This document shows, piece by piece, positions 1 through 46,376 of a stretch of DNA of 46,376 bases. The DNA comes from Phyllobacteriaceae bacterium UBA1940. GTDB lineage: Bacteria > Pseudomonadota > Alphaproteobacteria > Rhizobiales > Rhizobiaceae. The stretch covers positions 732 to 47,107 of the forward strand of contig DDFA01000096.1 of assembly GCA_002336975.1 (NCBI GenBank). The letters run 5' to 3'. Numbering within the stretch: the first letter of the stretch is position 1; every line of letters begins with the position of its first letter. Below the pieces are notes generated by a model. That model saw only the letters and a program-made list of their open reading frames with translations. It was not told the DNA's origin and did no database searches. A program made the translations under genes and the position numbers.

Positions 1-275
1 TGTTCCAGACGCCGGAGGAAGTCGCCAGGCTCGCGGTCGAGCACGACGTCCACATCGTCGGCGCGTCGTCGCTCGCCGCCGGCCACCTGACGCTGATCCC
101 GGAACTGCGCGCCGCGCTCGACAAGGCCGGCCGATCCGACATCCTCATCGTCGCCGGCGGCGTCATTCCGCCCGACGATTTCGCCGCGGTGACCAAGGCC
201 GGCGCGGCCGCCATCTTCCCGCCCGGCACCGTCATTCCCGACGCCGCCGAACAGTTGATGGACAGGCTTGGGTAA
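1..275 (+). CDS. scpA: Methylmalonyl-CoA mutase, C-terminal end (partial)
   Basis: The 5' part lies outside the window. The frame starting at base 3 gives about 90 residues up to TAA at 273-275. It matches the end of the cobalamin-binding domain of methylmalonyl-CoA mutase: a GASSLAAGH segment (the SxL motif that lines the nucleotide tail of B12), then an IVAGGVIPPDD segment (the GG motif) and a FPPGTVIPDAAE stretch typical of the C-terminus. The family interconverts methylmalonyl-CoA and succinyl-CoA in the cytoplasm, the last step of propionyl-CoA use. The lower B12 axial-ligand motif DxHxxG would lie just upstream and is not visible. Other B12 mutases share this fold, so the substrate is inferred from overall similarity. 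Confidence 0.85.
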   Translation, partial: FQTPEEVARLAVEHDVHIVGASSLAAGHLTLIPELRAALDKAGRSDILIVAGGVIPPDDFAAVTKAGAAAIFPPGTVIPDAAEQLMDRLG

Positions 276-311
276 CGCAGAGTTGCCGGCTACGGATCGA
301 GGTCGATACAC

Positions 312-1343
312 ATGAGCGGGCTGCTCGCGCTTCTTGACGACATCGCGGCGCTGGCGAAGCTCGCCGCCGCCCAGGTCGACGACCTCGCCGCGCAGACGGC
401 AAAGGTCGGCGCCAAGGTCGCGACGTCCGTCATCGACGACACCGCCAAGGCCGGCGCAAAATCGCTCGGCGTCGTCATCGACGACACCGCGGTGACGCCG
501 AAATATGTGCACAATTTGCCGGCGGCGCGCGAACTGCCGATCGTGTGGAAGATCGCCCGCGGCTCGCTGTTCAACAAGCTGGTGCTGCTGCTGCCGGCAG
601 CCCTTGCGCTCGACTGGCTGGCGCCATGGCTGATCACGCCGCTGTTGATGCTGGGCGGCGCGTATCTCAGTTTCGAGGGCGCGGAAAAAGTGTTCCACGC
701 GCTCGGCGGCCACGACGAGGAACATCACGAGGAGCCGCATTCGATCGACGCCGCGCGACTCGAGGAGGAGCGCGTTGCGGGGGCGATCAAGACCGACTTC
801 ATCCTGTCGGCCGAAATCATGACGATCGCGCTGGCGGCTATCGACGCCGAGGGTTTTGTGACCCGCGGCGTGGTGCTGGCGGCGGTCGCCGTCGGCATCA
901 CCGGCTTCGTCTACGGCGCGGTGGCGCTGCTGGTCAAAGCCGACGACGCCGGCCTGGTCATGGCTCAGTCGGGCCGGCTCGCCGCGACCCGGGCGCTGGG
1001 GCGCGGCATCGTCAAGGGCATGCCCGGGCTGATGACCGCGATCTCGACGGTTGGAACCGCCGCGATGCTGTGGGTCGGCGGCTCGATCGTGCTGCACGGC
1101 CTGCCGCAGTTCGATCTCGGCGCCCTCACCCACTGGGTCGAACATCTGGCGCAAACCGCCGGCCACGCCGTTCCCGCCGCCTCGGCTTTCGTCGAATGGA
1201 TCGTCAGCGCCGCGCTGTCCGGCGTGTTCGGGCTGGGGCTCGGCCTGGCGCTGATCCCCTTCGCCAAATATCTTTTTGGACCGCTCTGGCGGATGGGCAG
1301 CAGCTGGTGGCCCTCAAGCAAGACGGGCGACGGCAAGCATTGA
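312..1343 (+). CDS. DUF808 (YedI-like) inner-membrane protein
   Basis: 343 residues. The N-terminus MSGLLALLDDIAALAKLAA, the repeated VIDDTAxxxK segments and the AIKTDFILSAEIMTIAL segment are characteristic of the DUF808/YedI family, whose function is unknown. About four hydrophobic segments follow, near residues 90-120, 165-180, 190-215 and 240-330. A histidine- and acid-rich loop (GGHDEEHHEEPH) lies near residue 133. It starts 36 bp after the mutase gene on the same strand, so it could be co-transcribed, although the two families have no known functional link. The start is the ATG at 312; the upstream sequence has only a weak ribosome site. Confidence 0.85.
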   Translation: MSGLLALLDDIAALAKLAAAQVDDLAAQTAKVGAKVATSVIDDTAKAGAKSLGVVIDDTAVTPKYVHNLPAARELPIVWKIARGSLFNKLVLLLPAALALDWLAPWLITPLLMLGGAYLSFEGAEKVFHALGGHDEEHHEEPHSIDAARLEEERVAGAIKTDFILSAEIMTIALAAIDAEGFVTRGVVLAAVAVGITGFVYGAVALLVKADDAGLVMAQSGRLAATRALGRGIVKGMPGLMTAISTVGTAAMLWVGGSIVLHGLPQFDLGALTHWVEHLAQTAGHAVPAASAFVEWIVSAALSGVFGLGLGLALIPFAKYLFGPLWRMGSSWWPSSKTGDGKH

Positions 1344-1546
1344 GGGCGCAGACCGGCCTGAAGCGTTTCGCGATTGGATTGAAGCCTTCCGCCAGTGCAG
1401 GTCTTGGTCATTCCGCCAAATACCCCGGCTATGGTCTGATCTCATGATCCGGCCAGCCAAGCCCGGTTGATCTTCGCGTCATAGGCATATGCCTGGCGGA
1501 AATCGCATGGAGCGGCCGCGAGCCTTCGACTGTGCAGGAAGCGCGG
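1344..1546. other. Non-coding stretch before IS remnant
   Basis: Together with 1547-1872 this makes a 529-bp gap with no intact gene. I see no RNA gene, convincing promoter or terminator in 1344-1546. Possible frames here are short and have no recognisable protein character. It probably represents sequence left by insertion and decay next to the transposase remnant. Confidence 0.4.
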
Positions 1547-1800
1547 TCATGTGGCTTGGCTCATTTCGGCTCTCCTGTGCTCCCACAGGTCGTCCATGTT
1601 GATGGGCCGGTTTGCCTCGATCCCGTTTCGCTGGTTTCGGCCGCGAGGGCCGCGACGAGGCGACGGCGGCCTGGCGCACGGGGAAAGATACGCACGACAT
1701 TGGCTCTACGACGGATATCCTCGTTCGGTCGTTCCAGCACATTGGTGGATTTCGAGCGCTTGTGGCGCTGCCGTCCAGGGCGAAGATCCGGGGCTGCGCC
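1547..1800 (-). pseudogene. IS256 (Mutator) family transposase, C-terminal remnant
   Basis: On the minus strand one frame reads STNVLERPNEDIRRR followed by ANVVRIFP (about 1755-1680). This is the hallmark C-terminal block of IS256/Mutator transposases (STN-x-x-ER-x-N-x-EI-x-RR-x-x-V-x-x-FP). Near 1630 the similarity moves to a second frame, reading GIEANRPINMDDLWEHRRAE and ending at a TGA (1547-1549), which matches the usual family terminus. So the gene is 5'-truncated and frameshifted. The catalytic DDE region is missing and I could not identify terminal inverted repeats. The left edge on the minus strand (about 1800) is approximate. It sits between the mutase/DUF808 genes and the TRAP-catabolic operon. 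Confidence 0.7.
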
Positions 1801-1872
1801 GCCAGAGCCGGGCCATGCCGCGGCGATCAGGGAGCCGGCATGATCGCCAGCTCCCACAGTGTCGGCGCCGGA

Positions 1873-3171
1873 TCAGCCATATACCAGATCCGGCAGCCAG
1901 AGCGTGATCACGGGCAGCAGCACCAGCAGCGCCAGGATAACGAGTTCAGTTACAACAAAAGGCCAGACGCCCTTGTAGACCTCGGTCACGGGCACCTGAG
2001 TGACCCCCGCGACGACAAAGACGTTCATCCCCATCGGCGGCGTGATCAGCCCGATTTCGGCGGTCTTCACAAAGATCACGCCCAGCCATACCGGATCATA
2101 GCCAAGCTGGGTCATCAGCGGGAAGACCACAGGCAGCGTCAGAATCAGGATCGCCAGCTGGTCGAGGAAAAATCCGAGGATCAGCAGCAGCGCCAGAACC
2201 AGCATCAGCACTGCCCAGGACGGCAGGCCCGAGTCCGAGATCAACTGCAGGAGCATATTCGTCGTGCCGTTCAGGGCCATGAAGACGCCGATCACGGCCG
2301 AGAACCCGACAATGGTCAGGATCATCGCGCTGGCACGCGCGGCGCGGGCCGAAGCGTCCCAGAACCCGGCGAAATTGATGCGTCCAAGCAACACGCCGAT
2401 CACCAGCGCCGCCAGTGCGCCGACTGCGCCGACTTCGGTTGCCGTGATCAAGCCTGAATAGAGCGCGGCCACCATGCCAAAAAGCAACAGAAGCACGGGC
2501 CACGCATTCCTGACGGCCTCCCACCGGTCTCGCGCACTGGCGCGATGCATTGTTTGCGGCGCATAATCGGGATTTCGGCGCACCAGGATCCAGATGGTCA
2601 GAACATATCCGAGCGCTGTCAGCGCACCGGGAAGAAAACCGGCCAGAAGCAGGCGTCCGACTGACGTTTCGGTGAACACGCCAAACAGGATCAGCCCGAT
2701 ACTGGGAGGAATCATGATCGCCAGAGTTCCGACGATCGACAAAAGCGCCGCTGAAAAACGCGCATTGTAGTCATAGCGGCGCATCTCGGGGTATGCGACC
2801 GACGCCAGGGTGCTTGCCGCCGCCGTCGAAGAGCCCGATATCGCCGCCAGCAACACGCCACCGGCGACCGTGGCATACGAGATGCCGCCGCGCAGGTGCC
2901 CCAGCCAGCGGTGGCTGATCATGAACAGGTCGGAGGTGAAACGTCCGGCGCTGAGGAACTCGGCCATCAATATGAACAGCGGTACGCTCGACAGGGTATA
3001 GCTTGCGACATGCTCATATGGAGAGTGGGCGAGCACACCCGCGATTGGTCCGGGACCGACGGCGAGCCAGATGCCTGCTACGCCGGCGATCAGCATCGAG
3101 AACGCCACCGGAACGCCCAGCAGCAAGAGCAGCAAAAGCAGCCCGAATGTCAGGCCTGCGTCGGCGATCAT
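1873..3171 (-). CDS. dctM: TRAP transporter large permease (DctM type)
   Basis: 432 residues, the usual length for the 12-helix large membrane subunit of tripartite ATP-independent periplasmic transporters. It is hydrophobic throughout. A GVLLAAISGSSTAAASTLAS block near residue 105 and an IPPSIGLILFGVFTETSVG block near residue 155 are family signatures. A second conserved PPMGMNVFVV repeat lies near residue 375, reflecting the internal duplication. The family imports organic acids with sodium, fed by a periplasmic binding protein. The ATG overlaps the stop of the small permease gene by four bases (ATGA, 3168-3171), so the two are translationally coupled. The substrate cannot be read from the sequence; the adjacent CoA-pathway genes suggest a carboxylic acid. 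Confidence 0.95.
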   Translation of the reverse strand: MIADAGLTFGLLLLLLLLGVPVAFSMLIAGVAGIWLAVGPGPIAGVLAHSPYEHVASYTLSSVPLFILMAEFLSAGRFTSDLFMISHRWLGHLRGGISYATVAGGVLLAAISGSSTAAASTLASVAYPEMRRYDYNARFSAALLSIVGTLAIMIPPSIGLILFGVFTETSVGRLLLAGFLPGALTALGYVLTIWILVRRNPDYAPQTMHRASARDRWEAVRNAWPVLLLLFGMVAALYSGLITATEVGAVGALAALVIGVLLGRINFAGFWDASARAARASAMILTIVGFSAVIGVFMALNGTTNMLLQLISDSGLPSWAVLMLVLALLLILGFFLDQLAILILTLPVVFPLMTQLGYDPVWLGVIFVKTAEIGLITPPMGMNVFVVAGVTQVPVTEVYKGVWPFVVTELVILALLVLLPVITLWLPDLVYG

Positions 3172-3674
3172 GGCAGTGTCTCCGGAGATTGGGCTTCATT
3201 GTCTTCGGGGGAGATGACATCCAGCGCGAAGCGCAAGGTCAGTGTGACCGCGCCGAGCGCCACCCAGACGTAGCTGAGGTAGATCGGGAACGGGATCGCT
3301 CCCATCCGGGTTTCGCGGACGATGAACTTGTCCAACGCCTCGTGCACGGCGTACCAAGCGAAATAGGCAAAGACCGGAAGGCAGATCAGGGCGATCGCAC
3401 GGGTATAGTTGCGCCCCAGACGGTCCTTCAGCAGGTGGCTGAAGACGTCCAGCCGCACGTGGACATTCCTGGCGTAGTTCTGCGACAGGGTGGCGAACAC
3501 CAGGATCACCATAAAATAGAGGCCGGTCAGCTCAAGGTTCCCGCGTAGCGGGCTGTTGAATATGTAGCGCCCGATCGCATCGACCGAGGTCGTGACCATC
3601 ATCGCCACCAATGCCAGTGTGGCTATGGCCATCAGGCCCTTCTCAAAAAGTGACAGAATCTTGCGCATTGCCAT
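3168..3674 (-). CDS. dctQ: TRAP transporter small permease (DctQ type)
   Basis: About 168 residues with four predicted membrane segments (roughly residues 12-34, 48-70, 95-115 and 130-152), the standard DctQ layout. SLFEKGLMAIATLALVAMM and the DAIGRYIFNSPLRGNLELT segment near residue 32 are typical of the family. DctQ pairs with DctM to form the membrane unit of the TRAP importer. The frame can be read 48 codons further upstream, but that stretch is arginine-rich, crosses a GC hairpin and overlaps the binding-protein gene, so I place the start at the ATG at 3674. An ATG at 3668 is also possible. It is read between dctP (upstream) and dctM (downstream, ATGA overlap). Confidence 0.9.
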   Translation of the reverse strand: MAMRKILSLFEKGLMAIATLALVAMMVTTSVDAIGRYIFNSPLRGNLELTGLYFMVILVFATLSQNYARNVHVRLDVFSHLLKDRLGRNYTRAIALICLPVFAYFAWYAVHEALDKFIVRETRMGAIPFPIYLSYVWVALGAVTLTLRFALDVISPEDNEAQSPETLP

Positions 3675-3695
3675 CTCCGACGTGACCCAATCGTC

Positions 3696-3725
3696 GCCCC
3701 ACGCGCACGGGTTGGCGCGCGGGGC
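3696..3725 (-). other. Hairpin between dctP and dctQ
   Basis: The arms GCCCCACGCGC (3696-3706) and GCGCGCGGGGC (3715-3725) pair with one mismatch around an 8-base loop, in the 62-bp gap between the stop of dctP and the start of dctQ. There is no T-run after it in the direction of transcription, so it is not a simple intrinsic terminator. Structures at this position commonly protect the binding-protein mRNA or reduce expression of the downstream permease genes; that role is inferred here. Confidence 0.5.
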
Positions 3726-3736
3726 GGGATGCGCGC

Positions 3737-4762
3737 CTATTGCGCGGCGAGGTTGGCGCGATAGGCGGCGGCGATCTCCGCCGCCTTCGGATTGCGAGCC
3801 GATACGCGCTCGACCCATTTGGCTTCGACGGTCGACAACGCCTTGGCAATTTCGGCCAGAACCGAGTCGTTCAAGGTGATCATCTTCATGCCGGATTCAG
3901 CCAGGGTGCTCTCGGCGCGAGCATTGACGGACAGCATGGCGTCGACGCTTGCCTGACCTGTTTCGGTTCCGGCGCGCGTGATCTCCTGCTGTTCCGCGGC
4001 GCTGAGCTTTTGCCAGTCCTTCTCGGAAATCGCCTCGACGAACCCGACCGAACCCATTGCCAGGTTGGTGGTGATCGAGTGAGCGACCTCCTGGAGCTTG
4101 TAGGACGGCACCGAGGCCGTCAGCATCACCGCGCCGTCAACAGTGCCGCGTTCCAGGGCGAGATAGAGATCGCTGGTCGGCAATTCGACCGGGACCATGC
4201 CCAGCGCCGCAATCGCCTCGGCCGCGGCGGCGTGCGGGACACGGATTTTCAGCCCTGCCAGGTCCGAGAGCGAGTTGATCTGCGGACTGCCAGCCAACAG
4301 GATCTGGGTTTGCGACAGCAGAGACAGCATGATTGGCCGTACGCCGCGGGGCAAAAACTCTGATTCAAGCAAATGATCCTGGATAAGCCGCCAGTAGGCG
4401 TTGTAGCCGGCGCGGAGATCGGTGAAAGCGCCCGGAATCTCGATGATCGTCGACATCGGCAGCGTGTCGCCCACATAGCCGATGCCAACCATCCCCATAT
4501 TGGCGATGCCGCTGGTGATGGCGTCCAGAGTGCCCTGGGCGCTGGCCAACTGGCCTCCCGGAAAATTCTGCACCGTAACCGCGCCGTCGGTGTATTTGGC
4601 GATCCGTTCGAAGAACGGTTCCAGCATAAGCTTGGTGCCGAAATGGCTCGGCGGCAGGTAGGATGCGTTACGCAACTCGGTCGCATCGGCCATCGTCGGC
4701 GCAGCCATTGCAAGCGCAAGCGCGGCGACCGCCGCCTTGATCGTATTGTTCAGATAGTTCAT
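3737..4762 (-). CDS. dctP: TRAP transporter substrate-binding protein (DctP type)
   Basis: 341 residues, with a Sec signal peptide (about residues 1-27: a lysine after MNYLNNTI, a hydrophobic AAVAALALAMAAP core, then MADA at the probable cleavage site). The mature part has the DctP fold features: FFERIAKYTDGAVTVQNFPG, then a GIANMGMVGIGY segment, and a LKIRVPHAAAAEAIAALGMV segment near residue 170 whose arginine normally salt-bridges the substrate carboxylate in this family. It captures the ligand in the periplasm and hands it to DctQM. The gene starts 24 bp after the upstream crotonase gene, with a GGGAGAAG ribosome site, and is followed by a hairpin before dctQ. The ligand is probably an organic acid but cannot be named. 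Confidence 0.93.
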   Translation of the reverse strand: MNYLNNTIKAAVAALALAMAAPTMADATELRNASYLPPSHFGTKLMLEPFFERIAKYTDGAVTVQNFPGGQLASAQGTLDAITSGIANMGMVGIGYVGDTLPMSTIIEIPGAFTDLRAGYNAYWRLIQDHLLESEFLPRGVRPIMLSLLSQTQILLAGSPQINSLSDLAGLKIRVPHAAAAEAIAALGMVPVELPTSDLYLALERGTVDGAVMLTASVPSYKLQEVAHSITTNLAMGSVGFVEAISEKDWQKLSAAEQQEITRAGTETGQASVDAMLSVNARAESTLAESGMKMITLNDSVLAEIAKALSTVEAKWVERVSARNPKAAEIAAAYRANLAAQ

Positions 4763-4786
4763 CGAGTTCTTCTCCCAAGAAATTGA

Positions 4787-5572
4787 TCAGCGGCCGTTGA
4801 ACCTAGGTTGCCGCTTCTCCAGAAATGCACTTAGACCTTCGATCCGGTCCTCACTCGCATAAGGGTCAGGACCGACATTCAGCCGCAGCGCCGCCGCCAG
4901 TGGCAGACCCATCGACTTGGTCGCCGTTTCCTTGACCCTTCGAACGGTCAGTGGGGCGTTGGCGGCAATCGCCGCTGCAAGCACGCGAACCGCCTCGCGC
5001 ACCTCATCGGAGGGCAAGACGCGGTTGAAGAAGCCATGTCGGGCGCCCTCTTGCGGCTCCAGCTGACGGCCGGAATAGAGCAGTTCGAGCGCCAACGCAT
5101 GGGGCAGCAGGCGGGGCAGCATGACCGAAGCAAAATTTGCGCCCATGCCGACCTTGGCCTCGGGCGTCGCAAAGGAAAGGGTATCTGTTGCAAACCGCAG
5201 GTCGCAGGCCATGGCAAGTTCAGCGCCCGCCCCCATCGCAACGCCTTCGAGGCAGGCGATGGTGGGCTTGGACAATTCCAGCACCCGCTCGAACGGATTG
5301 CGCATATCGCCCTTCATAGGCGCCGGAAAGCGCGTCTCGCCCGACTCCATCACCGCCTTGATATCGATGCCGGCGCAAAAGGCCCGCCGGCCGGCGCCGG
5401 AGATCACGACGACCCGCACGTCGTCGCGCCCGTCCGCCTCCTCGGCCAGCGCCGCCAGCGCCAGAAACCCGGCGGGGGCAAGCGCATTCATCCGCGCCGG
5501 GCGATCGATTTCGATCCAGGCGACGGCGTCGGTGACGGAAATGGTGAGCCCGTGATCGGCTGGCGTCGTCAT
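4787..5572 (-). CDS. Enoyl-CoA hydratase/isomerase family protein (both catalytic Glu present)
   Basis: 261 residues, normal crotonase length. The oxyanion-hole segment RRAFCAGIDIKA is near residue 63 and the second glycine-rich segment GVAMGAGAELAMACDLRF near residue 110. Aligned by eye with rat mitochondrial enoyl-CoA hydratase, both acid/base glutamates are kept: E118 (in GAELAM) and E138 (in FATPEAKVGMG). That fits hydration of an enoyl-CoA, although isomerases and hydrolases share the scaffold. The ribosome site GGGAG lies about nine bases before the ATG. It follows the CaiB-type gene by 11 bp and precedes dctP by 24 bp, so it belongs to one operon with the transporter. Exact substrate unknown. 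Confidence 0.9.
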   Translation of the reverse strand: MTTPADHGLTISVTDAVAWIEIDRPARMNALAPAGFLALAALAEEADGRDDVRVVVISGAGRRAFCAGIDIKAVMESGETRFPAPMKGDMRNPFERVLELSKPTIACLEGVAMGAGAELAMACDLRFATDTLSFATPEAKVGMGANFASVMLPRLLPHALALELLYSGRQLEPQEGARHGFFNRVLPSDEVREAVRVLAAAIAANAPLTVRRVKETATKSMGLPLAAALRLNVGPDPYASEDRIEGLSAFLEKRQPRFNGR

Positions 5573-5583
5573 ATCATTTCTCC

Positions 5584-6816
5584 CTATTCGTCCGCGACGA
5601 TGGGCCTGCGCCGGCGCACGATGCCGCCCTCGGCCTCGAACCGGGCGATGTCCGGCGCCGACATGCCCGCCTCGGCCAGCACCTCGTCGGTGTGAGCGGC
5701 AAAATGCGGCGGGGTCGCGTGAATGGCGCCGGGCGTGCGCAAGAAGGCCATAGGCAGTCCAGTACCCTGATAGTCGGGCATCTGGACGTGCATTCCGTTC
5801 GCAGCGACCTGCGGATGGTTGAACACCTGTTCAAGGTTCAGGAACGGGCCCGCAGCCAGCCCGGCGTTGAGAATCTCCATTGCCAGGTCGTTGGAGGAGC
5901 GGTCGCGCGTTTGCAGGCTGATGAGTTCGTCCAGCGCCTCGCGATTCTCGACCCTGTCCACACTCGTGCGGAACCGCGGGTCGCGCGCCAGTTCCGGAGC
6001 GCCCAGCACCGCCATCAACTTGGCGAAGGACCGGTCGTTCCCCGCACCGGTGAACACGAGCCCGTCCGAACAGGGGTAAGCGGCGTAAGGCGCAACCCAG
6101 GCCTCGGCGTTGCCGGTCGGACGCGGAATCTTGCCGGTGGCCATCCATGCCGCGGATGCTGGGTGCAGCATGGTCAGTCCGACATTGTAGAGACTGACGC
6201 CGACATGCTGGCCAACGCCGGACCGCCCACGCTCGAGCAACGCCATCAGGATCGCATTGACCGCGGACAGTCCGGTCGCATGGTCGATCAGCGGAAGGCC
6301 GATCTTGGTGCCGTCGCTGTTTGCCGCGCCGTTGATGGAGGCGAGCCCGACAAAGCCCTGCACGGCAACGTCATAGCCGGCCATGCCCGCCAGCGGGCCG
6401 GTATTGCCGAAACCGGTAATAGTGCACTGCACCAGGCGTGGAAACCGTTTGGACAGAACCTCCTCATAGCCCAACCCCCAGCGAGGCATGGTTCCCAGCT
6501 TGAAGTTGTGGATCAGGACGTCGGCTCCCTCCAAGAGCCGGAGCAGCACCTCACGCCCGGCTTCCTTGCCCAGATCAATCGCAATCGACCGCTTGTTGCG
6601 GTTCAGGCCGTTGAAATAGGTCGAACGGTCTTCGTCCAGCCGCGTGCCCCAGTTACGGGTCTCGTCGCCGACGGGAGGTTCGACCTTGACGACATCGGCG
6701 CCCTGGTCGGCCAGGGTCTGAGTGCACAAGGGGCCGGCATAGACGCGGGTCAGGTCGATCACCCGAATGCCGGCAAGAGGCCCCTGGAAAATGTGTGCGT
6801 CGCTATGTTCGTTCAA
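5584..6816 (-). CDS. CaiB/BaiF (family III) CoA-transferase
   Basis: About 410 residues. The opening GPLAGIRVIDLTRVYAGP, then LADQGADVVKVEPP and the NKRSIAIDL block, are strong family III CoA-transferase signatures. The family's catalytic aspartate is expected in AGYDVAVQGF, near residue 149. The enzyme would move CoA from an acyl-CoA donor to a free acid, activating the imported substrate for the neighbouring dehydrogenase and crotonases. I choose a TTG start at 6816: it has GAGGGAGGAACCA directly upstream and lies 13 bp after the previous stop, whereas a longer frame would run back into that gene. At 410 residues it is a single-domain form, unlike the double-length DddD type. Donor and acceptor are unknown. 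Confidence 0.9.
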   Translation of the reverse strand: MNEHSDAHIFQGPLAGIRVIDLTRVYAGPLCTQTLADQGADVVKVEPPVGDETRNWGTRLDEDRSTYFNGLNRNKRSIAIDLGKEAGREVLLRLLEGADVLIHNFKLGTMPRWGLGYEEVLSKRFPRLVQCTITGFGNTGPLAGMAGYDVAVQGFVGLASINGAANSDGTKIGLPLIDHATGLSAVNAILMALLERGRSGVGQHVGVSLYNVGLTMLHPASAAWMATGKIPRPTGNAEAWVAPYAAYPCSDGLVFTGAGNDRSFAKLMAVLGAPELARDPRFRTSVDRVENREALDELISLQTRDRSSNDLAMEILNAGLAAGPFLNLEQVFNHPQVAANGMHVQMPDYQGTGLPMAFLRTPGAIHATPPHFAAHTDEVLAEAGMSAPDIARFEAEGGIVRRRRPIVADE

Positions 6817-6829
6817 TGGTTCCTCCCTC

Positions 6830-7609
6830 TCATTTGCCGGTGAAATGCGGCGTGCGCCGCTCGGATGCAGCGCGAACGCCCTCAAGGAAATCAGCGGTCT
6901 TCATGTGGTCGCCCTGCAGGGCCAGTTCGTGCGCCAGCGTCGCGCGCACATCGTCGGCAAGCCCGCGGCGCAGTGTCCGCCGCATGTCCTGCACGGCGCG
7001 CGGTGCGCCGGCGGCGATCTTCGTGGCCAGGTCCAGCGCCGCCTGCCGTTCCTCGCCGGCGGCGACCAGGCTGTCGGCAAGTCCCAGTTCAAACGCCTCG
7101 GCGCCGCTCAATCGATCCCCGGTATAGAGCATCCTGGCGGCCGCATTCGCGCCGACAACGCGCGGCAGGGTCGTGCTGATGCCAAAGCCGCAGTGCATTC
7201 CGAGCACTGCGAAATTGGCGGAGAACCGCGCGGCTTCGCTGGCAACCCGGAAATCGGCGGCCAGCGCCAGCCCCAGTCCGCCGCCGATGGCCCCGCCCTG
7301 CACCGACGCGACCACCGGGGTGCCTATCTCAAATAGTCCGATGGCGCGGGAATAGAGCTTGGTCGCGACTTCCAGCGCCTGGTCGGGATCTACGCCTGAT
7401 CCGAAATCTGCGCCCGCGCAGAACACCTTGCCGGAAGCTGCCAGAACGATCGCCCGGCATTCGGGGTCGGCGTCAAGCGCCTGCATCCGCTGCAGCAGGG
7501 TCTCGATCAGCGCCAGGTCAAAGAAGTTGACCGGCGGACGATTGATTTCGACCAGTGCGACTGCGCCTCTGCGCTCGATCAGAACCTCTTTTTCGAGATG
7601 CCGCGCCAT
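6830..7609 (-). CDS. Crotonase-family protein lacking both usual catalytic Glu
   Basis: 259 residues with a clear crotonase fold: KVFCAGADFGSG (first oxyanion-hole strand, near residue 61) and QGGAIGGGLGLALAADFRV (near residue 104). Aligned by eye to rat enoyl-CoA hydratase, the residue matching E144 is G113 (in GGGLGLAL) and the one matching E164 is F133 (in FSANFAVLG). A normal water-adding mechanism is therefore unlikely; other crotonases of this kind are isomerases, lyases, hydrolases, or use a different base. It starts four bases after the acyl-CoA dehydrogenase stop and precedes the CoA-transferase by 13 bp, so it is tightly operonic. The general family is certain, the reaction is not. 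Confidence 0.88.
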   Translation of the reverse strand: MARHLEKEVLIERRGAVALVEINRPPVNFFDLALIETLLQRMQALDADPECRAIVLAASGKVFCAGADFGSGVDPDQALEVATKLYSRAIGLFEIGTPVVASVQGGAIGGGLGLALAADFRVASEAARFSANFAVLGMHCGFGISTTLPRVVGANAAARMLYTGDRLSGAEAFELGLADSLVAAGEERQAALDLATKIAAGAPRAVQDMRRTLRRGLADDVRATLAHELALQGDHMKTADFLEGVRAASERRTPHFTGK

Positions 7610-7613
7610 TGCG

Positions 7614-8777
7614 TTACGATCGCCGCTGGTCGTAGCGCCGCCCCATCACGGCGGCGGCGATATTGGTCTTCTGGATATCCATGGTGCCGCCGGCCAGACC
7701 CCAGCCAAAGCTGTCGCGAACGCGCTGCTCCATCGGGTATTCGGTCGAATAGCCATAGCCGCCCATGAGCTGCATCGCGGTGATGCAGACATCGCGCACG
7801 ATCTCGTTGGCGTAGCACTTGGCGATCGATGCCTCGCCGCTGTCGGGGAAGCCGTCGCCGGCATTGCAAACGGCGCGATACAGCAGCATCCGGCTGGCAT
7901 CGAGCTTCATCTTCATCTCGGCGATCTTCAGTTGCACGGCCTGAAAATCATCGAGCGGCCGGCCAAATGCGTGACGCTCGCGCACATATTCGATCACATC
8001 GTCGAACGCGGATTGCGCCAGGCTTAGCGACATCGTGGCATTGCCGCAGCGCTCCAACCCGAAGCTCTGCATCAGCGCCTTGAACCCGCCGGCGGGCACC
8101 ACGATGTTTTCCGCCGGCGCCCGAACATCGTCCAGGAAGATGTCGGCATGGTGAACCGCACGGAACCCCATCAGATGCTCGCGCTTGCCGAAGCTGAGGC
8201 CCGGGCTGTCCTTTTCGACGTAGACCGCCCCGATCCCGGCGGCGCCCGGCCTGTCCGCCAGTCGGCAATAGACCAGATAGCCGCCAGCATGACCCGCGCC
8301 CGAACACCAGCGTTTTTGGCCGTTCAGCACGACTTCGTCGCCGTCCACGACTCCACGCGTCGTCAGATCGGTCAACGCCGAGCCGGCGTTCGGCTCGCTC
8401 ATCGACACAGCGACAATCAGGTCGCCGCGGCAGACCGCCGGCAGGACCCGCTGTTTCAGCGCCTCGTTCGCATTGCGCCATATCGCCAGCGTCGGTCCGA
8501 AACAGGATTCAAAGATTGGCTGGGCCAGGACGCCGCCGACCTTGTTGAATTCCTCCAGCACCAGGACGGCGTCCAGATGCGACATGCCCTGACCGCCGTA
8601 TTCGACAGGAAGGTTGATGCCCAGAAACCCCATCTCGGCGTAGCGCCGCACCCACTCCTGCGGCAATGGCTGCCCATTGCGCTCCAGGTCGCGGGCGACC
8701 TGGCCCAGTTCTTCGCGCGCATAGCGCCGCGCCATTTGCTGCAACTGGGATTGCTCGGCGCTCAGATGGAAGTCCAA
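7614..8777 (-). CDS. Acyl-CoA dehydrogenase family protein
   Basis: 387 residues, a full-length FAD-dependent acyl-CoA dehydrogenase. AVSMSEPNAGSALTDLTT (near residue 122) and NGQKRWCSGAGHAGGYLV (near 152) are the flavin-binding signatures; CITAMQLMGGYGYSTEYP (near 331) is the C-terminal signature. The catalytic glutamate of medium-chain enzymes, normally in IYEGT, is replaced (LAGGT, G363). A glutamate in GLERCG (E242) instead aligns with the base used by isovaleryl-CoA dehydrogenase. The start is TTG at 8777, with AGGAG four bases ahead of the short spacer. It is the first gene of the operon that ends with the TRAP genes and is divergent from a LysR gene. It would form the alpha,beta double bond of the activated acid, or act as a reductase like CaiA. 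Confidence 0.92.
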   Translation of the reverse strand: MDFHLSAEQSQLQQMARRYAREELGQVARDLERNGQPLPQEWVRRYAEMGFLGINLPVEYGGQGMSHLDAVLVLEEFNKVGGVLAQPIFESCFGPTLAIWRNANEALKQRVLPAVCRGDLIVAVSMSEPNAGSALTDLTTRGVVDGDEVVLNGQKRWCSGAGHAGGYLVYCRLADRPGAAGIGAVYVEKDSPGLSFGKREHLMGFRAVHHADIFLDDVRAPAENIVVPAGGFKALMQSFGLERCGNATMSLSLAQSAFDDVIEYVRERHAFGRPLDDFQAVQLKIAEMKMKLDASRMLLYRAVCNAGDGFPDSGEASIAKCYANEIVRDVCITAMQLMGGYGYSTEYPMEQRVRDSFGWGLAGGTMDIQKTNIAAAVMGRRYDQRRS

Positions 8778-8875
8778 TGTTCGCTCCTCTTCGGTCGGAG
8801 ATCAGTTTCCACTCCGATGCGAGGACGATATGCGGAATGTCATGGCTCGAAAATTGTGTGCTATCTATTTCATCT

Positions 8876-8890
8876 ATTCCAATCCGGAAT
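8876..8890. promoter_or_regulatory. Candidate LysR-type operator
   Basis: ATTCC-N5-GGAAT is a perfect dyad in the 137-bp space between the divergent acyl-CoA dehydrogenase and LysR genes. Its inner part fits the T-N11-A pattern (T at 8877, A at 8889) expected for LysR-type regulators. It lies 24 bp before the LysR start codon, which suits autoregulation combined with control of the operon. Confidence 0.5.
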
Positions 8891-8914
8891 GACCGACCTG
8901 GGAGGGGGGCCGAA

Positions 8915-9859
8915 ATGAAGTCCGACAAGCTACGTCAACTGCAGCGGACGGACTTGAATCGGCTAGTGTCGCTCTCCGCGCTATTGTCGGCGGGCGGCGT
9001 GTCGCGCGCCGCTGAACTGCTCGATGTGTCGCAGCCGACGATGAGCAAGGCCCTGACGCAGTTGCGCGACACTTTCGGCGACCAGTTGCTGGTGCGCGAG
9101 GGCAATGCCATGCGTCTGACGCCGTTCGCCGGCTTTCTTTCGTTGAATCTCGAAACGGTGATGTCCGAGATCGATACGTTGCTGAATCCCCAGGGGCCGT
9201 TCGACCCCGAAACGGTTCGGGGCTGGATCCGGATCGCGGGCAACGATTACCTGCAATCGGTCTTGGGCCTTCCATTCGCCCGCCGACTGAGACAGGTCGC
9301 GCCAAATCTCCGGGTCCAGATTCGCGGCGTCGGCTCGATGTATCCCGAGCAGTTGCTGGCAGAGGGAATCGTCGATATCGCGCTCGGAACCGCATCGCAT
9401 GCCTCGAACCTGCATCGACACAAGGCCTTCGCCGATCCGTTCATCTGTGTCGCCGACGCCGATAACCGCACGCTGCCTGACCGTCTGTCCCTTGACGCGT
9501 TCCTGGACTTGCAGCACGTCGATGTCTCGCCGACAGGAACGGGCATCTTGCGCCGCCATTTCGAGCGCAGCCAGCGCAGGTTCAAGACCGAACGCAATAT
9601 CGTCGCCCAGTTGAATTCCTTTGCTTCGATTCCGACCATGATCGCCGGAACCTCGATCGTTGCGTTGTTGCCGCGACGCATGCTTGCCAAGCTGCCCGAA
9701 AAGCGGCTGAGGGTGATCGACTGTGAGTTCGACCTGGCGCCGTACAACGTGACGATCTGGTGGCATCAACGGACTCACATGGACCCGCTGATGCGGTGGG
9801 CAAGAACCGAACTGATCGATTTTGCCAAGACATCGGAAGACGGGACCGGCGGCAGATAA
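8915..9859 (+). CDS. LysR-family transcriptional regulator (probable regulator of TRAP/CoA operon)
   Basis: 314 residues. The N-terminal winged helix-turn-helix is clear: LVSLSALLSAGGVSRAAELL, then DVSQPTMSKALTQLRDTFGD (about residues 14-52), followed by a periplasmic-binding-protein-like effector domain from about residue 90. The start is the ATG at 8915, directly after a GGAGGGGGG ribosome site; the frame extends further upstream but crosses the divergent gene's promoter. It faces away from the acyl-CoA dehydrogenase operon, the standard position for a LysR activator of that operon, and a T-N11-A dyad lies between them. The inducer would be the transported acid or its CoA derivative (inferred). 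It converges with the next LysR gene, with two bases between their stops. Confidence 0.92.
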   Translation: MKSDKLRQLQRTDLNRLVSLSALLSAGGVSRAAELLDVSQPTMSKALTQLRDTFGDQLLVREGNAMRLTPFAGFLSLNLETVMSEIDTLLNPQGPFDPETVRGWIRIAGNDYLQSVLGLPFARRLRQVAPNLRVQIRGVGSMYPEQLLAEGIVDIALGTASHASNLHRHKAFADPFICVADADNRTLPDRLSLDAFLDLQHVDVSPTGTGILRRHFERSQRRFKTERNIVAQLNSFASIPTMIAGTSIVALLPRRMLAKLPEKRLRVIDCEFDLAPYNVTIWWHQRTHMDPLMRWARTELIDFAKTSEDGTGGR

Positions 9860-9861
9860 GG

Positions 9862-10779
9862 TCATGGACCCTGGCCGTCGCCGGCGAACCTCTCCAGGAT
9901 CCGCATCGCCTGCCAGGCGATGTCGGCCGCTTCCTTGCCGAAGGGCCTCGTTCCCGAGACGCTGAGGCAGACCCGCTCCGTCAGCCGCTTGTCGGTCAGC
10001 GGCAGGAAGCGAATGGTTCCGGCAAGAACCTCGTTCCTGACGTCGAACCAGGTCAGGAAGCTGACGCATTCGCCCCTGATCGCCAGATTGCGGATGAACT
10101 GCACCGAATTGCTCTCGGCGCGGATGTCCGGCCGTTTCCGCTGTTTCAGTATCTCCGCGTATAGGCGCGTATGCAGCGACAACTGCCTGCCCGGGAGGCA
10201 GATCGGCCAGTCGAGACAGGTCGAGATCGCGACCTCGGGCTCATCCGGCGCGTAGATCCCAGGGCTGCAGATCAGGCCGATCCGGCAGGCCTTTTCCGAC
10301 ACGACCCTGACGTTTTGGCTGTGATGCACGTTGAAGGCTATCACCAGGTCGAGCATCCCGTCCTGCAGGTCTTGCAGCAGGTTCTCGGTGCCGGCGAATC
10401 TTGCCTCGACCCGGTCGATGCGGTCGTTCCGGCGCAGATAGGCGAAAAGCTCGGGGACCAGATTGTCGGCGAAACACTCCATCGCCCCGATGCGGAACAC
10501 GCGCCCGGCATTGCGCCCGGCGCCCGACAATTCGGCGCGCAGCCTGTTCTGGTCGTCGAGCCAGCGCTCGGTCTGCTGCAGCAAGAGCCGTCCCGCCTCG
10601 GTCAGTTCGACGCCGGTGACGCGGCGAATCAGCAGCCTGACGCCCAGATCCTGCTCAAGCAGCCGCATCTGGCGGCTGAGCGCGGAAGACGAAATGTTCA
10701 GCTTCTCGGCCGCCTGGCGGATCGAGCGTTCACGCGCGATTTCGATGAAGGAGTAAATCTCGCGGGAAAACTCGGCCAA
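9862..10779 (-). CDS. LysR-family transcriptional regulator (probable regulator of deaminase/permease)
   Basis: About 305 residues. The DNA-binding domain reads FIEIARERSIRQAAEKL, then NISSSALSRQMRLLEQDLG (residues 9-45), followed by the effector domain with IGAMECFADNLVPELFAYL. I start it at the TTG at 10779: GGAG lies eight bases upstream and the helix-turn-helix then begins a few residues in, as is normal for LysR. The frame can be extended to a TTG at 10842, adding 21 residues without family similarity. It is divergent from the deaminase and permease genes, which are its likely targets. Confidence 0.85.
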   Translation of the reverse strand: MAEFSREIYSFIEIARERSIRQAAEKLNISSSALSRQMRLLEQDLGVRLLIRRVTGVELTEAGRLLLQQTERWLDDQNRLRAELSGAGRNAGRVFRIGAMECFADNLVPELFAYLRRNDRIDRVEARFAGTENLLQDLQDGMLDLVIAFNVHHSQNVRVVSEKACRIGLICSPGIYAPDEPEVAISTCLDWPICLPGRQLSLHTRLYAEILKQRKRPDIRAESNSVQFIRNLAIRGECVSFLTWFDVRNEVLAGTIRFLPLTDKRLTERVCLSVSGTRPFGKEAADIAWQAMRILERFAGDGQGP

Positions 10780-10815
10780 GCTGCGCGCTCCGATCTCGAT
10801 CAGGTGCGCCAAAAA

Positions 10816-10834
10816 ATAGCGCACAAAGCGCGAT
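10816..10834. promoter_or_regulatory. Imperfect dyad between LysR and deaminase genes
   Basis: ATAGCGC-ACAAA-GCGCGAT is a 7+5+7 dyad with one mismatch. A second short palindrome, GCGCC-AA-GGCGC, lies at 10852-10863. Both sit between the divergent LysR gene (start 10779) and the deaminase gene (start 10908) and are candidate binding sites. Neither is a clean T-N11-A site, so the assignment is weak. Confidence 0.35.
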
Positions 10835-10907
10835 ATTTTCAAAATCTTTTTGCGCCAAGGCGCGGTCTATCCTCGCGTCATTGAAACCGGCGGGGCCGAC
10901 AGCGACC

Positions 10908-11381
10908 ATGACAAACGATCTGAAACACCTTCGAGAGACGATCCGCATCGCCAGGGAAAGCCGCGAGGCGGGAAATCATCCCTTCGGCGCGACGCTGGTG
11001 GGGCCCGACGGAACGGTGCTGCTGCGCAGCGGCAACACCTATATGGCCGACAAGGGCGTCGGCCATGCCGAGATGAATGTCGCGCGCGAGGCCAGCCGGC
11101 TCTATTCACCGGAATTTCTCGAAAAATGCACCCTCTACACCTCGGTCGAGCCCTGTTGCATGTGCGCGGGCGCCAGCTACTGGGCCGGCATCGGCGCCGT
11201 GGTCTACGGCATGACGGAAAAACGGCTGGCGGTGCTGACCGGCGACAATCCGGAAAACCTGACGCTCGACCTGTCCTGCGAGACGGTCTTCAAGGCCGGC
11301 CGGCGCAAGGTCGAGACGCGTGGCCCGTTCAGCGAAATCGAGGAGGACGTCGCCGAGGGGCACAAGGGGTTCTGGCAATAA
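10908..11381 (+). CDS. Cytidine/deoxycytidylate-type nucleobase deaminase
   Basis: 157 residues. The zinc-site motifs of the cytidine deaminase superfamily are present: GHAEMN (His ligand and catalytic Glu, near residue 53) and SVEPCCMCAG (two Cys ligands, near residue 84). Length and layout match small CDA-fold guanine deaminases and related base deaminases rather than TadA, whose characteristic tail is absent. The following gene is an NCS2 nucleobase permease 33 bp downstream, so uptake and deamination of a purine or pyrimidine base is the likely role. I start at the ATG at 10908; an in-frame TTG at 10881 is possible. The exact base (guanine, isocytosine or other) is not determined by what I can see. 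Confidence 0.85.
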   Translation: MTNDLKHLRETIRIARESREAGNHPFGATLVGPDGTVLLRSGNTYMADKGVGHAEMNVAREASRLYSPEFLEKCTLYTSVEPCCMCAGASYWAGIGAVVYGMTEKRLAVLTGDNPENLTLDLSCETVFKAGRRKVETRGPFSEIEEDVAEGHKGFWQ

Positions 11382-11414
11382 CAACAGCGCCGGGGAAGCG
11401 CGAGGGAGGAGACA

Positions 11415-12779
11415 ATGACAGTTTATTCAGACAGCGGCGCCGTGCACGAGGTCGACCGGATGTTGCCGCCAGCGCGCATGGGCGCGCTGGCCTTGCAGCA
11501 TGTGCTGGTAATGTATTCGGGCGCCATCGCGGTGCCCTTCATCATCGGCGGAGCGCTCAACCTGACGCATGAACAGATCGCCTATCTGATCCAGGCAGAC
11601 CTGATCACCTGCGGCATCGCCACCCTGATCCAGACCGTCGGCTTCTGGCGTTTTGGCGTCCGCCTGCCGCTGATGCAGGGCCTGACCTTCGCCACCATCT
11701 CGCCGGTGATCGCCATTGCCAGCGACCCGGCGCTGCTCGCCAACGGCTCGACTGCCGGGTTGCAGGCGGTCTATGGCGCTGTCATCGCCTCGGGCATCGT
11801 CGCCATCGCGGTGGCGCCGCTGGGGCGCTACATCGTGCGGCTGTTCCCGCCGGTGGTGGTGGGCTCGGTGCTGGCGGTCATCGGCCTCAGCCTGCTGCCG
11901 GTCGCGGTGCAATACGCCGCTGGCGGCGTCGTCGACGACGCCGGCGCGCCGAAATATGTCGCGATCGCCTTCACGGTCCTCGCCATCATCGTCGCGCTGA
12001 ACGTGTTCGGACGCGGCTTCATCCGCAATGTCGCGATTTTCATCGGCATTCTCGTCGGCATCATCATCTGCGGCATGCTGGGCATGCTCGATTTTCGCGG
12101 CATCGGCGACACCGGGCTGGTCAAGGTGGTGACGCCGTTCCACTTCGGCGCGCCGACCTTCTACCTGGTGCCGATCCTGTCGATGGTGCTGGTCATCGCC
12201 ATCACCTGGGTCGAATCCGTCGGCGACGCCATCGTCGTCGGCGACATGGTCGGCCGCAAGCCGACCGCGCGCAATATTTCCGACCTGATCCGGGCCGACG
12301 GCCTGTCGACCGTCATCGGCGGCGCAATGAACTCGTTCCAGTACACGGCCTTCTCCGAGAACGTGGCGCTGATCAGCATCACCGGGGTGCGTAGCCGATG
12401 GGTGGTGGCGCTCGCCGGCGTGTTCCTGATCGTGCTCGGCCTGTCGCCCTTCCTGGCCGGCATCGCCGCCGCGATTCCCAAGGCCGTCGTCGGCGGCGCC
12501 GGGTTCATGATGTTCGGCACGCTGGTCGTGGTCGGCATCAAGACCTTGCGGCGCGTCGATTTCGACAGCGACTTCCGCAACTTCATCGTCATCGGCCTCA
12601 GCATCGCCATGGCGATGGTCGCCATCGTCAAGCCGGAATTCTTCAGCTTCATGCCGAACTGGTCACAGGCCGTCTTCAAGTCGCCCGTGATCATGGGCGC
12701 GATGGCGGCGATTTTCCTCAACCTCGTCCTCAACGGACTTCAGGCCGAGAACGAGGGGATTGAGAAGGAGCCCGAATGA
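11415..12779 (+). CDS. NCS2-family nucleobase:cation symporter (uracil/xanthine permease type)
   Basis: 454 residues, mostly hydrophobic, with the 14-segment NCS2 arrangement. LALQHVLVMYSGAIAVPFII near residue 17 is the family's first helix with its conserved QHV. The nucleobase-ascorbate transporter signature appears as ENVALISITGVRSR near residue 315, and VESVGDAIVVGDM near residue 260 supplies the conserved substrate-site Glu. A GGGAGGAG ribosome site precedes the ATG at 11415. It is co-directional with the deaminase 33 bp upstream and under the same likely LysR control. It would import a base (xanthine, uric acid, guanine or uracil class) using a cation gradient; which one is unclear. Confidence 0.92.
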   Translation: MTVYSDSGAVHEVDRMLPPARMGALALQHVLVMYSGAIAVPFIIGGALNLTHEQIAYLIQADLITCGIATLIQTVGFWRFGVRLPLMQGLTFATISPVIAIASDPALLANGSTAGLQAVYGAVIASGIVAIAVAPLGRYIVRLFPPVVVGSVLAVIGLSLLPVAVQYAAGGVVDDAGAPKYVAIAFTVLAIIVALNVFGRGFIRNVAIFIGILVGIIICGMLGMLDFRGIGDTGLVKVVTPFHFGAPTFYLVPILSMVLVIAITWVESVGDAIVVGDMVGRKPTARNISDLIRADGLSTVIGGAMNSFQYTAFSENVALISITGVRSRWVVALAGVFLIVLGLSPFLAGIAAAIPKAVVGGAGFMMFGTLVVVGIKTLRRVDFDSDFRNFIVIGLSIAMAMVAIVKPEFFSFMPNWSQAVFKSPVIMGAMAAIFLNLVLNGLQAENEGIEKEPE

Positions 12780-12879
12780 GGAGCCAGGACTAGGCTACTT
12801 CCCAGGAGACGCCTCTCGTCCCGGACCAGCCTGCGCCTCAAGCGGGTGGACGGGCGGGAGGCGAAGGCGGCGCGGGAGC

Positions 12880-12917
12880 GGAGCGGGCAATCGGCCATCA
12901 AGCCAAATGCCCGCTCC
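12880..12917. terminator. Candidate bidirectional hairpin terminator
   Basis: Perfect 10-base arms GGAGCGGGCA (12880-12889) and TGCCCGCTCC (12908-12917), with extra GGC/GCC pairing inside the loop, lie between the convergent permease and Gre-factor genes. There is no strong T-run on either strand, so efficiency is doubtful, but position and symmetry fit a shared terminator. Confidence 0.45.
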
Positions 12918-12980
12918 AATCTTATGAATTTGACGTATTTGCGATCTCGGACCGCGCAATGGCGGCGATAGCCGGGCGGT

Positions 12981-13451
12981 CTAAACCTTCAGCCCGGCGA
13001 TCTCCCATTCCTTGTCGTTCAGCGAAAACACCTCGCCGACGCCCTTGCCGTACATGGCCCTGGCCATCGGCGAGACATGGCTGATCTTGCCGGCATGCGG
13101 ATCGGCTTCGTCCTCGCCGACGATCTTCCATGTCACTTTGTGCCCGTCCTTGGCCTCAAGCCGCACCGTCATGCCGAAACGCACCACCTGTTCGTCGGGG
13201 TCGGGGATCGACAGTTCGGCGCTTTCGCGCCGCGTCTGCCAGTAGCGCAGATTGCGGGTGGCGACCGCCATCTGCTCGCGCTCCTGCTTCTTCTCCGCCT
13301 CGGCGAATTCCCGGCGCAGACGGTTCACATGCGCTTCCATCTGCGCAATGCCGTCCTGGGTCACCAGATTTCGCTCGGTCGAAATCGGCTTGTCGCCGAC
13401 ATCGGCGATAAATTCACTGTCGTCTTCGTTGCCGGTGAATGCTCTGCTCAT
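12981..13451 (-). CDS. GreA/GreB-family transcription elongation factor
   Basis: 156 residues with the two Gre parts: an N-terminal antiparallel coiled coil (NLVTQDGIAQMEAHVNRLRR to about residue 80, rich in Glu, Lys, Arg and Gln) and a C-terminal FKBP-like domain (VVRFGMTVRLEAKDGHKVTW, then ISHVSPMARAMYGKGVGEV). Gre factors enter the RNA polymerase secondary channel and stimulate cleavage of backtracked RNA. Acidic residues needed at the coiled-coil tip may be present but I could not place them with confidence. About 30 extra acidic residues precede the coiled coil, so it is closer to the GreB-like paralogues of Rhizobiales than to housekeeping GreA. It stands alone, convergent with the permease gene. 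Confidence 0.85.
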   Translation of the reverse strand: MSRAFTGNEDDSEFIADVGDKPISTERNLVTQDGIAQMEAHVNRLRREFAEAEKKQEREQMAVATRNLRYWQTRRESAELSIPDPDEQVVRFGMTVRLEAKDGHKVTWKIVGEDEADPHAGKISHVSPMARAMYGKGVGEVFSLNDKEWEIAGLKV

Positions 13452-13568
13452 AGGGCCAAGCTAGCATAAGTTGCGGCGACTGCACGCTCAAAATGCCGTG
13501 CCAGCAGCGTCCGCGGCCGGCGGCACGGATCCTGCTTCGCTAGGATTTTGGGCAGGAGTTGTGTGCCA

Positions 13569-14942
13569 ATGCTGGACAGACGCCGCTTCCTGGGCGCTTC
13601 GATCGGACTTGCCGCCGGCGCCGCCGCGTCGAGCGCGTTTGCGGGCAAGCCGCTGGCCGGGCTGGAGACCGCCGCCATGCGCGGCTCGATCAATGCGTCG
13701 GAGCTTGGCCTCGGTTCGGGCGGGCTGGACGACAAGTCGAGGGCCTTCAACCGGATGCTGCAAAAAGCGTCCGACGCCGACCAGGCGGTCTTCATCCCGC
13801 CCGGCGTCTATGTCGTCTCCAACATCACCTTGCCGAAGCGGGTGCGCCTGACCGGCGTCCCCGGCGCCACCCGCATCGTCCACGGCGGAGACGGGCATTT
13901 CCTCGCCGGCGAAGGCCCGACCCGCATCGAACTTTCCGGCCTGATCATCGACGCGGCGAACCGCTGGCTCGGCGACAGCGTCCAGGGCGCCATCGACCTG
14001 CGCTCCGTCGCCCGCTTCGTCATGGACGATTGCGAACTGGTCGGCGCGTCGAAATACGGCGTCGCGCTTGAGCGCGTCTCCGGCCGGATCGAGAATTGCG
14101 ACATTTCCGGCGCGGCGGAAGCGGCAATCTGGTCAGTGGAGGCCGGCCGCATGCGCATCGCCGGCAATACCATCTCAGACTGCGGCAATGGCGGCATCCT
14201 GGTGCACAAATGGCAGCCGGGCGAAGACGGAACCATCGTCACCGGCAACCGCATCGAACGCATACTGGCGCGCAATGGCGGCACCGGCCAGTTCGGCAAC
14301 GGCGTCAACGTGTTTCGCGCGGGCCGGGTGATCGTCTCCGACAACCAGATCTCCGACTGCGCCTTTTCCGCCATCCGCTGCAATTCCGGCTCCAACGTCC
14401 AGATCAGCGGCAACAATTGCGCCCGCTCGGGCGAGACCGCGATCTATTCCGAGTTCGCCTTCGAGGGCGCGGTCATCGCCAACAACATCGTCGACGGCGC
14501 GGCCAACGGCGTTTCGGTCGTCAATTTCAACGAGGGCGGGCGCATGTCGGCGATCACCGGCAATCTGGTGCGCAATCTCTCCGCCACCGGCCCTTACCCC
14601 GCCGATGCGCCCGGCTTCGGCGTCGGCGTCACGGTCGAGGCCGACGCGACGGTCAGCGGCAATGTCATCGAAGGCGCGCCGCTCTACGGCATGCATCTGG
14701 GCTGGGGCCCCTATCTGCGCAATGTCGTGGCGACGGGCAATGTCATCCGCGACGCCGGCGAAGGCATCGCGGTGTCGGTGGTCGAGGGCGTCGGGCCGGT
14801 GGTGATTTCCGACAATATCATCGACCGGGTGAAACGCGGCGGCGTCGTCGGCCATCGCTGGAGCGACGCGGTGACCGGCGATCTCGCCGTCAAAGGGTCG
14901 GACCTGCCGGGACTGACGGTCGAACGTAACCGCGTCAGCTGA
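13569..14942 (+). CDS. Tat-exported right-handed beta-helix protein (TIGR03808-like)
   Basis: 457 residues. The N-terminus MLDRRRFLGASIGLAAGAAA is a twin-arginine signal peptide with a likely cleavage after SAFA. The rest consists of recurring short turns with N-x-I or N-x-V cores (TGNRIERI, VSDNQISDC, ISGNNCARSG, IANNIVDGA, VSGNVIEGA, ATGNVIRDAG, ISDNIIDRV), the pattern of a parallel beta-helix of the pectate-lyase type. It matches the TIGR03808 family of Tat-translocated repetitive proteins of alphaproteobacteria, whose function is unknown. A periplasmic polysaccharide-binding or -cleaving role is plausible but I see no defined active site. The 3' end overlaps the convergent asparaginase gene by eight bases. 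Confidence 0.85.
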   Translation: MLDRRRFLGASIGLAAGAAASSAFAGKPLAGLETAAMRGSINASELGLGSGGLDDKSRAFNRMLQKASDADQAVFIPPGVYVVSNITLPKRVRLTGVPGATRIVHGGDGHFLAGEGPTRIELSGLIIDAANRWLGDSVQGAIDLRSVARFVMDDCELVGASKYGVALERVSGRIENCDISGAAEAAIWSVEAGRMRIAGNTISDCGNGGILVHKWQPGEDGTIVTGNRIERILARNGGTGQFGNGVNVFRAGRVIVSDNQISDCAFSAIRCNSGSNVQISGNNCARSGETAIYSEFAFEGAVIANNIVDGAANGVSVVNFNEGGRMSAITGNLVRNLSATGPYPADAPGFGVGVTVEADATVSGNVIEGAPLYGMHLGWGPYLRNVVATGNVIRDAGEGIAVSVVEGVGPVVISDNIIDRVKRGGVVGHRWSDAVTGDLAVKGSDLPGLTVERNRVS

Positions 14943-15939
14943 AGAAGCCGGACGGGCGCACCTGCCCGACCTCGATGCCGTTCCAGTTGCGCATGGTCAC
15001 CGTCGCCTTGGCGCGCAGCATCCGCGCCATCGCCTCGTCATCGGCAAGCAACCTCGCCAGCAGCGCGGCGACCGCCGCTTCGGCGGCGCGCACCGCGCCG
15101 TCGTCGATCTTCAACGCGAAACCGTAGCCGAGCTCGGGCACGGCGCCGCAATAGACGCCCTCGGCGCCGACTTTGAGAAATATCCGGCCGCCGCCCGCCT
15201 GCATGATCTCCGTGTCGGTCTTTGCGGTTCCCGCGACAAAGAACGGTTCGGCCATGCAGGCGTCGATCAGCCGTCTCGCCGCCGCCGCCCGCTCGCGCGA
15301 AAAGCCCTGCCCGCTGGCCATGCGGGCGAAACCATGGGCGAGGTTTTTCAACGGCACCGAGTAGGTCGGGATCGAGCAGCCGTCGACGCCCGAATTTTCC
15401 GCCTCATGCGCCGCGCCGGTCACTTCGGCCATCGTCCCGGCGATCAGCCGCTGATAGTCGTGGCCGATCTTCACATAGCCGCGATGGTCGAAACCGAGCT
15501 GCGCGCAGCCGCACAGGAACCCGCTGTGCTTGCCCGAGCAATTATTGTGCAGCGCCGACGGCTTTGCGCCGCTGCGCGCCAGTTCGACCATGGCGTCCTG
15601 GCTGGACGGCCAGTGCGCGCCGCACTCCAGCGCCTCGAAGCCGAGACCTGCCTTGGCCAGCATCCCGGCGGCGAGATCGGCGTGGGCCGGTTCGCCCGAA
15701 TGCGAGGCGCAGGCCAGCGCCAGTTCGCGCCGGTCGAAGCCGAAACGGTCGGCGGCCCCGCTTTCGACCAGCGGCAGCGCCTGGATCGCCTTGACGGCCG
15801 AGCGCGGGAACACCGGGCGGTCGATGTCGCCGGCCGACAGCACGGTCGCGCCGTCGCCGTCGGTCACCACGAACGCGCCCTCGTGCCGGCTTTCCACCTG
15901 GCCGCCGCGCGTCGCTTCCGCCAGAACCGGGTTCGCCAT
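14935..15939 (-). CDS. Asparaginase II family protein (Rhizobium etli AnsA type)
   Basis: 334 residues of the PF06089 asparaginase family, unrelated to E. coli AnsA/AnsB. The serine-lysine pair lies in FPRSAVKAIQ (S47 and K50), with LACASHSGEPAH further on and NNCSGKHSGFLCG near residue 132, which contains the Cys and Lys that bind zinc in the R. etli ReAV structure. SGVDGCSIPTYSVPL carries the other conserved Cys. It hydrolyses L-asparagine to aspartate and ammonia in the cytoplasm. I start at the ATG at 15939; a longer frame upstream is arginine-rich, has no family similarity and overlaps the SDR gene's end. It is convergent with the beta-helix gene and overlaps it by eight bases. Confidence 0.9.
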   Translation of the reverse strand: MANPVLAEATRGGQVESRHEGAFVVTDGDGATVLSAGDIDRPVFPRSAVKAIQALPLVESGAADRFGFDRRELALACASHSGEPAHADLAAGMLAKAGLGFEALECGAHWPSSQDAMVELARSGAKPSALHNNCSGKHSGFLCGCAQLGFDHRGYVKIGHDYQRLIAGTMAEVTGAAHEAENSGVDGCSIPTYSVPLKNLAHGFARMASGQGFSRERAAAARRLIDACMAEPFFVAGTAKTDTEIMQAGGGRIFLKVGAEGVYCGAVPELGYGFALKIDDGAVRAAEAAVAALLARLLADDEAMARMLRAKATVTMRNWNGIEVGQVRPSGFFS

Positions 15940-16048
15940 GTTTTCACCTGATCGGGTTTCTTGCCTCTTCGGTGACCTACCCCGGCATCGAGCACAATTC
16001 AAAGGCTTTCGGGACTTGAGAACCCGCCGCGCTCGGCCTTCCGGGCGT

Positions 16049-16792
16049 TCAGGCCTCGGCGATGACGCCGCCCGGCATGAAGCCGCCGTCCGCCGCGATC
16101 GTCTGGCCGGTGATATAGCTCGCCTCCGGCGACAGCAGGAAAGCGATAAGCGAGGCGATCTCGTCTGGCCGGCCATAGCGCCCCATGGCGACGCGCTCGG
16201 TCCACAGCCGCCTCTCCTCGGGCCGGTGCAGCCGCGCCACCAACGGCGTGTCGACCGGCCCCGGCGCCACCACGTTGACGCGGATGTTCTGCGGCGCGAG
16301 TTCGACCGCCATCACCTCCGACATCAGCTTGACGGCCGCTTTCGACGCGCCGTAAGCCAGCCTGCCGCGATTGGCGCGCAGACCCGAGACCGACGACAGA
16401 TTGACGATCGACAGGCTCTCGCCCATGCGCTCCGTCGCCGCCTTGCAGGTGACAAAACTCCCGATCAGGTTCGCCTCGAGCATTTCGCGCAGCATTTCCG
16501 CCGTCGTATCCTCGACCGTCGCCGACCATGCGATGGCGGCGCAATTGACCAGCCCGCCGATCAGGCCGGCGCGATCGACGATCTCGTCGAAGGCGGCTGT
16601 GACCTCGTCCTCGTCGGTGACGTCGCAATGAATGAAGATGACGTTCTCGCCCGCAAGGTCGGCCTCGACCTCGGCAAGCGACGCCTCGTTGAAATCCAGC
16701 ACCACGACCGGCCAGCCGTCTTCGATCAGCCGCGTCGTCACCGCGAGGCCGATGCCGGATGCGCCGCCTGTCACCACCGCCGCATGCTTCAT
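16049..16792 (-). CDS. Short-chain dehydrogenase/reductase
   Basis: 247 residues, classical [16 protein letters not shown] (cofactor-binding TGxxxGIG, near residue 6), the conserved VNCAAIAW segment (the usual NNAG position, here NCAA), a catalytic serine in NLSSVSG, and YGASKAAVK (the YxxxK pair, near residue 150) are all present, followed by [12 protein letters not shown]. An aspartate after the second strand (VVLDFN) suggests NAD(H) preference. I use the ATG at 16792; upstream residues lack similarity. It is divergent from betI and shares the intergenic palindrome, so BetI could regulate it too. The substrate is unknown; a link with betaine metabolism is possible only by position. Confidence 0.88.
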
Positions 16793-16851
16793 GATGAGAC
16801 CATAACGCCGAATGACGCGCGGTAAAGCGGCGGGACGATTGCTCACCTGGC

Positions 16852-16881
16852 TTTTTTATTGATTGACGCGTCAATAAAAAA
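16852..16881. promoter_or_regulatory. Candidate BetI operator palindrome
   Basis: An 11-base perfect inverted repeat, TTTTTTATTGA and TCAATAAAAAA, is separated by TTGACGCG. It encloses a perfect 12-base palindrome, TTGACGCGTCAA (16863-16874). It ends 15 bp before the betI start codon, in the 104-bp space between betI and the divergent SDR gene, and is strikingly AT-rich for this DNA. Position and symmetry fit autorepression by BetI (TetR family), relieved by choline. Confidence 0.75.
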
Positions 16882-16896
16882 CCGTAGCCTGTCTTC

Positions 16897-17481
16897 ATGC
16901 CAAAACTCGGAATGGAACCGCTGCGCCGCCGCGCGCTGATCGACGCCGCCGTCGCCGCCATCGGCGAAGCGGGCACGCTCGACGTGCGCATGAGCGACAT
17001 TGCCGGGCGCGCCGGCGTGTCCGCGGCGCTTGCGCACCATTATTTCGGCGCCAAGGACGACCTGCTGCGCGCCACGATGCGGTCGCTGCTGGCCGATCTC
17101 ACCCGGGAGACGCGCATCGCGCTGGCGCGAGCGGTCACGCCGCGCCAACGGGCGTCGGCGATCGTTGCGGTCAATTTTTCCGAGCCGCAGTTCTCGCCCG
17201 ACATCGTCGCCGCCTGGCTCGCCTTCTATGTCGAGGCGCAGCGGTCGGCAGAGATGCGCCGGCTGCTCGGCGTCTATGCGCGGCGGCTGCATTCGAACCT
17301 TACCCACGCGCTGTCAGCACTGATGCCGCGCGTCCAGGCGGCGCGCACCGCCGAAGGCGTCGCGGCGCTGATCGACGGGCTCTACATCCGCCGGGCGCTG
17401 AAGCACGGCGCGCCGGATCCTGCCTCGGCCATCGCGCTGGTCGAGGATTACATCACCTTGAAACTGGGGCGTACGCCATGA
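16897..17481 (+). CDS. betI: TetR-family regulator BetI
   Basis: 194 residues. The N-terminal TetR helix-turn-helix reads [17 protein letters not shown], then [20 protein letters not shown] (about residues 8-52); [12 protein letters not shown] and the C-terminal [20 protein letters not shown] match BetI. BetI represses choline-to-betaine genes and is released by choline. It heads the bet operon; its stop overlaps the start of betC by four bases (ATGA). A TTGACGCGTCAA palindrome 22 bp upstream is the probable autoregulatory site. An internal ATG at 16912 is an alternative start. Confidence 0.92.
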
Positions 17482-19010
17482 CCGAACCCCGCCGTCCAAA
17501 CATTCTCATCGTCATGGTCGACCAGATGACGGGAACGCTGTTCCCGAACGGGCCGGCCGACTTCCTGCACGCGCCAAATCTGAAAAAGCTCGCGGCGCGC
17601 TCGGCGCGGTTCGTTAGCAACTACACCGCGTCGCCGCTCTGCGCGCCCGGCCGCGCCTCGTTCATGAGCGGGCAATTGCCGTCGCGCACCCGCGTCTACG
17701 ACAACGCCGCCGAGTTCGCCTCGTCGATCCCCACCTTCGCCCACCATCTTCGCGCCGCCGGCTACCACACCTGCCTGTCAGGAAAAATGCATTTCGTCGG
17801 CCCCGACCAGTTGCACGGTTTCGAGGAGCGGCTGACCACCGACATCTACCCGCCGGATTTCGGCTGGACGCCGGACTATCGCAAGCCGGGAGAACGCATC
17901 GACTGGTGGTACCACAATCTCGGTTCGGTCACCGGCGCCGGCGTGGCCGAGATCACCAACCAGCTCGAATATGACGACGAGGTCGCGTTCCACGCCAACC
18001 AGAAACTCTACCAGTTGTCGCGCGAGCGCGACGACGCCGACCGCCGGCCCTGGTGCCTCACCATCTCCTTCACCCATCCGCACGACCCGTTCGTGGCGCG
18101 GCGCAGATATTGGGACCTCTACAATGATTGCGCCCATCTCGAGCCCGAGGTCGGCTTCATCCCCTACGAGCAGCAGGACACGCATTCGCAGCGGCTCTAC
18201 CTCGCCAGCGACTATGCGTCGTTCAACATCACAGACGACAATATCCGCCGTTCGCGCCAGGGCTATTTCGCCAATGTCTCCTATGTCGACGACAAGCTCG
18301 GCGAACTGCTCGCGACGCTGGAGGCGACGCGGATGGCGAACGACACGGTCGTTGTCTTCTGCTCCGATCACGGCGAAATGCTGGGCGAGCGCGGGCTGTG
18401 GTTCAAGATGAACTTTTTCGAGGGCTCGGCCCGGGTGCCGCTGATGATCGCCGGCGACGGCATCAAACCCGCCCGCATCGAGCAGCCCGTCTCCAATCTC
18501 GATATCTGCCCGACATTGTGCGACCTGGCGCGGATCGACATCAGCGCCATCGCGCCGTGGACCGACGGCCAATCGCTGACGCCGCTGATGCGTGGCGAGG
18601 GCCGCAGCGAACCGGTGCTGATCGAATACGCCGCCGAAGGGTCCTACGCGCCGATGGTCGCGATCCGCGACGGCGACTACAAATTCGTCCATTGCGAGCT
18701 CGATCCGCCGCAACTGTTCAACCTCGCCGCCGACCCGCTCGAACAGGTCGATCTCGCCACCGACCCCGCCTATGCGGGCGTCGTCGACAGTTTCATGAAC
18801 CGCGTGCGCGCCCGCTGGGACATGGCGCGCTTCGACGCCGAGGTGCGCGAAAGCCAGGCGCGCCGCTGGGTGGTCTATCCGGCGCTGCGCAACGGCGCCT
18901 ATTTCCCCTGGGATTTCCAGCCGCTGCAAAAGGCGTCCGAGCGCTACATGCGCAACCACATGGACCTGAACGTGCTCGAAGACAGCAAGCGTTATCCTCG
19001 GGGCGAATGA
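17478..19010 (+). CDS. betC: Choline-sulfatase
   Basis: 510 residues, the usual BetC length. The sulfatase signature [11 protein letters not shown] places the cysteine that is converted to formylglycine at about residue 55; [10 protein letters not shown] supplies an N-terminal metal-binding Asp and [15 protein letters not shown] the later metal-site Asp-His. The C-terminal segment [19 protein letters not shown] is specific to choline sulfatases. It splits choline-O-sulfate into choline and sulfate, feeding the two following enzymes. Its start overlaps betI (ATGA) and its stop overlaps betA (ATGA at 19007-19010), so the three genes are translationally coupled. An anaerobic- or FGE-type maturation enzyme is not in the window. 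Confidence 0.95.
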
Positions 19011-20668
19011 TGGCGCAGATGGAAGCAGACTTCGTCATCGTCGGCGCCGGCTCCGCCGGCTGCGCGCTAGCCTACCGGCTGAGCGAAGACGGCGAGAATT
19101 CCGTCATCGTCATCGAGCATGGCGGCACCGACTACGGCCCGCTGATCCAGATGCCGTCGGCGCTGTCGATCCCGATGAACATGAGCCTCTACGACTGGGG
19201 CTTCTCGACCGAGCCGGAACCGCATCTGGGCGGGCGGGTGCTGGCGACGCCGCGCGGCAAGGTGCTGGGCGGATCGTCCTCGATCAACGGCATGGTCTAT
19301 GTGCGCGGCCATGCGCGCGACTTCGATCACTGGGCGCAGGAAGGCGCGGCGGGCTGGTCGTTCGCCGACGTGCTGCCCTACTTCAAGCGCATGGAGGATT
19401 CCAAGGACGGCGAAGATGGCTGGCGCGGGACCGACGGGCCGCTGCATGTCAAGCGCGGCATGCGTCTCAACCCGCTCTACAGGGCGTTTGTCGACGCGGG
19501 CCGGCAAGCCGGCTTCGAGACCACCGACGACTATAACGGATCGAAGCAGGAAGGCTTCGGATGGATGGAGCAGACCATCCATCTGGGCCGCCGGTGGTCG
19601 GCCGCCAACGCCTATCTGAGACCGGCGCTGAGGCGCCGGAACGTGAGTCTTCTTCAGGGTTTGGCGCAAAAGGTGAAGATCGAGAATCAACGCGCCACCG
19701 GCGTCGAGATCGAGATTCAGGGATCGATTCAACTTGTTCGCGCAAGACGTGAGGTGATCCTCGCCGCCTCGTCGATCAATTCGCCTAAACTGCTGATGCT
19801 GTCGGGCGTCGGTCCGGCCGCGCATCTGGCCGAACACGGCGTCGAAATCGTCGCCGACCGCCCCGGCGTCGGCAAGAATCTCCAGGACCACATGGAGCTC
19901 TACATCCAGCAGGAATCGACCAAGCCGATCACCCTCTATTCGGTGCTCAACCCGTTCTCCAAGGCGCTGATCGGGGCGCGCTGGCTGATGTTCGGATCCG
20001 GGCTCGGCGCGACCAACCATTTCGAGGCCGCCGCCTTCGTGCGCTCCAGGGCCGGCGTCGACTATCCCGATATCCAGTATCATTTCATTCCGGCGGCGGT
20101 GCGCTACGACGGCAAGGCGGCGGCCGACACCCACGGCTTCCAGGCGCATGTCGGGCCGATGCGGTCGAAGTCGCGCGGCTCGGTAACGCTGCGCTCGGCC
20201 GATCCGCGCGAACGGCCAAAGATCCTGTTCAACTATATGTCGCATCCCGACGACTGGTCCGATTTCCGTCACTGCATCCGCCTGACCCGCGACATCTTCG
20301 GCCAACAGGCGTTCGACGCGTTTCGCGGCAGGGAGATTTCACCTGGCGGCAACGTCCAGACCGATGAGCAACTGGACGACTTCATCCGGGCTCATGCCGA
20401 GAGCGCCTATCACCCGTGCGGCACCTGCCGGATGGGCCGCGCCGACGATCCGCTGGCGGTGGTCGACCCCGAACTTCGCGTCATCGGCGTCGAGGGCCTG
20501 CGCGTCGCCGACTCGTCGATCTTTCCGCGCATCACCAACGGCAATCTCAACGCGCCGTCGATCATGACCGGCGAAAAGGCCTCGGATCACATCCTTGGCC
20601 GGGGCATGCTGTCGCCATCCAACCTCGAACCCTGGATCAACCCGCGCTGGCGCGACAGCGACAGATAG
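19007..20668 (+). CDS. betA: Choline dehydrogenase
   Basis: About 553 residues, a GMC-family FAD flavoprotein. [20 protein letters not shown] is the N-terminal FAD-binding GxGxxG motif; [19 protein letters not shown] is GMC signature 1 and [17 protein letters not shown] signature 2. The catalytic His region [11 protein letters not shown] and the [17 protein letters not shown] terminus match choline dehydrogenases. It oxidises choline to betaine aldehyde, using a membrane electron acceptor. The ATG at 19007 forms an ATGA overlap with betC; in-frame ATGs at 19010 and 19019 are alternatives. Here betA precedes betB, unlike the I-C-B-A order described for Sinorhizobium meliloti. Confidence 0.95.
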
Positions 20669-20697
20669 GGTTTGATCGCACACCCCGGGAGCATCGC

Positions 20698-22161
20698 ATG
20701 AAAGCCCAGCCAAAGGCCTCGCACTATATCAACGGACGCTTCGTCGAGGACGACGGCGGCGCTGGCCTGCCGGTGATCTACCCGGCCACCGGCGAGACCA
20801 TCGCCATGCTGCATTCGGCGACGCCCAACATTGTCGAACTGGCGATCGAGGCGGCGCGGGCAGCGCAAGGCGCATGGGCGCGGCTGAAACCGGTCGAGCG
20901 CGGGCGTATCCTGCGCCGCGCCGCCGACATCCTTCGCCAGCGCAATGCCGAGCTGGCGCGCATCGAGACGCTCGACACCGGCAAGGCGATCCAGGAAACG
21001 CTGGTCGCCGACGCTGCCTCGGCGGCGGATGCGCTGGAATATTTCGGCGGCGCGGTTGCGACCTTCAACGGCGACTATGTCGATCTCGGCGGCCCGTTCG
21101 CCTATACGCGGCGCGAACCGCTTGGCGTGTGCGTCGGCATCGGGGCGTGGAACTATCCGATCCAGGGCGCCGGCTGGAAATCCGGCCCGGCGCTCGCCAT
21201 GGGCAATGCGATGGTGTTCAAGCCGTCGGAAAACACGCCGCTGTCGGCGCTGGCGCTGGCCGAGATCTACACCGAGGCCGGCCTGCCCGACGGCCTGTTC
21301 AACGTGGTGCAGGGTTATGGCGACGTCGGCGCTGCGCTGGCCAGCCATCCGGGCGTCGCCAAGGTGTCGTTGACCGGCTCGGCGCCCACCGGCAAGAAGG
21401 TGCTGGCGCTCGCCGGCTCGCAGATGAAGCACGCGACCATGGAACTGGGCGGCAAGTCGCCGCTGATCGTGTTCGACGACGCCGATCTTGAAAACGCGGT
21501 CGGCGGAGCGATGCTTGGCAATTTCTATTCAACCGGCCAGGTCTGCTCCAACGGCACCCGCGTCTTCGTCCAGAACGGGCTGCACGACCGGTTCGTAGAC
21601 CGGGTGATCGAGCGCACCAAGACGATCCGGCTCGGCGATCCGCTCGACCCCGACACCCAGATGGGGCCGCTGGTCAACAAGGCTCAGCTCGACAAGGTGC
21701 TCGGCTACGTCGCCATCGGCAAGAAGGAAGGTGCGAGGCTCGCCGTCGGCGGCGGTGCGCCGAAACTGCAGGGTTTTGAAAATGGCTATTTTGTCGAGCC
21801 GACGGTGTTCACCGGGGTCGGCGACGACATGCGCATCGCCCGCGAGGAGATTTTCGGGCCGGTGATGAGCATTCTGTCGTTTGACGATGAGGAGGAAGTG
21901 GTGGCGCGCGCCAACGACACCGAGTTCGGCCTGTCGGCGGGCGTGTTCACCCAGGACATCGCCCGCGCCCACCGGGTCGCGGGCGAATTGCAGGCCGGGA
22001 CGCTGTGGATCAACCACTACAATCTGTCGCCGGTCGAAATCCCGTTCGGCGGCGCCAAGAATTCCGGCATCGGCCGCGAAAATTCGCTCGAGGCGCTGCG
22101 CCACTACAGCCAGGTCAAGAGCGTCTATGTCGAGACCGGAAAGGTCGAAAGCCCCTACTGA
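20698..22161 (+). CDS. betB: Betaine-aldehyde dehydrogenase
   Basis: 487 residues, NAD(P)-dependent aldehyde dehydrogenase. [20 protein letters not shown] is the BetB-type cofactor loop; the catalytic Glu is in MELGGKSP (near residue 250) and the nucleophile Cys in [11 protein letters not shown] (near residue 285). [13 protein letters not shown] and the C-terminal [19 protein letters not shown] are also conserved in betaine-aldehyde dehydrogenases. It oxidises betaine aldehyde to the osmoprotectant glycine betaine. It starts 29 bp after betA with a CCCGGGAG ribosome region. Its 3' end overlaps the convergent mannose-gene stop by seven bases. This is the last gene of the bet operon. Confidence 0.95.
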
Positions 22162-24383
22162 GCGGGGTTTTCGTAGCGCTTGAGATACATCGAGAGCGCG
22201 GTGACGATGTGGTAAAGGATGCTGGCCGGGACCTCGCGCGCGAGTTGCCTGCCCTTCTCGTCGATCTGGTCGATCCACAGCCCCTTCGGCGCGGCGTCGA
22301 GATGCCAGCGGAACAGCCGGCCGACGCGCGCCTCGATCTCCGGCTTCAAGTCGGGGCCGCCGGCCTCGTCCAGCGCCATCGCCGCCTTGATCACTTCCGT
22401 CTGCGGCCAGCTGCGCGAAACGCGGTCGAGCGGCAGGCCTTCGCGCGACACCGCCGCATAGGCGAGACCCGTCGAGCGGTTCAGCCCGTTGGCGATGGCC
22501 GACGCATAGAGCTTGCGGGCGAAACCGACGAGATCCTTCTGGCCGCTGCGCGCCGCAAAATCGACCAGCAGCGCCGCCCATTCGAAATGATGTCCCGGCT
22601 CGGTCCATTCGCCCTTGTCGCCTGGCGCGCGCCGCCAGTCGTCGTCGAAATACTCGCCGATGGTCCAGGTTTCGGGATCGAAGAAATGGCTGCGGAACAG
22701 TTCGACGATGCGGGCCGCCCGGCGCATGTACTGCATGTCCCCGGTTGCCTCGTGCCAGGCGAGAAACGCCTCGAGCAGATGCATGTGCGGGTTGGAGCGG
22801 CGAAGCCCCTCGCCTGCCGAAGTCTCCTGGAAACCGCGCATGGTGCGGTCTTCCATATGGTCGTCCAGGAAGCGGAACGTCTCCTGCCCAAGTCCCAGCG
22901 CATCCGGGTTGCCTGCGCGATGAGCGTGCGCCAGCGCCAGCAGCACGCAGGACTGGTCGTAGGCGTCCTCGACCGGATCGACGACCGACCCGTCGACATT
23001 GAGCACCCTGACCCAGCCGCCGTTTGCCGAGCGGCCCTTGCCGGCGATGAAGTCGATGCCATGGGCGATGAGCCGGTCGGCGGGACCCGTCCACCCATGC
23101 TGCTTCGCCACCGCAAAGGCAAAAATCTGGCGTCCCATGGTGCGCATGCGCTTCGGCCTGGCGATCGGCGACGCGTCCATCGACAGCGCCTCGAAGAAAC
23201 CGCCATGGCGTTCGTCGACCGCCACGGTCGACCAGAGGGGCAGCGCCTCATCCAGCAGCCAGTGGCGCACCCGCGGCACATAGGCGCCCACCTGCACGAC
23301 GCGATCCTGCGCCGGGGTGAACTTGGTTTCCAGCCGGCCGGTCTTTTCCAGCCGCTCGACGATCTTCTTGACGTTCTGGCTCTGGTCGACCGGCGCGATG
23401 AAGGTTGCGTCGGCGGTGGCGACGATCGCCACGTCCTTCATGCCGATCACCGACAACAGCCGGCCCTGGCTGCGAAGATACGAATTCGTCGTATCGATCG
23501 CCACCACGTCACCGATGACGACATTGCCGTCGGCGTCCGACGCACTGATGTCGAGCAGCGACTGCCACGACCCCAGATCGTTCCAGCGGAACTCCGCCGG
23601 GATCATGGCGATGCCGGCGGTCTTTTCCATGATGGCGTAGTCGACCGAAATCGACTGAATGTGCCCGTAGTCCAGCATCGGCAGATAGACGCCGGACAGG
23701 TCGCGCGTCGCATTGGCGCAGGCGATTTCGGCCTGGGCCCAGATCTCCGGCTGGAGCGCGGCAAAAGCGTCGCGCATGGCGCTGGCGCGAAACAGGAACA
23801 TGCCGGAATTCCAGAAGAAATTGCCGGCGTCGAGATAGGATTGCGCCGTCTCCAGGTCCGGCTTCTCGACAAAGCGCATGACGTCCCGGCCGTCGGCCTC
23901 GATATAGCCGTAACCCGTCTCGGGATGCGTCGGGCGAATGCCGAACACGATGATGCGCCCTTCCATGGCGGGCGCCACGCCCGCCTCGATGGTTTGCCAG
24001 AACTGCTCGTCGGTCGTGATCTCGTGATCCGATGGCACCACGAGGATCAGTCCGTCACCGACGGTCCGAAGCGTCTCGATGGCCGCAACCGCGACAGCCG
24101 CCGCTGTGTTGCGCCCGGTCGGCTCGAAGATTGCTTCGCCGCCGATCTCGAGCCCGGCGAGATCGTCGCGCACCCGCTCCGAATGGCGCTCCGACGCAAT
24201 CAGGCTGACCTTCGCCGCGCCGGCGGTGCGCGCCTGCAGCCGGCGCACGGTCTTCACCAGCATCGAGCCGTCGCCGGCCAGGTTGTGGAACTGTTTCGGG
24301 TTGTCCTCGCGCGACAGCGGCCACAGCCGCGAGCCGACGCCGCCGCTCATCACAAAACACGAAATCGGGTGCGTCATCTGCAT
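22155..24383 (-). CDS. Mannose-1-phosphate guanylyltransferase fused to AGE-family epimerase/isomerase
   Basis: About 742 residues in two parts. Residues 1 to about 360 form a type II GDP-mannose pyrophosphorylase: [18 protein letters not shown] nucleotide-binding motif, [14 protein letters not shown] and the [12 protein letters not shown] segment. From about residue 365 to the end is an N-acylglucosamine 2-epimerase (AGE/YihS-like) alpha/alpha-barrel, with conserved [19 protein letters not shown] and [13 protein letters not shown] histidine motifs. The cupin phosphomannose isomerase domain usually attached to type II enzymes is absent. The AGE part may supply the isomerase step, but that is inferred. 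It begins one base after the phosphomannomutase stop (TGA-G-ATG), with an ATG at 24377 as the alternative start. The product would be GDP-mannose for polysaccharide synthesis. Confidence 0.9.
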
Positions 24384-24384
24384 C

Positions 24385-25902
24385 TCAAATCGTCTGGTTG
24401 TAGACGCCGACGCCGGGGTTTTGCCGCAGCACCGCGTCCACCGCCTCGAACATCGCCTTCTTGCGCGCCTCCGAGACCGGGCTTTCGACGACGACGACCA
24501 GTTCCGGCTTGTTCGACGAAGCGCGCACAAGACCCCAGGTGCCGTCGTCGGTGACGACGCGCACGCCGTTGACCGTCACCAGGTCGACAATGGCGTGGCC
24601 CGCCAGTTTGTCGCCGGCGTCGCGCATCGCGGTGAATCGGGCGACAACCTTGTCGACGACGCCGTATTTGGTTTCGTCGGAACAATGCGGCGACATCGTC
24701 GGCGAGCCAAAAGTCAGGGGCAGGGCGCGGGTTAGGTCGGCCATCGATCTTGCAGGATTGCGGTCGAGCATCCTGCACACCGAAATCGCGGTGACGAGAC
24801 CGTCGTCATAACCGCGCCCGTAGGGCGGGTTGAAAAAGAAGTGCCCGGACTTTTCAAAGCCGGCGAGCGCGCCCAGTTCCTTGACGCGGCGCTTGATGTA
24901 GGAATGACCGGTCTTCCAGTAGTCCGTCGACGCGCCCCGCGCCTGCAGCACCGGATCGGTCATGAACAGGCCGGTCGACTTGACGTCGACGACAAAGCGC
25001 GCACCGGGATGCTCGGCCGACATGTCGCGCGCCAGCATGACGCCGACCTTGTCGGCGAAAATCTCATTGCCTTCATTGTCGACGACGCCGCAGCGGTCGC
25101 CGTCGCCGTCGAAGCCCAGCCCGACATCCGCCCCCGTCTCCAGCACCTTGTCGCGGATGGCGTGCAGCATCTGCATGTCTTCGGGATTGGGATTGTAACG
25201 GGGGAAGGTATGGTCGAGTTCGACGTCGAGCGGGATCACCTCGCAGCCGATCCGCTCCAGCGCCTGAGGCGCGAACGCGCCCGCCGTGCCGTTGCCGCAC
25301 GCCGCCACCACCTTCAGCTTGCGGGATATGCGCACGCCTTGCGTCAGGTCGTCGAGATAGCGGGTCCGCATGCCGTCGACCCGTTGATAGGAGCCGCCGC
25401 CGACAAGATCGAAATCTCCGCCGAGCACCGCGTTCCTCAACGTCGCCATCTCGTTGGGGCCAAAGGTCAACGGCCGCTCCATGCCCATCTTGACGCCGGT
25501 CCAGCCGTTTTCATTGTGCGAGGCGGTGACCATCGCCACCGACGGGCAGTCGAGCGCGAACTGGCCGAAATAGGCCATCGGCGACAGCGCCAGGCCGATG
25601 TCCCTGACGCGCGCGCCGGCCGCCATCAGGCCGGAGACGAGCGCCAGCTTGATCGCCAGCGAATAGGAGCGGAAATCGTGGCCGACGACGATGTCGGGGC
25701 CGATGCCGGCGCGGCGGATGACCGTCGCCAGCCCCATGCCAAGGGCCTGGACGCCGAGCAGGTTGAGTTCCGGGGGTTTTTGCGACGCCGGATGGCCGAA
25801 CCACCAGCGCGCGTCATATTCGCGGAAGCCGGTCGGCTTGACGAGCGCGCGGGTCTCGAATTCGAACGTGTTCGGCTGGATGTCTGCGACCGGTTTCAGC
25901 AC
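24385..25902 (-). CDS. manB: Phosphomannomutase / phosphoglucomutase
   Basis: About 505 residues of the alpha-D-phosphohexomutase family. The phosphoserine loop is VTASHNENGWTG (near residue 150), the magnesium loop GFDGDGDRCGVVD (near residue 265), the sugar-specificity loop FEKSGHFFF, and a C-terminal phosphate-binding region follows. It converts mannose-6-phosphate to mannose-1-phosphate and often also acts on glucose. I choose a GTG start at 25902 (VLKPVADIQPNTF), because longer frames run through the divergent tRNA gene region; GAGAGCGGG lies upstream of it. The stop is separated by one base from the ATG of the pyrophosphorylase fusion, so the two genes are translationally coupled. Confidence 0.9.
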   Translation of the reverse strand: MLKPVADIQPNTFEFETRALVKPTGFREYDARWWFGHPASQKPPELNLLGVQALGMGLATVIRRAGIGPDIVVGHDFRSYSLAIKLALVSGLMAAGARVRDIGLALSPMAYFGQFALDCPSVAMVTASHNENGWTGVKMGMERPLTFGPNEMATLRNAVLGGDFDLVGGGSYQRVDGMRTRYLDDLTQGVRISRKLKVVAACGNGTAGAFAPQALERIGCEVIPLDVELDHTFPRYNPNPEDMQMLHAIRDKVLETGADVGLGFDGDGDRCGVVDNEGNEIFADKVGVMLARDMSAEHPGARFVVDVKSTGLFMTDPVLQARGASTDYWKTGHSYIKRRVKELGALAGFEKSGHFFFNPPYGRGYDDGLVTAISVCRMLDRNPARSMADLTRALPLTFGSPTMSPHCSDETKYGVVDKVVARFTAMRDAGDKLAGHAIVDLVTVNGVRVVTDDGTWGLVRASSNKPELVVVVESPVSEARKKAMFEAVDAVLRQNPGVGVYNQTI

Positions 25903-26023
25903 GTAATCCCGCTCTCTTGCTGGTGTACCAACGTCCTGAATAACCGCATCGCCTTGCAATTGCGTATACGGGACGCGTTTTTGCGGTGCGGCAAGATTGT
26001 GCGTTCCCGGCGCGCCATTGTGC

Positions 26024-26052
26024 TTGCAGTCAAAGTCGGCGCTCGCTATAAG
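26024..26052 (+). promoter_or_regulatory. Promoter of tRNA-Pro
   Basis: A -35 box TTGCAG (26024-26029) and a -10 box TATAAG (26047-26052) are separated by exactly 17 bases. The tRNA begins 14 bp after the -10 box, which gives a short 5' leader, as is normal for a single tRNA gene. Confidence 0.65.
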
Positions 26053-26066
26053 CCCGCGTCTGGTTA

Positions 26067-26143
26067 CGGAGTGTAGCGCAGCCTGGTAGCGCACATCGTT
26101 CGGGACGATGGGGTCGCAGGTTCAAATCCTGCCACTCCGACCA
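26067..26143 (+). tRNA. tRNA-Pro (anticodon CGG)
   Basis: The full cloverleaf can be drawn. Acceptor CGGAGTG pairs with CACTCCG, followed by discriminator A and an encoded CCA. The D-arm is GCGC-AGCCTGGTA-GCGC; the anticodon stem is CATCG/CGATG with loop TTCGGGA, so the anticodon CGG reads the proline codon CCG. The T-arm has GCAGG-TTCAAAT-CCTGC. Preceded by a matched promoter and followed by a hairpin. No integrase lies beside it. Confidence 0.97.
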
Positions 26144-26146
26144 GTC

Positions 26147-26173
26147 AAAACGGCGGCGACAATCGCCGTTTCT
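26147..26173 (+). terminator. Hairpin after tRNA-Pro
   Basis: AAACGGCG (26148-26155) pairs perfectly with CGCCGTTT (26164-26171) starting a few bases after the tRNA 3' end. The arm ends in TTT, then CTCC, so the T-tract is short. Likely terminator or processing end of the tRNA transcript. Confidence 0.6.
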
Positions 26174-26216
26174 CCCGATCAACAGGCGCGGCGTCGCCGC
26201 CTGGACGGAGACGTCA

Positions 26217-26369
26217 ATGACCAGAGTTTTCGCTTTGATCGCCGTGCTCGCTGTCGTCAGCGGTTGCGCCAGCGTGGATTATGGCGGCAGGCGCATCGAC
26301 ACCAAGCCGAGCGCCGCCGGCTGCGCCGTGCCGAATTCGCCCTGCGCGCATGGCGGCAAAGGTCTCTGA
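26217..26369 (+). CDS. Small predicted lipoprotein, 50 residues
   Basis: A short gene after the tRNA hairpin, with ATG at 26217 and GGAG eight bases upstream. The start MTRVFALIAVLAVVSGC is a lipoprotein signal: basic residue, hydrophobic core and lipobox VSGC with the lipidated cysteine at residue 17. The mature part is only 34 residues with two more cysteines (residues 36 and 43) in GCAVPNSPCAHGG, which could form a disulfide. The function is unknown. Short lipoproteins of this style are common in Rhizobiales. The base composition matches its surroundings and there is no stop interruption, so I regard it as real. Confidence 0.65.
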   Translation: MTRVFALIAVLAVVSGCASVDYGGRRIDTKPSAAGCAVPNSPCAHGGKGL

Positions 26370-26390
26370 GCCGGCTGACCGGCCCGGATC

Positions 26391-28007
26391 TCACACTCGC
26401 AGATAGACGACGCTCAGCGGCTCCAGCGTCATGGCGCTGGCCGGCGCGGCGCGCCCGTCCGCCAGCATGGTTGCGCCCGCAAACCGCTTCGGGACGCGCC
26501 ACTGCGTCGCCGCGCCGCCAAAATTGAAGACGCAGAGCAGTCTTTCGCTCTCCGTCTCGCGTTCAAACGCCAGCACCTCCGGCTCACTGCCGGGTAGAAA
26601 CCGGATCGACCCGTCGACCAGCGCCGGATGGGCCTTTCGGAACGCAATCGCGGCCTTGTAGTGCGCCAGCACCGAATCGGCCCCCTGTTGCGCATCGGCG
26701 GCGCGCGCGAGATGTTCGCGCGGGATCGGCAGCCAGGGTTTGCCGGTCGAGAAGTCGGCATTGGGCTTTGCCTTCTCCCACACCATCGGCGTGCGGCAGC
26801 CGTCGCGGCCCTTGAACCCCGGCCACATGCGGATGCCGTAGGGATCGCGCAGGTCTTCAAACGCAATGTCCGCCTCGGTCAGCCCCAGTTCCTCGCCCTG
26901 ATAGAGGCAGATCGAGCCGCGCAGCGCGCACAGAAGGTCGATGGCGAATTTCGCCACCTTGTCGACTTCGCCCTGGTTGCGGGAAAACCGCGTGGCGTGA
27001 CGACGCACATCGTGGTTCGAGAACGCCCAGCACACCCAGCCGTCCTTCACCGCCTTCTCGAACGCCTCGACCGATCTGCGGATATGCGCCGGCGAAAAAT
27101 CGTCGCCCAGCAGGTCGAAGGTGTAGCACATGTTGAGCTTGTCGCCGCCTGTGGTGTAGGCGGCCACGGTTTTGAGCGAACGTTCGCCGTCGCCGACCTC
27201 GCCGACCGTCGCCCTGTCGTCATAGCGGTCGAGCAAGGCGCGAAATTCTTTCAGGAAGCCGATATTCTCCGGCTGTGTCTTGTCGTGGATATGGTCCTGA
27301 AAACCGTAGGGATTGGTGTCGGGAATATCGTTGGTCTTGCCTTTGGGAAACGGCGGATTGTCACGCAGCCGGGCGTCGTGAAAATAGTAGTTCACCGTGT
27401 CGAGGCGGAACCCGTCGACGCCGCGGTCAAGCCAGAATTTCACTGCGTCCAGCACCGCTTCGCGCACCGCCGGATTGTGAAAGTTGAGGTCCGGCTGCGA
27501 GGCGAGGAAATTGTGCATGTAATATTGCCGCCGCCCGGTATCCCATTCCCAGGCCGGTCCGCCAAAGATCGCCAGCCAGTTGTTGGGGGCGGTTCCGTCG
27601 GGTTTTGCATCCGCCCAGACATACCAGTCGGCCTTGTCATTTGTGCGGTCGGCGCGGCTTTCGACGAACCATTGGTGTTTGTCGGATGTGTGCGAAATCA
27701 CCTGGTCGATGATGACTTTCAGGCCGCGCCGATGCGCTTCGGCGACAAAGCGGTCGAAGTCGGCCAGCGCGCCGAACAGCGGATCGACGGCGCGATAGTC
27801 GGACACGTCGTAGCCCATGTCGGCCATCGGCGACTTGAAGAAGGGCGACAGCCACACCGCATCGACGCCAAGCGCCGCGATATGGTCAAGCCGTCCGGTC
27901 GCGCCGGCCAGATCGCCAACGCCGTCGCCGGTCGTGTCCTGAAACGAGCGCGGATAGATCTGGTAGATCACAGCGCCCCGCCACCAGTCATGACCGGTTC
28001 TTGTCAT
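26391..28007 (-). CDS. aglA: Alpha-glucosidase, GH13 family
   Basis: 538 residues, typical GH13 (oligo-1,6-glucosidase/alpha-glucosidase group). WWRGAVIYQIYPRSFQDTTG opens the barrel. The catalytic nucleophile is D203 in GFRLDTVNYY, the acid/base E270 in ATVGEVGDGE, and the transition-state Asp D333 in FSNHDVRRH. No signal peptide, so it acts in the cytoplasm on imported or glycogen-derived maltose-type sugars. It overlaps the stop of glgX by four bases (ATGA, 28004-28007), pointing to joint use in glycogen or maltodextrin breakdown. Regulators and sugar transporters of the classical agl operon are not present here, so aglA is used by family similarity only. Confidence 0.88.
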   Translation of the reverse strand: MTRTGHDWWRGAVIYQIYPRSFQDTTGDGVGDLAGATGRLDHIAALGVDAVWLSPFFKSPMADMGYDVSDYRAVDPLFGALADFDRFVAEAHRRGLKVIIDQVISHTSDKHQWFVESRADRTNDKADWYVWADAKPDGTAPNNWLAIFGGPAWEWDTGRRQYYMHNFLASQPDLNFHNPAVREAVLDAVKFWLDRGVDGFRLDTVNYYFHDARLRDNPPFPKGKTNDIPDTNPYGFQDHIHDKTQPENIGFLKEFRALLDRYDDRATVGEVGDGERSLKTVAAYTTGGDKLNMCYTFDLLGDDFSPAHIRRSVEAFEKAVKDGWVCWAFSNHDVRRHATRFSRNQGEVDKVAKFAIDLLCALRGSICLYQGEELGLTEADIAFEDLRDPYGIRMWPGFKGRDGCRTPMVWEKAKPNADFSTGKPWLPIPREHLARAADAQQGADSVLAHYKAAIAFRKAHPALVDGSIRFLPGSEPEVLAFERETESERLLCVFNFGGAATQWRVPKRFAGATMLADGRAAPASAMTLEPLSVVYLRV

Positions 28008-30022
28008 CTGACCTGTGCTCCCTCAGGCGTTTCGGTCAGCATCGCGACCGAGCGTCCGCCTAGCCTGAACGCGCCGTTCGCGCCAGATGCGCCGGGCCCG
28101 GCTGCAAGCCGCCAGACCATGCCGTCGCGCGCTTCCGCCGCGACAACGCCGGCGCGGCGGTCGCCGTTGATCAGCACCGCGATGCGCGCCGCGGCGGGTT
28201 CGGCGACAACCATGACAAGACGGCGGTTGGCCCGCTCGTTCCAGCGCTCTTCGGTCATCGGCCGCCAGTCAAAACCGAGCCATTCGACCACCGGTGCGCC
28301 GGCGCCGCCCGGAGGCTGAAAGAATTCCAGGCCCTCAAGCCCCGATCCGGCGCGGATGCGCGCCAGTTGCGCCGTCCAGTCCTCCAGCGCCCGGTCGCGG
28401 CCGGCCCAGTCGAGCCAGGTCACGGCATTGTCCTGGCAATAGGCGTTGTTGTTGCCGCCTTGGGTGCGGCCGAATTCGTCGCCCGCCGTCAGCATGATCG
28501 CGCCGCGCGCGGCAAACAATGACGCCAGCATGGCGGCCACGTCGCGCCGGCGCGCAGCGGAGATCTTTTCGTCCGCCGTCGAACCTTCGACGCCATTGTT
28601 CCAGGACAGGTTTTCGCCGTGGCCGTCACGATTTTTCTCGCCATTGGCCTGGTTGTGCTTGTGCTTGAAGGCGGCGATGTCGGCGAGCGTCAGCCCGTCA
28701 TGGGCGGCGATGTAGTTGATCGAACGCGTCGCGGTCGCGCCGTCGCGGCCAAACACGTCCGACGACCCCGCCAGCCTGGTCGCCAGCACGCCGGTCATGC
28801 CGGCGTCGCCGCGCCAGAACCGCCGTGCATCGTCACGGAACCTGTCGTTCCATTCGAGCCAGCGGCCGGAAAACTCGCCGAGCCGGTAGCCGTCGCGGCC
28901 GATATCCCAGGGTTCTGCGATCAGGATGCGGTCGGCTAGCACCGGGTCGGTCTCGATCGCCCGCAGGGTTTCGGCGCGCGTCGAAAATCCGTCGGCGTCG
29001 CGCCCGAGCACCGGCGCCAGATCGAAGCGGAAGCCGTCGACGCCCGCCTGCAGAACGAAATGGCGCAGCGATGCGAGGATCAGTTCCCTCACCCTTGGAT
29101 GGTCGCAGGCGAGCGTGTTGCCGGTGCCGGTGTCGTTGACCAGTTTGCCGTCCGCCTCGCGGCGGTAGTAGGCGTTGGCGTCGAGCCCGCGCAGCGACAG
29201 GGTCGGCCCGTGGATGTCGCTCTCGCCGGTGTGGTTGAAGACGACGTCGAGCAGAACGCCGATGCCCGCCTGACGCAGCGCCGCCACGGTTCGACGCAAT
29301 TCGCCGACGCCGCCCGGCGCCAGGCGCGGGTCGAGCGCCATGAACGTCACCGGGTTGTATCCCCAGGCGTTGGTCAGTCCGAGAGACCCGAGGTGCCGCT
29401 CGTCGATCCAGGCCGTCAACGGCATCAGTTCGACCGCCGAAACGCCGATCTTTTTCAGGTGAGCGATCACCGCCGGATGAGCGAGCGCGGCGACCGTGCC
29501 GCGCAGGCCTTCGGGAATATCGGGATGCAGCATGGTGAAGGCGCGGACGTTCAGTTCGTAGATCAGGCCGCCAGGCCGAAACAGCGGCGGCGACTGCCTC
29601 ACCGGTTCGGGCAACGCGGCGACGAGCGCCTTGGGCATCATCGGCGCGGTATCGGTCCGCTGCCAGCGCGGCGCCGCCATCGTCGCGCGATAGCGATAGG
29701 GCCAGTCGATCGCCACCGCATAAGGGTCGACCAGCAGCTTGGACGGATCGAACCAATAGCCATTTTTCGGATCGTAGCGGCCGTCGGCGCGATAGCCGTA
29801 GCGCGTACCGGGCCCCACGCCGTCGACGCTGAGACGAAAAATACCGTCGTCGCCGCGCTGCATCTGCTGGCGGTGGACCGCGTCGTCGGAAGCGGCAATC
29901 TTCGCCCGGTCGCCATCGAGAGGCCGGAACAGGCAAAGCTCGATCCGCTCTGCCGCGCCCGACCAGACCGCGAAATCGGTCCCGTTGTCGTCCGGCCGCG
30001 CCCCAAGCTCGTTCGATGTCAT
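28004..30022 (-). CDS. glgX: Glycogen debranching enzyme GlgX
   Basis: About 672 residues. The N-terminal CBM48-like domain (GTDFAVWSGAAERIELCLF) is followed by a GH13 barrel: LLDVVFNHTGESD, the nucleophile in DGFRFDLAPVLGRD, the acid/base in LIAEPWDIG, and the third Asp in YIAAHDGLTLAD. FAARGAIMLTAGDEFGRTQGG-type GlgX residues follow. It removes short phosphorylase-limit branches from glycogen. I use the ATG at 30022 with AAGG upstream; an ATG at 30067 would add 15 residues. It is divergent from a TetR gene and coupled to the alpha-glucosidase. It lies apart from the main glg operon, with two unrelated genes between. Confidence 0.92.
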   Translation of the reverse strand: MTSNELGARPDDNGTDFAVWSGAAERIELCLFRPLDGDRAKIAASDDAVHRQQMQRGDDGIFRLSVDGVGPGTRYGYRADGRYDPKNGYWFDPSKLLVDPYAVAIDWPYRYRATMAAPRWQRTDTAPMMPKALVAALPEPVRQSPPLFRPGGLIYELNVRAFTMLHPDIPEGLRGTVAALAHPAVIAHLKKIGVSAVELMPLTAWIDERHLGSLGLTNAWGYNPVTFMALDPRLAPGGVGELRRTVAALRQAGIGVLLDVVFNHTGESDIHGPTLSLRGLDANAYYRREADGKLVNDTGTGNTLACDHPRVRELILASLRHFVLQAGVDGFRFDLAPVLGRDADGFSTRAETLRAIETDPVLADRILIAEPWDIGRDGYRLGEFSGRWLEWNDRFRDDARRFWRGDAGMTGVLATRLAGSSDVFGRDGATATRSINYIAAHDGLTLADIAAFKHKHNQANGEKNRDGHGENLSWNNGVEGSTADEKISAARRRDVAAMLASLFAARGAIMLTAGDEFGRTQGGNNNAYCQDNAVTWLDWAGRDRALEDWTAQLARIRAGSGLEGLEFFQPPGGAGAPVVEWLGFDWRPMTEERWNERANRRLVMVVAEPAAARIAVLINGDRRAGVVAAEARDGMVWRLAAGPGASGANGAFRLGGRSVAMLTETPEGAQVR

Positions 30023-30193
30023 CTGCCTTCGCTGCCGAATCCATGTCGCCGGATCGAAGCGACGCATCACACTATCAAGCCCCCGGCGCAGCGAGAACTG
30101 CTGTTTGCGACCCCTGCGCGTCGGCGTCGCCGCCCCAATGCCGGGACCGGCAAGGCCGCATCTCTGAAAAAACAAGATCGGCGGTTGACAACC

Positions 30194-30232
30194 TACCGGC
30201 TGGTTGGTCAATTACATACCAACTGGTTGGTA
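30194..30232. promoter_or_regulatory. Tandem TetR-type operator
   Basis: TACCAAC-TG-GTTGGTA (30217-30232) is a perfect 7+2+7 dyad. A related copy, TACCGGCTGGTTGGTC (30194-30209), starts 23 bp upstream on the same face of about two helical turns. The site ends five bases before the start codon of the TetR-family gene, so autorepression is likely. The divergent glgX gene starts 172 bp away and may also be affected. Confidence 0.75.
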
Positions 30233-30237
30233 TTCAA

Positions 30238-30843
30238 ATGAACGATGTAGTACACCCATCCCGGCAGAAATTCATCGACGCAGCGACAGCGCTGGTGCGC
30301 GAACAGGGTTATGCCGGCACATCGGTTGACGACATCTGCGCACGCGCCGGGTTACGCAAGGGCAGTTTCTTCCACCATTTCAAGAGCAAGGAAGAACTTC
30401 TTCTGGCGGCGATCGAGCATTGGAACGCATTCACGGGCGCGGTCTTCGCCAATGCGCCGTATCGTTGCCTGCCCGATCCGCGCGACCGTCTGCTCGGCTA
30501 CGTCGCGTTTCGCGCTGACATTCTCGACCGGCCGATCCCCGAATTCTCCTGCCTGCTTGGCACGCTGACGCAGGAGGTCTACGCCAGCCACCCCGCCTTG
30601 CTCGCCGCCAGCGGCGACGGCATGGCTGGCCATATCGACGAGTTGGTCGCCGACATAACGCTCGCCAAGGCGCATTACGCCGCCGCCGCCGACTGGACGC
30701 CTCAAAGCCTCGGCTTCTTCATCCAGGCGGCGCTGCAAGGCTCGTTTGTCCAGGCCAAGGCGACCGGCGGCGCCGATGTGGCGCGCGCCAATCTCGACCA
30801 CCTCAAGCGCTATATCGAAACCCTGCTTCCCAACGGCAAATAA
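30238..30843 (+). CDS. TetR-family transcriptional regulator
   Basis: 201 residues. The helix-turn-helix domain is FIDAATALVREQGYAGTSVD, then DICARAGLRKGSFFHHFKSK (about residues 10-52). The C-terminal domain (TQEVYASHPALLAASGDGM and QAALQGSFVQAKATGGADVA) matches regulators of the TetR_C_6/YxaF-like group. Two operator-like repeats lie directly before it. It ends 14 bp before the SRPBCC gene, so the pair forms a small autoregulated operon. The effector is not known. This arrangement commonly responds to small aromatic or electrophilic compounds, but nothing here proves it. Confidence 0.92.
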   Translation: MNDVVHPSRQKFIDAATALVREQGYAGTSVDDICARAGLRKGSFFHHFKSKEELLLAAIEHWNAFTGAVFANAPYRCLPDPRDRLLGYVAFRADILDRPIPEFSCLLGTLTQEVYASHPALLAASGDGMAGHIDELVADITLAKAHYAAAADWTPQSLGFFIQAALQGSFVQAKATGGADVARANLDHLKRYIETLLPNGK

Positions 30844-30857
30844 TGAGGAGACAGACC

Positions 30858-31301
30858 ATGCCGTCCACCATCCGCCTCCACCGCGTGCTCAAGACCACGC
30901 CTGAAAAAGTCTATCGCGCCTTCACCGACGCCGACGCCTGGTGCCGCTTCCTGCCGCCGCACGGATTTCTCGGCGCCATCGACAGGTTCGAGCCGAAGGT
31001 AGGCGGCCGGTTCCATATGTCGTTCCGCAACTTCGCCACCAATCAGGCGCACTCGTTCGGCGGCGCATTCCTCGAAATGACGCCGAACAAAAAATTGTCC
31101 TACAGCGACGTGTTCGACGACGCCAACCTGCCCGGCGAGATGAAGACGACGATCGAGCTGGCCGAGGTTCCCGGCGGCACGGACGTCAGGATCACCCAGG
31201 AGGGCGTACCCGACATGATCCCCGAATCGATGTGCTATCTCGGCTGGCAGGACACGCTGACCCAGCTGCGCGACCTGGTCGAGCCGGATATCCGGCAGTA
31301 A
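30858..31301 (+). CDS. SRPBCC (AHSA1-type) domain protein
   Basis: 147 residues. RVLKTTPEKVYRAFTDADAW, then KVGGRFHMSFRNF and a C-terminal GWQDTLTQLRDLVEP follow the helix-grip fold of activator-of-Hsp90-ATPase-like proteins. These bind hydrophobic ligands, or act as cyclases or toxin-resistance proteins; no catalytic residue is evident. The ATG at 30858 follows a GAGGAG ribosome site and lies 14 bp after the TetR stop, so it is the regulator's probable target. Its 3' end faces the glgA-pgm gene end, 30 bp away. Confidence 0.85.
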   Translation: MPSTIRLHRVLKTTPEKVYRAFTDADAWCRFLPPHGFLGAIDRFEPKVGGRFHMSFRNFATNQAHSFGGAFLEMTPNKKLSYSDVFDDANLPGEMKTTIELAEVPGGTDVRITQEGVPDMIPESMCYLGWQDTLTQLRDLVEPDIRQ

Positions 31302-31331
31302 CGCGGGCGCGCCGAACCGGGCGGCCAAGGC

Positions 31332-35683
<4,352 letters not shown>

Positions 35684-37945
35684 TCCCATGCTCCTCCACC
35701 CGGCCCTTTGCGGCCTCGAACTCAAAATAGAGCGTCGCCAGCGGCGGCAGCGTAATGTTCGCCGCGATCGACTTGCCCTTGCCCGAGGCGACGACCGAAC
35801 CGAGATTCCCCTTCCCGGTTCCGCCGTAGTCCCCGGCGTCCGTATTCAGAATTTCGCGCCAGCGCCCGGCTTTCGGCAAGGGCAATCTGTAGTCTTCGCG
35901 CGCAATCGGGGTGAAATTCGTCACCACCGCCACCGGACGCTGGCGCGGCGCAATGCGCAGCCATGCAAACACCGAGCGGTCGCGGTCGTCGACGACAAGC
36001 CACTCGAAACCCTCCGGCTCGCAGTCGCGTGCATGCAGCGCCGGGCGGCCGCGGTAGAGACGGTTCAGGTCGCGCACCAGCGACTGCATGCCCTTGTGCG
36101 GCTTGTGTTGCAGCAAATCCCAGTCCAGTTCGCCGGCCTCGCTCCATTCGGCGCGCTGCGCGAATTCCTGCCCCATGAACAAGAGTTTCTTGCCGGGATA
36201 ACCCCACATGAAACCGTAATAGGCGCGCAGCGTCGCGAATTTCTGCCAGTCGTCGCCGCCCATCTTGCCGACCAGCGCCGACTTTCCGTGCACCACCTCG
36301 TCATGCGACAGCGGCAGCACGAAATTCTCGCTGAACGCGTACATCAGCCCGAAGGTGATTTCCTCGTGATGATGGCGCCGGTGGATCGGATCGCGCTTCA
36401 GATAGGACAGGGTGTCGTGCATGAACCCCATGTTCCACTTGAAGCCGAAGCCGAGGCCGCCGTCATGCACGGGGGCGGAGACTTTTGGCCAGGAGGTGGA
36501 TTCCTCGGCAATCGTCAGGATGCCGGGATGGGCGGCATAGACGCGGGCATTCATTTCCTGAAGGAAACGCACCGCTTCCAGGTTCTCGTTGCCGCCGTAC
36601 TCGTTCGGCACCCATTCGCCGTGCTTGCGCGAATAATCGAGATAAAGCATCGAGGCGACCGCATCGACGCGCAGGCCGTCGAGGTGGAATTTCTCCGACC
36701 AGTAGAGCGCGTTGTTGATGAGGTAGGATAGAACCTCGGCGCGGCCGAAATTGTAGATCGCCGTGTTCCAGTCCGGATGGAAGCCCTGGCGCGGGTCGGC
36801 GTGCTCGTAGAGCGCCGTGCCGTCGAACTTGCCGAGGCCATGCGCATCCGTCGGGAAATGCGCCGGCACCCAGTCGAGGATGACGCCGATGCCGACCTTG
36901 TGGCAGCCGTTGACGAAGCGGGCGAAGCCTTCCGGCTCGCCGAAGCGGGCGGTCGGAGCATAGAGGCCCGTCGTCTGGTAGCCCCAGGAGGGATCGAACG
37001 GATATTCGGAGATCGGCAGGAACTCGATATGGGTGAAGCCCATGTCGGTGCAGTAGGGGATGAGGCGGTCGGCCAGCTCGTCCCAGGAAAGCATGCCCCC
37101 ATCGGAATGGCGCTGCCAGGAGGCGGCGTGCACCTCGTAGATCGAGATGGGCTGGCGGCGCGCGTCGGCGCTCGCCCAATGGGCCAGATGCGCCTCGTCC
37201 TCCCATTTCTGGGTGATCGGGCCGGTCGTCATCGAGGCGTTGTTGGGGCGCAGCTCCGAGCGGCGGGCGAAGGGATCGGCCTTCAGCGGCAGCACCTCGC
37301 CGTCGATGCCGACGATCTCGTATTTGTAGGCATGGCCCTCGTTGATGCCGGGCAGGAAGATTTCCCAGATGCCGGTGTCGCGGCGAAGGCGCATGGCGTT
37401 GCGCCGCCCGTCCCATTCGTTGAAGTTGCCGACGACGGAGACGCGCCTGGCGTTCGGTGCCCAGACGGCGAAGTGGAAGCCCTCGATGCCGTCGAGCGTC
37501 ATCGGGTGGGCGCCCAGCTTGTCGAAGAGGCGCAGATGCGAGCCTTCGCGGATATAGTAGTCGTCCATCGGGCCGAGAACGGGGCCGAAGCTGTAGGGAT
37601 CGATCACCACCCATTCGCCGCCCTCGTTGCGGGCGCGGTAGCGGATCGGCTGCTGTTTTCTGACGGCAACCTCGCCGGCGAAGATACCGGCCGGGTGGAC
37701 CTGCCTGAGTTCGCCGATGGCCTTGCCGGACAGCGTCTCGGCCGTCACTTCGGCCGCATCGGGCACGAAGCAGCGGGCGACATATTTGTCGCCGGCTGCC
37801 CCTTCACGAACCAGATGCAGGCCGAGCACCGCGAACGGGTCCCAGTGCCGCCCCTGCAGGATCGCATCGATGTCCGCCTTCGCCAGAAGCTCTGCCAAGA
37901 GATTTGACTGGGGTTCCGTCGTGCTCTTGTTTGGCGGTGCGGTCA

Positions 37946-40405
37946 TCAGGCTCTCCAGATTTCCTTGGCGTATTGGCGAATGGTGCGGTCGGAGGAGAAC
38001 CAGCCCATGCGGGCCGTGTTCCGGATCGTCTTGCCGTACCACGCTGTCTTGTCCGTCCAGATGCCGTCGACCTCGCGCTGGGCTTTCGCATAGGCGTCGA
38101 AATCGGCGGCGACCATGAACCAGTCGTGATTGTAGATGCCGTCGACGAGCCCGGTGAAGCGGTTGCGGTCATCCGGCGAGAAGACGCCGGAGGCGATCGC
38201 CTGAAGGGCTTGCGACAGCTCGCGGGACTGCTCGATGATGGCGCGGGGATTGTGGCCTTCGGAACGAACCCTTGCCACTTCCTCGGCCGTCATGCCGAAG
38301 ATCACGATGTTCTCCTCGCCGACATGGTCGCGCATCTCGACATTGGCGCCGTCGAGCGTGCCGATGGTCAGCGCGCCGTTCAGCGCGAACTTCATATTGC
38401 CGGTGCCGGAGGCTTCCATGCCGGCGGTCGAGATCTGCTCGGAAAGATCGGCGGCCGGCACCATGATCTCGGCGAGCGAGACATTGTAGTTCGGCACGAA
38501 GACGACCTTGAGCAGACCCCGCACGGCCGGGTCGTTGTTGATCACCTTGGCCACGTCGTTGGCCAGCTTGATGATCAGCTTGGCATTGTGATAGCTCGGC
38601 GCCGCCTTGCCGGCGAAGAGTTTTACGCGCGGCACCCAGTCCAGCTCGGGATGCGAGCGGATCTGGTCGTAGAGCGCGACCGCCTCGATGATGTTGAGCA
38701 GCTGGCGCTTGTATTCGTGGATGCGCTTGATCTGGATGTCGAACATCGCGGCCGGATCGATGCGCACGCCCATGCGGCTGCCGACGAGGTTGGACAGCCG
38801 GTTCTTGTTCTCGCGCTTGATCGCCGCGAACTTCTCCTGGAAATCCCTGTTGTCGGCGAAGGCGTCCAGCGCCTTCAAGGCTTCGGCGTCGTCCATGAAA
38901 CCGTCGCCGATGGATTCGCGGATCAGGTTGAACAGGCCCGGATTGCACTGCATCAGCCAGCGCCGCGGCGTGATGCCGTTCGTCTTGTTGTTGATACGAT
39001 CAGGGTAGAGCTTGTGCAGGTCGGCAAACACCGTTTCCTTCATCAGCTCGGTATGCAGCGCAGACACGCCGTTGATCGAATGCGAGCCGACGAAGGCCAG
39101 ATTGCCCATGCGCACGCGGCGCTCGCCCGACTCTTCGATCAGTGAGATGTTGCGGATCCGCTCGTCGTCGAGACCCTGTTTCTTGCGCGCCTCGATCAGG
39201 ATCTTCGCGTTGATCGCATAGACGATCTGCATGTGACGCGGCAAAAGCCGCTCGAACAACGGAACCGACCAGCTCTCAAGTGCCTCGGGAAGCAGTGTGT
39301 GGTTCGTGTAGGAGAAGGTGCGGCGCGAGATGTCCCAGGCCGCGTCGAAGTCCAGGCCGTGCACGTCGGTGAGAAGGCGCACAAGCTCGGCAACAGAGAC
39401 GGCTGGATGCGTGTCGTTGAGCTGGATGGCGACGGCATCCGGCAGCGATGTGAAGTCGGGATATTGCTGGAGATGGCGGCGCAGGATGTCCTGCAGCGAG
39501 GCCGAACAGAAGAAGAATTCCTGGCGCAGGCGCAGTTCCTGACCGGCGGGTGTCGCATCGGCCGGGTAGAGCACGCGGGTCAGGCTTTCGGCCTTGTTGC
39601 TCTCGCGCAGCGCGCCGATATGGTCGCCGGCGTTGAAAGCTTCGAGCAGGATCGGATCGATCGGGTTTGCGGCCCACAGGCGCAGCGTGTTGACGCGCTT
39701 TGCCCGCCAGCCGACGGCCGGCGTGTCGTAGGCCGTGGCGATGACGCGCTCGGCCGGCTTCCAGACGAAGCGCTGCTTGTCCTCGCCGATATTGATCGTC
39801 TCTACACCGCCGCCGAAGCCGATCTCGTAGGAGCTTTCGCGGCGTTCGAATTCCCAGGGGTTGCCATGGGCAAGCCAGGTCTCGGGCAGTTCGACCTGCC
39901 AGCCGTCCGCCATCTGCTGGCGAAAGAGGCCGTGCACGTAGCGGATGCCGTAACCATAGGCCGGCACGTCCACAGTCGCCATGCTCTCCATGAAACAGGC
40001 CGCAAGACGGCCGAGGCCGCCGTTGCCCAGCGCCGCATCAGGCTCCAGCTCGGCAATGACGTCGATATCGACGCCATGCATGGCGAGAGCCTGGCGCATC
40101 TCGTCCATGATGCCGGTATTCGTCATGGCGTCGCGCATCAGGCGGCCGATCAGAAACTCCAGCGATAGATAATAGACGCGCTTGGAACCCGTCGAATAGG
40201 TGCGGCGGGTGGAATCCATCCAGTTGTCGGTGATGCGGTCGCGGGCCACGAGGATTGCCGCCGTCAGCCAGTCGTGCGGCTTGGCCACTTTCGGGTCCTT
40301 GCCGATGCGGTATTTCAGGCGTTCCAGAAGCTCTGTCGCGAGCTGTTCGACATCCGAAGATCGTAGGGCGGGTGCGAGATCGTTGTTGGTACCCCGGTTC
40401 ATCAT
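37946..40405 (-). CDS. glgP: Glycogen phosphorylase
   Basis: 819 residues, GT35. RVYYLSLEFLIGRLMRDAMT near residue 70, ALGNGGLGRLAACFMESMAT near residue 105, and the pyridoxal-phosphate site EASGTGNMKFALNGALTIGT near residue 665, whose Lys carries the cofactor, are diagnostic. It releases glucose-1-phosphate from non-reducing ends of glycogen. It is the first gene of the glgP-B-C-A/pgm operon, the same order known from Agrobacterium. The start is ATG-ATG at 40405/40402, with GAGGGGC 11-14 bases ahead. A promoter with TTGCAA and ATAAAT boxes lies about 65 bp upstream. Its stop overlaps the glgB start by one base. Confidence 0.95.
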   Translation of the reverse strand: MMNRGTNNDLAPALRSSDVEQLATELLERLKYRIGKDPKVAKPHDWLTAAILVARDRITDNWMDSTRRTYSTGSKRVYYLSLEFLIGRLMRDAMTNTGIMDEMRQALAMHGVDIDVIAELEPDAALGNGGLGRLAACFMESMATVDVPAYGYGIRYVHGLFRQQMADGWQVELPETWLAHGNPWEFERRESSYEIGFGGGVETINIGEDKQRFVWKPAERVIATAYDTPAVGWRAKRVNTLRLWAANPIDPILLEAFNAGDHIGALRESNKAESLTRVLYPADATPAGQELRLRQEFFFCSASLQDILRRHLQQYPDFTSLPDAVAIQLNDTHPAVSVAELVRLLTDVHGLDFDAAWDISRRTFSYTNHTLLPEALESWSVPLFERLLPRHMQIVYAINAKILIEARKKQGLDDERIRNISLIEESGERRVRMGNLAFVGSHSINGVSALHTELMKETVFADLHKLYPDRINNKTNGITPRRWLMQCNPGLFNLIRESIGDGFMDDAEALKALDAFADNRDFQEKFAAIKRENKNRLSNLVGSRMGVRIDPAAMFDIQIKRIHEYKRQLLNIIEAVALYDQIRSHPELDWVPRVKLFAGKAAPSYHNAKLIIKLANDVAKVINNDPAVRGLLKVVFVPNYNVSLAEIMVPAADLSEQISTAGMEASGTGNMKFALNGALTIGTLDGANVEMRDHVGEENIVIFGMTAEEVARVRSEGHNPRAIIEQSRELSQALQAIASGVFSPDDRNRFTGLVDGIYNHDWFMVAADFDAYAKAQREVDGIWTDKTAWYGKTIRNTARMGWFSSDRTIRQYAKEIWRA

Positions 40406-40466
40406 CGGTGAACTTTGCCCCTCGTATTTTTCTGCGTTCAGTCTGGCGAAAATCGCGTTTAAATCA

Positions 40467-40495
40467 ATTTATGCATCTATCCGAAGCGCTTGCAA
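40467..40495 (-). promoter_or_regulatory. Candidate promoter of glycogen operon with AAGCGCTT palindrome
   Basis: On the minus strand a TTGCAA -35 box (40490-40495) and an ATAAAT -10 box (40467-40472) are separated by 17 bases, about 60 bp before the glgP start. The palindrome AAGCGCTT (40484-40491) touches the -35 box. AAGCGCTT is the core of many LacI-family operators, so repression by a sugar-responsive regulator is possible. The regulator is not in the window. Confidence 0.4.
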
Positions 40496-40556
40496 TATGC
40501 CTTTTCAAGAAACGCCTCATGCATTTTCGACAGGGCTGAAACACGCAGAAAATGCT

Positions 40557-40589
40557 AAAAGACCCGCCGCGCAAAGCGCAGCGGGTCCG
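40557..40589 (-). terminator. Intrinsic terminator of vWA gene
   Basis: Read on the minus strand, GACCCGC-TGC-GCTTTGC-GCG-GCGGGTC forms a strong stem followed by TTTT. It lies 23 bp after the stop of the TadG-like gene and ahead of the glgP promoter, so it separates the two transcripts. Confidence 0.85.
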
Positions 40590-40611
40590 ATTTTCGCCGC
40601 CGAAGAGCGGA

Positions 40612-41838
40612 TTATTTCGTCAGGCGGGAAACCACCGCGGAGGTGCGCTCGCCGATGACCTTGAAGGCCGCGACGAGGGCCGCCATGTTTGCGGCCTCGA
40701 AGTAATGCTCGGCGTCCGTGGCGCAGGCCTTCAGGAGGTTCTGACCGGCGGTCGGCGCCATGAAGGCGACGGTATAGATTTCCACGCCGTTCGCCTTGGC
40801 GGTGGTGCAGGTCGATTTCGTGCTGGTGTCGTCGGAGGAGGAGTTGTTCGCCCCGTCCGTCATCAGCACAAGATACTTCGTCGGAACCTGGCCGTTCTTG
40901 GTCTTGTGCGTGGAGTTTTCCGAGGCGAGCATCAACCTGTTGTAGGCAGTCTTCGTCGCATTGCCCGAAGCGGTACCGCCGTCGGCATTGAGCAGGTTGA
41001 CATAGGCGAGGGACGCCGCCGAACCCCAGGCGAGTTCACTCGGCGTATAGGTCGTCGAATCGTAGGCGATAGCGCCGGTACGCACGAACGTGTTGGTCGG
41101 GTCGGCGATCGTGAACTGGGTGAAGAGGCTGGCGACGGCGAGCTTCAGGGCGGCCATCTTCGAAACATAGCAAGGGCTCGTGGCCTTGGTCTTGCTATTG
41201 CCCCAGTTCGATTCCGTCCAGTTGATACAGGAATTGACGAGCTTGTCCTTCTCGTTGGTGATCCAGGCCATGGAGCCGGATTTATCGAGCACGAGGAACA
41301 TGGACAGGGCGTTCTTCGATTCCGTGGCGCTTTCGGCGGAACTCTTGGCATTCAGCTCGGTCGATTTATGGCCGAAAAGACGCGTGAAAGCGTTGAATTT
41401 GACTTCGTACTTTGTCGCGACGTTCACCGAGAAAGACTTGCCGTTGCCGAGCAGCGCCGTTTCCTTGATGGAAATGGAGGTGTTCGCGCCGATGTCGTAG
41501 CCGTCATCGTCGTCGTTGTCGCCATCGCCTTTGGCGTTGTCGTCATCCACCTCGACGCCGCCCGAGTGCATCTGTGTCTTGAGGAACCGCATTGCAAGCA
41601 GCCTGGCTTCAGCCTGGCTCTTGCCGTCGTTGGCGAGGGCGGAAGCGGCGGCAAGTGCGGCGGCATCGGCGGCGTCCTGCAGGCTCGCGCGTGTCGAAAC
41701 CACCCTGGTAAGGTCGATCGCCATGCCGCCGACCGCAAGCATCAGCGGCAGAACGATTGCCGTCAGCATTCCGAAATTGCCGGCGCGGTCGCTTCGCAGC
41801 CGCGACACCAAGGCCCGTTTTTCAGTCTTCGTTGTCAT
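40612..41838 (-). CDS. TadE/G-like protein with von Willebrand factor A domain
   Basis: 408 residues. A single N-terminal membrane segment (about residues 22-42) lies within RAGNFGMLTAIVLPLMLAVG, followed by STRASLQDAADAAALAAASA. This is the pseudopilin-like N-terminus of TadE/G Flp-pilus-associated proteins. An acidic stretch (residues 97-116, DDDNAKGDGDNDDDD) separates it from a vWA domain whose metal-site motif DKSGSM starts at residue 185, with VLMTDGANNSSSDD later on. It is probably anchored in the inner membrane with the vWA domain in the periplasm or outside. No other tad or cpa gene is nearby. Downstream it has a clear terminator; upstream is a 141-bp gap after the transglutaminase gene, on the same strand. 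Confidence 0.88.
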   Translation of the reverse strand: MTTKTEKRALVSRLRSDRAGNFGMLTAIVLPLMLAVGGMAIDLTRVVSTRASLQDAADAAALAAASALANDGKSQAEARLLAMRFLKTQMHSGGVEVDDDNAKGDGDNDDDDGYDIGANTSISIKETALLGNGKSFSVNVATKYEVKFNAFTRLFGHKSTELNAKSSAESATESKNALSMFLVLDKSGSMAWITNEKDKLVNSCINWTESNWGNSKTKATSPCYVSKMAALKLAVASLFTQFTIADPTNTFVRTGAIAYDSTTYTPSELAWGSAASLAYVNLLNADGGTASGNATKTAYNRLMLASENSTHKTKNGQVPTKYLVLMTDGANNSSSDDTSTKSTCTTAKANGVEIYTVAFMAPTAGQNLLKACATDAEHYFEAANMAALVAAFKVIGERTSAVVSRLTK

Positions 41839-41979
41839 GAGACTTCACCCACCATCGTCATAATGTGAGCTGAAGCTAACAGGTAAATGTTATTCAACGG
41901 TTCGGGCGCGTGGTATAGTTTTCGTAAAATTGCGCCGATCCCGCAATGCCGCCGTCCGGCGTTGTTTCCAAACGGGAAT

Positions 41980-42867
41980 CTATGCCTGGTGGCGTACCGG
42001 AATGACGTCGACGGCCTGGTTCGTCTTGTGCTGGCCGTAGCCCTTGAGCACGCCGATGACGGGCGCGACATCGGCATAGTCGCGGCCATAGGCGACGACG
42101 ATGTGGTCCGTGCCGGCGGGGATGTCGTTGGTCGGATCGAGTTCCATCCAGCCGTTCACCCGTCCACACCAGTAGCGCACCCAGGCATGCATGGCGTCTG
42201 CCCCCTCCAGCCGTTCCTTGCCCGGCGGCGGGATGGTGCGCAGGAAGCCGCTGACATAGCCGGCGGGGATGCCGAGGCTGCGCAGCGCCACGATCATCAC
42301 ATGGGAAAAGTCCTGGCAGACACCGCGCTTCAGCTTGAAGGCCTCGCGCGGCGTCGTGTCCACGTTGGTCGCCTTCGGATCGTAGGTGAAGTCCTTGTGG
42401 ATGCGCTTGCAGATGGCCGAGGCGATGGCGCGGATCGTCATGTCGGGCTTGGCGATGGCGCGGGCGTATTCGGCAATCTCCGAGCATTCCTTCAGGCGCG
42501 GGCTCGGGCCGGTATAGTGATGCGGCGAGCCGGCATCGAGCGACCAGTAGTTGGCGATGTCCTCCGGCAGGTCCGCGACGCGCGGCGAGAAATCGGCTGC
42601 CGGTTCGGGCATGTCGACATGGACGCGCGCCTGCATGCGGATGTCGAGCCGGTCGTGCGGGTTGCGGAAGAGGATGGCGCTCATTGGATTTTCGAAGAAG
42701 TCGTCGTGATCCACTCGCTCGCCCGGCCCGGGCGTCACGCCGACCGTGCCGGCGACGAGCCGCTGGCGCCCGCCGATCGACAGCGGCAGCACGCGCACGA
42801 TGTGCCGACCGCCGGAAACGGGCGTGTCGTAGAGATAGCTGATATGAAGGTTGACGTCGTAGAGCAT
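41980..42867 (-). CDS. Transglutaminase-like protein of the ATP-grasp/alpha-E cluster
   Basis: About 295 residues. The N-terminal beta domain (MLYDVNLHISYLYDTPVSGG, then RVLPLSIGGRQRLVAG) is the bacterial transglutaminase N-terminal region. The papain-like core has Cys in KRGVCQDFSH (near residue 183), His in DAMHAWVRYW (near 226) and Asp in MELDPTNDIPAG (near 243), so the triad is complete. These enzymes are predicted to be amidases, peptidases or cross-linkers acting with an ATP-grasp ligase. The ATG at 42867 is used; an in-frame GTG at 42873 is closer to the GGGGGGAAG ribosome site and equally possible. It lies 22 bp after the ATP-grasp/alpha-E gene, in one operon. Confidence 0.9.
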   Translation of the reverse strand: MLYDVNLHISYLYDTPVSGGRHIVRVLPLSIGGRQRLVAGTVGVTPGPGERVDHDDFFENPMSAILFRNPHDRLDIRMQARVHVDMPEPAADFSPRVADLPEDIANYWSLDAGSPHHYTGPSPRLKECSEIAEYARAIAKPDMTIRAIASAICKRIHKDFTYDPKATNVDTTPREAFKLKRGVCQDFSHVMIVALRSLGIPAGYVSGFLRTIPPPGKERLEGADAMHAWVRYWCGRVNGWMELDPTNDIPAGTDHIVVAYGRDYADVAPVIGVLKGYGQHKTNQAVDVIPVRHQA

Positions 42868-42889
42868 GGTCACAGCGTCTTCCCCCCGC

Positions 42890-45298
42890 TCAGCTCAGAT
42901 AGGTTTGCGCAAGAATGTCGGACAGTTTTTCGAGCTCGGCCTCGAAACGCTTGTAAACGGCATCCGTCATGGTCTCCGGCGTCATCACCGCCAGCCCCGC
43001 GTGAAGGCGCATCGCCTCACGGTAGAACGGCGACATCTGGCCGTTGGAATAGGCGTTCGGCAGCTGCTCCACCTCGTTCTTGATCTCGTTCAGCTGGTAG
43101 AGGATCGAGCGCGGGTTGAGCGGATCGAGCGCCAGAAGGTCGGTGACGGTAAGGCGCGCGGTCGCCACGTTGTAGCGGCGGCGGTGGGTCATCACGCTGT
43201 CGCCGATCTCCAGGAGCATATCGAGCGCGCCGTCGGGCGCATCCTCGCCGGACATGTGGCCGAGCAGGCGCGTCATGTGCAGGCCGCGCTCGAGATAGCG
43301 GCCGATGGAGAGGAAACGCCAACCGGTGAAGCGGTACATGTTTTCATGCACGAGACCGGCAAAACCCGCGAGCTTGCGCAAGAGCACGGTCATGGCGCGC
43401 GTGGCGTCGTCGCCAGGCTCGATGCTGACATGGAAGCGACGGGCGGTCTTGGACAGGTCGTTCAGCGCCAGCCAGCCATCCGGCGAGAAGCGGTCGCGGA
43501 TATTGCTGGCGGAGAAGACGGCGCTGTCGATATTGCGGATGAGGCTCGTCGGCACGGCTTCCGCCGTGTCGATATCGAGCGCGTCGAGATAGTCGCTGAC
43601 ATCCTTCAGCAGCGGCTGTTCCGGGTTGGCATATTCCGCGTAGCGGCCGTGCCAGGCGCGCAGGATGCGCAGCGCTCCTTCGGCGCGCTCAATATAGCGG
43701 CCGAGCCAGAAGAGGTTGTCGGCCGCGCGGCTCGGCAGGCTGCCGGGCATGTTGCGGGTGAAGATCTCTTCCGTCGGTAGCAGCGAGGTGCGCTCGACCG
43801 GCTTCTGGCTGACGATCCACACATCCGCCGCCGATCCGCCTTCCTGCATCGCGATAGCCGAGACATTGTCGCCGGCGCCGATGCGGGCAAAGCCCCCCGG
43901 CATGATCTGCCAGCCGTCGCGCGTGCGGGCGGCGAAGACGCGCAGCGACATCGGCCGCGGCACCAGCTTGCCGTCCACGAAGGCCGGCGTGGTCGAGAGC
44001 GTCACGGCCTCCTGGCCGACGAGTTTTGCGCCGTCGCTCGACAGCCATTCGGCGATGGACTGTTTTGCCGTGTCGCGCAGGGTCGAACCGAGCACGGACT
44101 GTTCGTTGTCGTCGAAGAAGGGGCGCGTCGAATAGGCGGGGCCGATGACCATGCGCTCGATATTGGCCGCGACGTGCTCGCGCTCTTCTTTCTGGCCGCA
44201 CCACCAGGTGGCGATGGAGGGGAGGCGCTGCTCCTCGCCGAGCAATTGCCGACAGATGTTCGGCAGGAAGGCGAGGAAGGCGCGGGTCTCGACGATGCCG
44301 GCCCCGAGCGCGTTGACGAAGGTGACGGAACCGGAGCGCAGCGCCTCGACCATGCCGGGCGTGCCGATATGGGAGTTCTGGTTGAGTTCCAGCGGATCGG
44401 CGAAGGCCGCATCGAGGCGGCGCCAGAGTACGCCGATGGGTTTCAGGCCCGCGACGGTGCGCACCATCACCTTGCCGCCGACGACCGTCAGGTCTTCGCC
44501 CTCCAGCAGCATGAAGCCGAGATAGCGCGCGATATAGGCGTGTTCGAAATAGGTTTCGTTGGCGAGACCCGGCGTCAGGACGGCGATGCGATCATCCGCC
44601 GATTTTTCCGCCTGCAGCGTGTTGCGGAAAGCGCCGAAGAAACCGGCGAGACGGTGCACATGGGTTTCGGCGAAGACATCGGAAAAGGCGCGCGTCGTCG
44701 CCACGCGGTTTTCCAGTGCAAAACCCGCACCCGAGGGGGCCTGCGTGCGGTCGGAGAGCACCCACCAGTTGCCGTCGGGACCACGGCCGATCTCGAAGGA
44801 GACGAAGTGCAGGAAATGCCGGCCGTGCGGCTGGACGCCGACGAGCGGTCGCAGGAACTCGCTGTTGGAGGCGACGAGCGCGGGCGGCAGCAGGCCGTTG
44901 GCGACAAGCTCGTTCTTGCCGTAGATATCGGCGACGACGGCTTCCAGAAGCTCCGCGCGCTGGATCAGCCCGCGTGAAAGGTTTTCCCACTCGGCGTCAT
45001 CGACGAGCACGGGCACATGCGAAAGCGGCCAGGCGCGGTCTGCGCCGGCCTCTTTGCCATAGGCGCGGTAGAATACCCCGGCGTCGCGCAGGTAGCGGTC
45101 GGCGCGCGCGAAGCGGCCGGCTAGGTCGGTCTCGTCCATGCGGCCGAGCGCCGACAGGAAATGCTGCCAGACGGGACGCACGTCGCCATGCGTGTCGACC
45201 ATCTCGTCGGCCACGTCAGGAAGCGGCGCATAGGCACGGGCTGGCGTTTGCGCTGCCTCGGCCTCGATCTGCTCTGCCTCCGCATTCCTGGTCTTCAA
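42890..45298 (-). CDS. Circularly permuted ATP-grasp protein fused to alpha-E domain
   Basis: 802 residues. Residues from about 60 to 500 resemble the circularly permuted ATP-grasp family (formerly DUF404/DUF407): WPLSHVPVLVDDAEWENLSRGL, NGNWWVLSDRTQAPSGAGFALENR, FVNALGAGIVETRAFLAFLP and PRPMSLRVFAARTRDGW. Residues from about 519 are an alpha-E domain (formerly DUF403), starting SLPSRAADNLFWLGRYIERA and mainly helical. ATP-grasp enzymes of this kind are predicted to form peptide-like amide bonds, with alpha-E as a partner domain of unknown role. In many genomes the two are separate genes. The start is TTG at 45298 with AGGAG seven bases upstream; the first in-frame ATG is 32 codons later. It is flanked by the transglutaminase gene and by a DUF2126 gene 20 bp upstream. 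Confidence 0.9.
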   Translation of the reverse strand: MKTRNAEAEQIEAEAAQTPARAYAPLPDVADEMVDTHGDVRPVWQHFLSALGRMDETDLAGRFARADRYLRDAGVFYRAYGKEAGADRAWPLSHVPVLVDDAEWENLSRGLIQRAELLEAVVADIYGKNELVANGLLPPALVASNSEFLRPLVGVQPHGRHFLHFVSFEIGRGPDGNWWVLSDRTQAPSGAGFALENRVATTRAFSDVFAETHVHRLAGFFGAFRNTLQAEKSADDRIAVLTPGLANETYFEHAYIARYLGFMLLEGEDLTVVGGKVMVRTVAGLKPIGVLWRRLDAAFADPLELNQNSHIGTPGMVEALRSGSVTFVNALGAGIVETRAFLAFLPNICRQLLGEEQRLPSIATWWCGQKEEREHVAANIERMVIGPAYSTRPFFDDNEQSVLGSTLRDTAKQSIAEWLSSDGAKLVGQEAVTLSTTPAFVDGKLVPRPMSLRVFAARTRDGWQIMPGGFARIGAGDNVSAIAMQEGGSAADVWIVSQKPVERTSLLPTEEIFTRNMPGSLPSRAADNLFWLGRYIERAEGALRILRAWHGRYAEYANPEQPLLKDVSDYLDALDIDTAEAVPTSLIRNIDSAVFSASNIRDRFSPDGWLALNDLSKTARRFHVSIEPGDDATRAMTVLLRKLAGFAGLVHENMYRFTGWRFLSIGRYLERGLHMTRLLGHMSGEDAPDGALDMLLEIGDSVMTHRRRYNVATARLTVTDLLALDPLNPRSILYQLNEIKNEVEQLPNAYSNGQMSPFYREAMRLHAGLAVMTPETMTDAVYKRFEAELEKLSDILAQTYLS

Positions 45299-45318
45299 TC
45301 ATTCTCTCCTGATGGGGG

Positions 45319-46376
45319 TCAGATGCCGGGTGGCCGGCGCAGATCCAGCGTCAGCGGAAATTCCGCCGACGGTGTTTCCGGCCACAGCGTATAGCCTCCC
45401 GCCCTGTGCCCCCATGGCTCGAACCGCGCCAGCCTGCGCGCCTCGGCCTCGTTTCCATTTACCGGGAAGGTGTCATAGTTGCGTCCACCCGGATGGGCAA
45501 CGTGGTAAATGCAGCCCCCGATCGCTCGCCGCGACCATGTATCATAAATGTCGAAAGTAAGCGGTGTGTTGACGGGCAGCACGGGATGCAGGCCCGAAGC
45601 CGGCTGCCAGGCCTTGTAGCGCACGCCGGCGACGGAAACGCCCTTCGTGCCTGCCGCCTTCAGCGGAACCGGCCGGCCGTTGCAGGCGACGTTGTAGCGT
45701 TCCGGGTTGGCCGTCTCCAGCTTTACCTGAAGGCGCTCGACGGAGCTGTCGACATAGCGCACCGTACCGCCGATCGCGCCCTGCTCTCCCATGACGTGCC
45801 ACGGTTCCAGTGCCTGCCGCACCTCAAGGTTCGCCCCCTCGTACTCGACCTCGCCGCAGAAGGGGAAGCGGAATTCGAGCTGGGCGGCGAACCATTCCGG
45901 GCGAAGATCGAAGCCGTTCGCCTTGAGGTCGGCGAGCACGTCTAGGAAATCCTGCCACACGTAATGCGGCAGCATGAAGCGATCGTGCAGCGTGGTGCCC
46001 CAGCGCACGAAGCCGCCCTGCGCCGGGTTCAGCCAGAAGCGGGCGATCAGCGCGCGGATCAGGAGCTGCTGGGCAAGGCTCATGCGGGCATTCGGCGGCA
46101 TTTCGAAGCCGCGGAACTCGACGAGGCCGAGCCGGCCCGTCGGCCCGTCCGGGGAGAAGAGCTTGTCGATGCAGATTTCCGAACGATGCGTGTTGCCGGT
46201 GACGTCGGTGAGGAGGTTGCGGAACAACCGGTCGACGAGCCAGGGCAGCGGTGGCGCGCCTTCGCTCGGGGCTGGCACCTGCGATAGCGCGATCTCCAAT
46301 TCATAGAGCGAATCGTGCCGCGCCTCGTCGAAACGCGGGGACTGGCTGGTCGGGCCGATGAACAGGCCGGAGAACA
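45319..46376 (-). CDS. DUF2126 / transglutaminase-family protein, C-terminal part (partial)
   Basis: The gene begins beyond the right edge; about 352 C-terminal residues are visible, from [20 protein letters not shown] at the edge to RRPPGI. This is the C-terminal DUF2126 region typical of large (about 1100-residue) proteins whose N-terminus is a second transglutaminase domain. Conserved stretches include [40 protein letters not shown] and [20 protein letters not shown]. The transglutaminase catalytic part is not in the window. It ends 20 bp before the ATP-grasp/alpha-E gene on the same strand, as in the conserved gene cluster. Confidence 0.88.

Follow-up and report, generated by a model that had tools for sequence, protein, structure and literature searches.

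What does a protein contribute to a predicted amide-bond system when its ATP-grasp and alpha-E domains form one polypeptide? The question is raised by an operon at the end of the window (the whole stretch of 46,376 nucleotides analysed here, from the bin Phyllobacteriaceae bacterium UBA1940), which encodes a DUF2126 protein, an ATP-grasp/alpha-E fusion and a transglutaminase-like protein. As described by Iyer et al. in 2009, the system reportedly comprises ATP-grasp, alpha-E, transglutaminase, NTN-hydrolase (Anbu) and DUF2126 proteins, the last of which we take to have its place there. The predicted amide- or peptide-modification system of Iyer 2009 is cited in PMC5666114, PMC6376114 and PMC3597751, and in the accessible parts of these papers the families match those of the window, in agreement with an earlier note, made from this sequence alone, that had regarded the three genes as parts of such a system. 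The accessible parts of the literature found name no substrate, and those of PMC12096838, PMC10274813 and PMC3597751 give no function.

Gene content of the operon

Open reading frames and Pfam matches agreed with the earlier description of three adjacent minus-strand genes, and the profile search that the note had proposed as a check recovered the ATP-grasp, alpha-E and DUF2126 families (Table 1), all Pfam matches of the operon lying far above the cut-off. The DUF2126 match (PF09899, E 3.8e-184) covers profile positions 483–826 of 826; the gene is incomplete, with about its last third visible, because the window ends where the contig ends (G000:C48, 47107 bases). The fused protein matched CP_ATPgrasp_2 (PF14403, E 2.6e-137) at residues 96–473 of 802, CP_ATPgrasp_1 (PF04174) at residues 96–389, and Alpha-E (PF04168, E 6.4e-61) at residues 521–801, over profile positions 1–294 of 294, while the third protein contains Bact_transglu_N and Transglut_core. 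Of the gaps that had been given as 20 and 22 bp, the first is exact, and the second is 22 bp from the in-frame ATG (42867) or 16 bp from the upstream GTG (42873).

Table 1. Features of the operon in the window.
Feature	Position	Strand	Basis
DUF2126 protein, C-terminal 351 residues (putative GS-like amidoligase family)	45319..46376	minus	ORF and PF09899; 5' part absent
20-bp gap carrying a ribosome-binding-like AGGAGA ahead of the fusion gene (which starts at TTG)	45299..45318	minus	direct reading
Fused protein of 802 residues (circularly permuted ATP-grasp domain plus alpha-E domain), starting at TTG	42890..45298	minus	ORF, Pfam
Domain with ATP-grasp fold and degenerate active site (residues 31-497)	43808..45208	minus	
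Degenerate Mg-site motif Ser182-Asp183-Arg184 (Glu-Asp-Asn in stand-alone relatives)	44747..44755	minus	
Region of the ATP-lysine and Gly-rich loop in degenerate form, residues 386-400 from Gly386 (K-E/P-x-x-x-S/A-GGYG in stand-alone relatives)	44099..44143	minus	
Alpha-E domain, residues 521-801, ER motif kept (YIER, residues 535-538)	42896..43738	minus	PF04168
Transglutaminase-like protein with intact C186/H229/D246 triad; alternative start at the ATG 42867	41980..42873	minus	ORF, Pfam, relatives

Recurrence of the fusion and the operon

To place the operon among its relatives, we drew on two sets of genomes. A search of 61 related genomes, including the window's own, gave some match in 44, of which 29 held both the fused and a split type and 15 the split type alone, leaving 17 with none; split loci were judged by position, an identity near 30% and separate frames, and 21 of the 44 were read in detail. 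A species-level scan with one genome per species gave at least 587 confirmed stretches, the best 80 of which were kept (hereafter the named loci); they came from a search for fused proteins, all 80 are fused, and by title nearly all belong to Rhizobiales, with one bin titled Arenimonas and two titled only Alphaproteobacteria. Within these best 80 of at least 587, the three genes follow one another on a single strand as DUF2126, fusion, transglutaminase in 78. The other two are L114, at a contig end, and L087 (Sinorhizobium medicae USDA1037), where the fusion and the transglutaminase are present and no DUF2126 was found in the 7 kb upstream. The transglutaminase Cys-His-Asp triad (numbered from the GTG start), which had been described as intact, is so in the window and in all 79 named relatives counted, and E537 and R538 of alpha-E are invariant in two alignments (A1, A3).

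The fusion is not special to this genome and the operon is an ordinary one. Databases name such proteins 'circularly permuted type 2 ATP-grasp protein' and 'circularly permuted ATP-grasp superfamily protein/alpha-E superfamily protein'. An assembly error joining two genes, which the earlier note had named as a result that would undo its claim of a single polypeptide, is ruled out because the fusion recurs across many assemblies: the 29 genomes of the relatives search, all 80 named loci and the phylum loci described below. In one same-genus genome of the 29 (L042, G005:C1:3663000-3682000) a frameshift splits the fused gene between its ATP-grasp and alpha-E parts.

Downstream of the operon (window 35592..41838) lie genes for a TadG-like VWA protein (Pfam), then glgP and glgB (by reading of frames). 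Each of these clusters is present in 55 of the 80 named loci (best 80 of at least 587), which looks like synteny across the family, and the neighbouring genes were set aside as a clue to function.

In relatives, the DUF2126 proteins have about 1,100 residues and an additional N-terminal transglutaminase domain, whose triad is present in 72/72 proteins of more than 1,000 aa; ten highly conserved positions chosen by us, including that triad, are identical in the same 72. Pfam labels DUF2126 a putative amidoligase. In a comparison with PDB sequences, two transglutaminase-like entries were the sole matches, and the AlphaFold model of the Shinella lacus protein (pLDDT 57.8) was too poor for a fold search.

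Co-occurrence with a stand-alone set

The same bin carries on contig C16 adjacent genes for a stand-alone ATP-grasp protein of 483 aa with its key residues intact, an alpha-E protein of 312 aa, a transglutaminase of 262 aa and an Anbu-like member of the proteasome family of 242 aa. Of 20 stretches from relatives, 17 have an Anbu gene next to the split genes. All 29 genomes with the fusion in the relatives search also hold a split-type match (Fisher p 1.2e-6 over 61 related genomes), a value that is descriptive only because related genomes are not independent.

In a phylum sample of 398 genomes, alpha-E was found in 212 and DUF2126 in 120. Every one of the 120 DUF2126 genomes carries alpha-E, 111 of them in two or more copies; the 278 genomes without DUF2126 have one copy (80), two copies (12) or none (186). 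A split-type ATP-grasp match, judged by identity and not residue by residue, is present in 120/120 DUF2126 genomes at 48–100% identity and nearly full length (100% being the query's own genome, and the match in G235 being cut at a contig end). A fused-type match is present in 112/120, in G144 and G211 within short frames at contig ends, and the fused protein was not found in the other 8. Split ATP-grasp and DUF2126 lie within one stretch of 12–20 kb in 23 of 40 phylum loci, comprising 16 of the first 20 stretches, which had partly been picked for nearby alpha-E, and 7 of the second 20.

These distributions suggest that the DUF2126/fusion module may have been added to an Anbu-type ATP-grasp/alpha-E module and that both sets probably serve one pathway. 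Because the sets are unlinked in this lineage, the case for their partnership here comes from co-occurrence among related genomes, which are not independent. A distinct pathway that yields a product of its own, accompanied by the stand-alone set through shared ecology or ancestry, would agree with this lack of linkage: the flanks (up to 7 kb) of the 80 named loci contained no Anbu, stand-alone ATP-grasp or alpha-E over 100 bits, and the window locus has no Anbu gene as far as the contig reaches. We nevertheless consider that explanation unlikely, given the joint presence of both sets in all DUF2126 genomes and their sharing of a stretch in 23 of the 40 phylum loci.

Several loci depart from these patterns. 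Two loci of one family, L164 and L184, combine DUF2126 and Anbu with the stand-alone ATP-grasp, alpha-E and transglutaminase genes, and the fused protein is absent from the stretch; this is perhaps a minimal form of the system. A 485-residue frame at G128:C1:12244-13458, 40% identical to the split form, may represent a third type of ATP-grasp; the same genome carries both the split and the fused type.

The window contig itself is likely foreign to its bin, to judge from sequence identities. Its fused protein is 60–62% identical to those of six same-genus genomes and up to 94% identical to named Shinella, and its glycogen phosphorylase (by reading of the frame) is 72–73% identical to the same genus and 90% identical to a genome of another genus. 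The C16 ATP-grasp protein shares 90% identity with the three genomes of the same genus that were compared, and the listed contamination of the bin is 5.15%. With mis-binning likely, the window operon and the C16 Anbu operon may stem from two organisms.

A proposed link to nitrogen limitation

Published work, in the parts accessible to us, connects homologous clusters with nitrogen control. P. putida PP_2685-2688 are likely controlled by NtrB/NtrC, and under nitrogen limitation PP_2686-2688 rose 11–37 fold and PP_2685 only 1.1–4.8 fold (PMC7801951); PP2685-2687 were raised in another study (PMC3325844), and in Bradyrhizobium a sigma-54-type site is recorded for a CP_ATPgrasp_1 gene (PMC13207237). 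In B. cenocepacia, I35_5080-83 form one cluster of DUF404/407, DUF403, transglutaminase and large transglutaminase genes, and are among the common targets of NtrC and sigma-54 (-6.0 to -9.4 fold; PMC5491218). From its description, the large protein would be DUF2126-like, and the presence of a stand-alone ATP-grasp and such a protein under one regulator is a further argument against separate pathways.

Sigma-54-like sites were scanned with a loose consensus, expected values being taken from simple mononucleotide shuffles. In the phylum set (L149-L188), sites were found upstream of 10/22 split ATP-grasp genes (0.28 expected) and 9/40 DUF2126 genes (0.48 expected), in line with the published NtrC control; in the relatives, 3/21 split genes (0.4 expected) and 1/14 DUF2126 genes (0.2 expected) had one. 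Upstream of DUF2126 in the named loci there was no enrichment (1/72 against 0.96 expected), and with 1/14 in the relatives, a sigma-54 site ahead of this lineage's DUF2126 operon was rejected. Collectively, the literature and the phylum set indicate nitrogen limitation as a condition for the system.

Active site, fold and selection of the fused protein

Fused and split proteins were compared within the lineage (109 fused rows, among which at least one record is present twice, against 21 split proteins) and across the phylum (34 fused domains against 23 split ones, from 40 loci). Pocket residues are numbered as in the split protein L034, and the functions in Mg and ATP binding assigned to the missing residues are presumed from position and from glutathione synthetases. 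Within the lineage, the ATP lysine is present in 0/109 fused against 21/21 split proteins, the Mg-site Glu in 1/109 against 21/21, and the Mg-site Asn in 0/109 (Arg in 108) against 21/21. The GGYG loop, present in all 21 split proteins, is lost from the lineage's fused ones, where the loop glycine G384 is Gly in 75/109 and the other loop glycines remain in few. Pocket residues R159, R284, D287, N320 and R439 are retained in 109/109 fused proteins, D170, R285 and R434 in 108/109, and Q415 in 107/109.

Across the phylum, the Mg-site Glu is present in 0/34 fused against 23/23 split domains and the Asn in 0/34 (Arg in 29) against 23/23, and GGYG, found in 23/23 split domains, is replaced in most fused ones. 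The ATP lysine is intact in 23/23 split domains and kept in 14/34 fused ones, three of the 34 being cut before that position. The lysine has thus gone from all fused proteins compared in the window's lineage and from part of those elsewhere; its loss fails as a rule for every fused protein, and ATP binding may survive in some of them. The pocket residues vary more across the phylum than within the lineage, N320 being retained in 34, R439 in 33, D287 in 31, R159 in 29, R284 in 28, R285 in 27, D170 and Q415 in 24 each and R434 in 15 of the 34 fused domains. All 44 split proteins read residue by residue are intact at Glu, Asn, Lys and GGYG.

Compared with what an active ligase would have, the window protein shows the fold and the profile match, and lacks the Mg2+ Glu/Asn pair (Ser182/Arg184), the ATP lysine and the Gly-rich loop (Gly386). 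The earlier note had argued that the fusion favours direct substrate transfer between its two parts, and had itself named loss of the ATP-binding residues as evidence to the contrary. Glu, Asn, lysine and GGYG are missing from the window protein, and the ATP/Mg residues are gone from nearly all of its lineage relatives as well; because this site is lost, channelling between two active domains was dropped as the leading interpretation. The fused ATP-grasp half is, judging from its residues, most likely a pseudoenzyme that has lost catalysis.

The AlphaFold model of the 802-residue fusion has a pLDDT of 84.5 and a pTM of 0.79, and a search with the predicted structure matched its ATP-grasp domain to the fold of glutathione synthetases. 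Four pairs gave dN/dS of 0.07–0.23, which shows that in these pairs the degenerate domain is under purifying selection. A single branch with support of 100/100 separates fused from split proteins (45 and 31 rows). Evolution is slightly faster in the ATP-grasp half than in alpha-E, with a higher dN/dS in 4/4 pairs and a mean identity to the window of 73.5% against 75.9% over the 80 named relatives, as would be expected if the dead domain were just a remnant that tethers and stabilises alpha-E, having neither a ligand nor a part in regulation. We find this rather improbable, since the Arg at position 184 in 108/109 proteins and the retained pocket residues suggest a kept binding site. Least probable is a fused domain that is still an active ligase, with a site rebuilt from other residues or operating with no Mg pair and its product passed to alpha-E: the retained fold, the low dN/dS, the invariant R159, R284, D287 and R439 of the lineage and the lysine of some phylum-wide domains would suit it, but Glu and Asn are absent from every fused domain of the phylum set, and the lineage has lost both lysine and loop.

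The Pfam text of PF04174 presumably already states that inactive forms are often fused to Alpha-E. The residue loss is therefore probably known. A literature search for inactive or pseudo ATP-grasp wording gave no match, and no biochemistry of the fused protein was found in the accessible parts of the literature. The counts add the near-fixed replacement of Asn by Arg in this lineage and, in the sampled genomes, a strict companionship with the stand-alone form.

Discussion

From the gene content, residue loss, conservation, co-occurrence and fold observed here, we consider it reasonably probable that the operon serves the predicted amide-bond system as a conserved auxiliary module, in which the fused protein is a pseudoenzyme partner and DUF2126 the likely ligase, and which shares one pathway with the stand-alone set, where a transglutaminase and the proteasome-like Anbu are often included. 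The fused protein, a glutathione-synthetase-like ATP-grasp fold lacking the Mg2+ and ATP residues and joined to alpha-E, probably helps other enzymes, because its ATP-using half has lost key residues; it would do so with no catalysis of its own, as a substrate-binding or regulatory subunit. Bond formation would fall to the DUF2126 protein, with its transglutaminase-like domain and putative GS-like amidoligase domain. The stand-alone ATP-grasp may also be a ligase, and the transglutaminases and Anbu may be editing or cleaving parts. The pathway, switched on by nitrogen limitation through NtrC and sigma-54 in other proteobacteria, may be controlled likewise in this organism.

A more specific version, which we put forward tentatively, sees in the fused protein a purpose-built pseudoenzyme whose site was rebuilt for a ligand through the Asn-to-Arg replacement, and holds that it is the obligate non-catalytic partner linking the stand-alone ATP-grasp and the GS-like DUF2126 protein in a single nitrogen-starvation amide-bond pathway encoded at two loci. 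Since the degenerate fused ATP-grasp is conserved and is accompanied by an intact copy, the candidates for ligation are DUF2126 and the stand-alone ATP-grasp, and the fusion is a candidate partner.

Comparison with known systems

Glutathione synthetases (2hgs, 3kal and others) share the fold of the fused ATP-grasp domain at 10–14% identity in those rows, and the window protein lacks their presumed catalytic residues. Where 3n6x, a putative glutathionylspermidine synthase of Methylobacillus flagellatus, reads VLEDN and VVKEVxGSGGYG, the window protein reads VLSDR and VIGPAYS. The Anbu operon, as presented in the accessible parts of PMC5666114 and PMC6376114, has ATP-grasp, alpha-E and transglutaminase genes homologous to those of the window; it differs in its stand-alone intact ATP-grasp (21/21 read), separate alpha-E and usual Anbu (17/20), whereas the window has the fused degenerate form with DUF2126 and no Anbu. 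In Y. bercovieri, according to the same parts of PMC6376114, the stand-alone ATP-grasp of this operon releases phosphate from ATP, which speaks for the interpretation given above. Against it stand a pull-down with Anbu as bait, which gave no specific interaction of the operon proteins, and the preference for protein degradation over peptide synthesis as the role of Anbu in the portion available of PMC5666114. From the predicted system of Iyer 2009 the window operon shows no clear difference: its domain families belong to that system, and its gene order is the one that prevails among the named loci.
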